This document shows positions 1 to 64,000 of a stretch of 64,000 bases of DNA, piece after piece. A program made the position numbers and the translations under genes. Numbering within the stretch: the stretch's first letter is position 1; each line of letters begins with the position of its first letter. The notes below the pieces were generated by a model. The model was given only the letters and a program-made list of their open reading frames with translations. It did not search any database and was not told the DNA's origin. Source of the DNA: Methylobacterium sp. (lineage in GTDB: Bacteria; Pseudomonadota; Alphaproteobacteria; Rhizobiales; Beijerinckiaceae); the NCBI RefSeq assembly GCF_019745455.1, contig NZ_JAIETD010000041.1, forward strand, positions 62,001-126,000, read 5' to 3'.

Positions 1-23
1 AGGTTAGGAAGCACCCGGCAGAG

Positions 24-57
24 TGTCAAGCTGGCTTTACGTCAATCGCTCTGGACA
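24..57. promoter_or_regulatory. two overlapping PpsR/CrtJ-like sites (TGT-N12-ACG at 24-41; CGT-N12-ACA at 40-57)
   Basis: TGTCAAGCTGGCTTTACG and CGTCAATCGCTCTGGACA each differ slightly from the TGT-N12-ACA consensus; located upstream of ppaA. Confidence 0.5.
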
Positions 58-271
58 CAGGCATCGGCGACGCGTTACAAATCCAGCGTTGTCAAATCGC
101 CTAGGAGGCGTATCGTCGAAAAGTCAGGCTTAACCGAACGCCACGGGATGCGCGGGGATTTCCCCGCGCCCTTGGGTCTGACGCCTGATTGAGAAGAGGT
201 GCCGGCAGGCGCCACGCTCGACGCCAAGATCGAGGTCGACAGGAGTACGTCGCAAACATTGGGAGGGACCA

Positions 272-1162
272 ATGGACGACCTGAGGCAGTATCGAGAGCG
301 GTGTTTCTTCGACGAAACGAATCTTCGCGACCCGACGGAGCTTGGGGAGAGTTCGGCTGCCAGTCACTTTGCCCGCGTCGAACATCCGACCCGGTGGCAC
401 GGCGACCTCGCCCGCGTCGTCGAAGCCGAGATCATTCCCCGCATGATGCTGGCCCACCGGGCTTCGCAGAGCCCAGAGATGCCCCGGAGCGCCACGCCGA
501 CCCCCGACGAGATCGCCGCCTTCGCCGATCTGCTGCTGTCTCCCGAGGGCGACGACACGGACGGGCGGATCGCCCATCTTCTGGCGGGCGGCCTCAGCGT
601 GGACAGCCTCCTCCTCGATCTTCTCGCTCCTTCCGCGCGCCATCTCGGGCTGCTCTGGGAAGAAGACCTCTGCGACTTCACCGAACTCACCATCGCGATG
701 GGCCGCCTGCAGCGCATCAGCTACGGTCTGTCCTCCCGGTTCGGCGGAGAGGAAGACGGCGGATGGGACGGCCGAAGCCTGCTGCTGCTCACCTGTCCGG
801 GAGAAACACACAGCTTTGGTGTGACGTTGCTCGACCGATTCTTCCGCAAAGCCGGCTGGGACACCGTCTGCGCCACCGAAGCCTCCGGCGTCGACCCGGT
901 TTCGCTGGTGCGAACCGAGTGGTTCGACGTCGTCGGCCTGTCGCTCGCCTGTGAGACACTTCTGCCGGTGCTCGCCGAGACGATCGAGGCATTGCGGGGC
1001 GCATCGCGGAACCCCGATCTCCATATCATGGTTGGGGGACCGATCTTCCTCGACCATCCGGAATATGTATTCCGCGTTGGCGCCGATGCGACGGCCCGGG
1101 ATGCGCGCCAGGCCATTGCCATTGCCCAGCGTTTGCTTGATCTGCGTGCCCGAGCCTGCTGA
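272..1162 (+). CDS. ppaA: B12-binding photosynthesis regulator, PpaA/AerR family
   Basis: PGETHSFGVTLLDRFFRKAGWD matches the GEQHTFG-type B12-binding motif of PpaA/AerR; directly upstream of ppsR; RBS-like GGGAGGG. Confidence 0.88.
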   Translation: MDDLRQYRERCFFDETNLRDPTELGESSAASHFARVEHPTRWHGDLARVVEAEIIPRMMLAHRASQSPEMPRSATPTPDEIAAFADLLLSPEGDDTDGRIAHLLAGGLSVDSLLLDLLAPSARHLGLLWEEDLCDFTELTIAMGRLQRISYGLSSRFGGEEDGGWDGRSLLLLTCPGETHSFGVTLLDRFFRKAGWDTVCATEASGVDPVSLVRTEWFDVVGLSLACETLLPVLAETIEALRGASRNPDLHIMVGGPIFLDHPEYVFRVGADATARDARQAIAIAQRLLDLRARAC

Positions 1163-1197
1163 AAGACCCGTCTGACGGCATCACACCTTGGTGATCT

Positions 1198-2655
1198 TTG
1201 ACCAGTCTGGCGCTTCCCGCCGCAACGACATCGTTCGCGGCCCTTCATAAATCGCTCGGTCCCCTCGATGAGCAGGCGGCCGGGCTTCTCGTCGCCGCGG
1301 CGACGGACCTTTCGCTGGTCATCGACGGCGAAGGGGTGATCCGTGACGCGTCCTTCGGCAGCACCGATCTTGCGGGCGAAGGCTGCGAGGCCTGGCTTGG
1401 GCAACGCTTCGTCGACACCGTCACGGTCGAGAGCCGGCCGAAGATCGCCGCCCTGCTCAAGGATGCCGCTCCGGGCGCCGTGACGCGCTGGCGCCAGGTC
1501 AATCACCCCTCGGCCACCGGGATCGACCTGCCGATCCGCTATTCGGCGATGCGGCTGAAGGCCGACGGTCCGGTCATCGTGATCGGGCGCAACCTGCGCG
1601 CCATGGCGGCCCTGCAGCGTAAGCTCGCCGAGACCCAGCAGGCGCTGGAGCGCGATTACCTGCGCCTGCGCGGCGCCGAGACGCGCTACCGTCTTCTGTT
1701 CCAGCTCGCCGGCGAGCCGGTCCTCGTTGTCGATGCCGGCACGCGCCGCGTCACCGAGGTGAACCCGGCCGCCGCTCGCCTTCTCGGCAAGTCCGAGAAG
1801 CGCATCGTCGGCCAGGACGTCGTCGATCTGTTCGACGGGGCCAGCGGGCGCGACCTCGAAGCCCTGTTCGCCGGCCTGCGGGCCACCGGCCAGGCCGATG
1901 ATCTCGTCGCCCGCCTTGGCAACGGTCGCGGCGAGACCCGGGTCGCCGCCTCCCTGTTCCGGCAGGAGAACGCCACCAGCGCCCTCCTGCGCCTGTCGGT
2001 CGGTGGCATGGACGCGGTCGACAAGTCGCAGGGGCGCAGCGGCGCCAGCGCCCTCGACGTCATCCAGAACCTGCCGGAAGGCTTCGTCGTCACCGATCCG
2101 AGCCGGCACATCCTCGCCGCCAACACGGCGTTCCTCGATCTCGTGCAACTCGCCACGGAGGAGCAGGTCCGCGGCGAGCTCCTCGACCGTTGGCTCGGCC
2201 GGGAGGAGAGCGAGGCGGCGACCCTGTTCGCGACGCTCGGCCTTCACGGTTCGATCCGCCATTACGCCACCAGCATCCGCGGGGCCTACGGCGCGATCGA
2301 GGATGTCGAGATCGCCGCGGTCTCCGTCGCGGGCGGTGGACATCCCTGCCTCGGCTTCACGATCCGGGGTACGCCGCGCCGCGCGATTACCTCAGCCATG
2401 GCGGGGCGCGAATTGCCCCGATCCGTCGAGCAGATGACCGAGCTCGTCGGCCGCGTCTCGATGAAGAACCTCGTGCGCGAATCGACCGATCTCATCGAGC
2501 GCCTGTGCATCGAGGCGGCGCTCCGTATCACCCGCGACAACCGCGCCTCCGCGGCCGAGATGCTGGGCCTGAGCCGGCAGGGCCTCTACGCCAAATTGCG
2601 TCGCTACGGCATCGGCGATCTCGATGTCGCCGAGGCCGGAGACGACGAGGATTAG
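1198..2655 (+). CDS. ppsR: photosynthesis transcriptional regulator PpsR/CrtJ (PAS repeats + Fis-type HTH)
   Basis: PAS-like segments and C-terminal LCIEAALRITRDNRASAAEMLGLSRQGLYAKLRRYGI HTH; TTG start; adjacent to aerR and bchG. Confidence 0.92.
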   Translation: MTSLALPAATTSFAALHKSLGPLDEQAAGLLVAAATDLSLVIDGEGVIRDASFGSTDLAGEGCEAWLGQRFVDTVTVESRPKIAALLKDAAPGAVTRWRQVNHPSATGIDLPIRYSAMRLKADGPVIVIGRNLRAMAALQRKLAETQQALERDYLRLRGAETRYRLLFQLAGEPVLVVDAGTRRVTEVNPAAARLLGKSEKRIVGQDVVDLFDGASGRDLEALFAGLRATGQADDLVARLGNGRGETRVAASLFRQENATSALLRLSVGGMDAVDKSQGRSGASALDVIQNLPEGFVVTDPSRHILAANTAFLDLVQLATEEQVRGELLDRWLGREESEAATLFATLGLHGSIRHYATSIRGAYGAIEDVEIAAVSVAGGGHPCLGFTIRGTPRRAITSAMAGRELPRSVEQMTELVGRVSMKNLVRESTDLIERLCIEAALRITRDNRASAAEMLGLSRQGLYAKLRRYGIGDLDVAEAGDDED

Positions 2656-2675
2656 GCGTCTTCCGCGTCCATCAC

Positions 2676-2693
2676 TGTAAATCCAGCTTGACA
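2676..2693. promoter_or_regulatory. PpsR/CrtJ binding site upstream of bchG
   Basis: TGTAAATCCAGCTTGACA = exact TGT-N12-ACA, 30 bp before the bchG start. Confidence 0.7.
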
Positions 2694-2723
2694 CATGGGC
2701 GCGTAAAAAATTAGCGTCGCCTC

Positions 2724-3608
2724 ATGGTAACGCCCGCACCCAGCGCCCTGCTCGAGCTCCTGAAGCCGATCACCTGGTTCGCGCCGATGTGGGCTTTCGC
2801 CTGCGGCGTCGTCTCCTCCGGTGCCTCGCCGAGCGGGCAATGGCCCGTGATCGCCGCAGGCGTCATCCTGGCCGGCCCCCTGGTCTGCGCTACGAGCCAG
2901 GCCGTCAACGATTGGTACGACCGCCACGTCGACGCCATCAACGAGCCGAGCCGGCCGATCCCGTCGGGGCGGATGCCGGGCCGCTGGGGCCTCTGGGTCG
3001 CCGGAGCCTGGACGGTTCTGTCCCTCGCGGTCGCTGCCGCCCTCGGGCCCTGGATCCTCGGGGCCGCAATGTTCGGCCTCGTTCTCGCCTGGGTCTACAG
3101 CGCACCGCCGCTGCGCCTGAAGCAGAACGGCTGGTGGGGCAATTCGGCGGTGGCGATCTGCTACGAGGGCCTTCCCTGGTTCACCGGGGCCGCCGTGATG
3201 GCCGCCGCGATGCCCGACCGGCGGGTGCTGCTCGTCGCCCTGCTCTACTCGGTGGGCGCCCACGGCATCATGACCCTCAATGACTTCAAGTCGGTGGAAG
3301 GGGACAGCCGCATGGGCGTGCGATCCCTCCCCGTGCAGCTCGGCACCCAGGCGGCGGCCCGCTTCGCCTGCCTCGTCATGGCGCTGCCGCAGATCGCCGT
3401 GATCGCCGCCCTCGCCGCCTGGGACCGACCCTGGCATGCGGGCGTCATCGCCCTTCTGCTCGCAGGTCAGTTCGCCCTGATGGCGACGCTCCTGGCGCAG
3501 CCGCGCGAGAAGGCGGCCTGGTACAACGGCACAGGCACCACGCTCTACGTGCTCGGCATGCTGGTGGCCGCCTTCGCCCTTCGGCCCCTCGTGGGAGGAA
3601 GCGCATGA
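2724..3608 (+). CDS. bchG: bacteriochlorophyll/chlorophyll synthase (UbiA family)
   Basis: NDWYDRHVDAINEPSRPIPSG prenyltransferase motif and YNGTGTTLYVLGM; photosynthesis cluster context. Confidence 0.95.
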   Translation: MVTPAPSALLELLKPITWFAPMWAFACGVVSSGASPSGQWPVIAAGVILAGPLVCATSQAVNDWYDRHVDAINEPSRPIPSGRMPGRWGLWVAGAWTVLSLAVAAALGPWILGAAMFGLVLAWVYSAPPLRLKQNGWWGNSAVAICYEGLPWFTGAAVMAAAMPDRRVLLVALLYSVGAHGIMTLNDFKSVEGDSRMGVRSLPVQLGTQAAARFACLVMALPQIAVIAALAAWDRPWHAGVIALLLAGQFALMATLLAQPREKAAWYNGTGTTLYVLGMLVAAFALRPLVGGSA

Positions 3609-4960
3609 CGGTATTGGCGCCTGCCTCGTTCTCCTGGCCCGCCATCGCGCGGCTCGGACTCGTACAGACCGCCCTCGGGGCGGTGGTGGTGCTGATCACC
3701 TCCACCCTGAACCGGGTCATGGTGGTGGAGCTCGCCCTGCCGGCCATGGTGCCGGGAGCCCTCGTCGCCCTTCACTACGCAGTCCAGGTCCTGCGCCCGC
3801 GCTGGGGCTACGGCTCGGATGTGGGCGGGCGCCGGACGCCCTGGATCATCGGCGGCATGGCGGCCCTGACGGTCGGTGGATTCCTCGCGGCGGTGGCGAC
3901 GCTCGTGATGGAGACGCAGATGGAAGCGGGTCTCGCCCTCGCCGTGCTCGCCTTCCTCGGCGTCGGCATGGGCGCGGGCGCCGCCGGGACCAACCTGCTG
4001 GTTCTGCTGGCTAGCGGGGTCGACGAGCGCCGGCGCGGCGCCGCTGCGACCCTGGTCTGGATCATGATGATCGCGGGCTTCGCCGTCACAGCTCCGCTCG
4101 CCGGACATTTCCTCGATCCGTTCTCTGGCGCCCGGCTTGTCGCCGTATCCGGCACGGTCTCGCTGGTCGCCTTCGCGGTCGCGGCGCTCGCGGTGCGGGG
4201 CATCGAACAGGCGCGGCCCGTCCCCTCTCCCGAGGCTCGTTCCGGGCGCAAGCCGTTCCTGCAGGTGCTCGCCAAAGTCTGGGCCGAGCCGGCCTCCCGC
4301 CGCTTCACGGTGTTCCTGTTCGTGGCGATGCTCGCCTACAGCGCCCAGGAGCTGATCCTCGAGCCCTTCGCCGGGCTCGTCTTCGCGATGACGCCCGGGA
4401 CGACCACCAAGCTCTCCGGCCTGCAGCATGGCGGGGTCCTCGCCGGGATGCTGCTCGTGGCCGGCGTCACGATGGGGATCGGCGGGCCGGTGCTCGGCTC
4501 GCTCAAGGCCTGGACCGTGGGCGGATGCCTCGGCTCGGCCCTCGCCCTCCTGGCCATCGCGGCCGGTGGCCTCGTCGGCCAGGACTTCCCCCTACGCCCC
4601 GCCGTCTTCGCCCTGGGCTTCTTCAACGGCATCTTCGCGGTGGCCGCCATCGGCTCGATGATGGGCCTTGCCGGGGCCGGCGGCGAAGCCGAGCGTGGCA
4701 CCCGCATGGGTGTCTGGGGCGCGGCGCAGGGGGTCGCCTTCGGGGCCGGGGGCTTTCTCGGCACCGTCGCGGTCGACCTCGCCCGCCTCGTGACGCCCCA
4801 TGCGGTCAACGCCTACGCCGCGGTCTTCACCGCCGAGGCCGCCCTCTTCGTCGTAGGCGCCGCCCTGGCGCTGCGCATCGTTTACGCGAAACCGACCCGC
4901 CTGGCGGCTCTCTCGCGCAGCGAACCCTTCCCATCCGAGGCCCGTCTCTCCGCGAGGTAG
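3605..4960 (+). CDS. PucC/LhaA-family BCH2 MFS-type protein
   Basis: LGLVQTALGAVVVLITSTLNRVMVVELALPAMVPGALVALHYAVQ...RPRWGYGSDVGGRRTPWIIGGM; start overlaps the bchG stop (ATGA). Confidence 0.92.
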   Translation: MTVLAPASFSWPAIARLGLVQTALGAVVVLITSTLNRVMVVELALPAMVPGALVALHYAVQVLRPRWGYGSDVGGRRTPWIIGGMAALTVGGFLAAVATLVMETQMEAGLALAVLAFLGVGMGAGAAGTNLLVLLASGVDERRRGAAATLVWIMMIAGFAVTAPLAGHFLDPFSGARLVAVSGTVSLVAFAVAALAVRGIEQARPVPSPEARSGRKPFLQVLAKVWAEPASRRFTVFLFVAMLAYSAQELILEPFAGLVFAMTPGTTTKLSGLQHGGVLAGMLLVAGVTMGIGGPVLGSLKAWTVGGCLGSALALLAIAAGGLVGQDFPLRPAVFALGFFNGIFAVAAIGSMMGLAGAGGEAERGTRMGVWGAAQGVAFGAGGFLGTVAVDLARLVTPHAVNAYAAVFTAEAALFVVGAALALRIVYAKPTRLAALSRSEPFPSEARLSAR

Positions 4961-4965
4961 AACCG

Positions 4966-6183
4966 ATGTCCAAGATCGCGATATCCGAGATCCCGGTGTC
5001 AACGATCGAGACCTTCGACGTGGTGGTGGTCGGCGGCGGTCCTTCGGGCGCTACGGCGGCCACCGATCTCGCCCGCGCCGGGCGCCGCGTCCTGCTCCTC
5101 GACAAGCCGGGCAAGATCAAGCCCTGCGGCGGAGCGATCCCTCCGCGGCTGATCCGTGACTTCGCCATTCCCGACGAACTCATCGTTGCCCGGATCCGCT
5201 CGGCCAGGATGATCTCGCCCAAGGACAAGCGGGTCGACATGCCGATCGGCGACGGGTTCGTCGGAATGGTCGACCGCGAGCATTTCGATCCCTGGCTGCG
5301 CAACCGCGCCGCCCTTGCCGGTGCGGATTACCGACCCGGCCGTTTCGAGCGGATCACCCACGACCCGGATGGCCTCGTCACCGTTCACTATTCGCCTGTC
5401 GGCGGACAGCCGGCCCAGGTCCGCACCCGCCTCGTCATCGGCGCCGACGGGGCCACCTCCGCCGTCGGCCGCACCGAGATCCCCGGCCATGCCGGCATGA
5501 AGCAGGTCTTCGCCTATCACGAGATCGTCCGGCGCCCGGCGGACGGCAGCGGCGACGTCGAGGCCACGCGCTGCGACGTCTATTATCAGGGCAAGCTCTC
5601 GCCCGACTTCTACGCTTGGATCTTCCCGCACGGCGACACGATCAGCATCGGCACCGGCTCCGCCCGTAAGGGTTTTTCGCTGCGCGGCGCGATCCGGGCT
5701 CTCAGGGAATCGAGCGGTCTCGATGCCGGCGAGACGGTCCGGCGCGAGGGCGCGCCGATCCCGCTCAAACCCCTCAAGAAATGGGACAACGGCCGCGACG
5801 TCCTCCTCACCGGAGATGCCGCCGGCATCGTGGCCCCCGCCTCCGGTGAAGGGATCTATTACGCCATGCTCGGGGGACGCTTGGCGGCTGAGGCCGCGGA
5901 GGCCTTCCTCGTCACCGGCAAGGCGAGCGCCCTGGCGCAGGCACGCCGCCGCTTCATGAAGCTTCACGGCCGCGTCTTCCTGATCCTTGGGATCATGCAG
6001 TGGGTCTGGTACCGCAACGACGGCCTTCGTGAGCGCTTCGTCTCCATCTGCAAGGACAAGGACGTTCAGCAGCTCACCTGGGATTCCTACATGAACAAGG
6101 AGCTGGTGCGGGCGAAGCCCGCCGCCCATGCGCGGATCTTCTTCAAGGATCTCGCCCACCTCTTCCGCTGGGTGTCGCCGTGA
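4966..6183 (+). CDS. bchP: geranylgeranyl diphosphate reductase
   Basis: ETFDVVVVGGGPSGATAATDLARAGRRVLLLDK FAD-binding motif, KIKPCGGAIPP; start trimmed from the longer ORF 4525..6183 to ATG 4966. Confidence 0.93.
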   Translation: MSKIAISEIPVSTIETFDVVVVGGGPSGATAATDLARAGRRVLLLDKPGKIKPCGGAIPPRLIRDFAIPDELIVARIRSARMISPKDKRVDMPIGDGFVGMVDREHFDPWLRNRAALAGADYRPGRFERITHDPDGLVTVHYSPVGGQPAQVRTRLVIGADGATSAVGRTEIPGHAGMKQVFAYHEIVRRPADGSGDVEATRCDVYYQGKLSPDFYAWIFPHGDTISIGTGSARKGFSLRGAIRALRESSGLDAGETVRREGAPIPLKPLKKWDNGRDVLLTGDAAGIVAPASGEGIYYAMLGGRLAAEAAEAFLVTGKASALAQARRRFMKLHGRVFLILGIMQWVWYRNDGLRERFVSICKDKDVQQLTWDSYMNKELVRAKPAAHARIFFKDLAHLFRWVSP

Positions 6184-6662
6184 GCGGCTGGACGCCGGTC
6201 CTCGTCGCCGTCGGCGCGGCCATCGTAGTGGCGGTCGCCGGCGGCGTGCTGACGACCACGGGCCCGTGGTACCGCGGGCTGCGCCTGCCATCCTGGAAAC
6301 CGCCGGATTGGGCCTTCGGGCCGGTCTGGACGACGATCTTCACCCTCACGGTCATCTCCGGGCTCATGGCCTGGAACGGCGCACCGAATGCCGAGGCGCG
6401 CTCTGCCCTTCTGGTTGCCTACGCCGTCAACGGCGTGCTCAACATCGCTTGGAGCGGGATCTTCTTCCGGATGCGCCGGCCGGATTGGGCGCTGGTCGAG
6501 GTCGCGTTCCTATGGCTGTCGATCGTGGCGCTGATGCTCGTCACCGTGCCGATCTCGATCATCGCGGCCCTGCTGCTCCTGCCCTATCTCGCCTGGGTCA
6601 GCGTCGCGTCCTACCTCAACCTGACGATCGTTCGCATGAACGCGCCCTTCGGCGCCCATTGA
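6180..6662 (+). CDS. tspO: TspO/MBR family tryptophan-rich sensory protein
   Basis: WYRGLRLPSWKPPDWAFGPVWTTIF and WSGIFF signature; GTG start overlaps the bchP stop by 4 nt. Confidence 0.93.
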   Translation: MSGWTPVLVAVGAAIVVAVAGGVLTTTGPWYRGLRLPSWKPPDWAFGPVWTTIFTLTVISGLMAWNGAPNAEARSALLVAYAVNGVLNIAWSGIFFRMRRPDWALVEVAFLWLSIVALMLVTVPISIIAALLLLPYLAWVSVASYLNLTIVRMNAPFGAH

Positions 6663-6672
6663 GGGGACCGAT

Positions 6673-7035
6673 ATGGCCGAGTGGTTCTCAAGCGGCCTCA
6701 TCATCGACGCCATCCTCGTCCTCGTGGTGTTGGAGGCGGCAGCCCTGCTGTGGTGGAACCGCCGGACCGGGCGTGGGCCGGCTCCCCTCCCGCTCCTCTG
6801 CAACCTCGCATCCGGGGCGGCGCTGATGCTGGCCGTCCGCGCTTCGCTGACCGATTCCGGCTGGCCGATCGTCGCTGTCTGCCTGTTCGGATCGCTTCTG
6901 GCCCATGTCGGCGAGCTCGCGATTAGGTTGCGCCGGACTTCTCGCAGGGAGACGCAGCCGCAGCCTGAACCACAACTTCGTGATGTCGGAACCCCTGCCA
7001 AAATCGTCGCGTTCCCGCTGCGCCGACAAGGCTGA
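6673..7035 (+). CDS. small conserved-looking membrane protein, unknown function
   Basis: 120 aa ORF 10 bp after tspO on the same strand; predicted TM segments. Confidence 0.7.
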   Translation: MAEWFSSGLIIDAILVLVVLEAAALLWWNRRTGRGPAPLPLLCNLASGAALMLAVRASLTDSGWPIVAVCLFGSLLAHVGELAIRLRRTSRRETQPQPEPQLRDVGTPAKIVAFPLRRQG

Positions 7036-7077
7036 GGTCGATCCGCCGCCGGCGGCGCATCGCAGGAGAACACCGAC

Positions 7078-8649
7078 ATGGTTCGCATGGATGCGGCGGC
7101 TTTTGGTGTGCTTCTCCTCTTCGGCGGCGTTCCCGCGGCGGTGGCTCAGGGGGGGGACGCCGACCTCGTCAAGCGCGGCGAATACCTCGTCACAGCCGGC
7201 GATTGCGTCGCCTGCCACACGGCTCCCGGCGGGAAACCGTTCGCCGGCAACTATGTGCTGAACACGCCGATCGGCAAGATCCGCACCCCCAACCTGACCC
7301 CCGACAAGGAGACCGGCCTCGGCAACTGGACCGAAGACGAGTTCGCTCGCGCCATGCACGAGGGGATCACCAAGGACGGGTCCTATCTCTACCCGGCTTT
7401 CCCCTTCGCCTGGTACACCAAGGTGACGCGCGACGACGTCAAGGCGATCTTCGCCTATCTGCGCTCCCTCGAGCCGGTGAACGAGGTGCGCAAGCCCTCC
7501 GAGATCCCGTTCCCCTTCAACATCCGCACGGCGCTCGTGACGTGGCGGACCGCGTTCTTCACGCCGGGCGAGTTCAAGCCGGACCCGAATGCCAGCGCCG
7601 AGGTCAACCGCGGCGGCTACCTCGTCGAGGGGCTGGGCCATTGCGGCATGTGTCACAACGAAAACAAGATCGTCGGTAACAGCGGCCTCGCGGGCAAGCT
7701 CGGCGGCGGCGTCATCGACGGATGGTACGCGCCGAACATCACCCCCGATGGACACCAGGGCATCGGCGGCTGGAGCGACGACCAGGTCGTGACCTACCTG
7801 AAGACCGGCTCCGCGCCCGGCAACCAGCCCGGCGTCGCCGCCGGCCCGATGCGCCAGACCATCGAGGAATCCCTCTCCAGGATGACCGATGCCGACCTCA
7901 AGGCGATGGTCGCCTACCTGCGCACGCAGAAGGCCAAGGAGGCCTACAAGGTCAAGGACGTCCAGGCTTTCGACCAGGTCGGCGCGCCGGGTGCTGGGAC
8001 CTATCTCAGCTACTGTTCGTCCTGCCACAAGCCCGACGGCCAGGGCGTACCCGGTGCCATTCCGGCCTTGGCCGGGAACACCTCCGTCCAGTCCGAGGGA
8101 CCGGAGACCGTGCTGCGCGTGATCCTCGGCGGCTTGAGCGCCCAGAACGGCTACGCGCCGATGCCGGCGGTGGGCACGGGGATGACCGACACCCAGATCG
8201 CCGACGTGGCCGACTACATCCGCAATTCCTGGGGCAACCGCGCGCCGGTCATCACAGAGCGCGGCATCGTCGCCACGGCGCGCAAGCAGACCGAGACGAT
8301 GCTTTCCGGCACCGCGCCCTGCGCGGAGATCGCCCAGCCCGAGATCGCGAAGGCGATCGAGGTAGCCGGGGCCGCCGAGGCCCTGAAGGATCTGCACCCC
8401 GAGCAGTTCATCCCGCGGGTCGGCGAACTGCTGCCGAAGGTGAAGGCCTCGGCGGCCGGCGCCAAGGACGACGACATCGTCAACGGCCTCGTCACCGCCT
8501 TCTGCAAGGCTGGCCGTAACAGCCCGCTCTACGAGAAGGGCGGCTGGCACGCGGCGATCGGCAGCTTCGGCAGCATCGTCTACAGCCAGCTCAAGAACCC
8601 CGAGAAGAGGGCCGACGCCGCGGCTCCGATCCGCCCGACGCCGAACTGA
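7078..8649 (+). CDS. tri-heme cytochrome c (alcohol-dehydrogenase cytochrome subunit-like)
   Basis: three CXXCH motifs: CVACH, CGMCH, CSSCH; N-terminal signal-like segment; C-terminal extension of about 150 aa. Confidence 0.88.
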   Translation: MVRMDAAAFGVLLLFGGVPAAVAQGGDADLVKRGEYLVTAGDCVACHTAPGGKPFAGNYVLNTPIGKIRTPNLTPDKETGLGNWTEDEFARAMHEGITKDGSYLYPAFPFAWYTKVTRDDVKAIFAYLRSLEPVNEVRKPSEIPFPFNIRTALVTWRTAFFTPGEFKPDPNASAEVNRGGYLVEGLGHCGMCHNENKIVGNSGLAGKLGGGVIDGWYAPNITPDGHQGIGGWSDDQVVTYLKTGSAPGNQPGVAAGPMRQTIEESLSRMTDADLKAMVAYLRTQKAKEAYKVKDVQAFDQVGAPGAGTYLSYCSSCHKPDGQGVPGAIPALAGNTSVQSEGPETVLRVILGGLSAQNGYAPMPAVGTGMTDTQIADVADYIRNSWGNRAPVITERGIVATARKQTETMLSGTAPCAEIAQPEIAKAIEVAGAAEALKDLHPEQFIPRVGELLPKVKASAAGAKDDDIVNGLVTAFCKAGRNSPLYEKGGWHAAIGSFGSIVYSQLKNPEKRADAAAPIRPTPN

Positions 8650-8686
8650 AGCAGCGGAATCTCGATCACCGTCGCCAAGCCAAGCC

Positions 8687-8702
8687 AAGCCAACGGCTTT
8701 TT
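8687..8702 (+). terminator. possible weak intrinsic terminator
   Basis: AAGCC-AAC-GGCTT followed by TTT downstream of the cytochrome c gene. Confidence 0.35.
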
Positions 8703-8728
8703 CGCGTCAGGCGGCCGAGATCTGCCCT

Positions 8729-10156
8729 TCAGGCGCTCTCGGCTAAAACCGGAGCGGCGTCTTCGGCCGGCTCGCAGCTGTCGTGGAAGCGGTAGGTGTT
8801 CCGGCCCTCGGCCTTCGACCGATAGAGCGCGAGGTCGGCCTGACGATAGAGGCCGTCGGCATCGAGGCCGGACTGGGGTCCGAACGAGATTCCGATGCTG
8901 AGGCCGACGGTTACCATGACGCCGTCGATATCGATCGGCTCGCGCACGGCCTTGATCAAACGTTGCGACAGCGTCCCGGCGCTGTCGGGCTGGTTCCCGC
9001 CCGTCAGCAGGATCATGAACTCGTCCCCGCCGAACCGGGCCAGGATGTCCTCCGTCCGGATGAGATGGCGCATGCGCTCGGCGATCGTCTTGAGCACGCT
9101 GTCGCCGGCCTGGTGACCGAGGGTGTCGTTCACCGCCTTGAAGCGATCGAGGTCCATGCACAGCACGGCGAACTGCCCGCCGTAGCGCCGGGCGCGCGCG
9201 ATCTCCTGGCTCAGGCGCTCCTGGAACAGGGTGCGGTTGGCGAGATCCGTCAGCGCATCGTGCCGGGCCATGTGGGCGATGCGGCGCTCGGCCACCATGC
9301 GCTCGTTCACGTCGCGCACGGCGGCAACGTAGCCGTCCGCGACGCCGGTCTTCGGGTCATGCGTCAAGCTGAAGGTCGCCTCGACCCAGGTCCAGGAACC
9401 GTCCTTGCGGCGGTAGCGCTGGCGACTCACCGCCTGTCGCACCGTGCCCTTGCAGACCTCGTCGAGCACGCGCCCGTAGGCCTCGGAATCGTCCGGATGG
9501 ACGAAGTCGAGCGGACGCGTCCCGACGAGTTCCTCTGGCGTGTAGCCGGTGATGGCCAAAGCTGCCGGGGAGACGTAGCGCCGGGTCGTATCGAGGGCCG
9601 AGCGGATAACCATGTCGCTCGCATTGTCGGCAAGGATGCGAAATCGCGCCTCGCTGTCCCGCAGATCCGCCTCGATCTTGGCCTGGCGCAGCTGCGCCAC
9701 CACCATGAGGGCGAGATCCTGGAGGTGGTGGCGCTGCTCCTCGTCGAAGCTGCGCGGCACGCTGTCGATGATGCAGAGGGTCCCGACCCGAAGCCCGGGT
9801 CCGATGATCAGCGGCGCGCCGGCATAGAACCGGATGCCGGGCGGGCCGGTGACCAGCGGGTTGTCGCAGAAGCGAAGGTCGCGGGTGGCGTCCTCGACGA
9901 TGAACGGGGTGTCGTCCATGATCGCGTAGGTGCAGAACGAAACGCCGCGCGAGGTCCCGTCCACCGAGATCCCGCATTTTGCCTTGAACCATTGCCGATC
10001 CGACTCCACGATGGAGATCAGTGCGATCGGAACGTCGAACAGAGCCTTGGCCGTCCGGCAGATCACGTCGAAGCGTGGATCGGGATGGAGCGCCAGCAGG
10101 TCTAGCTCGCAGATCGCGTCGAGCCTGGCGGATTCGTTCTCACCAACGGGATACAT
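8729..10156 (-). CDS. diguanylate cyclase with N-terminal GAF and PAS domains
   Basis: RTEDILARFGGDEFMILL (GGDEF active site with upstream RxxD I-site); GAF-like CTYAIMDDTPFIVEDA; PAS-type LDTTRRYVSPAALAITGYTPEELVG. Confidence 0.93.
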   Translation of the reverse strand: MYPVGENESARLDAICELDLLALHPDPRFDVICRTAKALFDVPIALISIVESDRQWFKAKCGISVDGTSRGVSFCTYAIMDDTPFIVEDATRDLRFCDNPLVTGPPGIRFYAGAPLIIGPGLRVGTLCIIDSVPRSFDEEQRHHLQDLALMVVAQLRQAKIEADLRDSEARFRILADNASDMVIRSALDTTRRYVSPAALAITGYTPEELVGTRPLDFVHPDDSEAYGRVLDEVCKGTVRQAVSRQRYRRKDGSWTWVEATFSLTHDPKTGVADGYVAAVRDVNERMVAERRIAHMARHDALTDLANRTLFQERLSQEIARARRYGGQFAVLCMDLDRFKAVNDTLGHQAGDSVLKTIAERMRHLIRTEDILARFGGDEFMILLTGGNQPDSAGTLSQRLIKAVREPIDIDGVMVTVGLSIGISFGPQSGLDADGLYRQADLALYRSKAEGRNTYRFHDSCEPAEDAAPVLAESA

Positions 10157-10261
10157 TCGTGCACCGAGCCTAGTTTCGACGGCCAGTTAGGACGGCCGGT
10201 CTTGGTCGTGCGTGAAGCTAGACTCGCAAATTTTAACGTTTGATGCATTTCCGGTCGCGAT

Positions 10262-11185
10262 TCACGTCAATTTCCTGGGAATGCCGGATGCTGGTTGAAA
10301 GCTTTGACATGACGCGCAGAAGAACGTCGAGCGTCCGGATTGGACGATTCGCTCCACGATCCCTTTGCAACTCTTGGCGGTACATGGCTGGCCTACTCGG
10401 TCGTAAACCCTGAAACGGTGCTGAAAGGCGCCGATACTTCCGTCGGTCAGTGCATAATCGCGCAAGGTCGACCCCCCAGCCGCCACCGCCTCGGTGAGTA
10501 CGTCGCGGATCGTCCTCGCGAGGAGCCGGGCTTTCGGCGTCGGCGCCCCGTCTGGCTTGGCGAGACTGCCCGCGGGCAGTTCCGGGTGCAGGCCGGCCCG
10601 GTGCAGGGCCTCGCAGACATAGATGTTGCCGAGGCCCGCGATCAGCCTCTGGTCGAGGAGCGCGCTCTTGAGTGGCGTAATCTTGTGGCGGAACAGCCGC
10701 GCCACGGCCTCCCCGGTGAGCCCCTCCCCGAGGGGCTCGATCCCCATACCGGCGAAATGCCGGCAGGCGGCGAGGTCCTGGGTCGGGACGAGGTCCATGA
10801 AGCCGAAGCGGCGGGCGTCGTTGTAGGTCACCGTGGCGCCGTTCGACATCGTCAGGACGACGTGGTCGTGCTTTGGCGTGCCGAGAGCCCCTTCGAGGTA
10901 GAAATCCCCCGGCGAGAGGTTGCGCCCGTCGGGCAGCTTCACGTCGAAGCGCCCGCTCATACCAAGATGCAGGATCAGGGTCTCCCCGGAATCGAGGGCG
11001 GCGGTGAGATACTTGGCGCGCCGCTCGAGGTCCGTGACCGTCGCGCCTTCGAGGCGCTCGGCGAAACGCTCAGGGAACGGGAACCGCAGATTCGGCCGCC
11101 GCAGGATGACGCGCGAGACGCGGGCGCCGACCATGGCCGGGCTCAGCCCCAGGCGGACGGTCTCGACTTCGGGCAACTCGGGCAT
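10262..11185 (-). CDS. mutM: formamidopyrimidine-DNA glycosylase
   Basis: N-terminus [15 protein letters not shown]-terminal zinc finger CTAKSC...[11 protein letters not shown]. Confidence 0.97.
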
Positions 11186-11368
11186 GGCTCTCCTGGGGGA
11201 TGGGTCTCCGGCACGGGATGAGGGCGCTGAGCCTCAAATGGCGGATCGCGGCCGGGATCGGAAGGGCCGCATGGGCCGTGCGGCGTCACGCCTTCCCCTG
11301 ATCATCGGCCTTGAACCTGCATCGAACGGCCGGGTTGACCATCCTAGACCTTGTCCGAGGGACGATTC

Positions 11369-11614
11369 ATGACCCGCCTCGCCACCGTAGCCCTCCTCCT
11401 CTGTGCCGCCGCCCTCCCCCTCGGCACGGCACTGCCCGCGGCGGCGCAGAGCCCGTCGAAATCCTACCTTTTCCAGGAGCGCCAGCTCGGTGGGGCCTGC
11501 CCGCCACCCCTCAAATTCGCCGCAGGCGCCTGCGTCCGCCGCTGCCCTGCAGGTTATGAGGATAATGGCCGGACGTGCCGGTTCAGGAGCATGCGGGGTG
11601 GTGGTGGGCGGTGA
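11369..11614 (+). CDS. small secreted Cys-containing hypothetical protein
   Basis: signal peptide MTRLATVALLLCAAALPLGTALPAAAQ then a 4-Cys segment; start trimmed from TTG 11351 to ATG 11369. Confidence 0.6.
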   Translation: MTRLATVALLLCAAALPLGTALPAAAQSPSKSYLFQERQLGGACPPPLKFAAGACVRRCPAGYEDNGRTCRFRSMRGGGGR

Positions 11615-11751
11615 GGGCTGAGCCTCGCCATCCTCTCCGCACTTGCGGAGAGAGGCGATACGCAAGCCATGCCGTGTCCCGCCTCCATCCGGCGCATGGC
11701 GGTCCGCCCGAGCTTTCGCTATGACGCTCCCGCGGAAGGGTTGGGAGCGTC

Positions 11752-12525
11752 ATGGGTTCTGCCGAGAAGCCTGCCGGTGAGGCGAGCACGCATTTCGGGT
11801 TCGAGCGCGTCGCGCTCTCCGAGAAGCAGGCGCGGGTGGACGATGTCTTCCGCTCCGTGGCCAAGCGCTACGACGTCATGAACGACCTGATGTCCGGGGG
11901 CTTGCACCGGGCCTGGAAGTCGAACCTCGTGGCGATGCTGAGGCCGCCGCGAAACCGGCCGTTCCGCCATCTCGACGTGGCCGGCGGCACCGCCGACGTC
12001 GCCTTTCGGGTGCTCGAAGCCGGCGGGCGCGAGACCCACGTGACCGTGCTCGACATCAACGAGGCGATGCTCGGCGTCGGAGCCGAGCGGGCGGGCGACC
12101 GGTTCACCGGCCGGATCGACTTCGTCACCGCCAATGCCGAGGCGCTGCCGCTGCCGCGCGGTACCTTCGACGCCTACACCATCGCCTTCGGCATCCGGAA
12201 CGTGCCGCGGATCGAGGTCGCCCTGGCGGAGGCCTACCGGGTGCTCAAGCCCGGCGGGCGCTTCCTCTGCCTCGAATTCTCCAAGGTGGACCTCCCGGTC
12301 CTCGACCGGATCTACGACGCCTATTCCTTTCACGTGATCCCGCGTCTCGGGGCGCGGGTGGCGGGGGACTCGGAATCCTACCGCTACCTCGTCGAGTCGA
12401 TCCGCAAGTTCCCGACGCCGGGGCGCTTCGCCGGGATGATCGAGGCCGCCGGGTTCTCCCGCGTCAGCCATCGCCCGCTCACCGGGGGCATCGTCGCGAT
12501 CCATTCCGGCTGGAAGATCGCGTGA
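11752..12525 (+). CDS. ubiE: ubiquinone/menaquinone biosynthesis C-methyltransferase
   Basis: [50 protein letters not shown]. Confidence 0.97.
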
Positions 12526-12562
12526 GGGCCCTGCGAGCGGCTGGGTCGCGGGCGTCCCTCGG

Positions 12563-14119
12563 GTGCTAGGCGCCCTCGTCAACCTGGCGCGCGGGGCGCG
12601 GGTCGGCTTCGTGCTGGCGCGCGAGGGCGGGCTCGCCTTCGTCGACGCCGAGGCGCTGCCGCCGCATCTGCGCCTCGCCCTTCGTCTCGGGCGGATGCTG
12701 GAGCGGCCCGGCCTCGGCGGTGGCGCTGGACCGCTGCAGCGGGCTCTGACACGGCTCGGGCCGTCCTACGTCAAGTTCGGACAGTTCCTGGCGACGCGGC
12801 CCGACATCGTCGGCATGGATGCGGCCCTCGACCTTGAGCAGCTCCAGGACCGGGTGCCGCCCTTCCCGCAGGATATCGCCGAGAAGGTCGTCGTGGCGGC
12901 CTTCGGCAAGCCGATCCGGGAGATGTTCGTTTCTTTCAGCGCGCCGGTGGCGGCCGCCTCCATCGCCCAGGTCCACAAGGCGCATCTCCTCGATGCCGAT
13001 GGGACGCAGCGGGCGGTGGCCGTGAAGATCATGCGGCCGGGCGTGCGCGAGGGCTTTCAGCGCGACCTCGAGGTGATGCGTTTCATCGCCCGCGTCGTCC
13101 ACACGCTCTCGCCCAAGGCCGAGCGCCTGCGCCCGCGCGAGGTCGTCGAGATCCTCGCCCGATCGGTGATGATGGAGATGGATTTCCGGCTCGAAGCCGC
13201 CGCGATGTCGGAGCTCGCCGACAACACCCGCGACGACATTGATTTCCGGGTGCCCCGCCCCGAATGGGAGCTCACCGGCCGCGACGTGCTCACCAGCGAA
13301 TGGATCGAGGGCATCCGCCTCAACGACCGCGCCGCGATCCTCACCGCCGGCCACGACCCGGCGGCTTTGGGGCGCACGGTGATCCAGAGCTTCCTGCGCC
13401 ATGCGATCCGCGACGGCTTCTTCCACGCCGACATGCATCCGGGAAACCTGTTCGTGGATCCCGACGGCGTCCTCGTGGCGGTGGATTTCGGGATCATGGG
13501 CCGGCTCGGGCCGCGCGAGCGCCGCTTCCTCGCCGAGATCCTCCTCGGCTTCATCCTGCGCGACTACCGCCGCGTGGCGCAGGTGCATTTCGAGGCGGGC
13601 TACGTGCCGGCGCACCACTCCGTCGACGACTTCGCGCAGGCGATCCGGGCCATCGGCGAGCCGATCCACCAGCGCAAGGCCGACGAGATCTCGATGGCCA
13701 AGGTGCTGACGCTTCTCTTCGACATCACCGCGCTCTTCGACATGCGGACCCGCACCGAGCTCGTGATGCTGCAGAAGACCATGGTGGTAGTGGAGGGCGT
13801 CGCCCGCTCCTTGGACCCGAAGCTCGACATGTGGACCGGCGCCGAGCCGGTGGTGCGCGCCTGGGTCGCCCGCAACCTCGGACCGATCGGCAAGGCCGAG
13901 CAGGCCGGACGCGCAGTGCTGACCCTCGCCGAGGTGGTCGCCGACATCCCCGACATGGCGCAGCGCCTGCGCCGCGTCCTGGTGCGGCTCGACGAGAGCG
14001 CAGGCGAGGACGCGCTGCTGCTGCAGAGGCTCGCCCGCAAGGAGGGCCGCCGCGCCCACTGGTCGACGGCGGCGTTGTGGGCGATCGCCGTTGGGGCTCT
14101 GGTGATGGCGTTCCGGTGA
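12563..14119 (+). CDS. ubiB: 2-polyprenylphenol hydroxylase / ABC1-family atypical kinase
   Basis: LGPSYVKFGQFLATRPDIVG, AAASIAQVHKA, GFFHADMHPGNLFV, VDFGIMGRL. Confidence 0.96.
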   Translation: MLGALVNLARGARVGFVLAREGGLAFVDAEALPPHLRLALRLGRMLERPGLGGGAGPLQRALTRLGPSYVKFGQFLATRPDIVGMDAALDLEQLQDRVPPFPQDIAEKVVVAAFGKPIREMFVSFSAPVAAASIAQVHKAHLLDADGTQRAVAVKIMRPGVREGFQRDLEVMRFIARVVHTLSPKAERLRPREVVEILARSVMMEMDFRLEAAAMSELADNTRDDIDFRVPRPEWELTGRDVLTSEWIEGIRLNDRAAILTAGHDPAALGRTVIQSFLRHAIRDGFFHADMHPGNLFVDPDGVLVAVDFGIMGRLGPRERRFLAEILLGFILRDYRRVAQVHFEAGYVPAHHSVDDFAQAIRAIGEPIHQRKADEISMAKVLTLLFDITALFDMRTRTELVMLQKTMVVVEGVARSLDPKLDMWTGAEPVVRAWVARNLGPIGKAEQAGRAVLTLAEVVADIPDMAQRLRRVLVRLDESAGEDALLLQRLARKEGRRAHWSTAALWAIAVGALVMAFR

Positions 14120-14146
14120 GAATTCCGAGCGGCAATACGGCGACGG

Positions 14147-14172
14147 CGTTCGGTGTGCTATGATGCCGAACG
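14147..14172. promoter_or_regulatory. inverted repeat upstream of antitoxin gene (putative autoregulatory operator)
   Basis: CGTTCGG-N12-CCGAACG perfect 7-bp arms, 11 bp before the antitoxin ATG. Confidence 0.45.
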
Positions 14173-14182
14173 AGGTGAGATC

Positions 14183-14419
14183 ATGACCGACGTTGTGGAG
14201 CTGGCCTTCGAGGCCGTCCGTCAGATGCCGCCCGCCGAGCGGGACAGCATGGCGCAGGCCATTCTCACTCTTGCCCGTCAGGACGACGGGCCGCTCGACA
14301 TCGAGCCGGAGCACCTGTCCTCCGTCCTCGAAGGGCTGGCGCAAATCGAGCGCGGCGAGTTCACCGAGGGCGACCCTGCCGAACTGGTCGCCGCCGCGTT
14401 TCGCCGCCATCGGCCTTGA
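14183..14419 (+). CDS. putative antitoxin of ParE-type TA module
   Basis: 78-aa acidic protein whose stop overlaps the toxin start; start set at ATG 14183. Confidence 0.7.
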   Translation: MTDVVELAFEAVRQMPPAERDSMAQAILTLARQDDGPLDIEPEHLSSVLEGLAQIERGEFTEGDPAELVAAAFRRHRP

Positions 14420-14745
14420 AGCTACGCCTTTCCCCGCGGGCCGAGGCCGACCTCGACAGCATCGCCGCCTACCTTGCAGCCCGCGACCCGCAGGCCTTGC
14501 AGCACGTTCAGGATCAGCTTGCTGCGGCTTTGCGGTTGCTTCTCGATCACCCGCAGGCGGGGCGCCATGTCGGTCGAGGACTGCGCCGCCTCTCCGTGCC
14601 GCGCCTCCCCTACCTGATCGTCTATCGTGTGGATGAAGCCGCCGAAGCCGTCGCCGTCGCCACCATCCGCCATACCGCCCGTCGTCTAGACCCGGCCGGC
14701 ATTCGTTGGCTGATGCTTCCACGGGGGACGGATCCCCACCCTTGA
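14416..14745 (+). CDS. RelE/ParE-family toxin
   Basis: MKLRLSPRAEADLDSIAAYLAARDP...HPQAGRHV...LRRLSVPRLPYLIVYRVD..VAVATIRHTARR. Confidence 0.88.
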   Translation: MKLRLSPRAEADLDSIAAYLAARDPQALQHVQDQLAAALRLLLDHPQAGRHVGRGLRRLSVPRLPYLIVYRVDEAAEAVAVATIRHTARRLDPAGIRWLMLPRGTDPHP

Positions 14746-14775
14746 CGCGCCTCACCAAATGCCTGTGGTAGAGCC

Positions 14776-16044
14776 ATGTCCCAGTCTCTCGGCGGACGCC
14801 GCATCCTTCTCGTCATCGGCGGCGGTATCGCGGCCTACAAGGCGCTCGACCTGATCCGGCGCCTGCGTGAGCGCGGGGCGCAGGTGCGCCCGCTCCTCAC
14901 CGCCGGGGCTCAGGAATTCGTGACGCCGCTCGCCGCCGCGGCGCTGGCCGGGGAGCGCGCCCATACCGACTTGTTCGATCGGGCCGAGGAGGCCGATATC
15001 GGACATATCAAGCTCGCGCGCGATGCCGACGCGGTCGTGGTCGCGCCTGCCACCGCCAACCTGATGGCCAGGATGGCGCAGGGCGATGCCTCCGACCTTG
15101 CCTCGACGGTGCTCCTCGCCACCACCCTGCCGATCCTCATCGCGCCGGCCATGAACGTGCGGATGTGGCAGCACCCGGCGACGCAGCGAAACCTCACCAC
15201 CTTGCAGGCCGACGGGGTGCATGTCGTCGGCCCTAACGAGGGCGCCATGGCCGAGGCGGAGTTCGGCCCGGGCCGGCTTGCAGAACCCGTCGAGATCGCC
15301 GACGCCGTCGAGGCGATGCTGGGAGCAGCGCAACAGGCTGGCGGCTTCGGCTTTCTCGCCGACCGGGCATCCGGGAAGCTGCGCGAGAGGCCCCTTGCCG
15401 GCAAGCACGTCCTTGTCACCTCCGGGCCGACCCACGAGCCGATCGATCCGGTCCGCTACATCGCCAACCGCTCGTCAGGGCGGCAGGGCCACGCCATCGC
15501 CGCCGCCGCCGCCGTGGCCGGTGCCACGGTGACGTTGATCTCGGGGCCCGTCGCGCTCCCCGATCCGGCCGGCGTGACGGTGGTCCGCGTCGAGACCGCC
15601 CGAGAGATGCTGGCGGCGGTCGAGGCGGCGCTACCCGCCGACATCGCGGTTTTCGCCGCCGCGGTGGGAGATTGGCGTCCCGAGGCGACGCTCGGAACCA
15701 AGATCAAGAAGGACGGCACGGCGGTGCCGCCCCTCGGTCTCGTCGAGAATCCCGATATCCTCGCTACGATCGCAGGGCGTGGCGAAAGACGCCCAACCCT
15801 GGTCGTCGGCTTCGCCGCCGAGACCGATTCGGTCCTCGACAATGCCCGCGCCAAGCTCGTCCGCAAGGGCTGCGACCTTCTCGTCGCCAACGACGTCTCG
15901 GCCGAGGGCGGAGTCATGGGCGGCCTGTCCAATACGATCCATCTCATCACCCGCGACGGCGCGGTCGAGACCTGGCCGACCCTCGACAAGGACGAGGTCG
16001 GACGCCGGCTCGTCGCCCGCTTCCGCGACCTCATTTGCGGGTGA
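14776..16044 (+). CDS. coaBC: bifunctional phosphopantothenoylcysteine decarboxylase/phosphopantothenate-cysteine ligase
   Basis: LVIGGGIAAYKALDLIRRL, APAMNVRMWQHPATQRNL, VTSGPTHEPIDPVRYIANRSSGRQGHAIA. Confidence 0.97.
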   Translation: MSQSLGGRRILLVIGGGIAAYKALDLIRRLRERGAQVRPLLTAGAQEFVTPLAAAALAGERAHTDLFDRAEEADIGHIKLARDADAVVVAPATANLMARMAQGDASDLASTVLLATTLPILIAPAMNVRMWQHPATQRNLTTLQADGVHVVGPNEGAMAEAEFGPGRLAEPVEIADAVEAMLGAAQQAGGFGFLADRASGKLRERPLAGKHVLVTSGPTHEPIDPVRYIANRSSGRQGHAIAAAAAVAGATVTLISGPVALPDPAGVTVVRVETAREMLAAVEAALPADIAVFAAAVGDWRPEATLGTKIKKDGTAVPPLGLVENPDILATIAGRGERRPTLVVGFAAETDSVLDNARAKLVRKGCDLLVANDVSAEGGVMGGLSNTIHLITRDGAVETWPTLDKDEVGRRLVARFRDLICG

Positions 16045-16289
16045 GAACGAACCATCGGCCCCGCACGGCGTTAAGGCTTGACTAACTTCTCGCACCGCAT
16101 CATTGCGGTGCCATCGTCGGCCCGGACTTTTGTCCGGTGCGGCGGCTCCACAGGAACGACTGAACCCCATGCCCAGCGACAGTAGTCGATGGACCGCGCC
16201 GCCTTCGGCCGAGAGCGTGCTTCGCGCCTGATCATGTGATCGGGCTCGCCCGCGCCGGCCCCTGGCGGCCGGTCGAACGAGGTGAGCCC

Positions 16290-16499
16290 ATGACCCTTTC
16301 TCACGTGATATTCCGCCGTGGCCGCGTGTGCCGTGCCGGACCACGCCCCGACGCCAGCGTCGCTCTGATCATGTTCGTGATGATGTCGCTGGTCTTCGGG
16401 CCGATTATCGGCGTGCACCTCGTCGCCGCCTTCGCTCCCGCCGATTTCCAGCCGACCGTGGTCTCGCATTCGAGCGAGCGGCCCTCTACTCGCGGCTGA
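16290..16499 (+). CDS. doubtful small membrane ORF
   Basis: 69 aa with one hydrophobic segment (LIMFVMMSLVFGPIIGVHLVAAF) in the coaBC-rpsT intergenic region. Confidence 0.25.
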   Translation: MTLSHVIFRRGRVCRAGPRPDASVALIMFVMMSLVFGPIIGVHLVAAFAPADFQPTVVSHSSERPSTRG

Positions 16500-16693
16500 T
16501 CAGGCGCGGATGAGCGGAAGCAGCGGATCGCGTTGACGGATGGTGAGCGCGTGTCTATAGACGCCGCTTCGCCGACAGGCCGCGCCAACGCAGCCCGTCG
16601 GCTTCGCCATTGCCCGAACAACCTTCGCGCGACGACCGACATCTGAAAGCCTGCGGGCTTGTCGGCATCGCCTCACTTGAATGAGGATGCCCC

Positions 16694-16960
16694 ATGGCCA
16701 ACACCGTGTCGGCCAAGAAGATGACCCGCAAGATCGCGAAGCGCACCGCGATCAATCGCTCGCGCCGCAGCCGCATGCGCACTTTCGTCCGCAAGGTCGA
16801 GGAGGCCATCGCCGCCGGCGACCAGTCAAACGCCCTGACTGCCCTGCGGCAGGCCGAGCCCGAGATCATGCGGGCCGCTCAGCACGGCATCGTCCATAAG
16901 AACAACGCCTCCCGGAAGGTTTCGCGCCTCGCCGCGCGGGTCAAGGCGCTCGCCGCCTGA
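16694..16960 (+). CDS. rpsT: 30S ribosomal protein S20
   Basis: [39 protein letters not shown]. Confidence 0.97.
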
Positions 16961-16988
16961 CACCTCCCGACAGGGACTGCTTCGATGG

Positions 16989-17016
16989 AAGCCCGGCCTG
17001 ATGGCCGGGCTTTTTT
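16989..17016 (+). terminator. intrinsic terminator of rpsT
   Basis: AAGCCCGGCC-TGAT-GGCCGGGCTT followed by TTTT. Confidence 0.9.
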
Positions 17017-17060
17017 CGTTTTCGGACGACCAGTTCGTGAGCCGGTTCGCGTTAACCCTA

Positions 17061-17321
17061 GAGTCGAATCTAGGCCGTTGCGGAGTCTAGATGTGCTGTG
17101 TAGATTAATGATGTCTCGCTAAAAGCGATAAAGTTCACACTTTATTTAGCTCTGCCCGAATCGACCGAAGATATCCCAGGCAGCTCGACTCTCGCCGTCG
17201 TGTCGGAGCCCGCTCGAAGACTCGCATTGCTCCCGCGAGAGTGGGATTTGTTAGGAGAACCGTAGCTTATTGTTGATAGCCATCTTGGATCGGCAAAAGC
17301 GCGCGGTGATGGGCTTGACTC
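17061..17321. promoter_or_regulatory. cluster of seven GANTC (CcrM) motifs upstream of dnaA
   Basis: GANTC at 17061, 17066, 17083, 17158, 17187, 17219 and 17317; TTAACC at 17052. Confidence 0.6.
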
Positions 17322-17424
17322 CCCCGCGATGATCTGGGTCTCGCGATATCCTCGTGGGGCTTGACGAACGTCCAGTGTGCGTACGCGACGACGGCGGTGC
17401 CCCGCCCTCTGCGCGAGGAGAGTG

Positions 17425-18933
17425 ATGATGCAGGTCGAGGGTAGCGCGGCGGATGACGGCGAGATCGGCAGGAACGGTGCCAGTACGGCGGAATGTGCAG
17501 CCGCTTGGGTGCGGGTCAAACGCCGCCTGAGGGCCGAGCTCGGCGAGGACGTTTTCGCGAGCTGGTTCGCTCGCCTCGAACTCGACGCGGTCACCGCCGG
17601 AACGGCGCGGCTGACCGTGCCGACCCGATTCCTCAAGAGCTGGATCGAATCGCATTACCTCGACCGTGTGCTCAACACCTTCCGCAGCGAAGTCGAGAGC
17701 GTGACGCGGATCGAGGTCGGTGTCCGTGGTGCCGCCGCTCCGGTGCGCGTCGCCCCGGCGGTGCAGAAGCCGACCGCCCCTGCGAGCCCTTTGGCCCGTT
17801 TGCAGGCCTCGCCCGCGCTCCCCGCATCCCATCCCGGCGAATCGCAGGGGGCGAGTGAGGCCGAGGGTGCCGCCCGTGCCGATGCCGGCGATCTCAGCGG
17901 CGCCCCCCTCGACAACCGCCTTACTTTCTCGAGCTTCGTCGTCGGTCGCTCCAACGCCCTGGCGCATGCCGCCGCCGAGCGCGTCGCGCGCCATGACGGA
18001 GGGCCGGCCCTCTACAACCCACTCTACCTCCATGCCGGTGTGGGCCTCGGCAAGACCCACCTCCTCCACGCGATCGGCCACGTCACCCGCGAGTCCGGCA
18101 AGCGTGTGATCTACCTCACCGCCGACCGCTTCATGTACGGCTTCGTGAACGCCCTCAAGACGCAGAACGCCCTTGCCTTCAAGGAGCGCCTGCGCGCCAT
18201 CGACCTCCTCATCCTCGATGACGTCCAGTTCATCCAGGGCAAGTCGATTCAGGCTGAGTTCGGCCACACGATCAATGCCCTGATCGATGCCGGCCGCCAG
18301 ATCGTGGTGGCGTCCGACCGGCCTCCCACCGAACTCGAAGCCCTCGACGAGCGCGTGCGCTCGCGCCTCGGCGGCGGCCTCGTCGTGGAGATCGGCAGCC
18401 TCGACGAGACCCTGCGGGCCTCGATCCTCTCCGCGCGACTCGCCGCGGTGCGGCTCACGCATCCCGGCTTCGAGGTGTCGCCGACGGTCGCCGCCTACGT
18501 CGCCCGATCGATCACCGCCAACGGCCGCGACCTCGAAGGCGCGGTCAACCGGCTCCTCGCCCATGCCACCCTCACGGGCACGGCCGTGACCCTGGAAACG
18601 GCCGAGACCGCGATCCGCGACCTCGTCAAGAACCGCGAGCCGAAGCGCATCAAGATCGAGGACATCCAGAAGCTGGTGGCCTCCCGCTATAACGTCTCCC
18701 GGTCCGACATCCTGTCCGAGCGGCGCACCGCCGCCGTGGTCAAGCCGCGCCAGATCGCCATGTACCTTTCGAAGGTGCTGACCCTGCGCTCGCTCCCCGA
18801 GATCGGTCGGCGTTTCGGCGGGCGCGACCACACCACGGTGCTCCACGCCGTGCGCAAGATCGACAAGCTGATCGGTGAGGATTCGGTGTTGTCCGAGGAG
18901 GTCGAACTCCTCAAGCGCATGCTGCAGGATTGA
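17425..18933 (+). CDS. dnaA: chromosomal replication initiator DnaA
   Basis: [22 protein letters not shown] Walker [15 protein letters not shown]-terminal [20 protein letters not shown]; start assigned to ATG 17425. Confidence 0.97.
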
Positions 18934-18977
18934 GGCACGGGAACACCGCCCTCCTTCCATCGCTTCTGTCGTGACTG

Positions 18978-19003
18978 GGCCGCCCATCCCGGGGCGGCCT
19001 TTC
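18978..19003 (+). terminator. possible terminator after dnaA
   Basis: GGCCGCCC-loop-GGGCGGCC then TTTC. Confidence 0.5.
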
Positions 19004-19021
19004 GCACGGAATGACCTATCG

Positions 19022-19687
19022 ATGCCGAAAGCCGTGATCTTCGACGTCGACGGCACCCTGATCGACTCGAACGACCAGCATGCCAGCGCCTGGCAGGATG
19101 CATTCCGCGATTTCGGACATGTCTTCGACGCGGCGACGATACGGGCGCAGATCGGCAAGGGTGGCGACCAGTTGATGCCTGTCTTCCTGTCGAGGGACGA
19201 GATCGAAGCGCGGGGTGAGGATTTGGAGGCGCACCGCGCCGGGATCCTCAAGGAGCGCTACCTGCCGGCGATCAAGGGGTTTCCCGACGTCCCCGCGCTC
19301 ATGCGGCGCCTGCTCGACGATGGGCGTGCGATCGCCCTCGCCTCCTCGGCCAAGGGCGACGAGCTGCAGGTCTACAAGCGGATCGCCGGCATCGAGGATC
19401 TCGTCGGCACCGAGACCTCGTCGGACGACGCGGACCAGAGCAAGCCACATCCAGACATCTTCGAGGCAGCCCTTGAGCGACTCGGCAATCCGTCGCCCGG
19501 GGATGCCGTGGTGGTGGGCGATACCCCCTACGATGCGCAGGCCGCCGCCAAGGCGGGATTGCGGACGATCGGGCTGCTCTGCGGCGGATGGTCGGAGGAT
19601 GCCCTTCGCGAGGCCGGCTGCATCGCGGTCTACCAGGATCCCGCAGATCTCCTGCGCCGCTACGACGGCTCGCCACTCGCCGGCTGA
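19022..19687 (+). CDS. HAD-superfamily phosphatase (beta-phosphoglucomutase/phosphoglycolate phosphatase-like)
   Basis: MPKAVIFDVDGTLIDSNDQHASAWQ, KPHPDIFEAAL, VVGDTPYDAQAAAKAG. Confidence 0.92.
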   Translation: MPKAVIFDVDGTLIDSNDQHASAWQDAFRDFGHVFDAATIRAQIGKGGDQLMPVFLSRDEIEARGEDLEAHRAGILKERYLPAIKGFPDVPALMRRLLDDGRAIALASSAKGDELQVYKRIAGIEDLVGTETSSDDADQSKPHPDIFEAALERLGNPSPGDAVVVGDTPYDAQAAAKAGLRTIGLLCGGWSEDALREAGCIAVYQDPADLLRRYDGSPLAG

Positions 19688-19790
19688 CAGTGTTCACGAC
19701 GTTTCGAGAGCCGAGACCTGTGCTTGCGGTCCGGCTATGGTCCGGCTCGATATCGTTTCTTTCTTGATCCCCCGCCTTTCCCACTCTGGA

Positions 19791-19902
19791 CCTCATCCTG
19801 ACGTGCCTCGGCGAAGCGGAGGCCTCGAAGGAGGCCTTCAATACGCTCTGTGGATTCCTGGAGCCCTCCTCCGAGGCCGGTTCGCGGCACCTCGGGATGA
19901 GG
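19791..19902. repeat. long imperfect inverted repeat (alphaproteobacterial intergenic palindromic element)
   Basis: CCTCATCCTGACGTGCCTCGGCGAAGCGGAGGCCTCGAAGGAGG ... CCTCCTCCGAGGCCGGTTCGCGGCACCTCGGGATGAGG. Confidence 0.75.
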
Positions 19903-19956
19903 TTGGGAATGCGTGATGGCCTTATCAGCGGAGACGGGATCAGAAGGAGCGTTTGC

Positions 19957-20754
19957 GTGAGCCGTCCGATACCGAAGCAAGAGATCCAGACCGTCGAGGG
20001 TCGGCGCAGCGCCATCGTCGCCGCCGTACGCCAGCGCGGCTACGCTACCGCGGAAGCTCTCGCGGCGACCTTCGGGGTCACCGTCCAGACCATCCGGCGC
20101 GATCTCAACGAACTCAGCGCCGAAGGGCGGCTCGAACGCTACCGCGGCGGCGGCGGATTACCTTCGAGCGTCGAGAACATCGATTACGCCGACCGGCAGG
20201 TCACCCATGCCGCCGAGAAGGCGGCGATCGCCCGGCTCGCGGCGACGGCCATTCCCTCGCATTGCTCGGTCTTCATCAACATCGGCACCACCACCGAGGC
20301 GGTGGCGCGCGAACTCCTGCGCCACGACGATCTCAGCGTCATCACCAACAACCTCAACGTCGCCCTGACCCTGTCGCAGCAGACCGCCTTCCGGGTTGTG
20401 GTCGCCGGCGGCACCGTGCGCAACCGCGACGGGGCGGTCCTCGGCCAGCTCTCCTGCGATACGCTCGGCCAGTTCCGGGTCGACTACGCCATTATCGGAA
20501 TCAGCGGCATCGATGCCGAGGGCACGTTGCTCGACTTCGACTACGAGGAAGTCCGCGCCACTCAGACCGTGCTCGCTCACGCCGCCCACGTCTTCCTGGT
20601 GGCCGATCATTCGAAGTTCGGTCGTCGCCCGATGGTCCGCCTCGGGCACCTGTCGCAGATCCACACTCTGTTCACCGACCGGGCGCCTCCCGAAGGCATC
20701 GCCGCTCTCATGCAGGAACACAACGTGGCGTGCAAAGTGGCCCTGACAGGTTGA
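19957..20754 (+). CDS. glpR: DeoR-family glycerol-3-phosphate regulon repressor
   Basis: GYATAEALAATFGVTVQTIRRDLNELSAEGRLERYRGG; upstream of glpD; GTG start with AGAAGGAGC RBS. Confidence 0.92.
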   Translation: MSRPIPKQEIQTVEGRRSAIVAAVRQRGYATAEALAATFGVTVQTIRRDLNELSAEGRLERYRGGGGLPSSVENIDYADRQVTHAAEKAAIARLAATAIPSHCSVFINIGTTTEAVARELLRHDDLSVITNNLNVALTLSQQTAFRVVVAGGTVRNRDGAVLGQLSCDTLGQFRVDYAIIGISGIDAEGTLLDFDYEEVRATQTVLAHAAHVFLVADHSKFGRRPMVRLGHLSQIHTLFTDRAPPEGIAALMQEHNVACKVALTG

Positions 20755-20767
20755 ATGCGGTTGCAGT

Positions 20768-20804
20768 GCGAAAACGAAAGCACATGATTTTCGCTTGCGA
20801 AAAC
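20768..20804. promoter_or_regulatory. putative GlpR operator upstream of glpD
   Basis: TTTTCGC-TT-GCGAAAA perfect palindrome (20788-20803) plus a third GCGAAAAC copy at 20768. Confidence 0.6.
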
Positions 20805-20856
20805 TAGCCCTCTGCGCAATATCCTGCTCATCGGCGCAGCCGAGGGTGGGAGCGCA

Positions 20857-22368
20857 ATGGCGGACGTCACGACCTACGACATGCTCGTCATCGGCGGCGG
20901 GATCAACGGAACCGGGATCGCGCGCGATGCGGCCGGCCGCGGTCTCAAGGTTCTGCTCTGCGAGAAGGGGGATCTGGCCGAATTCACTTCGTCCTCCTCT
21001 ACGAAGCTGATCCATGGTGGATTGCGCTACCTCGAATATTACGAGTTCCGGCTGGTGCGCGAGGCTTTGGCCGAGCGCGAGCGCCTGCTCGCCCAGGCGC
21101 CGCACATCATCTGGCCACTGAGCTTCGTCCTGCCCCATGACGAGGGCCTGCGCCCGGCCTGGATGCTGCGCCTCGGCCTCTTTCTCTACGATCACCTGGC
21201 GCGACTGCGCACCCTGCCGGGCTCGACATCCGTTCGCTTGCGAACATCACCGCTCGGTTCTCCGCTTCAGGAGCGGTTGACCAAGGGCTTCACCTATTCG
21301 GATTGCTGGGTCGAGGATTCCCGCCTCGTCGTCGTCAACGCCATGGACGCGCGCGAGCGCGGCGCGGTCATCCGCACCCGCACGGCGGTGGATTCGGCCC
21401 GCCGCGAAGGCGATTCATGGGTCGCTGCGATTCGTGATGTCCAGGGCGGCCGGACCGAGACCGTGAGCGCCAAGATGGTCGTCAATGCCGCCGGCCCCTG
21501 GGTCAGCGAGACACTCGGGCAGACCCTCGGCATCAACAGCCGGGCCGCGGTGCGCCTGATCAAGGGCAGCCATATCGTCGTGCGCAAGCTCTACGAGGGC
21601 GACCAGGCCTATATCCTGCAGCAGCCCGACAAGCGCATCGTCTTCGCGATCCCCTACGAGCGCGATTTCACCCTGATCGGCACCACCGACGTCCCCTACG
21701 AGAACGAGCCCGGCCCGGTAGCGATCTCGGAAGACGAGACCCGCTACCTCTGCGACTGCATCAACAGGTCGTTCTCGAAAAGCATCGGCCCCCAGGACGT
21801 TGTCTGGAGCTTCTCGGGCGTGCGCCCCCTCTTCGACGACGCCGCCGAGAACGCCTCCGCCGTCACCCGCGACTACGTTCTCGATGTCTCGGACAGCGAC
21901 GGAAAGCTGCCGGTGCTGTCGGTCTTCGGGGGCAAGATCACGACCTATCGGCGCCTCGCCGAGCATGCCATCGAGAAACTGGCGCCGTACCGGCCGGGGC
22001 TCAAGCCGGCCTGGACCGCCAAGGCGGCGCTGCCCGGCGGCGACATGCGGGACGCCGATTTCGACCGGTTCCTCGCCGATCTGCAGGCAGCCAAGCCCTT
22101 CCTGCCGCCCGCAATGGCGAGGCGCCTCGCCCGCGCCTACGGCACCCGCGTCGACCACATCCTCGGACAGGCCAGGAGCCTCGCCGATCTCGGTGAACGG
22201 TTCGGCGACGAACTCACCGCGTCGGAGGTCGACTACCTCATCGCGCATGAATGGGTGCGGGAGGCCCACGACATCCTCTGGCGCCGCTCGAAGCTCGGGC
22301 TTCGGATTCCGCCAGACGGCCAGGCCCGCCTCGCCGCTTATTTCGCGCGCCGCTCCGCCGCCGCCTGA
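20857..22368 (+). CDS. glpD: aerobic glycerol-3-phosphate dehydrogenase
   Basis: YDMLVIGGGINGTGIARDAAGRGLKVLLCEKGDLAEFTSSSSTKLIHGGLRYLEYYEFRLVREAL. Confidence 0.97.
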   Translation: MADVTTYDMLVIGGGINGTGIARDAAGRGLKVLLCEKGDLAEFTSSSSTKLIHGGLRYLEYYEFRLVREALAERERLLAQAPHIIWPLSFVLPHDEGLRPAWMLRLGLFLYDHLARLRTLPGSTSVRLRTSPLGSPLQERLTKGFTYSDCWVEDSRLVVVNAMDARERGAVIRTRTAVDSARREGDSWVAAIRDVQGGRTETVSAKMVVNAAGPWVSETLGQTLGINSRAAVRLIKGSHIVVRKLYEGDQAYILQQPDKRIVFAIPYERDFTLIGTTDVPYENEPGPVAISEDETRYLCDCINRSFSKSIGPQDVVWSFSGVRPLFDDAAENASAVTRDYVLDVSDSDGKLPVLSVFGGKITTYRRLAEHAIEKLAPYRPGLKPAWTAKAALPGGDMRDADFDRFLADLQAAKPFLPPAMARRLARAYGTRVDHILGQARSLADLGERFGDELTASEVDYLIAHEWVREAHDILWRRSKLGLRIPPDGQARLAAYFARRSAAA

Positions 22369-22446
22369 CCCGGTATCGAAGGAAGGCCGCCCCGGCATCA
22401 AGACTGGGAGGCTTCAGGGAAACGTCCAACGACAGGAGAGCCAGCC

Positions 22447-23952
22447 ATGGCCGATTACGTCGGCGCCATCGATCAAGGCACCACCAGTTCGCGCTTCATC
22501 ATCTTCGACCGCCGCGGCAACATCGTCGCCACCGCCCAGCGCGAGCACGAGCAGATCTATCCGCGCCCCGGCCATGTCGAGCACGACCCGGCAGAGATCT
22601 GGCGCAACACCCAGATCGTCATGCGCGAGGCCATGGAATCGGCCGAGATCCAGCCCTCCGACCTCGTCTCGATCGGCATCACCAACCAGCGCGAGACCAC
22701 GCTGATCTGGGACCCCCGCACCGGCCAGCCGCTGCACAATGCCCTCGTCTGGCAGGATACCCGCGTCGACGGCCTCGTCGCGCGCTTTGCCCGCGATGGC
22801 GGCAAGGACCGCTTCCGTGCCGTCACCGGCCTGCCGCTGGCGAGCTACTTCTCCGGCCTCAAGCTCGCCTGGCTCCTCGATGCCGTGCCGGGCGCGCGTG
22901 AGAAGGCGCAAGCGGGTGACGTCCTGTTCGGCAATATCGATGCCTGGCTCGTCTGGAACCTCACCGGCGGGGCGCAAGGCGGCCTCCACGTCACCGACGT
23001 CACCAATGCCAGCCGCACCCAGCTGATGGCGTTGAAAACCCTCGATTGGGACGAGGGCATGCTCTCTGCCTTCGGCATCCCGCGCACGATGCTGCCGAAG
23101 ATCGTCTCGTCGAGCGAGGTCTACGGGGAGAGCCGCACGCCCTTCGTCGGCGTTCCCATCGCCGGCATCCTCGGCGACCAGCAGGCAGCCCTGTTCGGCC
23201 AGACATGCTTCAAGCCGGGAGAGGCCAAGAACACCTACGGCACCGGCTGCTTCGTGCTGATGAACACCGGCGCAGACCCGGTGCCCTCGACAAGCGGTCT
23301 CGTCACCACGGTCGGGTACAAGCTCGACGGCAAGCCGCCGGTCTATGCGCTCGAAGGCTCCATCGCCATCACCGGCGCCCTGGTGCAGTGGTTGCGCGAC
23401 AATCTCGGGATCATCCGCGACAGCGGCGACATCGAGGGCCTCGCCCGCACCGTCTCGGACAACGGCGACGTCTATTTCGTGCCCGCCTTCTCGGGCCTTT
23501 ACGCCCCGCATTGGCGGGAGAGCGCCCGAGGCATCATCGCCGGGCTGACGCGCTACGCCAACAAGGGGCACATCGCCCGCGCGGCCCTCGAGGCCACCGC
23601 CTACCAAACCCGCGAGGTTCTGGAGGCCATGGCCAAGGATTCCGGGATCGACATCAAGGAGCTGCGCACCGATGGCGGCATGGTGAGGAACGACCTCCTC
23701 ATGCAATTCCAGGCCGACATCCTCGACGTGCCCGTGGTGCGCCCCAAGGTGACCGAGACCACGGCGCTCGGGGCCGCCTACGCGGCGGGCCTCGCCACCG
23801 GCTACTGGAACAGTCCCGACGACCTGATCTCGAACTGGGGCGTCGACCACCGCTGGCACCCGAACATGGCGGCCGAGCAGCGCAACACCCTTTTCACCGC
23901 CTGGACCAAGGCAGTGGAGCGATCCTTCGACTGGACCACGCCGCGGGAGTGA
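22447..23952 (+). CDS. glpK: glycerol kinase
   Basis: [41 protein letters not shown]. Confidence 0.98.
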
Positions 23953-24041
23953 GGCGCGCCTGCCGATGGAAGAACCGTTCGGCTCTGGTCCCCTGACCCT
24001 TCTCGGGTTGAGCCTGATGGTCAGTCGAAGTCTCAAACACC

Positions 24042-24152
24042 GTCATTCCGGGGCCGCGAAGCGGAGCCCGGAATCCAGAAACTCAGGTCGTTGTCCATCG
24101 ACGCCAGCAGCGGCTCTGGATTCCGGGCTCGCCTGCGGCGCCCCGGAATGAC
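24042..24152. repeat. long inverted repeat between glpK and glpF
   Basis: GTCATTCCGGGGCCGCGAAGCGGAGCCCGGAATCCAGA ... TCTGGATTCCGGGCTCGCCTGCGGCGCCCCGGAATGAC. Confidence 0.85.
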
Positions 24153-24179
24153 ACCGTTCAGGCCTTCAGGAACTGCCTC

Positions 24180-24911
24180 ATGATCTCCCCCTTCCTCGGC
24201 GAACTCCTCGGAACGATGGTGCTGATCATCCTCGGCGACGGCGTCGTTGCGGGGGCTCTCCTCAGCAGGTCCAAGGGCGAGAATGCCGGCTGGATCGCCA
24301 TCACCGCCGGCTGGGCCTTCGCGGTCATCGCCGGGATCTTCACCGCCACCGCGACAGGCAGCCCCGACGCGCATCTCAATCCCGCCGTGACGCTGGCCGG
24401 CGCCGTCGGCACCGGGGATTGGCACAAGGTCTGGATCTACATCCCCGCGCAGATGCTCGGGGCCTTCGTCGGAGCGACGATCGTGTGGCTGCACTACCTG
24501 CCGCATTGGGCGGTGACGGAGAGCAAGGACCTCAAGCTCGCCTGCTTCTGCACCGGGCCGGCGATCCGCAACGCGCCGGCCAACTGGACATCCGAGATCA
24601 TCGCCACCTTCGTGCTGATCTTCGTCATCAACGCCATCGTGTCGAAGGCGGTCGGCAGCCCGAACGCGATACCTGCAGGCGTCGCGCCCTACCTCATCGG
24701 CATGCTGGTCTGGGGGGTAGGGCTCTCCCTCGGCGGCACCACCGGCTATGCGATCAACCCGGCGCGCGACCTAGGTCCCCGCTTCGCCCATGCGGTGCTT
24801 CCCATCGCCGGCAAGGGCTCGTCGGATTGGGGCTACGCCGCGATCCCGGTGGTCGGACCGATGATCGGCGCGGCCCTGGCGGCCCTGGCGGTGCTGGCGG
24901 TCGGGATGTGA
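24180..24911 (+). CDS. glpF: glycerol uptake facilitator (MIP family)
   Basis: two NPA motifs: HLNPAVTLAGAV and AINPARDLGPR; glp context. Confidence 0.96.
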   Translation: MISPFLGELLGTMVLIILGDGVVAGALLSRSKGENAGWIAITAGWAFAVIAGIFTATATGSPDAHLNPAVTLAGAVGTGDWHKVWIYIPAQMLGAFVGATIVWLHYLPHWAVTESKDLKLACFCTGPAIRNAPANWTSEIIATFVLIFVINAIVSKAVGSPNAIPAGVAPYLIGMLVWGVGLSLGGTTGYAINPARDLGPRFAHAVLPIAGKGSSDWGYAAIPVVGPMIGAALAALAVLAVGM

Positions 24912-24957
24912 GAACCTCACGTTGCATCGCAGCGAAGAAGCCACGATGCTCCGGCCC

Positions 24958-26010
24958 ATGACCAAACAACCCCAGCAATTTGCCAGCGACAACTATTCCG
25001 GCATCTGCCCCGAGGCATGGGTCGCGATGGAAGAGGCCAATGCCGGCTACGCCCCCGCCTATGGCGAGGATGCCTGGACGGAACGCGCCTCGGCCGCCTT
25101 CCGAAAACTGTTCGAGACCGAATGCGAGATGTTCCTCGCCTTCAACGGCACGGCGGCGAACTCGCTGGCCCTGGCCTCGCTCTGCCAATCCTATCACAGC
25201 GTGATCTGTGCCGAATCCGCCCATGTCGAGACCGACGAATGCGGCGCGCCGGAATTCTTCTCCAACGGCTCGAAACTGCTGACCGCCAGGACCGTGGACG
25301 GCAAGCTGACGCCGGATGCCATCCGCGACCTCGCCACCCGGCGCCGGGACATCCACTTTCCGAAGCCCAGGGTGGTGACGATCACCCAGCCGACCGAGAC
25401 CGGGCAGGTCTACACGCCGGAGGAGATCCGGGCGATTTCCGGCGTCTGCCGGGAACTCGGCCTCAGCCTTCACATGGACGGGGCGCGCTTTGCCAATGCC
25501 TGCATCGGCCTGAACTGCGAGCCGGCCGACATCACCTGGCGGGCGGGCGTCGATGTCCTCTGTTTCGGCGGCACCAAGAACGGCATGCATGCCGGCGAGG
25601 CGATCCTGTTCTTCGATCCGAAGCTCGCCGAGGATTTCGGCTATCGCTGCAAGCAGGCCGGACAGCTCGCCTCGAAGATGCGATACCTCTCCGCACCCTG
25701 GGCCGGCATCCTGGAGAGCGGGGCCTGGCGCCGCAACGCCGCCCACGCCAATGCCTGCGCCCGCCGCTTCAGCAAGGCCGTGGCCGAGGTTTCCGGCGTC
25801 TCGCCGGTGTTCCCGGTCGAGGCCAACGCGGTCTTCCTCGCCCTGCCGGATGCTGTCGCCGAAGCCCTGCGGGCGCGAGGCTGGCGCTTCTACACCTTCA
25901 TCGGCGGCGGCGCCCGGTTCATGTTCTCCTGGGATGCCGATCCGGCCCGGATCGACGCGCTCGTCGCGGACCTGCGCGGCTGCCTCTTAACCTCCCGCTT
26001 ACCCGATTGA
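24958..26010 (+). CDS. threonine aldolase-family PLP enzyme (beta-eliminating lyase)
   Basis: SDNYSGICPEAW, HMDGARFANACIGL, CFGGTKNGMHAGEA (PLP lysine); the ORF can also start at 24922 or 24946. Confidence 0.9.
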   Translation: MTKQPQQFASDNYSGICPEAWVAMEEANAGYAPAYGEDAWTERASAAFRKLFETECEMFLAFNGTAANSLALASLCQSYHSVICAESAHVETDECGAPEFFSNGSKLLTARTVDGKLTPDAIRDLATRRRDIHFPKPRVVTITQPTETGQVYTPEEIRAISGVCRELGLSLHMDGARFANACIGLNCEPADITWRAGVDVLCFGGTKNGMHAGEAILFFDPKLAEDFGYRCKQAGQLASKMRYLSAPWAGILESGAWRRNAAHANACARRFSKAVAEVSGVSPVFPVEANAVFLALPDAVAEALRARGWRFYTFIGGGARFMFSWDADPARIDALVADLRGCLLTSRLPD

Positions 26011-26046
26011 TCGAGTTTGCCGCTTCTCAATCAGCAGGGAGTCACC

Positions 26047-26313
26047 ATGTCGGACACGGTAGGGATCGCGGGCGATCGGATCCGCTCGATCATCGAGCGC
26101 GTCGAGCAGCTCGACGAGGAGATCAAGGGGCTGATGGAGGGCAAGAAGGAGATCTTCGCCGAGGCCAAGGGCGAGGGCCTCGACGTCAAGATCCTCAAGG
26201 AGATCCTGAAGCTGCGCAAGCTCGACAAGGACGAGCGCGACGAGCACGAAACCCTGCTCGACGTGTATCTGCGCGCCATGGACGCGCCCTCCCCGATGGC
26301 CGAGGCGGCTTAA
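26047..26313 (+). CDS. DUF2312 / GapR-like DNA-binding protein (paralog 1)
   Basis: IIERVEQLDEEIKGLMEGKKEIFAEAKGEGLDVKILKEILKLRKLDKDERDEHE matches the DUF2312 pattern; ATG 26047. Confidence 0.9.
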   Translation: MSDTVGIAGDRIRSIIERVEQLDEEIKGLMEGKKEIFAEAKGEGLDVKILKEILKLRKLDKDERDEHETLLDVYLRAMDAPSPMAEAA

Positions 26314-26738
26314 CTCGAACGAGGAGGAAGGGTCGCGCCGCTACCGGCGTGGCCCAGCCCCCGAAGAGCCGCCGCATCCTTCGCCATCTGCCGCTCCGTG
26401 CGCTTCGGCTCCAGGTTCTCCAGCGCCATCCGTCGCAGGCCGAGGACCAGCAGGACGAGGGAAGCCAGGGCGAAGGGCGCGGCGACGATCACCGCCGCGA
26501 GGGCCTCGGAGCCGATGATGGCGGCCAGGGCCTTCACGGCGGCCGCAAGCAGCAGGAAGAAGGCGACGATCAGCGCGAGGACCGCCGCGCCGAGGAGCGC
26601 GACGAGGCCCAGGATCGCCCCGATATTGCCGTTCGTCTCGAGGCGCGCCAGCGTCAGGGTCTGGCGCAGATGCAGGCTGCCGAGGCGCAAAGCCTCGCCG
26701 ATGAGCGCGAGGGTCGTATCCGGCGGCCGCGCTGTCAT
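26310..26738 (-). CDS. phage holin/Holin-X-like membrane protein
   Basis: two hydrophobic stretches (AILGLVALLGAAVLALIVAFFLLLAAAVKAL; ALAAVIVAAPFALASLVLLVLGLRRM); ATG at 26738. Confidence 0.7.
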   Translation of the reverse strand: MTARPPDTTLALIGEALRLGSLHLRQTLTLARLETNGNIGAILGLVALLGAAVLALIVAFFLLLAAAVKALAAIIGSEALAAVIVAAPFALASLVLLVLGLRRMALENLEPKRTERQMAKDAAALRGLGHAGSGATLPPRSS

Positions 26739-27084
26739 CGTCGTCTCGGTGCTCCTTTGCCGGAAGCACAACGGAAGGGGCAGCTTGGGTGTTCCGGACC
26801 CTCTTCCGAGCGTCGGTAGGCAAGGGCTGAGCTGCGGGCTAAGGTTGCGCCCTGAGAGGAAGGGTTTGCCTCACTCGCATCGCTGGCCAAACCTTCTGCG
26901 CCTCGGCCCGTTTCGCCCCAGCGCTCATCGGGCGGGACGGCTCCCCCGAGGGGCGGCCCGCGCCCTTGCCTTCCGCCGACCGCTTCGCCAAGTTGAAACC
27001 CCGCCATGGCGCCTGCGCTAGGTCGGGCGGATGTCGGCGACGGCATTCCCTTGAGACGTTTTCCAACGACCACGAGTTTTCGAG

Positions 27085-28206
27085 ATGAGAGTCACTGTCG
27101 AGCGTGCGGCCCTGCTTCGGTCGCTCGGCCATGTCCACCGCGTGGTGGAACGCCGCAACACGATCCCGATCCTCTCGAATGTGCTCCTGCGCGGCGGTGC
27201 CGAGGGCCTGCAGCTCAAGGCCACCGATCTCGATATCGAGGTGACGGAGACGATTCCTGCCGACGTCGTCGATGCCGGCGCCACCACGGTACCGGCCCAC
27301 GTGATCTATGACATCGTGCGCAAGCTTCCCGACGGCGCGCAGGTCTCGCTCGAGACCAGCGGCGAGACCGGGCAGATGACGATCCGCTCGGGCCGCTCGC
27401 GCTTCTCCCTCGGCGCTCTGCCTGAGGGCGACTTCCCCGATCTCGCCGCGGGCGAACTCGGTACCAGCTTCGCGCTCTCGGCCGCCGACCTGAAGCGCCT
27501 CATCGAGAAGACGCAGTTCGCGATCTCAACCGAAGAGACGCGCTACTACCTCAACGGCATCTATCTCCACACCCTCGACGTCGATGGAAGCCTGAAGATG
27601 CGTGCCGTCGCCACCGACGGCCACCGCCTCGCCCGCGTCGAGATGGACGCGCCGGAAGGCAGCCGCGGCATGCCGGGCATTATCGTCCCGCGCAAAGCCG
27701 TGGCCGAGATCATCAAGCTCGTGGAGGATGGCGGCGAGAGCGTCGAGATCGACCTGTCGCCGGCCAAGATCCGCTTCCGCTTCGCTGGCGGCGTCGTGCT
27801 GATCTCGAAGCTCATCGACGGGACCTTCCCCGATTACCAGCGGGTGATCCCCACCGGCAACGACAAGCACCTCACCGTCGAGCGCGAGCAGTTCGCCAAG
27901 GCGGTCGACCGCGTCTCGACGATCTCGTCCGAGCGTGGCCGGGCCGTGAAGCTCGCCGTGCAGGAGGGCCGCCTCGCCCTCTCGGTGAACAACCCCGATT
28001 CCGGCAGCGCGACGGAGGAGCTTGACGTCGATTACGAGGCCGGCGCCCTCGATATCGGCTTCAACGCCCGCTACCTCCTCGACATCACGAGCCAGCTCGA
28101 CGGCGACACCGCCCTGTTCAAGCTCGCCGATGCCGGCTCGCCGACGTTGATCCAGGACCGCGAGGGCGCCGCCGCGCTCTACGTGCTGATGCCGATGCGA
28201 GTGTGA
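27085..28206 (+). CDS. dnaN: DNA polymerase III beta sliding clamp
   Basis: MRVTVERAALLRSLGHVHRVVERRNTIPILSNVLL; C-terminal YVLMPMRV. Confidence 0.98.
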   Translation: MRVTVERAALLRSLGHVHRVVERRNTIPILSNVLLRGGAEGLQLKATDLDIEVTETIPADVVDAGATTVPAHVIYDIVRKLPDGAQVSLETSGETGQMTIRSGRSRFSLGALPEGDFPDLAAGELGTSFALSAADLKRLIEKTQFAISTEETRYYLNGIYLHTLDVDGSLKMRAVATDGHRLARVEMDAPEGSRGMPGIIVPRKAVAEIIKLVEDGGESVEIDLSPAKIRFRFAGGVVLISKLIDGTFPDYQRVIPTGNDKHLTVEREQFAKAVDRVSTISSERGRAVKLAVQEGRLALSVNNPDSGSATEELDVDYEAGALDIGFNARYLLDITSQLDGDTALFKLADAGSPTLIQDREGAAALYVLMPMRV

Positions 28207-29393
28207 CGCGGAGCGATCCTCTCATCAGTCCGGCTACGCTACAGGGCAACGAACCGAGCGGGCAGCTGCGTCTCACCCGCCTGATCTGCCGCGACTTCCG
28301 CAACCACGCCGACCTCGACCTGTCGTTGACCCGTCGCTTCGTGGCGCTGGTCGGCGAGAACGGTGCGGGCAAGACCAACCTGCTCGAGGCCGTCTCGCTG
28401 TTCTCGCCAGGGCGCGGCCTGCGCCGGGCCGATTTCGCCGGCATGGCCCGCAGCGGCGGCCCCGGCAGCTTCGCCGTCTCGATGACCCTGGCGAGCGATG
28501 GAGACGAGCATCGGATCGGCACCGGCTACGAGCCCGCCGGCTTCATCGCGCGTGCTGCGCGGCTGTGCCGGATCGACGGCGCCAGCGTACCCTCCCCGAT
28601 CGCCTTCTCGGAATTCATGCGGGTGGTCTGGCTGACGCCCGATCTGGACGGCCTCTTTCGCGGTCCGGCCGGCGAGCGCCGCCGCTTCCTCGATCGGCTG
28701 GTCCTCGCCGTCGATGCCGCGCACGGTGCCCGGGTTGGTGCTCTCGAACGGGCCCTGCGCTCGCGCAACCGCCTCCTCGACGAGAGACCGGACGATGGAC
28801 GCTGGCTCGACGCGATCGAACGGGAACTCGCCGAGCTCGGCGTCGCCGTGGCGCTTGCCCGCCGAGAGACCGCCGAGCGCCTCGACAGGCTCATCGCGGA
28901 GGGCCGCGACGATGCCCAGCCCTTCCCCTGGGCCGGTGTGCGACTGGAGGGCGATCTCGACGACCTCGTCGCCGTCTGGCCGGCGATCGAGGCGGAGGAC
29001 CGCTACCGGCAGGCCCTGCGACAGGGCCGCGCCCGCGACCGTGCCGCCGGCCGCACCCTCAACGGCCCGCAGACCACCGACCTCGTGGTGCGTCATGGGC
29101 CGAAGGACGTGCCTGCCGCCACCGCCTCCACCGGCGAGCAGAAGGCGCTGCTGATCGGCCTCGTCCTCGCCCATGCCCGCCTCGTCCGGGCGATGTGCGG
29201 GATCGCCCCCGTGATCCTCCTCGACGAGGTCGCCGCCCATCTCGACCCGCGGCGGCGGGCCGGTTTGTTCGAGGCGCTGGAGGCCCTCCCGGGGCAGGTC
29301 TGGATGACGGGTGCCGACCCGGCCCTGTTCGCCGAGCTCGAAGGGCGAGCGGATGTGATCAGGGTCGCCGAGGGACAGATCGTCGGCGGCTGA
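28203..29393 (+). CDS. recF: DNA replication/repair protein RecF
   Basis: LTRLICRDFRNHADLDLSL, GENGAGKTNLLEAVSLFSPGRGLR, ILLDEVAAHLDPRRR; start overlaps the dnaN stop. Confidence 0.97.
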   Translation: MTRSDPLISPATLQGNEPSGQLRLTRLICRDFRNHADLDLSLTRRFVALVGENGAGKTNLLEAVSLFSPGRGLRRADFAGMARSGGPGSFAVSMTLASDGDEHRIGTGYEPAGFIARAARLCRIDGASVPSPIAFSEFMRVVWLTPDLDGLFRGPAGERRRFLDRLVLAVDAAHGARVGALERALRSRNRLLDERPDDGRWLDAIERELAELGVAVALARRETAERLDRLIAEGRDDAQPFPWAGVRLEGDLDDLVAVWPAIEAEDRYRQALRQGRARDRAAGRTLNGPQTTDLVVRHGPKDVPAATASTGEQKALLIGLVLAHARLVRAMCGIAPVILLDEVAAHLDPRRRAGLFEALEALPGQVWMTGADPALFAELEGRADVIRVAEGQIVGG

Positions 29394-29406
29394 GTTCGCG
29401 GCTCTT

Positions 29407-29814
29407 TCAGGCCAGGGCCGACGCGATGTCGGTCCGCGAAAAGTCGTTGCCGACGAAAAGAAGCGGGACATTGTGCGTCCGGGCGCAGGCATAGGCGAAG
29501 CAGTCGCCGATGTTGAGTTGCGCAGGGTGGCCCCGGCCCTTTCCGTAGCGAGCGTGGGCGACGAGCGCGATGCGAGCCTCGTCATCAGCGATGGGGACGC
29601 AGGCGACGTTTGCTGCTGCCAGAAATCCGCGGGTTTCCGCCTCGCCGTCGTCCACCGTGTATCCACGCTTTCGACAAAGAGCCATCACGGTCTCGAAGAC
29701 CGCGAAAGCCGACGTGATCGGCTCCTTCGCCAACCGAAGGCGGTCGGCGACCGGCAGGTACCCGGGCTCGGCGAAGAGGATGGCGACAAGGGCCGAGGCG
29801 TCAACGAACATCAA
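29407..29814 (-). CDS. vapC: PIN-domain ribonuclease toxin VapC
   Basis: [47 protein letters not shown]. Confidence 0.93.
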   Translation of the reverse strand: MMFVDASALVAILFAEPGYLPVADRLRLAKEPITSAFAVFETVMALCRKRGYTVDDGEAETRGFLAAANVACVPIADDEARIALVAHARYGKGRGHPAQLNIGDCFAYACARTHNVPLLFVGNDFSRTDIASALA

Positions 29815-30050
29815 TCTTCGTAGAGGCTGTCGTAGAACGCCTTGTCCGCTTTCAGCCCGGTATCCGGATAGCTGGCGATTCGATCCTGGATCGGTTTGAT
29901 GCGTGCGAGAAAATCGGCGAGTGACTCCTCGCGCCGCTTCAGTTCGTTCGTGAGCGCCAGTCGGACCGCTTCCGTCTTGCTGACGCGGACGCGCGATGCC
30001 AACTCTTCCGCCAAGCGGTTGACTTCCTCACTTCGGATATTCAGAGGCAT
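29811..30050 (-). CDS. vapB: VapB-type (PSK-family) antitoxin
   Basis: [37 protein letters not shown]; overlaps vapC by 4 nt; a GTG at 30059 is an alternative start. Confidence 0.9.
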
Positions 30051-30151
30051 GGAATTCACCGTGTGTAGGCAGTCGCAGCATAACGTCTACACGGCGACAA
30101 TACAACTCCTCGGCGATTGAAAACCTTATTAGCACCGGTCAAAGACACCGC

Positions 30152-32005
30152 ATGACCTCTCGCCTCGACGAAGCCCGGCGCGCCCTCAAGACGACCTTCG
30201 GCTACGATGATTTCCGCCCCGGCCAGGACGAGGTGATCGGGGCCGTCCTCGACGGCGCGGACGTATTCGCCGTCATGCCGACGGGCTCAGGCAAGTCGAT
30301 GACATACCAGTTACCCGCGCTGGTGGAATCCTCGCTCACCGTTGTGGTCTCGCCCCTGATCGCGCTGATGCACGACCAAGTCCAGCAGATGCGCGGCTTC
30401 GGCGTCTCGGCCGCGACGCTCAATTCCACGGTGGCAGATGCCGAGGCCCGCGAAGCCTGGCGGATGATCCGGGCCGGGGACCTGCGCCTGCTCTTCGTCT
30501 CGCCCGAGCGGCTGATGATGGAGGGTCTGGTCGAGGCCCTGCGCGGGGCCGGCGTGCGGCGGCTCGCTGTCGACGAGGCCCATTGCGTCTCGCAATGGGG
30601 CCACGACTTCCGGCCCGAATACCGCGACCTCGCCCGCGCCCGCACCGCCCTCGGCGACGTCCAGACCGTGGCTCTCACCGCCACCGCCGACACCGCGACA
30701 CGGGCCGACATCACCGAACGGCTGTTTCCCGCCGGCCGCCCGCTCAAGGCCTTCGTGCATTCCTTCGATCGGCCCAATATCCGGCTCACCTTCGCGCCGA
30801 AGGACCAGCCGACCCGGCAGATCGAGCGCTTCCTGAAGCACCGCCGCTCGGAGAGCGGGATCATCTACTGCTCCTCGCGCAAGCGCACCGAGCAGCTCGC
30901 CGAGGTCCTGGCCAAGGACGGCTTCAACGCCCTGCCCTACCATGCCGGCCTCGACCAGGGCACACGCATGAAGAACCAGGACATCTTCCTGCAGGAAGAC
31001 GGCGTCGTGATGACCGCCACCGTCGCCTTCGGCATGGGCATCAACAAGCCCGATGTGCGGTTCGTCTGCCATGCCGACATGCCGGGCAATGTCGAAGGCT
31101 ATTACCAGGAGATCGGGCGCGCCGGCCGCGACGGGCTGCCCGCCGATACGCTCACGCTCTACGGCCTCGACGACATGTCGCTCAAGCGCCGCCAGATCGA
31201 CGAGAAGGACGTGCCCGACGAGCGCCGCCGGGTCGAGCGGCGCAAGCTCGAGGCCATGATCGCGCTCTGCGAGGGCGCCCTCTGCCGCCGGCAATCGCTG
31301 CTCGCCTATTTCGACGAGGCGAGCGAGCCGTGCGGGCGCTGCGACCTCTGCCGCGGCGGCGTCTCCCTCGTCGACGGCACCGTCAACGCGCAGAAGCTGC
31401 TCTCGGCGATCGTTCGCACCGGCCAGCGCTTCGGCGCGGCCTATGTCTGCGACGTCGTCCATGGCAAGGAATCCGAGCCGATCCGCCGCAACGGCCACAC
31501 CGCCCTCAAGACGTTCGGCGTCGGTGCCGACAAGCCGGTCCCGGCCTGGCGCACGATGCTGCGCCAGCTCTTTGCGGCCGGGGCGGTGGCCGAGAACGGC
31601 GACGGTTTCGGCGGCCTCTCGGTGACGCAGAAGGGCGAGGCGATCCTGTTCGGCCGGGAGAGCGTCCAGTTCCGGCCCGATCCCGAGCCAAGCCCGGCGC
31701 AAGCCCGCGAGCGCCGCCGCGGACCTGCCCGCGAGGATGCCGCCCTCGACCTCGACCCCGCGACCGAGGAGCTGTTCCAGCACCTGCGGGGCCTTCGCGC
31801 CACCATCGCCCGCACGGAGGGAATTGCCGCCTTCATGGTCTTCCCCGACCGGACCCTGATCGAGATGGCGAGGACGAAGCCGGTGGATCTCTATGCCCTG
31901 CGCACCGTCCACGGGGTCGGCGAGCGCAAGCGGGACGCCTATGGCGAAAGGTTCGTCGAAGCGATCGCCGACCATCTGTCTCAGGCGCCGGCTGCATCCG
32001 CGTGA
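30152..32005 (+). CDS. recQ: ATP-dependent DNA helicase RecQ
   Basis: [63 protein letters not shown]. Confidence 0.97.
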
Positions 32006-32183
32006 TGCCGTTTCGCACTCGCCGGGCGGTGGAGGGATCGTGTAGGGACGTGGTCCGCGTCCGAGCCTGCGACCTCGACGGGCTTGGCCACCGGACGGAT
32101 CGACCATCTCTCAGGATACCGCGCTGACCGATCTGCCGACCGATCCCACGCTCCAGAAGACCCTGCCCCGGCAGGTCTTCTAC

Positions 32184-33347
32184 ATGCCGGGCTTCGATCC
32201 GCGCCAGCCGGAGACCTATTGGGGTTTGTTCCGGCGCGAGGCGCGGCTCACCACCAAGCGCCGCGGCACCCCGATCACGGTCGGCGATCCGGTTCGCTCG
32301 GCAGATGGGCTGCGGCTCGAATGGCGGCTCGAATCGGCCGGTGTCGAGACCCGCTACACGCTGCTGCGCTGGGACGACATCGTCCGCGCCCGGTTCCCAC
32401 GGTCGAACTGGCGCCGCATGATCGAGACAGCTTCCCTGTGGCGGCGGTTGTCGCGGAGCGGCTACCTGCGCGCCTTCAAGCGCGAGGCTCGGCGCTTCCA
32501 TCGCGTCATCACCGGCATCCACCTCATCTACGCCTTCCTCATCCTTCTCAGCCTCGCACTGGCTAGCCTCCTCCTCCTCGTGCCGGCCGACCTCGTCCCG
32601 AGGCCCCTCGTCGTCGCTGCAATTCCGGCGGCCGCCTACGTCATCCTGTCCGGGCTGATGCAGCTCACCCGCGGGAAGCCCTTCTTCGTCGCCCATCTCG
32701 TCGACGACACCGCTTTCACCCATGCCCATGCCAAGGGGAAGACTCCCGAGATGGAGGCGCGCCTCGATGCCTTCGCGCGTGAGATCCGGGCGGCCGAGGG
32801 CAAATTCAGCGAAATCGTCGTCATCGGGCATTCCTCGTCGAGCTTCTTCGGCTTCGAGGCCCTCGACAGGGTGCTGATGGACGATCCGGATTTCGGGCAA
32901 CGCGGGACGCCGGTCTCTTTCGTCACCATCGGCAGCGTGATCCCCTGGATCACCCTCGATGCCAACGCGGCCTCGACACGCGCCGCCCTGGCCAGGGTCG
33001 CCGCCGCTTCGGCGATCGGCTGGCTCGACATCCGGACGAAATGGGACTGGCTCTCGATCTACAAGCGCGATCCCTTGAGCGGCTCCGGTCTTCCTTCGCC
33101 CAGGGCGCACCGACCGATCGAGCTCTACGTGCGGATGCCGGATTTCGTCGAGGCGAGAACGCTGTTCCGGCGCCGCTTCAACCTGTTCCAGATGCACTTC
33201 CAACTGCTGATGTCGAGCCACAGCCCGCACACCTTCGATTACATCAGCTTCGTCACCGGTCCCGAGCCGATCCATGAGCTGATCCAGAGCTGGCGCAGCA
33301 TCAAGGCGCAGCCGATGGGGCGCGAGAAGGAGGTCGACGCCTGGTGA
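32184..33347 (+). CDS. membrane protein with alpha/beta-hydrolase-like GHSSSS motif, unknown function
   Basis: 387 aa; TM segment LIYAFLILLSLALASLLLLV; VVIGHSSSSFFGFEAL nucleophile-elbow-like motif; SHSPHTFDYISFVTG near the C-terminus. Confidence 0.75.
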   Translation: MPGFDPRQPETYWGLFRREARLTTKRRGTPITVGDPVRSADGLRLEWRLESAGVETRYTLLRWDDIVRARFPRSNWRRMIETASLWRRLSRSGYLRAFKREARRFHRVITGIHLIYAFLILLSLALASLLLLVPADLVPRPLVVAAIPAAAYVILSGLMQLTRGKPFFVAHLVDDTAFTHAHAKGKTPEMEARLDAFAREIRAAEGKFSEIVVIGHSSSSFFGFEALDRVLMDDPDFGQRGTPVSFVTIGSVIPWITLDANAASTRAALARVAAASAIGWLDIRTKWDWLSIYKRDPLSGSGLPSPRAHRPIELYVRMPDFVEARTLFRRRFNLFQMHFQLLMSSHSPHTFDYISFVTGPEPIHELIQSWRSIKAQPMGREKEVDAW

Positions 33348-33473
33348 AGGGGCGGATTTCCGCAGGGGTCTTCCCCTTGTCCGGCGATCGATTGTTGCCA
33401 GCGCCCGCGTTGAGCGACTAGAGGCTGCCATCGGTCCAAAGGCCACGGCGCGCCGCCGATCGAGGGGAGCCGC

Positions 33474-35693
33474 ATGTTCCGCAACGTTGTCCCGATCACT
33501 TCCGAGCTCATCAAGCAGCATGGCTTGACCCCGGAGGAGTACGAGCGCTTCCACGGCCTGATCGGCCGCGACCCGACGCTGACCGAGCTCGGCATCGTCT
33601 CGGCGATGTGGAACGAGCACTGCTCCTATAAGTCCTCGCGAAAGCACCTGCGCGGGTTGCCGACCACCGGTCCGCACGTGATCCAGGGGCCCGGCGAGAA
33701 TGCCGGCGTCATCGATATCGGCGACGGCCTGGCCTGCGTGTTCAAGATGGAGAGCCACAACCACCCAAGCTTCATCGAGCCCTATCAGGGCGCGGCGACC
33801 GGCGTCGGCGGCATTCTTCGCGACGTGTTCACGATGGGGGCTCGGCCGATCGCGGCTTTGAACGCCCTCCGCTTCGGTTCGCCTGACCATCCGCGCACCC
33901 GCCACCTCGTCTCGGGCGTGGTCGCTGGCATCGGCGGCTATGGCAATTCCTTCGGCGTGCCGACGGTCGGCGGGGCCGTCGGGTTCCATTCCCGCTATGA
34001 CGGCAACATCCTGGTCAACGCCATGGCGGTCGGCCTCGCGAGGACCGACGGAATCTTCTACGCGGCGGCCACCGGCATCGGGAATCCCATCGTCTATCTC
34101 GGCTCTAAGACCGGCCGCGACGGCATCCACGGCGCCAGCATGGCCTCGGCCGAGTTCGACGACTCATCCGAATCGAAGCGCCCGACGGTCCAGGTCGGCG
34201 ATCCCTTCGCGGAGAAGCTACTGCTCGAAGCCTGTCTCGAGCTGATGGCGTCCGGTGCCGTCATCGCGATCCAGGACATGGGCGCGGCCGGCCTCACCTG
34301 CTCGGCGGTCGAGATGGGCGCAAAGGGCGACCTCGGGGTCGAGCTTCACATCGAGAAGGTGCCGGCCCGCGAAGCCAACATGAGCGCCTACGAAATGATG
34401 CTCTCCGAGAGCCAGGAGCGGATGCTGATGGTGCTCAAGCCCGGCATGGAGGCGGAGGCCGAGGCCATCTTCGTGAAGTGGGGCCTCGATTTCGCGATCA
34501 TCGGGCATACGACCGATACCCTGCGTTTCGTGATCAAGCACGACGGCGAGGTCATGGCCGACCTGCCGATCAAGGAGCTCGGCGACGAGGCGCCGCTCTA
34601 CGACCGGCCGCACATCGCCAACACTCACCAGGCGGTGATCCCTGCCGCCGACGTGCCGGCGACCGTGGGCCATGCCGAGGCGCTGAAGCGACTCGTCGGA
34701 TCGCCGGACCTCTCGTCCAAGCGCTGGGTCTACGAACAATACGACCACTTCATTCTCGGCAATACCGTGCAGAAGCCCGGCGGCGACGCGGCAATCGTGC
34801 GGGTCGAGGACGGTCCCAAGGGCCTCGCCCTGACCTGCGACGTCACCCCACGCTATTGCGAGGCCGACCCGGTCGAGGGCGGCAGGCAGGCGGTGGCCGA
34901 GGCTTGGCGCAACATCACGGCCGTGGGCGGTCGGCCGCTCGCCATCACCGACAACCTCAATTTCGGCAACCCTGAAAAGCCCGAGGTGATGGGCCAGCTC
35001 GTGGGCTGTCTCAAGGGCATCGGCGAGGCCTGCCTGGCGCTCGACTTCCCCGTCGTGTCGGGCAACGTCTCGCTCTACAACGAGACCAACGGCATCGGCA
35101 TCCTGCCGACCCCGACCATCGGCGGCGTCGGCGTTCTCGACGATGTGACCCGCCACGCCACGATCGCGCTCAAGCAAGAGGGCGACGTGCTGGTGCTCGT
35201 CGGGGAGACGGAAGGCTGGCTCGGGCAGTCGGTCTACCTCGCGGTCATCGCCGGCCGCGAGGAGGGAGCTCCTCCCCGGGTCGATCTCGCGCAAGAGCGC
35301 CGCAACGGCGACTTCGTGCGCGGGCTCATCACCTCCGGGCGCGTCGACAGCGTCCATGACCTCTCCGATGGCGGCCTTGCCGTTGCACTCGCCGAGATGG
35401 CTTTGGCCGGGGGGCTCGGCGCCGCGCTGAGCGATGGACCTACGGATCTGCCGGCCCATGCCTGGCTCTTCGGCGAGGACCAGGGGCGGTACCTCCTGAG
35501 CACCAGCATGACGACGGCCCAGGACCTTCTCGCCCGTGCCGGCGAGCTCGGCATCGCGGCCGCGATCGTCGGCAGCGTCGGCGGCTATGGTTTGACCCTG
35601 CCGGGCGGCGAGACCATATCGCTGGCGGAGCTGCGCGAGGCCCATGAGGGCTGGCTTCCGAACTACATGGCGAGCCGGCCGGCCGCCGCCTGA
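33474..35693 (+). CDS. purL: phosphoribosylformylglycinamidine synthase subunit PurL
   Basis: [62 protein letters not shown]. Confidence 0.98.
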
Positions 35694-35711
35694 TCCCGAA
35701 GGAGAGATCCC

Positions 35712-35948
35712 ATGCCGATGGATGCGCGCGAGATCGAGGCGATGATCCGCGAGGCGCTGCCCGATGCGACGATCGAGATCAAGGATCTTGCCGGCGACGG
35801 CGACCATTACGCCGCCACTGTCATCTCCTCGGCCTTCAGGGGCAAGACGCGGGTGGCGCAGCACCAGCTCGTCTACGGTGCGCTCCAGGGGCGGATGGGG
35901 GGCGTGCTCCACGCCCTTGCGCTGACCACGGGCGTCCCGCAGGATTGA
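35712..35948 (+). CDS. BolA-family protein
   Basis: IEAMIREALPDATIEIKDLAGDGDHYAATVISSAFRGKTRVAQHQLVYGAL. Confidence 0.93.
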   Translation: MPMDAREIEAMIREALPDATIEIKDLAGDGDHYAATVISSAFRGKTRVAQHQLVYGALQGRMGGVLHALALTTGVPQD

Positions 35949-35970
35949 CGGGTATCAGCAGGGCGTCCCG

Positions 35971-36465
35971 ATGGACCAGCCGAGCCTCTACGACGACGAC
36001 ATCGTGACCTGGGCCGAGCAGCAGGCGGCGGCGGTGCGGGAACTCGCGCGCCGTCCCGATCTCTCCAACATGCTCGATTGGGAAAACGTCGCCGAGGAGA
36101 TCGAGAGCGTGGGGCGGTCTCATATCCGTGCGGTCGAAGGGCTGCTGATCCAGACTCTCGCTCACCTCCTGAAGCGCATCTCGGCTCCGCTTGCACCGGC
36201 AAGCATGCACTGGCGAGAGGAAATCGCGACGTTTCAGGCAACTGCATGGAACGCCTATGAGCCGTCGATGCGTCAGAGACTGAACTGGTACAGGATCTGG
36301 AAGACCGCGCTCACCGCAGCGGAAGCCGGCCTGGGCGCTTTTGGAAATCAACTTCTTCCCGGCCTACCCAAGGCTTGCCCGATCGACCCTGAGGACCTTC
36401 TCGCGGAGCGCTTCGATATCGATCGCGCTCTGCATACGCTTGCCGCCTCGGTTGCACGACGCTGA
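35971..36465 (+). CDS. DUF29 domain protein
   Basis: YDDDIVTWAEQQAAAVRELA..LDWENVAEEIESVGRSHIRAVEGLLIQTLAHLLK. Confidence 0.88.
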   Translation: MDQPSLYDDDIVTWAEQQAAAVRELARRPDLSNMLDWENVAEEIESVGRSHIRAVEGLLIQTLAHLLKRISAPLAPASMHWREEIATFQATAWNAYEPSMRQRLNWYRIWKTALTAAEAGLGAFGNQLLPGLPKACPIDPEDLLAERFDIDRALHTLAASVARR

Positions 36466-36506
36466 TCGAGACCGCACATACCATGACGACAGACAAGGAT
36501 TGAGCA

Positions 36507-36845
36507 ATGACCGACGTCAACACCACAATCAGGAACGAGATCGACTCCCAGGACGTGGTCGTGTTCATGAAGGGCACGCCGCAATTCCCGATGTGCGGCT
36601 TCTCCGGGCAGGTCGTCCAGATCCTCAACTACCTCGAAGTGCCGTTCAAGGGCGTGAACGTCCTCGACGACATGGCGGTCCGCGACGGTATCAAGGCCTT
36701 TTCGAACTGGCCGACGATCCCGCAGATCTACGTGAAGGGCGAGTTCGTCGGCGGCTGCGACATCACCCGCGAGATGTTCCAGTCCGGCGAGCTGCAGCAG
36801 TTCCTCTCCGAGAAGGGCGTGCCGGTGAAGGCCACTGCTGCGTGA
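36507..36845 (+). CDS. grxD: monothiol glutaredoxin Grx4 family
   Basis: [25 protein letters not shown] (CGFS), [21 protein letters not shown]. Confidence 0.97.
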
Positions 36846-36986
36846 GGCGCCTCCATCGCTGCCGCCCGTCTCCGTCATGGAGCGTGCGGCAGCGCTCTTG
36901 ACCTGTCCTCTCCTGCCTCGCGGCCCGGCACGATTTCGCCATTGTTGAGCCTTAGCCGTTTCCCCCGCGGTGCTCAGCGAAGGATC

Positions 36987-37019
36987 CGGTTAACCGTCCG
37001 TTTACGGTTACCGGTAACC
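36987..37019. promoter_or_regulatory. CtrA-like TTAA-N7-TTTA site nested with two perfect palindromes
   Basis: CGGTTAACCG (36987-36996), TTAACCGTCCGTTTA (36990-37004), GGTTACCGGTAACC (37006-37019). Confidence 0.45.
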
Positions 37020-37082
37020 TTGCGGTCACTATGATGTCCGGCGCCATGCGCGGTGCGGCAAAGGTTGGGGACCATCGGGCAC

Positions 37083-38597
37083 ATGAAGACGCGAGACCGA
37101 GCGCCAACCGCCGTCCGTCGCCGCCGTCTGGTCAGCCGCTCCGTCGCATTGATGTCCGGCATCGCCGCTCTTCTCATCGGGGGCGCGAGCGGAACGCAGG
37201 ATGCGGTCGCCAACGGCGACACTCGTACCCTCTCGATCTTCCATTCCCACACCAAGGAGAGCGCGACCGTCACGTTCAAACGCGACGGGCGCTACGATAA
37301 GGCCGCTCTTGAGCAGCTGAATTGGTTGCTGCGCGATTGGCGCGTCGACGAGCCGACTAAGATGGACCCCCGCCTGTTCGATACCGTGTGGGAAGCCTAC
37401 CGCTCGGTCGGTTCGTCGGAACCGATCACCGTGGTCTCGGCCTATCGCTCGCCCGGCACGAACTCGATGCTGCGCCGACGCTCGCGCGGGGTCGCCGAGT
37501 TCAGCCAGCACACGCTCGGCAAGGCGATGGACTTCTACCTCCCCGACGTCTCGGTCGACCGCATCCGCGCGGTCGGCATGCAGATGCAGCGCGGCGGCGT
37601 CGGCTGGTATCCGCATGCGGGCTCGCCTTTCGTCCATCTCGATGTCGGTTCGGTCCGGTCTTGGCCGCGCATGAGCCACGACCAGCTCGCCCGGCTGTTT
37701 CCGGACGGCCGCACCGTCCATCTGCCGACCGACAACCGTCCTCTTCCCCGCTACGAGGAGGCCCGCGCCGAGATCCTGGCGCGCGGCGGCACCGTCCTCG
37801 GCCAGACCCAGTACGCGGGCGCATCGGACGAGGACGAGGGTCCGAGCCTGAAGGGCTTCTTCGCAGGCCTGTTCGGAAGCAGCGGTCGCTCGAACGACTC
37901 GCAAGCCGCGGCGCCGTCCCCCGCGAAGGCGCGGAGCAGGGCTTCGGTCATGGTCGCCAGCGCGGATCCGGAGGACGCCGTCGGCACGCGCGCCGCCCTC
38001 GCCTATGCGGCGAGCCCCGATACCGGAAAGGCTGATTCCCTCCGCCGCGACGGACGCGATACGCGAAGCCTGCTCACCGCCGAGACGGCTGCCCCGACCT
38101 CACCCAAGGATACCCTCCAGGCCATCATGCCGGCACCGCCGCGCCGGCCTGCCGAGTTCGCCGCCGTCGCTGCCGCCCTGGCGATGCCGTTGCCACCGCC
38201 GCGTCCCGCGGTGCAGGTCGCCTCGCTTGGTACGGCAGCTCTTGGTGCGACAGCTCCTGGAACGTCCGGCATGGCTAATGTCGTGCCGCTGCGTTCTTCG
38301 GCGCCACCACCCGCTCCGGAGCCCGACCCGCTTCCCGTCTCCGCCCGCCTGCCTGCCGATGCCGACCCGCGCGCGCAATTGCGCTGGCTCTTCGCCGTGG
38401 CCGTGGCCCAGTCGATCGACCGGTCGGCACCCGTTGTTCATCTCGCCGTCGCCCATCCGCGCGCCGATGGAGCGCCGGCAGGCCTCGTCGGCCGGCCCGC
38501 CGACGCAATCGCCACGCGATTCTCGACGCAGGGCGCCCAAACGCCGGGAACGGCGCGCTTCTCAGGGTCGGCGACACAGGCGATCGTGCCTCGCTGA
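37083..38597 (+). CDS. DUF882 / peptidase M15-type (YcbK-like) cell-wall protein with long Ala/Pro-rich tail
   Basis: VVSAYRSPGTNSMLRRRSRGVAEFSQHTLGKAMDFYLPDV ... GGVGWYPHAGSPFVHLDVGSVRSWPRM. Confidence 0.92.
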   Translation: MKTRDRAPTAVRRRRLVSRSVALMSGIAALLIGGASGTQDAVANGDTRTLSIFHSHTKESATVTFKRDGRYDKAALEQLNWLLRDWRVDEPTKMDPRLFDTVWEAYRSVGSSEPITVVSAYRSPGTNSMLRRRSRGVAEFSQHTLGKAMDFYLPDVSVDRIRAVGMQMQRGGVGWYPHAGSPFVHLDVGSVRSWPRMSHDQLARLFPDGRTVHLPTDNRPLPRYEEARAEILARGGTVLGQTQYAGASDEDEGPSLKGFFAGLFGSSGRSNDSQAAAPSPAKARSRASVMVASADPEDAVGTRAALAYAASPDTGKADSLRRDGRDTRSLLTAETAAPTSPKDTLQAIMPAPPRRPAEFAAVAAALAMPLPPPRPAVQVASLGTAALGATAPGTSGMANVVPLRSSAPPPAPEPDPLPVSARLPADADPRAQLRWLFAVAVAQSIDRSAPVVHLAVAHPRADGAPAGLVGRPADAIATRFSTQGAQTPGTARFSGSATQAIVPR

Positions 38598-38718
38598 TAG
38601 CGAAGATCGGACCTGCTCCGGGTAGCAGGTTGCGATCTGTCGGCGTCCCGAAGGCGAGCGGCATGAACTCGACATCGCCGGGGATGCCAGAACCAACTCC
38701 GTAAGACGGAGGTCCGCC

Positions 38719-39876
38719 GTGTCGCGTTTCAGTTTCACCACCACGCGCTCGATCGTCTTCGAAGCGGGCGCGAGCGCCCGGATTGCCGAGATCCTCGGGA
38801 CGACCCTCGGGAATCGCATCCTCCTCCTCACCGACGCGGCTTTGCGCGGTCTCGGCCTCCTTGAGCCGGCCCTCGCGAGCTTGCGCGCCGCCGGCATCGA
38901 TGTGGCGATCTACGACGGCGTCGATTCCGATCCGCCGGAGATCAACGTCGTCGAGGCCGTTGAGCTCGCGAAGACGCACGAAGCCACCGGAATCCTCGCG
39001 ATCGGCGGGGGCTCCCCGATGGACGTCGCCAAGCTCGTGGCCCTCACCGCGGGCAGCGGGGAGAGGCTACGGGACATCTACGGCGTCGGCTTGGCCAAGG
39101 GGCCGCGGCTCCCCCTCGTGCTCGTGCCGACCACGGCCGGGACCGGGTCCGAGGTCACGCCGATTGCGATCGTCACCACCGGGGAGGCCGAGAAGAAGGG
39201 AGTGGTCTCGCCCTGGCTGTTGCCGGACGTCGCCGTGCTGGACGCCGACCTCACCCTCGGCCTTCCGTCCCACGTGACCGCCGCCACCGGCATCGACGCG
39301 ATGGTCCACGCCATCGAGGCCTACACCTCGGCTTCACCGAACAACAATCCGATCTCGCGCGCCCTGGCCCGACAAGCCCTTCGGCTCCTCGGAGCCAATA
39401 TCAGGACCGCAACCCTGACAGGCGGCGACCGCGAGGCGCGGGGCGGGATGCTTCTCGGATCGCTTCTGGCGGGCCAGGCCTTCGCCAACTCGCCGGTCGC
39501 CGCGGTGCACGCGCTGGCCTATCCCATCGGCGGCCACTTTCACGTCCCTCACGGGTTGTCGAACGCCCTCGTCCTCCCGCATGTCCTACGCTTCAACCGC
39601 GAGGCCGTCGGAGAGGCCTATGCGGAGATCGCCGCCGACCTGTTCCCCGAACTCGCGGGACGAATTCCCTCAGAGCGCACGAAGGGGTTCATCGACGGAG
39701 TGGAGCAGCTCAGCCGGGGACTCGGCCTGCCCCACACCCTGCGTGAGGTCGGCATCGGGCCTGAAGCCCTGCCGAAGCTGGCAAGCGACGCGATGAATCA
39801 GACGCGCCTCCTCGTGAACAACCCGCGTGTTCTGACCGAACCCGACGCCCTCGCGATCTATACCGCTGCCCTGTGA
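38719..39876 (+). CDS. iron-containing alcohol dehydrogenase
   Basis: IGGGSPMDVAKL, PTTAGTGSEVTPIAIV, DAMVHAIEAYTS, HALAYPIGGHFHVPHGLSNA. Confidence 0.95.
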   Translation: MSRFSFTTTRSIVFEAGASARIAEILGTTLGNRILLLTDAALRGLGLLEPALASLRAAGIDVAIYDGVDSDPPEINVVEAVELAKTHEATGILAIGGGSPMDVAKLVALTAGSGERLRDIYGVGLAKGPRLPLVLVPTTAGTGSEVTPIAIVTTGEAEKKGVVSPWLLPDVAVLDADLTLGLPSHVTAATGIDAMVHAIEAYTSASPNNNPISRALARQALRLLGANIRTATLTGGDREARGGMLLGSLLAGQAFANSPVAAVHALAYPIGGHFHVPHGLSNALVLPHVLRFNREAVGEAYAEIAADLFPELAGRIPSERTKGFIDGVEQLSRGLGLPHTLREVGIGPEALPKLASDAMNQTRLLVNNPRVLTEPDALAIYTAAL

Positions 39877-39913
39877 TCCAACGTCGTACACAAGTGATAG
39901 CGCGTCCTTGCCG

Positions 39914-40957
39914 CTATACCGTATCTCGAGCCTCCGCGGCCTTGGCGCGGATGACGTCGGCCGCCCGCTCGACGCCGGCGCGGTCGACGTCGAGATGGGT
40001 CGTTGCGCGGATCTGGTAGCCGCCGATCGCACGCACGCGGATGTCCTCGGTGAGGCAGGCGCGGGCGAACTCGGCCGCGGTGACCCCGAGGCCTTCGACC
40101 GAGAAGCACAGGATGTTCGACTGGCCCGCCGTCGGATCGAAGGCGAGGCCTGGGAGGTCGGCGATCCGGTCGTGGAGCAGGCGGATATGGGCATTGTCGA
40201 TGCTGAGCTGTTCGACGTGATGGTCGAGGGCGTAGAGTCCTGCCGCCGCGAGTACGCCTGACTGGCGCATGGCGCCGCCGAGCCGGTACTTCCAGCGCCA
40301 GGCCTCGACGATGAACTTTTCCGAGCCGCACAGAACGGCGCCGACCGGGCAGCCGAGACCCTTGCTGAGGTCGAGCCAGACGCTGTCGAAGCCTTCCGCG
40401 TATTCGGCTGCCGGTATGCCCGTGGCGGCGACGGCGTTGAGAAGGCGGGCGCCGTCGATATGCGCTATCAATCCCTGGTCATGGGCGATGTCGCGGATGC
40501 GGCGCATGTCCTCCAGACGCCAGACCGAGCCGCCGCTGAAGCTCGTCGTCTGCTCCACCGAGACCAGCGCTGAACGCGGCGCCGTCCGCCCGGGCATGCG
40601 GATTGCCGCCTCGAAGGCCTCCGGCGTGTAGATGCCGGCGGGCGTTCGCAGGGGCGCGACTGAAACACCGCCGATGGCGGCGGCGCCCGCGGCCTCGGTG
40701 TTGTAGATGTGGGACTGGTCGTCGACGATGATCTCGTCGCCCGCTCGCGTCTGGACCAGGATCGAGACGAGGTTGCACATGGTCCCCGATGGCATGAACA
40801 CGCCGTCGGCCTGGCCGAGCAGCGCTGCGACGCGGGCGCAGAGCTCGCGCGTCGTCGGGTCATCGTTCGACTGCTCGTCGCCCACGACCGCCCGGGCCAT
40901 CGCCTCGCGCATTCCTTGTGTCGGCCGCGTCTGCGTATCGCTGTAGAGGTCGATCAT
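39914..40957 (-). CDS. ltaE: low-specificity L-threonine aldolase
   Basis: MIDLYSDTQTRPTQGMREAMARAVVGDEQ, HIDGARLLNA, WLDLSKGLGCPVGAVL (PLP lysine). Confidence 0.94.
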   Translation of the reverse strand: MIDLYSDTQTRPTQGMREAMARAVVGDEQSNDDPTTRELCARVAALLGQADGVFMPSGTMCNLVSILVQTRAGDEIIVDDQSHIYNTEAAGAAAIGGVSVAPLRTPAGIYTPEAFEAAIRMPGRTAPRSALVSVEQTTSFSGGSVWRLEDMRRIRDIAHDQGLIAHIDGARLLNAVAATGIPAAEYAEGFDSVWLDLSKGLGCPVGAVLCGSEKFIVEAWRWKYRLGGAMRQSGVLAAAGLYALDHHVEQLSIDNAHIRLLHDRIADLPGLAFDPTAGQSNILCFSVEGLGVTAAEFARACLTEDIRVRAIGGYQIRATTHLDVDRAGVERAADVIRAKAAEARDTV

Positions 40958-41182
40958 CCTGGGGTGTCCCTCGGCTCACCGGACTGGGCGTGGTTCGGGG
41001 CGGTTTAGCCGTCTCGGATCGACTGGACCATGCATCCGGTGATCCCGACTCTGCCGACGACCGACGACGAAGAGGGGCGGGACCGATCGCCGCTTCCGTG
41101 TTCCCGCTTCTGGAATACCGTATTACGTAGACGGCGACCGACAAGACAATTCGCGTGCATCAGGCTTCGAGGACGGCGACCG

Positions 41183-44128
41183 ATGGCAGTGACGGCTGAG
41201 CCTGCGACGAGCCCGCGCGCGGCGGGGCGGAAGGATGCGGGCCTCGCGAGGCGGCTCGCCGAAACACTGATGGGCGAGGTCCGCTTCGACGCCTTCACGC
41301 GCGGGCGCTACGCCACAGACGCCTCGATCTACCAGATCATGCCGGCGGGCGTGGTCTTCCCCAAGAGCAAGGCGGACATCGTCGCGACCCTGAAAGTCGC
41401 CGCCGAACACGACGTGCCGGTGATCCTGCGCGGCGGCGGCACCTCACAGAACGGCCAACCGATCGGGCGGGGCCTCGTGGTCGATTGCTCACGCCACTTC
41501 AACGGCATTCTCGCCTACGACCCGCAAGCAGGCACCATCACGGTGGAGCCCGGCATGGTGCTCGAGCACCTCAATGCGCGGGTGAAGGCCGACGGCTGGT
41601 TCTTCCCGGTGGAGCCCTCCACCTCCAGCCGCTGCACCATCGGCGGCATGGCCGGCAACAATTCCTGCGGCGCCCGCTCGCTGCGCTTCGGCAAGATGAG
41701 CGACAACGTGCTGGCCCTCGAAGCCCTGTTCCATGACGGCGAGGCGTTCGGTTTCGCCCTGATCGGCGACGACGCCTCGGGCGTGCGGGGCTCGGCGCGG
41801 GCCGAGGACCTTGCGCGCCGCATGCTGGATCTCGCGGAATCCGAGCGGGAGGAAATCCTGGCGATGTACCCGCGGGTGCAGCGCCGGGTCGGCGGCTACA
41901 ATCTCGACGCCTTGATCGAGCCGCGTCCGAACCTCGCCCATCTCCTCGTCGGCTCGGAAGGGACGCTGGCCGCGACGACGAGCGTGACGCTCAAGCTCTC
42001 GCGCCTGCCGATACACCGGGTCATGGGCGTGTGCCACTTTCCGTCCTTCCGTGCCGCGATGGAGACCACGAAGGCGATCGTCGACCTGAACCCGGTCGCG
42101 GTCGAGCTCGTCGACAACAACGTGCTGGTACTTGGTGCCGACATCCCGCTCTTCCGCACGACGCTCGCCGACATCACCCGGGGCAAGCCGAACTGCCTCC
42201 TGCTCACCGAGTTCGCCGGCGAGGATCGCGACGCGCTGATGGGCGACCTGAAGCGCCTCGACGCCTGCATGAGCGACCACGGCTTTGCGAATGCCGTCGT
42301 CGAGGTGCCCGAGCCCGCGCGGCAGCGCTCGGTCTGGGAAGTGAGGGAGGCATGCCTCAACATCATGATGTCGACGAAGGGCGACGCCAAGCCCGTCTCC
42401 TTCATCGAGGATTGCGCGGTGCCGCTGGAGCACCTCGCCGACTACACCGATGCGGTCACGGACGTGTTCACCCGGCACGGCACGCGGGGCACCTGGTACG
42501 CCCACGCCTCGGTCGGCTGCCTGCACGTCCGCCCGATCCTCGACATGAAGCAGGGCGGCGACGTCGCCAAGATGCGCTCCATCGCCGAGGAAGCCTCCGC
42601 CCTGGTGCGCCGGTTCAAGGGTTCCTATTCGGGCGAGCACGGCGACGGCATCTCGCGCTCCGAATATGTCGAGCCCCTCTTCGGCGCGCGCCTGACCCGC
42701 GCCTTCGAGGCGGTGAAGGACGGCTTCGACCCCGACAACCGCCTGAACCCGGGCAAGATCGTGCGTCCGCTCAAGATGGACGACCGCTCGCTGATGCGCT
42801 TCGCGCCGGGCTACGCCGTCACCGAGCCGGTGAAACCAGCCCTCGACTGGTCCGATTGGGGCGGCTTCGGCGGCGCCGTGGAGATGTGCAACAACAACGG
42901 CACCTGCCGGAAGCGGGTGGGCGGAGCGATGTGCCCATCCTACCGGGCGACGGGCGAGGAGCAGCACCTCACCCGCGGCCGCGCGAATTCGCTGCGGCTC
43001 GCGATCTCCGGCCAGCTCGGGCCCGAGGCCTTCACCAGCCACGAGATGAAGCGGACCCTCGATCTCTGCGTCTCCTGCAAGGCCTGCCGGCGGGAATGTC
43101 CCACGGGCGTCGACATGGCCAAGATGAAGGTCGAGTTCCTCCACCACTACCATGCCCGCCACGGGCTGCCCCTCAAGGAGCGCCTGGTCGGCGAGCTGCC
43201 GCGCTATGCCGGCTTGGCGGCCAAGCTCGCCCCGCTCCTCAACCTGCGCGACCGCGTTCCCGCCCTGGCGCGGCTGTCGGAGCGGGTGGCCGGGCTCTCG
43301 GCGCGGCGGACCCTGCCGCCCTGGCGCCGCCCCTGGCGGGAGCAGGGGGAGGCGGCGCATCCCTCCGACGTCACCGGCGATTTCCGCGACATCATCCTGT
43401 TCGGCGACACCTTCAACCGCGCCTTCGAGCGCGAGAATTTGGAGGCAGCCGAGCGGGTGCTGGTCGCGGCTGGCTACCGGCTGCACCGGGTCTTTCCGCA
43501 CCGGGGCAACCGTCCGCTCTGCTGCGGGCGGACCTATCTCGCCTCGGGCCAGACCGACCGCGCGCGCGCGGAGGCGCGCCGGACCATGGATGCCCTGCTC
43601 CCCTTCGTCCGGGCCGGGGCACGGGTCGTCGGGCTGGAGCCTTCGTGCCTCCTCACCTTCCGGGACGAGTTCGCAGCGCTCCTGCCCGGCGAGGACAGCG
43701 CCCGGCTCGCTGGTAGCAGCCTGCTCTTCGAGGAGTTGCTGGCCGCCGACCTTGCGGCCGGCCTGATCACGCTGCCCCTCGCCGATCAGGGCGGGCGCGT
43801 CGCCCACCTCCACGGCCATTGCCACCAGAAATCCTTCGGCGCGATGGGCGCGGTGGAGTCCGTCCTGCGGGGGGTGCCCGGCCTCGACGTCCGGGTCATC
43901 GAATCGAGCTGCTGCGGCATGGCCGGCGCCTTCGGCTACGGCCGCGACACGATCGACGTGTCCTTCGCCATGGCCGAGCTGTCGCTGTTCCCGGCCTTGC
44001 GGAAAGCCGGCCCGGACGACCTCGTCGTCGCCGACGGCACGAGCTGCCGGCATCAGATCCACGATGGGCTGGGCTTGCAGGCGCAGCATGTCGCGCGGGT
44101 CTTGGATGAGGCGCTGGTCGCGGCCTAG
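41183..44128 (+). CDS. FAD-binding and (Fe-S)-binding oxidoreductase (YdiJ/GlcD-GlpC fusion type, 2-hydroxyacid dehydrogenase)
   Basis: ILRGGGTSQNGQPIGRGLVVD, GNNSCGARSLRFGK, CVSCKACRRECPTGVDMAKMK, CCG motifs (LCCGRTYLASG, SSCCGMAGAFG); start chosen at ATG 41183. Confidence 0.9.
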   Translation: MAVTAEPATSPRAAGRKDAGLARRLAETLMGEVRFDAFTRGRYATDASIYQIMPAGVVFPKSKADIVATLKVAAEHDVPVILRGGGTSQNGQPIGRGLVVDCSRHFNGILAYDPQAGTITVEPGMVLEHLNARVKADGWFFPVEPSTSSRCTIGGMAGNNSCGARSLRFGKMSDNVLALEALFHDGEAFGFALIGDDASGVRGSARAEDLARRMLDLAESEREEILAMYPRVQRRVGGYNLDALIEPRPNLAHLLVGSEGTLAATTSVTLKLSRLPIHRVMGVCHFPSFRAAMETTKAIVDLNPVAVELVDNNVLVLGADIPLFRTTLADITRGKPNCLLLTEFAGEDRDALMGDLKRLDACMSDHGFANAVVEVPEPARQRSVWEVREACLNIMMSTKGDAKPVSFIEDCAVPLEHLADYTDAVTDVFTRHGTRGTWYAHASVGCLHVRPILDMKQGGDVAKMRSIAEEASALVRRFKGSYSGEHGDGISRSEYVEPLFGARLTRAFEAVKDGFDPDNRLNPGKIVRPLKMDDRSLMRFAPGYAVTEPVKPALDWSDWGGFGGAVEMCNNNGTCRKRVGGAMCPSYRATGEEQHLTRGRANSLRLAISGQLGPEAFTSHEMKRTLDLCVSCKACRRECPTGVDMAKMKVEFLHHYHARHGLPLKERLVGELPRYAGLAAKLAPLLNLRDRVPALARLSERVAGLSARRTLPPWRRPWREQGEAAHPSDVTGDFRDIILFGDTFNRAFERENLEAAERVLVAAGYRLHRVFPHRGNRPLCCGRTYLASGQTDRARAEARRTMDALLPFVRAGARVVGLEPSCLLTFRDEFAALLPGEDSARLAGSSLLFEELLAADLAAGLITLPLADQGGRVAHLHGHCHQKSFGAMGAVESVLRGVPGLDVRVIESSCCGMAGAFGYGRDTIDVSFAMAELSLFPALRKAGPDDLVVADGTSCRHQIHDGLGLQAQHVARVLDEALVAA

Positions 44129-45351
44129 GCCAGGGTCTCGCGAATGATGCCGCGCGCGAAGAAGCCGTCGATCGCCGCATCAGCGTAGCCTGCGTCCCGC
44201 AGGATCGCGCGGCTGTGCTCGCCGAGGAGCGGGGACGGGCCGTGCACGCGGCCCGGCGTGTGCGAGAACTTCACGGGAAAGCCCAGCGTCTGCACCGCGC
44301 CGATGCGGGTGTGCTCGACCTCGACGACCATCTCGCGGGCCAAGGCCTGCGGATCGCGGTGCATCGCGAGCACGTCGAGGACGGGACCGGCGGGCACGCC
44401 GCCTTCCTCCAGCCGCGTGAGCAAAGCCTCGGAGGAGTCCTGTCGAAAATGCGGGGCGAGCGCCGCCGCGAGGGCGGCCCGGTTCTCCATCCGGTCGGCA
44501 TTGCGGGCGAACCGCGGATCGTCGACCAACACCTCGGCGCCAAGCACCGTAAGCAGGCGCAGCCAGTTGGTCTGGTTGGCCGCGCCCACCGTGATCCAGC
44601 CATCGGCAGTCCGGAAGGCCTCGTAGGGGGCGTTGAGCGGATGGGCCGAGCCCATCGGGCCGGGCGCCATGCCCGTCGCCATGGCGATGGCCGATTGCCA
44701 ATAGGTCAGGGTGATGCCGGCCTCGAACAGCGAGGTATCCACCGACTGCCCCTCCCCCGTCTTCAGCCGATGGGTGTAGGCCGCGAGCACGCCCATGGCC
44801 GCGAGGATCCCGGCGGTGATGTCGGTGACCGGCGCGCCGCACTTCATCGGCGCCTCGCCCGGACCAGCGCCTGTCACGCTCATCAACCCGCTCATGCCCT
44901 GCGCCACGAGGTCGAAGCCCGGCCGCTCCGCGTAGGGGCCGCTGCGTCCGAAGCCCGAGAGCGCGCAATAGATGAGCTGCGGGAATTCGCGCTTGAGGGT
45001 GCCGTAGCCGAGCCCGAGCCGCTCCATCGTGCCGGCCCGGTAATTCTCGATCAGCACGTCGGCATCCGCCAGCAGCCGGCGCAGGATCACGACGCCTTCG
45101 GGGTTCTTGAGGTCCAGCGCGATGCCGCTCTTGCCCCGGTTCATCATCATGTAGGCGGCGCTCTCGCCCTCGATCGCGGGCGGTACCGAGCGGCGGGTGT
45201 CGTCGCCGCCCTCGATCTTCTCGACCTTGATCACCTCGGCGCCCATGTCGCCGAGCATCAGGCCGCAGACCGGCCCCGCCATGATGTGGGCGAGCTCGAT
45301 GACCCTGAGGCCGCGCAGAGGCCCCTGTTTTTCCGATGCGCTCCGCGCCAT
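44125..45351 (-). CDS. CaiB/BaiF family (class III) CoA-transferase
   Basis: GLRVIELAHIMAGPVCGLMLGDMGAEVIKVE, LDLKNPEGVVILRRLLADADVLIENYRAGTMERLGLGY. Confidence 0.96.
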   Translation of the reverse strand: MARSASEKQGPLRGLRVIELAHIMAGPVCGLMLGDMGAEVIKVEKIEGGDDTRRSVPPAIEGESAAYMMMNRGKSGIALDLKNPEGVVILRRLLADADVLIENYRAGTMERLGLGYGTLKREFPQLIYCALSGFGRSGPYAERPGFDLVAQGMSGLMSVTGAGPGEAPMKCGAPVTDITAGILAAMGVLAAYTHRLKTGEGQSVDTSLFEAGITLTYWQSAIAMATGMAPGPMGSAHPLNAPYEAFRTADGWITVGAANQTNWLRLLTVLGAEVLVDDPRFARNADRMENRAALAAALAPHFRQDSSEALLTRLEEGGVPAGPVLDVLAMHRDPQALAREMVVEVEHTRIGAVQTLGFPVKFSHTPGRVHGPSPLLGEHSRAILRDAGYADAAIDGFFARGIIRETLA

Positions 45352-45612
45352 GCTGGCCCTCGTCCGTTCTTGGCCTGCCGCGAGAGGCGCGTTTATCCTC
45401 GCGCATCCCGGTCCCAGAGTCGCCGCCTTAAGCCCTTGACGGTTCAAAACGATTGTCGAGCTTGTCCGGTCCCTTGAACCTGTGGAATTTATCATACAAG
45501 CTTGCGTTGACGGCGAGGCGAACGTCCCGGCCGGTTGCCAACGACTTCCAAAGCCTCGTACCTGTCGCATGACGATGGTGCCGAAAAGAGCACCTTTCAG
45601 AGGAAGACGCCC

Positions 45613-46599
45613 ATGAGACGCTTCGTGAAGGCGGCCGTGCTGGCCGCGGCGCTGCCGGTGGCGTCGGCCCAGGCCTGGGAACCGACGAAACCCATCGAGA
45701 TCATCGTACCGTTCCCGCCCGGCGGCTCGTCCGACCAGATGGCGCGGACGATCCAGGGCGCGATCCAGAAGAACAATCTCGTCTCGCAGCCGATCATCAT
45801 CGTGAACAAGCCGGCCGCGGCCGGCGGCGAAGCGATGCTCGACATCCAGAAATCGGCCGGCGACCCTCACAAGCTGATCACCACGTCGAGCGGCATCTAC
45901 ATGACCCCGCTCGCGACCAAGCTCCCGGTGAGCTGGAAGAACTTCACGCCTGTGGCGATGATGGCCCAGGACGCCTTCCTGCTCTGGGTGAATGCGAGCC
46001 AGCCCTACAAGACGGCCAAGGACTTCGTTGAAGCGGCCAAGACTGCGAACCCGCCTCTGAAGACCGGCGGCAACGGCTCGAAGCGCGAGGACCACCTGAT
46101 CTCCGTCACGATGGAGCAGGCGGCCGGCATCAAGATCACCTACATCCCCTACCAGGGCGGCGGGCCGTCCTCTGTCCAGCTCGCGGGCGGGCATATCGAC
46201 GCCAACATGAACAACCCGGCCGAGGAGATCGCCAATTGGCGATCCGGCGCCGTCAAGCCCCTCTGTGTGTTCTCGGACAAGCCCCTGACCTACACGCAGA
46301 AGATCACTGCCGACATGGCATGGTCCGACGTCCCGACCTGCGTGTCGCAGGGGCTCGATGTGAACTACCAGATGCTGCGCGGCATGTTCATGCCGGGCAA
46401 GGTCACGCCCGAGCAGCAGGCCTTCTATGTCGAGCTCTTCCGGAAGGTGTCCGAGACGCCCGATTGGAAGGCCTATGTCGAGCGCAACGCCCTCGTGCCC
46501 GACTTCCGCTCGGGCCAGGCCTTCGTCGAGTTCCTCACGACCGACGAGCAGAAGCACAAGGACCTGATGGGCAAGGCCGGTTTCATCGGCACCAACTGA
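45613..46599 (+). CDS. tripartite tricarboxylate transporter substrate-binding protein (TctC/BUG)
   Basis: signal peptide; KPIEIIVPFPPGGSSDQMARTI, IPYQGGGPSSVQLAGGHID. Confidence 0.95.
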   Translation: MRRFVKAAVLAAALPVASAQAWEPTKPIEIIVPFPPGGSSDQMARTIQGAIQKNNLVSQPIIIVNKPAAAGGEAMLDIQKSAGDPHKLITTSSGIYMTPLATKLPVSWKNFTPVAMMAQDAFLLWVNASQPYKTAKDFVEAAKTANPPLKTGGNGSKREDHLISVTMEQAAGIKITYIPYQGGGPSSVQLAGGHIDANMNNPAEEIANWRSGAVKPLCVFSDKPLTYTQKITADMAWSDVPTCVSQGLDVNYQMLRGMFMPGKVTPEQQAFYVELFRKVSETPDWKAYVERNALVPDFRSGQAFVEFLTTDEQKHKDLMGKAGFIGTN

Positions 46600-46654
46600 G
46601 TCCTGTCGCGGACCCGGCCCGCCGGGTCCGCCTCCTCTCTCCCCAAACGAGTTG

Positions 46655-47155
46655 ATGATGGCGGATGCCTCTGACACGGCTCCCGAGGCCGGCCTGTCGC
46701 GCCGGATCGTGGAGATCATCGTCGCCCTGATCCTGATGGCGCTCTCGGCGATGGTGCTGTGGGATTCCTACGAGCGCGGGGCGGGCTGGGACGGCGGCCC
46801 GCAGAACGGGTTCTTCCCGGCCCGGGTCGGTTGGATCCTGCTCATCGCCGCAATCGCCGCCTTCGTGAGCGCCATCCGGCGCGAGGACAGCGTCTTCGTC
46901 ACCTACGGCCAGCTTCGCCTGGTCGGCTCCGTCTTCGCGCCGCTGTTCCTCTATGTCCTCGCCATCGAGTTCCTCGGCATCTACGCCGCCTCGGCCCTGT
47001 TCATGGCCGTGTTCATGGTGATGCTCGGCGAGTTCCGGTGGTGGCAGACGCTGCTCGCGGTAATCGCCGTGCCGGTCGTCTGCTTCTGGGTGTTCGAGAT
47101 CCAGTTCCGGTTGTCCCTGCCCAAGGGGCCGGTCGAGGCGATGCTCGGCTTCTAG
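46655..47155 (+). CDS. TctB-family transporter small membrane subunit
   Basis: four-TM protein between TctC and TctA; RIVEIIVALILMALSAMVLWDSYERGAGWDGGPQNGFFPARVG. Confidence 0.92.
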   Translation: MMADASDTAPEAGLSRRIVEIIVALILMALSAMVLWDSYERGAGWDGGPQNGFFPARVGWILLIAAIAAFVSAIRREDSVFVTYGQLRLVGSVFAPLFLYVLAIEFLGIYAASALFMAVFMVMLGEFRWWQTLLAVIAVPVVCFWVFEIQFRLSLPKGPVEAMLGF

Positions 47156-47185
47156 ATCAGTCAGAAATAAGTTCAGGAAACCGCC

Positions 47186-48712
47186 ATGGACGATCTCAAC
47201 CAGCTCCTGTTGGGCTTCCAGGTCGCTTTGTCCTGGACCAACGTCATGTTCATGGTCGTCGGCGTGCTGCTCGGCATCGTCGTCGGCGTATTGCCAGGGC
47301 TCGGCGGCCCCAACGGCGTCGCGATCCTGCTGCCGCTCACCTTCGGCATGGATCCCACCTCGGCGATCATCCTGCTGTCGTCGATCTACTGGGGGGCACT
47401 GTTCGGCGGCGCCATCACGTCGATCCTGTTCAACATCCCCGGGGAGGCGTGGTCCGTCGCCACCACCTTCGACGGCTACCCGATGGCGCAGCAGGGACGA
47501 GCGGGCGAGGCGCTCACGGCGGCCTTCACCGCCTCCTTCATCGGCGCGCTCTCGGGCGTGGTCCTCATCACCTTCGTGGCGCCGCTGGTGGCGAAACTCG
47601 CCCTGCGCTTCGGGCCGGCCGAGTTCTTCGGCGTGTTCTTCCTGACGTTCTGCTCCTTCATCGGCATGGGCAAGGAGAACAAGGCCAAGATCGTCGCATC
47701 CCTGGCAATCGGGTTCCTCCTCGCCGCGGTCGGCCTCGACACCATCTCGGGCGATCTGCGCCTGACTTTCGGATCGAGCGAGCTCATCAAGGGCTTCGAC
47801 TTCCTCGTGGTCGTGATCGGCCTGTTCGGCGTCTCCGAGATTCTGCTCACCATCGAGGAGGGACTGCACTTCAAAGGAAAGAAAGCGGCGATCGATCTCA
47901 AGGTGGTGTTGCGCACCTGGGCCTCGCTGCCGCGCTACTGGGCGACCCTGATCCGCTCCTCGATCGTGGGGATGTGGATGGGCGTGACCCCGGGCGGCGC
48001 CATCGCGGCCTCCTTCATGGGCTACGGCCTCGCCAAGCGCTTCTCGCGGAACCCCGAGAATTTCGGGCGTGGCGAGATGGAGGGCGTGCTCGCACCCGAG
48101 ACCGCCGCCCATGCCGCCGGCACCTCGGCGCTGCTGCCGATGCTGGCGCTCGGCATCCCGGGCTCGGCTACCGCGGCGGTGCTGCTCGGCGGCCTGATGA
48201 TCTGGGGCCTCCAGCCCGGCCCGCTCCTGTTCATCGAGAACAAGGAGTTCGTCTGGGGCCTGATCGCCTCGATGTATCTCGGCAACATCGCAGGGCTGCT
48301 GATCGTGCTCGCCACCGTGCCGGTCTTCGCCGCGATCATGCGCATTCCGTTCGCGCTGGTGGCGCCGATCATCCTGATCGTCTGCGCCATCGGCGCCTAC
48401 ACGGTGGAATCCTCGCGCTTCGACATCTGGCTGATGCTGATCTTCGGTGTCATCGGCTACGTCTTCAAGAAGCTCGATTATCCGCTCGCGCCACTCGTCC
48501 TTGCCATCGTGCTCGGCGACCGCGCGGAGGACGCTTTCCGGCAGGCGCTCCTCGGCTCGGGCGGCAACCTCTCGGTCTTCTTCTCGAACGGACTCGTCTC
48601 GACCCTGATGGTGATGGGGCTGCTGCTGCTGTTCTGGGGACCGCTCAGCGCTGGCCGCCGCCTCGTCATGCGCAAGGTGACACCGACACGTTCGGCGCCG
48701 GCCTCATCCTGA
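47186..48712 (+). CDS. TctA-family transporter large membrane subunit
   Basis: GVLLGIVVGVLPGLGGPNGVAILLPLTFGMDPTSAIILLSSIYWGALFGGAITSILFNIPGE. Confidence 0.97.
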   Translation: MDDLNQLLLGFQVALSWTNVMFMVVGVLLGIVVGVLPGLGGPNGVAILLPLTFGMDPTSAIILLSSIYWGALFGGAITSILFNIPGEAWSVATTFDGYPMAQQGRAGEALTAAFTASFIGALSGVVLITFVAPLVAKLALRFGPAEFFGVFFLTFCSFIGMGKENKAKIVASLAIGFLLAAVGLDTISGDLRLTFGSSELIKGFDFLVVVIGLFGVSEILLTIEEGLHFKGKKAAIDLKVVLRTWASLPRYWATLIRSSIVGMWMGVTPGGAIAASFMGYGLAKRFSRNPENFGRGEMEGVLAPETAAHAAGTSALLPMLALGIPGSATAAVLLGGLMIWGLQPGPLLFIENKEFVWGLIASMYLGNIAGLLIVLATVPVFAAIMRIPFALVAPIILIVCAIGAYTVESSRFDIWLMLIFGVIGYVFKKLDYPLAPLVLAIVLGDRAEDAFRQALLGSGGNLSVFFSNGLVSTLMVMGLLLLFWGPLSAGRRLVMRKVTPTRSAPASS

Positions 48713-48813
48713 GGCGGGCTGACCGGCCGTGAAAACCGCTGAAGACGAGAACCGCGAGGGATGAGCCGCCGTACGGCCGGACACCGCTGAACCGCACGTT
48801 TTCGGGGGCTGCC

Positions 48814-48889
48814 TGGTGGAGCTGAGCGGGATCGAACCGCTGACCTCCGCAGTGCGATTGCGGCGCTCTCCCATCTGAGCTACAGCCCC
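48814..48889 (-). tRNA. tRNA-Ala (anticodon CGC)
   Basis: reverse complement GGGGCTGTAGCTCAGATGGGAGAGCGCCGCAATCGCACTGCGGAGGTCAGCGGTTCGATCCCGCTCAGCTCCACCA folds as cloverleaf; G3:U70 pair; encoded CCA. Confidence 0.97.
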
Positions 48890-49009
48890 GTTCCGAGGTC
48901 GGAGCGTTCTATGCTTTGGCGCCTTGGCCTGTCAATTCCGTAAAATTTCCTCCGTCACCGCGCCGTCGGCGCGCCGAGGACGGACGGACCGGGGACATCA
49001 GATTCGCGC

Positions 49010-49312
49010 ATGAACGCCTTCATCTGGCTCTTCGACACCGTGATCCAGCTCTATATCTACGTCTTGATCGCCAGCGCGGTCTTGAGCTGGCTGGTGGCCT
49101 TCAACGTCGTGAACGTGCGCAACCCGATCGTGTCGCAGATCGGCGAGGTGCTCTATCGGCTGACGGAACCGGTGCTCCGGCCGATCCGCAACATCTTGCC
49201 CAATCTCGGCGGTGTCGACCTCTCGCCGATCGTCCTCGTGCTGCTGCTCCTGTTCGCGAGCAGGCTGCTCCACGAGTTCCTGCCGGTGCAAACGACGGTC
49301 TACACACGCTGA
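49010..49312 (+). CDS. YggT family membrane protein
   Basis: VLIASAVLSWLVAFNVVNVRNPIVSQIGEVLYRLTEPVLRPIRNILPNLGGVDLSPIVLVLLL. Confidence 0.95.
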   Translation: MNAFIWLFDTVIQLYIYVLIASAVLSWLVAFNVVNVRNPIVSQIGEVLYRLTEPVLRPIRNILPNLGGVDLSPIVLVLLLLFASRLLHEFLPVQTTVYTR

Positions 49313-49357
49313 TCGTCGGCACACCTGCACGGACCGAATCTTCTCGAGGACGACCCA

Positions 49358-50404
49358 ATGAAAACCAATCCCGGCCGCTTCTTCGAGGATTACCGCCTCG
49401 GCGAGACCATCCGCCATGCCACGCCGCGGACGGCGACGAGCGGCGACGTCGCGCTCTACACGGCGCTCTACGGGTCCCGATTCGTCGTTCAGTCGTCGGA
49501 CGCCTTCGCGAAGGCGATCGGCTACCCGCAGAGCCCACTTGACGATCTCCTCACCTTCCACATCGTGTTCGGCAAGACCGTACCGGACATCTCGCTGAAC
49601 GCATTGGCCAATCTCGGCTATGCCGAGGGCGGCTTCCGCCGGCCGGTCTATCCCGGCGAGACGCTCTCCACCGTCTCCGAGGTGATCGGGCTGAAGGAGA
49701 GCTCGAACCGCCAGACCGGCGTGGTCTATGTGCGCTCGACCGGCTCCGACGCCGACGGCGAGACGGTCCTGAGCTATTGCCGCTGGGTCCTGGTGCGCAA
49801 ACGCGACCCCGAGGCGAAGATCGCGCAGGAATACGTGCCGACCTTCGCCAAGGTCGTCGATCCGGCGGACCTTGCAGGCGCGCTTCCCGCGCTCGACATC
49901 TCGGCCTACGATCTCGATCTCGCAGGGAGCCCGCATCGCTTCTCCGACTACGTGGCCGGCGAGAAGATCGACCACGTCGACGGCATGACCGTCGAGGAGG
50001 CCGAGCACCAGATCGCGACGCGCCTCTACCAGAACACCGCCAAGGTCCATTTCGACGCCCATGCGGTGAAGGATACGCGCTTCGGCCGCCGCCTGATTTA
50101 TGGCGGCCACGTCATTTCGCTCGCCCGCGCCCTGAGCTTCAACGGCCTCGCCAACGCCTTCGCCCTCGCCGGCATCAATGCCGGCCGCCACGTCGCGCCG
50201 CTCTTTGCCGGCGATACGGTCTATGCCTGGAGCGAGGTGCTGGAGACCGCCGAACTGCCCGGTCGCAGCGACATCGGGGCTCTGCGCCTGCGCACGGTGG
50301 CGACCAAGAACCAGCCCTGCGGCAACCATCCCGACAAGCAGGGCGATGGCTACGACCCGGCCGTCATCCTCGATCTCGACTATTGGGCGTTCATCCCGCG
50401 CTAG
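49358..50404 (+). CDS. meaC: MaoC-family mesaconyl-CoA hydratase (ethylmalonyl-CoA pathway)
   Basis: double hot-dog MaoC: GRFFEDYRLGETIRHATPRTATSGDVALYTALYGSRF; YGGHVISLARALSFNGLANAFALAGINAG. Confidence 0.88.
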   Translation: MKTNPGRFFEDYRLGETIRHATPRTATSGDVALYTALYGSRFVVQSSDAFAKAIGYPQSPLDDLLTFHIVFGKTVPDISLNALANLGYAEGGFRRPVYPGETLSTVSEVIGLKESSNRQTGVVYVRSTGSDADGETVLSYCRWVLVRKRDPEAKIAQEYVPTFAKVVDPADLAGALPALDISAYDLDLAGSPHRFSDYVAGEKIDHVDGMTVEEAEHQIATRLYQNTAKVHFDAHAVKDTRFGRRLIYGGHVISLARALSFNGLANAFALAGINAGRHVAPLFAGDTVYAWSEVLETAELPGRSDIGALRLRTVATKNQPCGNHPDKQGDGYDPAVILDLDYWAFIPR

Positions 50405-50457
50405 CGAGATGCTCCATCCTGCCCGAGATCGCTCGACGCACGATCCGAGCCTCAGCC

Positions 50458-50607
50458 CTAATAACCGGGCCCGTTTGCGCGATTTGAGACCTCGACCGCT
50501 CGGGCCGTTTGTCGTGGATCGTGAGCGGTCAGCCCGCAGATCATCAGCCCAGCCGCAAGGGCGATGGTCGGGTCCAGGGCGAGCAGGAAAATCTCTCCAC
50601 GGCTCAT
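50458..50607 (-). CDS. tiny 49-aa ORF, putative membrane peptide
   Basis: MSRGEIFLLALDPTIALAAGLMICGLTAHDPRQTARAVEVSNRANGPGY; ATGA overlap with the upstream 91-aa ORF; absent from the supplied ORF track. Confidence 0.4.
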   Translation of the reverse strand: MSRGEIFLLALDPTIALAAGLMICGLTAHDPRQTARAVEVSNRANGPGY

Positions 50608-50879
50608 TCTACCGGCCTCCCGAGAATACGCACCGCAAGGTTGTGTAGGCCGATCCCGACTACGAGGAATGACAACGCCGCACTCGCCGCCGCCAGGGCC
50701 CCTCGCCCGGCAGCCCCTGGAATGCCGAACGCGACAGCTGCAATCGGCGTTATGAAGCCAGCTGCCACCGAAGCGATGACGACGCCGTTCGACGTCGCCG
50801 CCACCGAAGCGTTTTCGTCCGCTCGTTGTGAATCAAACTCATCGGCTGCATCTGGCATGGGATGCAAGCCATCGCACAA
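50604..50879 (-). CDS. small membrane protein, unknown
   Basis: 91 aa with two hydrophobic segments (GVVIASVAAGFITPIAAVAFG; AALSFLVVGIGLHNLAVRI). Confidence 0.45.
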   Translation of the reverse strand: MCDGLHPMPDAADEFDSQRADENASVAATSNGVVIASVAAGFITPIAAVAFGIPGAAGRGALAAASAALSFLVVGIGLHNLAVRILGRPVE

Positions 50880-50906
50880 TCGTCGTGCCTGGTGCGATCC
50901 AGAGCT

Positions 50907-51710
50907 TCAGCCGCCCGTGAACACTCCCATGACCGCCCGACGCAGCGGATTCTCCGGGTTCGACAGCAACCGCAGAGCCATCGCGCAGGCGATGGTGACG
51001 AGGAGCGGGCGGATCAGCCGCGCCCCGAGCCGTATCGCCAGGGCTGATCCGATCTGCGCCCCGAGGAAGGCGCCGAACGCCATGGCGATGCCGATCACCC
51101 AGACGACGTGACCGCCGATCGCGAATAAGGCGAGGCTGCCGAGATTGCTCGCGGCGTTGGCGAGCTTGGTATGGGCTGTGGCCCGCACCACCCCCAACCC
51201 GAGGAGGGTGACGAAGCCGATCATGTAGAACGCCCCGGCGCCAGGGCCGAAGACGCCGTCATAGAAGCCGACGACCGGCGCGACCGTCAGGGCGAAGATG
51301 CCGGGCGTGAGGCGCGCGGCCGCGTCCTCGCTGCTCATGCGCTTGGCGAAGGCGAAGTAGAGCGCGATCCCGACGAGAAGGATCGGCACGGCAGCGTCGA
51401 GGACCGGGCGTGGCAGCAGGCTGACGCAGAGCGCCCCGCCGATCGAGGCGAGGCCTGCGCTGAGCGCGATCTTCCAGGCCGCCGGCCAATGGATATGCCC
51501 GCGCCGAGCGAAGGCGATGGTCGAGGAGATCGCGCCCGCGCTGCCCTGGAGCTTGTTCGTCGCGATGGCTGCGACGGGATCGAGTCCGGCCAGCAGTAGC
51601 GACGGCACCGTGATCAGGCCCCCTCCCCCGGCGATGGCGTCGACGCAGCCTGCCGCAACGGCGACGGCGAACAAGCCCGCCACCAGAGTGATGTCGACGC
51701 CGAAGATCAT
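50907..51710 (-). CDS. TSUP family (TauE/SafE) sulfite exporter-like permease
   Basis: CVDAIAGGGGLITVPSLLLAGLDPVAAIATNKLQGSAGAISST; GFYDGVFGPGAGAFYMIGFV. Confidence 0.95.
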   Translation of the reverse strand: MIFGVDITLVAGLFAVAVAAGCVDAIAGGGGLITVPSLLLAGLDPVAAIATNKLQGSAGAISSTIAFARRGHIHWPAAWKIALSAGLASIGGALCVSLLPRPVLDAAVPILLVGIALYFAFAKRMSSEDAAARLTPGIFALTVAPVVGFYDGVFGPGAGAFYMIGFVTLLGLGVVRATAHTKLANAASNLGSLALFAIGGHVVWVIGIAMAFGAFLGAQIGSALAIRLGARLIRPLLVTIACAMALRLLSNPENPLRRAVMGVFTGG

Positions 51711-51768
51711 TCCAGCCTCACCGGTTTCCGGTCGCCACCGACCGAAAACCGGTGGGCTTTCTCGTGTT

Positions 51769-52335
51769 TCAGTTGCGGACGATCACCTTGGTGCCGACCC
51801 GAACCCGGTCGTAGAGATCGACCACGTCCTTGTTCGTCATGCGGATGCAGCCGGAAGAGACGGCCGCGCCCATGGTCTCCGGCTCGTTCGAGCCGTGAAT
51901 CCGGTAGAGCGAGGAGCCGAGATACATCGCGCGGGCGCCGAGCGGGTTGTCCTGGCCGCCGGCCATGAAACGCGGCAGATCGGGGCGCCGGGCGAGCATC
52001 TGTGCCGGTGGGCGCCAATCCGGCCATTCCTTCTTCATGGTCACGGACTTCACCCCCGACCAGGAGAAGCCCTGGCGGCCGACGCCAACGCCGTAGCGGA
52101 CCGCCGCCCCGTTGCCGAGGACGTAGTAGAGCCGCCGCTGGCTCGTGGAGACCACGATGGTGCCGGGCTTCTCGGACCCCTTCCACGCGACGGTCTCGCG
52201 CGGGATCGCCTGCTCGCGGAAAATGTTCATGAAGTCGGCGATCGGCCCGCTGTCGAACGGGTTGGCGGTCGCAGGTTGGCCGGCCAGGACCAGGGCCGCG
52301 AAGGCGGGTGCCGCGAAGATGCGGGGAAGGCGCAT
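51769..52335 (-). CDS. L,D-transpeptidase (YkuD)
   Basis: YRIHGSNEPETMGAAVSSGCIRMTNKDVVDLYDRV catalytic HG..SSGCIRM. Confidence 0.96.
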   Translation of the reverse strand: MRLPRIFAAPAFAALVLAGQPATANPFDSGPIADFMNIFREQAIPRETVAWKGSEKPGTIVVSTSQRRLYYVLGNGAAVRYGVGVGRQGFSWSGVKSVTMKKEWPDWRPPAQMLARRPDLPRFMAGGQDNPLGARAMYLGSSLYRIHGSNEPETMGAAVSSGCIRMTNKDVVDLYDRVRVGTKVIVRN

Positions 52336-52627
52336 GGTCGTTCTCTCTCGTCGCTGCGGTGCATCCTGCGGCGAACAGGCTGGGCCCGTCGCTTTCCGGA
52401 GCGCCTGCGGCCTCGATTGCCGAGCCGTTTCCTCAAGGGCGCGCAGCGTTGGCCGCTAGGGCCCGGCCGGTCAACCCAACCGGGACAGTGGCTCGGGAGT
52501 CGTGGATTTTGAGTCACGGTTCCCGATCCGGCCGCATGACGCCCAAAGCCCCGCCGGCATTCGCTTTTCATTCAGCCTGAAGGACTTTCCTTCGGACGAC
52601 TTGCATTGACAGAATGTCGCAACCGGA

Positions 52628-53089
52628 TTGCAGCTTTGCCGTCGCCGCACCAGTCTTGACCCCGTGCAACCAGGTCCGATCATCGCAGCAGCCCTTTCGA
52701 GTGCCGTGCAATCCGTTGGCTTGCGCGGCAGCGACGCTGTGCTCTCGCCGGATCATGCCCCTCGGCGGGTGTCGGCCACGACAGTCGATCGTCTCCTCGC
52801 CGTCCTGCTGCTGCTGCTTGCGATCCTGTCGCCGGTCGACGTCAGCGCCTATCGAGGCCTGGACGTGCGCCCGCTCGGCGTCACGTCCACAGCCGGCGGG
52901 ATCAAGCCATTCATTCCCTCCGCCTCGATGGCAGAGATGGTCGACGACGTCTCGGATGGCGAGCATGCCCTCCGTGAAGTGCGGCTGATCGCCGACCCGA
53001 AGGCCGCTCCGAGCGTCCAGCAGATCGGGGCGATCTCCTTCCGGAGCCTCCGGCCGTGGCTGCCCGAGCGGCCACCCAGGACCGCCTGA
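52628..53089 (+). CDS. hypothetical protein with internal hydrophobic segment
   Basis: 153-aa ORF from TTG; TTVDRLLAVLLLLLAILSPVDVSA resembles a signal/anchor. Confidence 0.35.
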   Translation: MQLCRRRTSLDPVQPGPIIAAALSSAVQSVGLRGSDAVLSPDHAPRRVSATTVDRLLAVLLLLLAILSPVDVSAYRGLDVRPLGVTSTAGGIKPFIPSASMAEMVDDVSDGEHALREVRLIADPKAAPSVQQIGAISFRSLRPWLPERPPRTA

Positions 53090-53294
53090 TCGCAGGCCAA
53101 GGCTGCGGCTGCGCAGCCTCTTCGAATCCTAATGCGGCGGCTTTGGCCGCATCCTCGCCATTTCCGGCGTGGAGAGTGCATAGGATCTCGCGCTACAACC
53201 CTTCTTAGGGCCTTTGCTTCGAATGGACACGCTGCGCGGCGGCCTCCTCTGGCTCGGCAAGCGGTCCAGCATATGGATCAGGAGAGTTCCGATC

Positions 53295-54536
53295 GTGCCT
53301 TCGTCCCTCACTCATGCCGACCGGATGCATGGCCTGCGGCGTCTGCGCGCCGGTATCGCCGGCGTCGCGATCGCCGCAGCGGTCACCGGCTGCAACCAAA
53401 AGCAGCAGGCAGCGGTCCCCACTGCGCCGCCGCCGGAGGTCAGCATCGTCACGGTGAAACCACAGCCGATCCCTTATCAGCGCGACCTGCCCGGACGCGT
53501 GGCACCCTTGCGTATCGCCGAAGTCCGCGCCCGGGTCGGCGGCCTCGTGATCAAGCGGACCTTCGAGCAGGGCAGCCAGGTCAAGGAGGGCGATGTTCTC
53601 TACAAGATCGACCAGGCGCCCTACGAGGTCGAACTCCAGAGCGCCGAGGCCGTCCTCGCCAAGGCCGAGGCAGCCCTCGTGCTCGCAAGCCAGCAGGCCG
53701 AGCGTCTCGAGACGCTGCTCTCCCGCCAGACCGCAAGCCAGGCGCAGTACGACAGCGCCTACGCGACCCAGAAGCAGGCGGAGGCCGAAGTTTCCGGCGC
53801 AAGGGCGGCCCGCGACCGGGCCAAGCTCAATCTCAGCTACACCGATGTCCGCGCCCCGATCTCGGGCCGGATCGGCCGGGCGCTGCTCACCGAGGGCGCT
53901 CTGGTCGAGCAGGGCGGAACCGCCAACCTCGCCACGATCCAGCAGCTCGACCCGATCTATGTCGACATCACGCAATCCGTCGGCGAACTGAACAAGCTCC
54001 GCCGCGACCTCGCCAGCGGCGAGCTCGACCGCCTGGCCCAGGATTATGCCAACGCCAAGCTCATCATGGATGACGGGACGTTCTACCCCTCGCCCGGACG
54101 CGTTCTCTTCTCCGACGTCACCGCGGACCCCAGCACCGGGCAGGTGACATTGCGCGTGCTCTTCCCGAACCCGAGCGACGAGCTCTTCCCCGGCATGTAT
54201 GTCCGCGCCCGGATCAAGCAGGGCATCGACAAGGACGCCATCGCAGTACCGCAGCAGGCGATCCAGCGCACCAATGACGGCAAGGCCGAGGTCTGGGTGG
54301 TGGGCAAGGACGACAAGGTCATGCTGCAGCCCGTCGAAGTCGGCCCCATCGTCGAGAACAACTGGCTGATCCGCGACGGCCTCCAGCCCGGTACGCGGGT
54401 CGTGGTGGAGGGCGTCCAGAAGATCAGCGCGGGGATGGTCGTGAAGCCGGTGCCGCTGAAGACGGAGACGGCTGAGGCATCTCAGGCGGAGGCGACCGCG
54501 ACGCTCGCGCCGCAGAGCGAAGCGGGAGCGCGCTGA
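53295..54536 (+). CDS. RND efflux periplasmic adaptor (MFP lipoprotein)
   Basis: lipobox-like AAVTGC; VSIVTVKPQPIPYQRDLPGRVAPLRIAEVRARVGGLVIKRTFEQGSQVKEGDVLYKID; GTG 53295 preceded by AGGAGAG. Confidence 0.95.
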   Translation: MPSSLTHADRMHGLRRLRAGIAGVAIAAAVTGCNQKQQAAVPTAPPPEVSIVTVKPQPIPYQRDLPGRVAPLRIAEVRARVGGLVIKRTFEQGSQVKEGDVLYKIDQAPYEVELQSAEAVLAKAEAALVLASQQAERLETLLSRQTASQAQYDSAYATQKQAEAEVSGARAARDRAKLNLSYTDVRAPISGRIGRALLTEGALVEQGGTANLATIQQLDPIYVDITQSVGELNKLRRDLASGELDRLAQDYANAKLIMDDGTFYPSPGRVLFSDVTADPSTGQVTLRVLFPNPSDELFPGMYVRARIKQGIDKDAIAVPQQAIQRTNDGKAEVWVVGKDDKVMLQPVEVGPIVENNWLIRDGLQPGTRVVVEGVQKISAGMVVKPVPLKTETAEASQAEATATLAPQSEAGAR

Positions 54537-54539
54537 GCC

Positions 54540-57500
54540 ATGGCCCGCTTCTTCATCGACCGGCCGATCTTCGCCTGGGTCGTCGCCCTGTTCATCTGTC
54601 TCGGCGGCGTGCTCGCCATCCCGATGCTGCCCATTGCTCAGTATCCAGTGATAGCGCCGCCTTCGATCGCACTCTCGACGGCCTATCCCGGCGCATCCGT
54701 CGAGAACCTCTATACCGGCACGACGCGCCTCATCGAGGACGAACTCAACGGCGCGGCCAACATTCTCAACTTCGAGAGCGCCAGCGACGCCTTCGGAGTC
54801 ATCGAGATCACGGCGCAGTTCCGTCCCGGCACGGATTCGAGCCTCGCCGGCGTCGAAGTGCAGAACCGACTGAAGCGCATCGAGGCACGCCTTCCGGCAG
54901 AAGTCCGTCAGCAGGGAACGCTGGTGGAGGAAGCCTCCGCCGCGACACTCAACATCATCACCCTGATCTCCCCCGACCGGTCGATGGACGAGATCGCGCT
55001 CGGCGACTTCCTGATGCGGAACGTGATCAACGAGATCCGCCGCATTCCCGGCGTCGGTCGCGCGACCCTCTATTCGACCGAGCGGTCGCTGAGGATCTGG
55101 GTCGATTCCGATAAGCTGCGCGGGCTCTCCCTCAACGCATCCGACGTCTCGCAGGCGATCACCAACCAGAACGTCCAGATCGCCTCGGGCGCCGTCGGCG
55201 CGGCGCCGAGCCCGTCGAACAACCCGGTCAACTTCCCCATCATCGTCAAGGGCCAGATGACGGCGCCGGACGAGTTCGGCGCGATCGTCCTGAGGGCCAA
55301 CCCCGACGGCTCCAACGTGCGCCTGCGCGATATCGCCCGGATCGAGCTCGGCGGTGAGGACTACAAATTCACCACCCGTCTGGACGGAGGCCCTGCCGCC
55401 GGTATTTCGGTAACCCTGGCGCCGGATGGCAACGCCCTCGAGACCGCGAACGCCATCCGCGCCAAGATGGTGGAACTGTCCGAGTTCTTCCCGTCCAACG
55501 TGAAGTGGGATATTCCGTACGACATCACACCGGCCGTCAACGCCTCGATCTGGAAGGTGCTGATGACGCTGATCGAGGCGGTGGTCCTCGTCTTCGTGGT
55601 GATGTTCCTGTTCCTGCAGAACATCCGCTACACGCTGATCCCCACCATCGTCGTGCCGATCGCCCTGATGGGCACCTGCACGGTGATGCTGCTCTCCGGC
55701 TTCTCGGTGAACGTGCTGACGATGTTCGGCATGGTGCTCGCCATCGGCATCCTCGTCGACGACGCCATCGTCGTCGTCGAGAACGTCGAGCGCATCATGA
55801 ACGAGGAAGGCCTTCCCCCGAAGGAGGCTACCCGCAAGGCCATGGATCAGATCACCGGCGCGATCATCGGCATCACGCTGGTGCTGGTGGCGGTGTTCAT
55901 CCCGATGGCGTTCTTCCCGGGCTCGGTCGGCATCATCTATCGCCAGTTCTCGATCGCCATGGTGACCTCGATCGCCTTCTCGGCGCTCCTGGCCCTCACC
56001 TTGACGCCGGCCCTCTGCGCGACCCTGCTCAAGCCGGTCGAGAAGGGGCACGGTCATGCCAAGGGCGGGTTCTTCGGATGGTTCAACCGGCTCGTGGACC
56101 GTGAGACAGCCCGCTATGGGCGCGGCGTCTCGGCCTTCATCGCTCGCTCGGGCCGGGTCATGGTGGTCTACCTGATCCTGGTCGCGGGCCTCGCCTATGC
56201 CTTCGTCCGCCTTCCCGAAGGCTTCCTTCCGGTGGAGGACCAGGGCTTCTTCACCGTGGATATCCAGACGCCACCGGGATCCTCCTTCAACCGCACCGAG
56301 CAGGCCGTGAAGAAGGTCGAGGAGCACCTCCTCGCCCAACCCGGTGTCGCGAGCGTCACCATCGTCAACGGCTTCTCGTTCTCGGGACAGGGCCAGGTGA
56401 CGAGCCAAGCCTTCGTCACCCTCAAGCCCTGGGGCGAGCGCGACGCGGCCAACTCCGCGGCCAAGCTGGTGGAGGGCACCAACAAGGCGCTCTCGACCTA
56501 CAAGGATGCCATCATCCAAGCCTTGGAGCCGCCGCCGATCGACAATCTCGGCAACGCCTCCGGCTTCTCCTTCCGCCTTCAGGACCGGGGCCAGAAGGGG
56601 TACTCGGCGCTGATGGCGGCTCAGGAGCAGTTGCTCTCCCTCGCCAAGAAGAGCCCGGTGCTTCAGAAGGTCTATGTCGAGGGATTGCCGCCTGCGCCCC
56701 AGGCCGAACTCGTCATCGACCGCGAGAAGGCGGCGGCACTGGGGGTGGCCTTCGAGGAGATCAATAACACCATCCAGGTCAATCTCGGGTCGGTCTATAC
56801 CAACGACTTCCCGAACCGGGGCAAGATGCAGCGCGTCATCGTCCAGGCCGAGGATTCGCAAAGGTTGAAGGCCGCCGACCTCCTGAATTACGGCGTCCGG
56901 AACGCACAGGGCACCATGGTGCCGATGTCCTCCTTCGCCGACCTCAAATGGAGCGTCGGGCCGGCGCAGATCATCGGCTTCAACGGCTACCAGTCGGTGC
57001 GCATCACCGGCGAGCCGAAGCCCGGCTACACCTCGGGTGACGCCATCGCAGAGATGGAGCGCCTGATGGAGCAGCTGCCCAAGGGGTTCGGCTATACCTG
57101 GACCGGCCAGTCGCTGCAGGAGAAGGAGGCCGGCAGCCAGGCGACCCTGTTGCTCGCCCTCTCGATCCTCATCGTGTTCCTGTGTCTCGCCGCGCTCTAC
57201 GAGAGCTGGTCGATCCCCTTCTCGGTGCTGCTCGTCATCCCGCTCGGCGTCGTCGGCTCGGTGGCGGCGGTCTACCTGCGGGGCATGCCCAACGACGTCT
57301 ATTTCAAGATCGGGCTCATCACGATCATCGGCCTCTCGGCCAAGAACGCGATCCTGATCGTGGAATTTGCCAAAGACCTCTGGAAGCCGGGCAAGTCGCT
57401 GGTCGACGCCACGGTGGAGGCCGCGACGCTCCGCTTCCGCCCGATCGTGATGACCTCGCTCGCCTTCATCTTCGGAGTCGTGCCTCTCGCCATCGCGACG

Positions 57501-57704
57501 GGGGCGGCCTCGAAGAGCCAGCAGGCCATCGGCACCGGCGTGCTCGGCGGCATGATCTCGGCGACGGTGCTCGCCGTGATGTTCGTGCCAGTGTTCTTCG
57601 TGGTGGTGATGCGGCTATTCCGCCGGAAGGACGCGGCGGAGGGCCCGAAGACGGAGGCGGAGGACAAACCAGAGCCTTCAGCTCACCCCGCACCGGCCGA
57701 GTAG
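54540..57704 (+). CDS. RND efflux inner membrane transporter (HAE1/AcrB family)
   Basis: MARFFIDRPIFAWVVALFICLGGVLAIPMLPIAQYPVIAPPSI; GILVDDAIVVVENVERIM. Confidence 0.98.
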   Translation: MARFFIDRPIFAWVVALFICLGGVLAIPMLPIAQYPVIAPPSIALSTAYPGASVENLYTGTTRLIEDELNGAANILNFESASDAFGVIEITAQFRPGTDSSLAGVEVQNRLKRIEARLPAEVRQQGTLVEEASAATLNIITLISPDRSMDEIALGDFLMRNVINEIRRIPGVGRATLYSTERSLRIWVDSDKLRGLSLNASDVSQAITNQNVQIASGAVGAAPSPSNNPVNFPIIVKGQMTAPDEFGAIVLRANPDGSNVRLRDIARIELGGEDYKFTTRLDGGPAAGISVTLAPDGNALETANAIRAKMVELSEFFPSNVKWDIPYDITPAVNASIWKVLMTLIEAVVLVFVVMFLFLQNIRYTLIPTIVVPIALMGTCTVMLLSGFSVNVLTMFGMVLAIGILVDDAIVVVENVERIMNEEGLPPKEATRKAMDQITGAIIGITLVLVAVFIPMAFFPGSVGIIYRQFSIAMVTSIAFSALLALTLTPALCATLLKPVEKGHGHAKGGFFGWFNRLVDRETARYGRGVSAFIARSGRVMVVYLILVAGLAYAFVRLPEGFLPVEDQGFFTVDIQTPPGSSFNRTEQAVKKVEEHLLAQPGVASVTIVNGFSFSGQGQVTSQAFVTLKPWGERDAANSAAKLVEGTNKALSTYKDAIIQALEPPPIDNLGNASGFSFRLQDRGQKGYSALMAAQEQLLSLAKKSPVLQKVYVEGLPPAPQAELVIDREKAAALGVAFEEINNTIQVNLGSVYTNDFPNRGKMQRVIVQAEDSQRLKAADLLNYGVRNAQGTMVPMSSFADLKWSVGPAQIIGFNGYQSVRITGEPKPGYTSGDAIAEMERLMEQLPKGFGYTWTGQSLQEKEAGSQATLLLALSILIVFLCLAALYESWSIPFSVLLVIPLGVVGSVAAVYLRGMPNDVYFKIGLITIIGLSAKNAILIVEFAKDLWKPGKSLVDATVEAATLRFRPIVMTSLAFIFGVVPLAIATGAASKSQQAIGTGVLGGMISATVLAVMFVPVFFVVVMRLFRRKDAAEGPKTEAEDKPEPSAHPAPAE

Positions 57705-57713
57705 TAGGTATCT

Positions 57714-57817
57714 CCCTCCCCCTTGAGGGGAGGGATCGAAGGTGGCTGGGCGACCCTGGGTTCAGGCAAGCGGAACACCCCCACCTCGTCCCCACACCCA
57801 CGTCGGGCCTGCCCGAC
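57714..57817. repeat. convergent intergenic hairpins
   Basis: CCCTCCCC-CTTGA-GGGGAGGG (57714-57734) and GTCGGGC-CT-GCCCGAC (57802-57817) between convergent RND and sdhB genes. Confidence 0.5.
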
Positions 57818-57883
57818 TTGGGCACCGAACATGCCGATCTCGGGCTGGCCTGAGATCTATGGGGGAGGAGAGGCGCTACGTCC

Positions 57884-58699
57884 TCACACCTCGCGCGAGA
57901 TCATCATCTTCTTGATCTCGGCGATGGCTTTTGCCGGGTTCAGGTTCTTCGGGCAGGTATTGGCGCAGTTCATGATCGTGTGGCAGCGATACAGCCGGAA
58001 CGGGTCATGCAGGGCGTCGAGGCGCTCACCGGTATTTTCGTCGCGGCTGTCGATCAGCCAGCGATAGGCCTGCAGGAGCGCTGCCGGCCCGAGGAAGCGA
58101 TCGCCGTTCCACCAATAGCTCGGGCAGGACGTCGTGCAGCAGGCGCAGAGGATGCACTCGTAGAGCCCGTCGAGCTGTGCGCGATCCTCCGGCGTCTGCT
58201 TCCACTCGCCCTCGGGCGCCGGCGTCTCGGTCTGGAGCCAGGGCTCGATCGAGGCGTGCTGTGCGAAGAAGTTCGTCAGGTCCGGCACGAGATCCTTGAG
58301 CACCGGCATATGCGGCAATGGGTAGATCCGAACCGCACCGGTCTTCTTGCCCTTGGCGTGCCCCTTGGTGTGATCTTGGCACTCGTCAATGCCCATGGTG
58401 CAGGCGAGCGCGTTCTGGCCCTCGATGTTCATGGCGCAGGAGCCGCAGATGCCCTCGCGGCAGGAACGGCGGAAGACGAGGGTCGAGTCGACCTTGGCCT
58501 TGATCCAGAGCAGGGCGTCCAGCACCATCGGCCCGCAATCGTCTCGGTCGACCTGATAGACGTCCACCCGCGGGTTGGCGCCGTCATCCGGGTTCCAACG
58601 ATAGATCCGGAACTCCTGCAGATTGTTGGCGCCAGGCGGCCGAGGCCAGGTCTTGCCCTCGGTGAGCTGGGAGTTCTTGGGGAGAGAGAACTGGGCCAT
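57884..58699 (-). CDS. sdhB: succinate dehydrogenase iron-sulfur subunit
   Basis: [72 protein letters not shown]. Confidence 0.98.
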
Positions 58700-58757
58700 G
58701 ATCGGCGTGCCTATTTCTTATCAAAGCATCTGATCTGAGGACGACTGCATTCCATCC

Positions 58758-60584
58758 TCAATACACACGCGCCTTCGGCTCGATGTACTGGATCTCGTTC
58801 GACATCGTGTAGGTGTGAACCGGCCGATAATCGATGCTGACCTGCTTCGACGTGTCGTCCATCCAGGCGAGGGTGTGCTTCATCCACTCCTTGTCGTCGC
58901 GGTCGGGGAAGTCCTCGCGGGCATGGGCGCCGCGGCTTTCCTTGCGGTTGGCGGCCGATTCCATCGTCACCACCGCCTGGCCGATGAGGTTGTCGAACTC
59001 GAGCGTCTCGAGGAGGTCGGTGTTCCAGATCAGCGAGCGGTCCTGGATGCCGATATCGGCCGTGCCGGCGGCGACCTTGTGGATGAGGGTCCTGCCCTCC
59101 TCCAGCACCTCGCCGGTGCGGAAGACGGCGCAGTTGTTCTGCATCGTCTTCTGCATCTCGGCGCGCAACTCGGCGGTCGGCGTGCCGCCATTGGCGTAGC
59201 GGAAGCGATCGAGGCGGCCCAAGGCCTTGTCGGCCGAGTCCTTGGGCAGATCCATCTGGCGGCGGCCCGGCTCGACGATCTCGGCGCAGCGCAGGCCGGC
59301 GGCACGGCCGAACACGACGAGGTCGATCAGCGAATTCGACCCGAGGCGGTTGGCGCCATGCACCGAGACGCAGGCCGCCTCGCCGAGCGCCATCAGGCCC
59401 GGCACGACCGTGTCGGGGTTGCCGTTCTTCAGGGTCAGCACCTCGCCGTGATAGTTCGTCGGGATGCCGCCCATGTTGTAATGCACCGTCGGGAGCACGG
59501 GGATCGGCTCCTTGGTGACGTCGACACCGGCGAAGATCTTGGCGCTCTCGGAGATGCCCGGCAGGCGCTGGTGCAGGATCGCCGGGTCGAGATGGTCGAG
59601 GTGCAGGTAGATGTGGTCGTTGTTCCTGCCGACACCGCGCCCGGCCCGAATCTCCATCGTCATCGAGCGCGATACCACGTCGCGGGAGGCGAGGTCCTTG
59701 GCGGACGGCGCGTAACGCTCCATGAAGCGTTCGCCCTCGGAATTCGTGAGATAACCGCCCTCCCCGCGCGCGCCTTCCGTGATCAGGCAGCCGGCGCCGT
59801 AGATGCCGGTGGGGTGGAACTGCACGAACTCCATGTCCTGCAGCGGAAGGCCGGCGCGCAGCACCATGGCGTTGCCGTCGCCCGTGCAGGTATGGGCCGA
59901 GGTCGCCGAGAAGTAGGACCGGCCATAGCCGCCGGTGGCGAGAATCGTCTGCTGCGCACGGAAACGGTGGATCTCGCCGGACGCCTGGTCGATGGCGATG
60001 ACGCCGAGGCAGCGGCCATCCTCGTCCATGATCAGGTCGAGGGCGAAGTACTCGATGAAGAAGTTGGTCTGGTTCTTCACCGCCTGCCCGTAGAGGGTGT
60101 GGAGCATGGCGTGGCCGGTGCGGTCGGCGGCGGCGCAGGTGCGCTGGGCGGTGCCCTTGCCGTATTCGGTGGTCATGCCGCCGAAGGGCCGCTGGTAGAT
60201 CTTGCCTTCCTCGGTCCGCGAGAACGGCACGCCCCAATGTTCGAGCTCGTAGACAGCCGCGGGCGCGTTCCTGACGAGGTACTCGATCGCGTCCTGGTCG
60301 CCGAGCCAGTCCGACCCCTTCACGGTGTCGTACATGTGCCAGCGCCAATCGTCGGGGCCCATATTGCCCAGCGACGCCGAGATGCCGCCCTGTGCCGCTA
60401 CCGTGTGGGAGCGCGTCGGAAAGACCTTGGTGATGCAGGCGGTGCGCAGGCCGGCTTGAGAGCAGCCGACCGTGGCGCGAAGCCCCGCGCCGCCCGCCCC
60501 GACGATCACCACGTCGAAGGTGTGATCGTGGATGGTGTAGGCGGGCGCGCCGTTGCCGTTGGTTCCGTTGGTGGCCATGGGCAT
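58758..60584 (-). CDS. sdhA: succinate dehydrogenase flavoprotein subunit
   Basis: [65 protein letters not shown]. Confidence 0.98.
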
Positions 60585-60606
60585 ATCCTTCGGGTTCCGG
60601 GTGCGG

Positions 60607-61020
60607 TCAGACCAGCTTGCCGAGGCTCACGCGCAGGATCGCGTAGAGACAGGAGACGGCGACGATGACCGCGTAGAAGTTGTTGGCGAAGAGGCTTACG
60701 ATCTTGAGACCCTTGTCGTGGACGTAATCCTCGATGATGACTTGCATCCCGATCCTCATGTGGAGCGTGACCGAGATCACGGCGAGGATCAGGATGAGTG
60801 CAACGATGGGGTGCGACATCAGGGCGACCGCTTCCGCGTAAGGCCGCCCGGCCATCAGCGCGATGACGACGACGAAGGCGACCATCAGCGGCGCGTTCGA
60901 GGCCGCGGTCAGGCGCTGCAGCCACCAATGGCTGGCGCCGTGGCCCGAGGCGCCGAGCCCCTTCACCCGCGAGCGCGGGGTGCGCATGGTGAGGTTCGTG
61001 TTCTGGCGGTTGTCGACCAT
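60607..61020 (-). CDS. sdhD: succinate dehydrogenase membrane anchor subunit
   Basis: [47 protein letters not shown]. Confidence 0.95.
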
Positions 61021-61032
61021 GTCCTCGCCTCC

Positions 61033-61443
61033 TCAGCGCAACGTCAGGGCCAGGGCCCAGATCAGGATCGTCAGGACGATCGAGCCGATCAGGGTTCCTC
61101 GCGCCAGCCACAGCCGCCGCTCGCGGTCGAGGCCATGGCCGAAATCCCAGACGAAGTGGCGCAGGCCCCCGAGCATGTGGTGCATCAGGATCCACGTGTA
61201 GACGAACAGCACCAGCTGTCCCGCGATCGACCCGAAGAACCAGGCGACCCACCCGTAGGCGGCAGGTCCCGAGGCCAAAGCCACCAGCCAGATCGCCACC
61301 AGGGCCGAGCCGCCATAGAGCGCGGTACCGGTGATGCGGTGGAAGACCGACATCGCCATGGTCCAGGTCCAGCGGTAGATCTGGAGATGGGGCGAGAGCG
61401 GCTGCGCGGTCGTGGGGCGTAGCGTGGGAGGCATCGGGCTCAT
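61033..61443 (-). CDS. sdhC: succinate dehydrogenase cytochrome b556 subunit
   Basis: RPTTAQPLSPHLQIYRWTWTMAMSVFHRITGTAL; HHMLGGLRHFVWDFGHG. Confidence 0.96.
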   Translation of the reverse strand: MSPMPPTLRPTTAQPLSPHLQIYRWTWTMAMSVFHRITGTALYGGSALVAIWLVALASGPAAYGWVAWFFGSIAGQLVLFVYTWILMHHMLGGLRHFVWDFGHGLDRERRLWLARGTLIGSIVLTILIWALALTLR

Positions 61444-61564
61444 GATCCTCGGTTGAGACGGTGGAGCATGTCTGGAGTTGTTCGAAGGAGTATCGGTTCA
61501 CCGCAAACGCGCAAGGCGCGGATGCGGCACCGCACCAGAATGTGTTGCAATGCAGCGCGATCTA

Positions 61565-62890
61565 TCATGACAGCCGCCCCAGGGTCTGCCACCACAGGTA
61601 ATCGAGCGGCGTGACAATGATGAGCGATGCGGCGCCGACGAGCGCGGTGAGCCGCGTTGCGTCGAGGAGTCGAATCCCGCCGAGATGCATCGTCAGGATG
61701 ATTGGCGGCGCCTGGTAGGGCAGGAACAGGCTCGAATAGCCGACCACCTGTGCCATCACGACGTCGTCGAGGGAGAGCCCGCTGGCCCTGCTCATCTCGC
61801 CCGCGAGCGCGGTGTAGAGGGCGGGGGCACCGTTGGCCGTCGCCACGACGGCGAGGAGTGCGGCAAGGCCGGTCAGGACGCCAAAGTTCTGGAACGGGGC
61901 GTCGGGCCTGAGCGGTGCCAATCCGAGCAGGGCGTGGCCGAGGCTTGCCCCGAGGCCGGTTTCGTTGACCGTCGCCACGAGGCCGAGCAGCGCCGCGACA
62001 TAGAAGCAGGTGCGCAGATTGACGGCGCCGAAGGCCTCCGGTCCCAGCACCCCGATCCGCGGCATGAGGCAGACCAGGGCGGCGGCGAGCCCGATCCAGG
62101 CCGGGGCGATGTGGTGGATGCTGTCGGTAACCCAGAGGCCCAGGGTCAGGCCGAGCACGATGGCGAGACGCCGCTCAGCCGGCTTGAGGGGCTCGCGGGG
62201 AACCGCTGCGGTATCCTCCGCGGCGGGGTCAAGCCGATCGGGAAACAGCCACAGCACCGCCGCGACCACGAGCGTGCCTTTGACGAGCGCCAGAACGGGC
62301 GCGTGAAGGACGAGGTAGGGTAGGTAGGCGATATGCAGGCCGTACTGGACCTCGGCTGTGCCGGCCATGACGAGGTTGGGAACGTTCGCGGGCAGGATCG
62401 CCGCGGAGAGCAGCGGCGTCGCCAGCCCCACCGCGAGTACGGCACCGATGCGCCCCGGCCGCCCGTCGACCAATCCGACATGGTCGCACAGAACCAGCAC
62501 GACCGGGACGAGCAGGGCGATGCGGCCGAGATTGGACGGCATCACGAAGGACAGGACGAAGGCCAGGGCGACGAGGCCGGCGATGAAGCCGGCATAGGAG
62601 CCCGGCATCCGTCCCGAGAGCGCGCGTGCGAGTCGGTCGCCGAGCCCGGTCCTCGTCATGGCGAGGCCGACGACCATACCGCCGAGCACCAGCCAGAAAG
62701 CCGAGGAGGCGAAGCCCGAGAAGACCGTGGCGGCCGGGGCCAGCCGCAGCAGCATCGCGGTACAGAAGAACAGGAGCGCGGTGACGATCTCGGCGACGAG
62801 GCCGGTCGCCCAGAGGCCCATGCACAGGGCGAGCAGAAGGCCGGTCGCGACGACCGTGCCGTGTCCGCTCAGTAACCCCGCTGCCTGCAT
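61565..62890 (-). CDS. DASS/SLC13-type or related anion permease
   Basis: 441 aa polytopic; FSGFASSAFWLVLGGMVVGLAMTRTGLGDRLA; SFVMPSNLGRIALLVPVV. Confidence 0.85.
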   Translation of the reverse strand: MQAAGLLSGHGTVVATGLLLALCMGLWATGLVAEIVTALLFFCTAMLLRLAPAATVFSGFASSAFWLVLGGMVVGLAMTRTGLGDRLARALSGRMPGSYAGFIAGLVALAFVLSFVMPSNLGRIALLVPVVLVLCDHVGLVDGRPGRIGAVLAVGLATPLLSAAILPANVPNLVMAGTAEVQYGLHIAYLPYLVLHAPVLALVKGTLVVAAVLWLFPDRLDPAAEDTAAVPREPLKPAERRLAIVLGLTLGLWVTDSIHHIAPAWIGLAAALVCLMPRIGVLGPEAFGAVNLRTCFYVAALLGLVATVNETGLGASLGHALLGLAPLRPDAPFQNFGVLTGLAALLAVVATANGAPALYTALAGEMSRASGLSLDDVVMAQVVGYSSLFLPYQAPPIILTMHLGGIRLLDATRLTALVGAASLIIVTPLDYLWWQTLGRLS

Positions 62891-62971
62891 CCTCGATCTC
62901 GCGCATCACCCGGTTCGGGCGTTACCCTGCGCTCAGATTTGAATGGTTCGCAATTCGAGAGTTCCAGCCCA

Positions 62972-62994
62972 ATCCTTCGCGAGAGACGAAGGAT
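62972..62994 (-). terminator. hairpin downstream of gapR
   Basis: ATCCTTCG-CGAGAGA-CGAAGGAT; no strong T-tract. Confidence 0.4.
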
Positions 62995-63007
62995 AGTGGG
63001 GCTCGGG

Positions 63008-63274
63008 TCAGACCATTCCGAGTGCCTGCATGTAGAGCTCCAGGATCGCCTCCTCCTCCTGGCGCTCGGCATGGTCCTTCTTGCGGAGGGACACGATCTT
63101 GCGCAGGGCCTTCACGTCGAAGCCGGTGCCTTTGGCCTCGGCGTAGACGTCCTTGATGTCCCCGGCGAGCCCTGCCTTCTCTTCCTCCAGGCGTTCGATG
63201 CGCTCGATGAAACTCTTGAGCTGGTCTGCCGCGACGGAGGACGCGTCGACGGCGGGGGCAGGAGAAGCGGCCAT
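63008..63274 (-). CDS. gapR: DUF2312 / GapR nucleoid-associated protein (paralog 2, canonical-looking)
   Basis: [69 protein letters not shown]. Confidence 0.94.
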
Positions 63275-63361
63275 GATCGTGCTCGGTCCTTGTCAGGAAG
63301 ACGCGACCCCTCGGGGCCGTGCCGGTCGGTTTTTCGTTAAGCCGTCAAGCTTACCGGGAGA

Positions 63362-63670
63362 TTAGTGCGGCTCGGCCTGGGCCTTGGCGAAGGCGGCCTG
63401 CTGGTCGGCGCTCGCCTCGGCCTGATGCAGGCGCTTCCACTCCTCGTAGGGCATGCCGTAGACACGCTCGCGGCTCTCGTCCTTCGTCATGGCGAGACCC
63501 TTCTCGTCGGCGGCATCCTTCATCCAGTTCGAGAGGCAGTTGCGGCAGAACCCGGCGAGATTCATCAGGTCGATGTTCTGCACGTCGGTGCGCGTCTGGA
63601 GGTGGTTGACGAGGCGGCGGAAGACGGCGGCTTCGAGTTCCGTCCGCGTGGCAGGGTCGATCTCGGTCAT
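63362..63670 (-). CDS. DUF1244 family protein
   Basis: AAVFRRLVNHLQTRTDVQNIDLMNLAGFCRNCLSNWMKDAADEKG..KDESRERVYGMPYEEWK. Confidence 0.94.
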   Translation of the reverse strand: MTEIDPATRTELEAAVFRRLVNHLQTRTDVQNIDLMNLAGFCRNCLSNWMKDAADEKGLAMTKDESRERVYGMPYEEWKRLHQAEASADQQAAFAKAQAEPH

Positions 63671-63723
63671 GGTCTGGTTCCTCGGACTCGGTGATCGACA
63701 GGTCGGCGCGCTGCGCCTTCGCG

Positions 63724-64000
63724 TCAAGCCGCCGGATGCAGGAACGGCCGCAGGAGTTTGGCGAACCGCTCCGCCCAAGCGATCTGCCCATCCTCGCCGG
63801 CAATGAGGTCCTGGCGGATCTCTACGAGGGCGTTCGGCAGCCCGCGGGCGATGGCGTGACGGTCGATGGTGTCGCCGGGCAATCCACCACCATAAGGCTC
63901 GTTGTCGCCCACCGTGAAATTCGCCGGATCCGCCCGGAGGCCGGCGATCAGGGGTGCGCTGAGGCGGTCGTCGCGGTCCCAGAGGATGCCGACCTCCCAG
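63724..64000 (-). CDS. N-formylglutamate amidohydrolase, C-terminal part (runs off the window)
   Basis: FTVGDNEPYGGGLPGDTIDRHAIARGLPNALVEIRQDLI; reading frame open to the window edge. Confidence 0.9.
   Translation of the reverse strand, partial: WEVGILWDRDDRLSAPLIAGLRADPANFTVGDNEPYGGGLPGDTIDRHAIARGLPNALVEIRQDLIAGEDGQIAWAERFAKLLRPFLHPAA

Follow-up and report, generated by a model that had tools for sequence, protein, structure and literature searches.

The reading of CcrM methylation at the loci that initiate replication is a standing question, and most of the work devoted to it concerns Caulobacter promoters with one or two sites. The question is raised here by a Methylobacterium sp. in which the window (the whole 64-kb stretch of DNA that was analysed) contains seven GANTC sites within 261 bp (17061-17321) upstream of dnaA. 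The answer that we hold to be moderately probable is that through this array dnaA is controlled in a CcrM-dependent and replication-coupled manner, as in a version of the Caulobacter dnaA switch with multiple sites. The density of the sites, the conservation of their positions, the presence of CcrM, GcrA and CtrA, a further array at oriC and the distance between dnaA and oriC are the points brought forward in support of the CcrM reading.

Organisation of the rpsT-dnaA spacer

All seven sites are located in the 467-bp spacer between rpsT and dnaA (Table 1), in a region upstream of dnaA that is AT-rich (GC 0.51). The positions that the original prediction had assigned to the seven sites and to TTAACC were all exact. 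An objection to the CcrM reading is that the majority of the sites are 200-370 nt away from the dnaA ATG, possibly far from the promoter. A sigma-70 promoter scan of the spacer gave no match, neither a clear -10 element nor a start site could be assigned for the TTGAC at 17315, and a search of the dnaA leader against Rfam returned no RNA family.

Table 1. Sequence features of the rpsT-dnaA region (window coordinates; fractions refer to the 35 aligned genomes)
Feature	Position	Strand	Basis
rpsT (30S ribosomal protein S20), gene 5' of the spacer	16694..16960	+	NCBIfam TIGR00029, Pfam PF01649
Strong intrinsic terminator of rpsT; start of a separate dnaA control region	16987..17014	+	12-pair stem and T run
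TTAACC, candidate CtrA half-site-like element, about 377 nt before the dnaA start	17052..17057	+	Motif and conservation
GANTC site 1, GAGTC; not widely conserved	17061..17065	.	Alignment
GANTC site 2, GAATC; 14/35	17066..17070	.	Alignment
GANTC site 3, GAGTC; 17/35 (GAGTC 16, GACTC 1)	17083..17087	.	Alignment
Conserved element GTGTAGcTTAA, here GTGTAGATTAA; second TTAA-containing block	17098..17108	.	Conservation
GANTC site 4, the most conserved; 30/35 (GAATC 21, GAGTC 8, GATTC 1)	17158..17162	.	Alignment
GANTC site 5, GACTC; 17/35	17187..17191	.	Alignment
GANTC site 6, GACTC; lineage-specific	17219..17223	.	Alignment
TGTTAGGAGAACCGTAGcttATTGTTGATAG block, 31 bp, core TTGTTGATAG; putative function	17249..17279	.	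Conservation
TTGACTC; TTGAC invariant, possible -35 element	17315..17321	+	Conservation
GANTC site 7, GACTC in 23/35; overlaps TTGAC	17317-17321	.	Alignment
Inverted repeat (dnaA leader hairpin); compensatory changes between species	17338..17360	+	18 species
Second dnaA leader hairpin, beside the Shine-Dalgarno sequence, with compensatory changes	17384..17415	+	18 species
dnaA, 501 aa, ATG at 17428	17428..18933	+	TIGR00362 DnaA equivalog (E 7e-145); Pfam DnaA_N, Bac_DnaA, Bac_DnaA_C

The TTAACC motif had been proposed as a CtrA half-site. It is found in 23 of 41 Methylobacterium species, with TTAACCAT in some of them, and it is a possible CtrA element rather than a demonstrated one. No full CtrA site (TTAA-N7-TTAA) with at most one mismatch was found in the dnaA spacer, whose CtrA-like content is restricted to this half-site-like motif and the TTAA at about 17105. 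Besides, the core TTGTTGATAG of the block at 17249-17279 occurs in every Methylobacterium examined, including the clade that lacks the array. The complement of this core reads CTATCAACAA; the other strand of the block, given also as CTATCAACA, is two mismatches from the TTATCCACA found at oriC. The block is possibly a diverged DnaA box (a site of DnaA autoregulation) or a promoter element.

In another part of the window, between ubiB and coaBC (14153-14745), two short overlapping ORFs resemble, by their sequence, a toxin-antitoxin pair of the ParE type.

Rarity of the array and its conservation in relatives

The genomic background is a one-third sample drawn from the longer contigs (1,764,000 bases, 32.6% of this genome). 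GANTC occurs there at 1.96/kb, a mean of about 0.5 per 270 bp, and the single site that the original prediction had expected by chance was therefore generous. The unusual density that it had claimed is in fact exceptional for this genome and stronger than stated: an empirical count per 270 bp found at least seven sites in 10 of 1,740,866 windows of that length, all of them at the dnaA spacer (among those with GC below 0.55 the frequency is 0.0005). The tightest seven-site span of the sample is also the dnaA array, with 261 bp, followed by spans of 369 and then 421 bp, the latter at oriC. Places with at least five GANTC per 270 bp number twelve in 1.764 Mb, two of which lie at or beside oriC. 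Another of the twelve, with five GANTC (L065:6080-6461), immediately precedes a lexA-like gene.

The 64-kb window as a whole is depleted of GANTC about threefold in comparison with dinucleotide shuffles (117 observed vs 361), and such depletion is known for genomes bearing CcrM (PMC3973325). When the local AT-rich sequence was shuffled in the same way, 1.7 sites were expected in the range where the original prediction had placed the cluster, giving P = 0.0004 for a range chosen post hoc, and P = 0.02 was obtained for the whole rpsT-dnaA spacer. This weaker local result means that the density in a single genome is not decisive alone.

The array is not unique to the source organism; it is also conserved in other members of the genus and in the sister genus. 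Of 41 Methylobacterium species, 26 carry five or more GANTC per 270 bp upstream of dnaA, as do all 18 Microvirga species, whose arrays comprise 5 to 11 sites located for the most part 400-700 nt before dnaA. Arrays of at least five sites within dnaA itself or in the 1.5 kb downstream number zero in the same loci of both genera. These species counts are not P values because the species are not independent, though the controls share the same ancestry. Arrays are rarer beyond these two genera: in wider draws, they were found upstream of dnaA in 6 of 25 loci of the class and in 4 of 26 loci of the family, against 0-1 per control in each draw.

It could be thought that the array arose by chance, or because AT-rich intergenic DNA is generally rich in GANTC; GANTC is over-represented in the intergenic DNA of Alphaproteobacteria (PMC3973325), and the shuffles of the whole spacer reach only P = 0.02. 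However, position and number of sites are conserved across Methylobacterium and Microvirga with no control case in the same loci, and the dnaA array is unmatched in 1.76 Mb, which makes this explanation very improbable. The comparative data indicate, from sequence, that the array is kept by selection upstream of dnaA, and they fit the multi-site methylation input to dnaA that had been suggested.

An alignment of 35 dnaA upstream regions from the same genus shows five GANTC columns that are each common to at least 10 genomes. The best-kept site (17158) has A, G or T as its central base. Other sites turn over between subclades, the number of sites remaining mostly steady at about 5-10. Across the dnaA upstream regions of the 41 Methylobacterium species GANTC is enriched 6.2-fold over the genome, and the next permuted pentamer 3.2-fold. 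These data bear on a further explanation, in which the GANTC words belong to the sites of a protein indifferent to methylation, or of a shielding protein like MucR, methylation being a by-product. The AT-rich character of the region (GC 0.51) and the several other conserved blocks of the spacer agree with it, and MucR binds and hides GANTC in other Alphaproteobacteria (PMC5172544). Nevertheless, what is conserved at 17158 is GANTC with a variable central base, the very specificity of CcrM, new sites arise at new positions, and only GANTC is enriched to such a degree; we thus regard a methylation-indifferent protein as an unlikely origin of the array.

The two adjacent sites described as lying back to back inside CCTAGA-GTCGAA-TCTAGG are indeed present in the spacer, but the pair occurs at this position only in this species, in Methylobacterium sp. 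Leaf108 (the nearest named relative) and in brachythecii. The tandem palindrome is not conserved among relatives and was therefore ruled out as the core of the element. The clade of platani, indicum and nonmethylotrophicum, as seen in a DnaA tree, has largely lost the array at dnaA. It lives with few or no sites there, and the array is therefore not needed in all species, which is a further objection to the CcrM reading. Related to DnaA, one 9.1-Mb genome of the same family (G193) carries three near-full-length DnaA homologues with 58-59% identity to the query, two of them on one contig and the third on another.

The chromosomal origin and the position of dnaA

Could the dnaA spacer itself be the replication origin, its GANTC sites being part of it? 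The spacer is rich in GANTC and in AT, adjoins dnaA and contains TTAA elements. However, no DnaA box within one mismatch was found in it, nor the hemE-ppsR (RP001) gene context. That context lies on another contig (C9, 89669-90188; locus L099:9669-10188), where the 520-bp spacer between hemE and the ppsR/RP001 homologue contains six GANTC, TTATCCACA and the full CtrA site TTAACCGGGCTTTAA. On the basis of its sequence and gene context, this hemE-ppsR spacer is the chromosomal oriC. Its distance from dnaA was measured in seven single-contig chromosomes of relatives and is 1.15-2.16 Mb (0.47-0.64 of the half-chromosome); therefore, the dnaA spacer is not the origin, and an origin at dnaA was rejected as a candidate, with a residual likelihood that we consider negligible.

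GC skew was discarded as an origin marker, since it changes sign at several points of the contig, and also near dnaA of a closed relative. A sign change that resembled an origin lies at about 57500-58000 of the window, beside the sdh operon.

The origins of all 25 Methylobacterium genomes compared carry 4-12 GANTC in the 560-bp stretch preceding ppsR, and this includes the clade without a dnaA array. Most of these origins also have a CtrA site of the form TTAA-N6/7-TTAA and DnaA-like boxes. Since dnaA lies about half-way along the replichore, its spacer is expected to replicate midway through S phase.

The coexistence of arrays at dnaA and oriC in the same genomes brings to mind a sequestration mechanism like that of SeqA, in which a protein binding clusters of hemimethylated GANTC would shield both loci after replication, and the same two loci are sequestered in E. 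coli (PMC13337833). Both arrays would then be docking platforms of an alphaproteobacterial equivalent of SeqA that evolved independently on the CcrM mark; such a protein would keep dnaA off between mid S phase and the appearance of CcrM. A further argument comes from the spacing of sites by 10-11 bp in some arrays, as expected for binding on one face of the helix: in three Methylobacteriaceae arrays it gave P = 0.005, a hint of helical phasing in this family. Five arrays from other families did not show the phasing (P = 0.49), dnaA and oriC replicate at different times, and the platani clade has an oriC array with no array at dnaA. Moreover, a search of the genome with the SeqA model (PF03925) gave no match while the E. 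coli control was positive, and SeqA has been described as restricted to gamma-proteobacteria (PMC5172544). Taken with these objections, sequestration by a SeqA equivalent appears improbable to us.

Proposed reading of the methylation mark and comparison with known systems

The machinery invoked in the CcrM-dependent reading favoured here is encoded in the genome, which contains CcrM, GcrA and CtrA. The CcrM ORF, on contig C2, combines N6_N4_Mtase and RAMA domains and matches positions 2-349 of the 350 of model NF050803 with 606 bits, below the NCBI cut-off of 830 of this model, which is named for the Caulobacter enzyme. GcrA was found in all 61 genomes searched, and so was RAMA, with one weak match (G015). 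The CtrA on contig C10 has a receiver with 94% identity to the query, and a further receiver domain resembling that of CtrA lies on contig C65 (332-706), with 89% identity.

In the mechanism proposed, all sites of the array would be fully methylated before S phase. When the fork reaches dnaA, about half-way along the replichore, the whole array would become hemimethylated and would remain so until CcrM is synthesised late in the cycle. Readers of the change would be RNA polymerase with its factors, GcrA being the most plausible intermediary; this sigma-70 cofactor prefers methylated GANTC, and in Caulobacter its binding depends on GANTC methylation (PMC3667746). The reading points may be the promoter-proximal site overlapping TTGAC and the upstream sites beside the CtrA-like TTAA elements. 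DnaA synthesis would fall, or otherwise change, after the passage of the fork and would be restored when replication ends. With arrays at both dnaA and oriC, a single CcrM mark could gate the initiator gene as well as the origin. The array probably ties DnaA production to the passage of the replication fork; methylation of the sites, the direction of its effect, the reader and the cooperation between sites are the parts of this explanation that we infer.

No paper on GANTC clusters under that name, nor on GANTC together with Methylobacterium extorquens, appeared in the literature searched. The closest system is the CcrM control of dnaA (and also of ctrA, ftsZ and mipZ) in Caulobacter crescentus. 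As there, GANTC lies in the dnaA control region and overlaps a possible -35 element, and CcrM, GcrA and CtrA are encoded. In Caulobacter, the methylation state of GANTC affects dnaA transcription, although modestly (PMC3973325, PMC2217572), and more than one site is found in 11 of the 96 cell-cycle promoters that have GANTC at most 50 bp upstream of the start (PMC4287350). The Methylobacterium array, in contrast, comprises seven sites in 261 bp and is conserved as an array. Caulobacter dnaA is close to the origin, whereas that of Methylobacterium is about half-way to the terminus.

GANTC excess at an initiator gene and an origin is also known from the repABC modules of alphaproteobacterial secondary replicons; in Agrobacterium, these GANTC-rich modules respond to CcrM, and methylation affects repC (PMC11514494). 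However, Methylobacterium presents a chromosomal system in which dnaA and oriC are separate loci and no antisense RNA is known. The combination of a dnaA array, an oriC array, a dnaA in the middle of the replichore and a clade that lacks the dnaA array alone offers a clean and testable comparative system.

The likeness to Dam and SeqA of E. coli resides in the place of the clusters, since GATC is clustered there at oriC and at the dnaA promoter, the two loci that stay hemimethylated (PMC13337833). Motif and enzyme are different, the activity of CcrM is limited to the late part of the cycle, and the Methylobacterium genome has no SeqA homologue and keeps dnaA and oriC far apart. These observations suggest that alpha- and gamma-proteobacteria have independently placed clusters of methylation sites on the same two loci.
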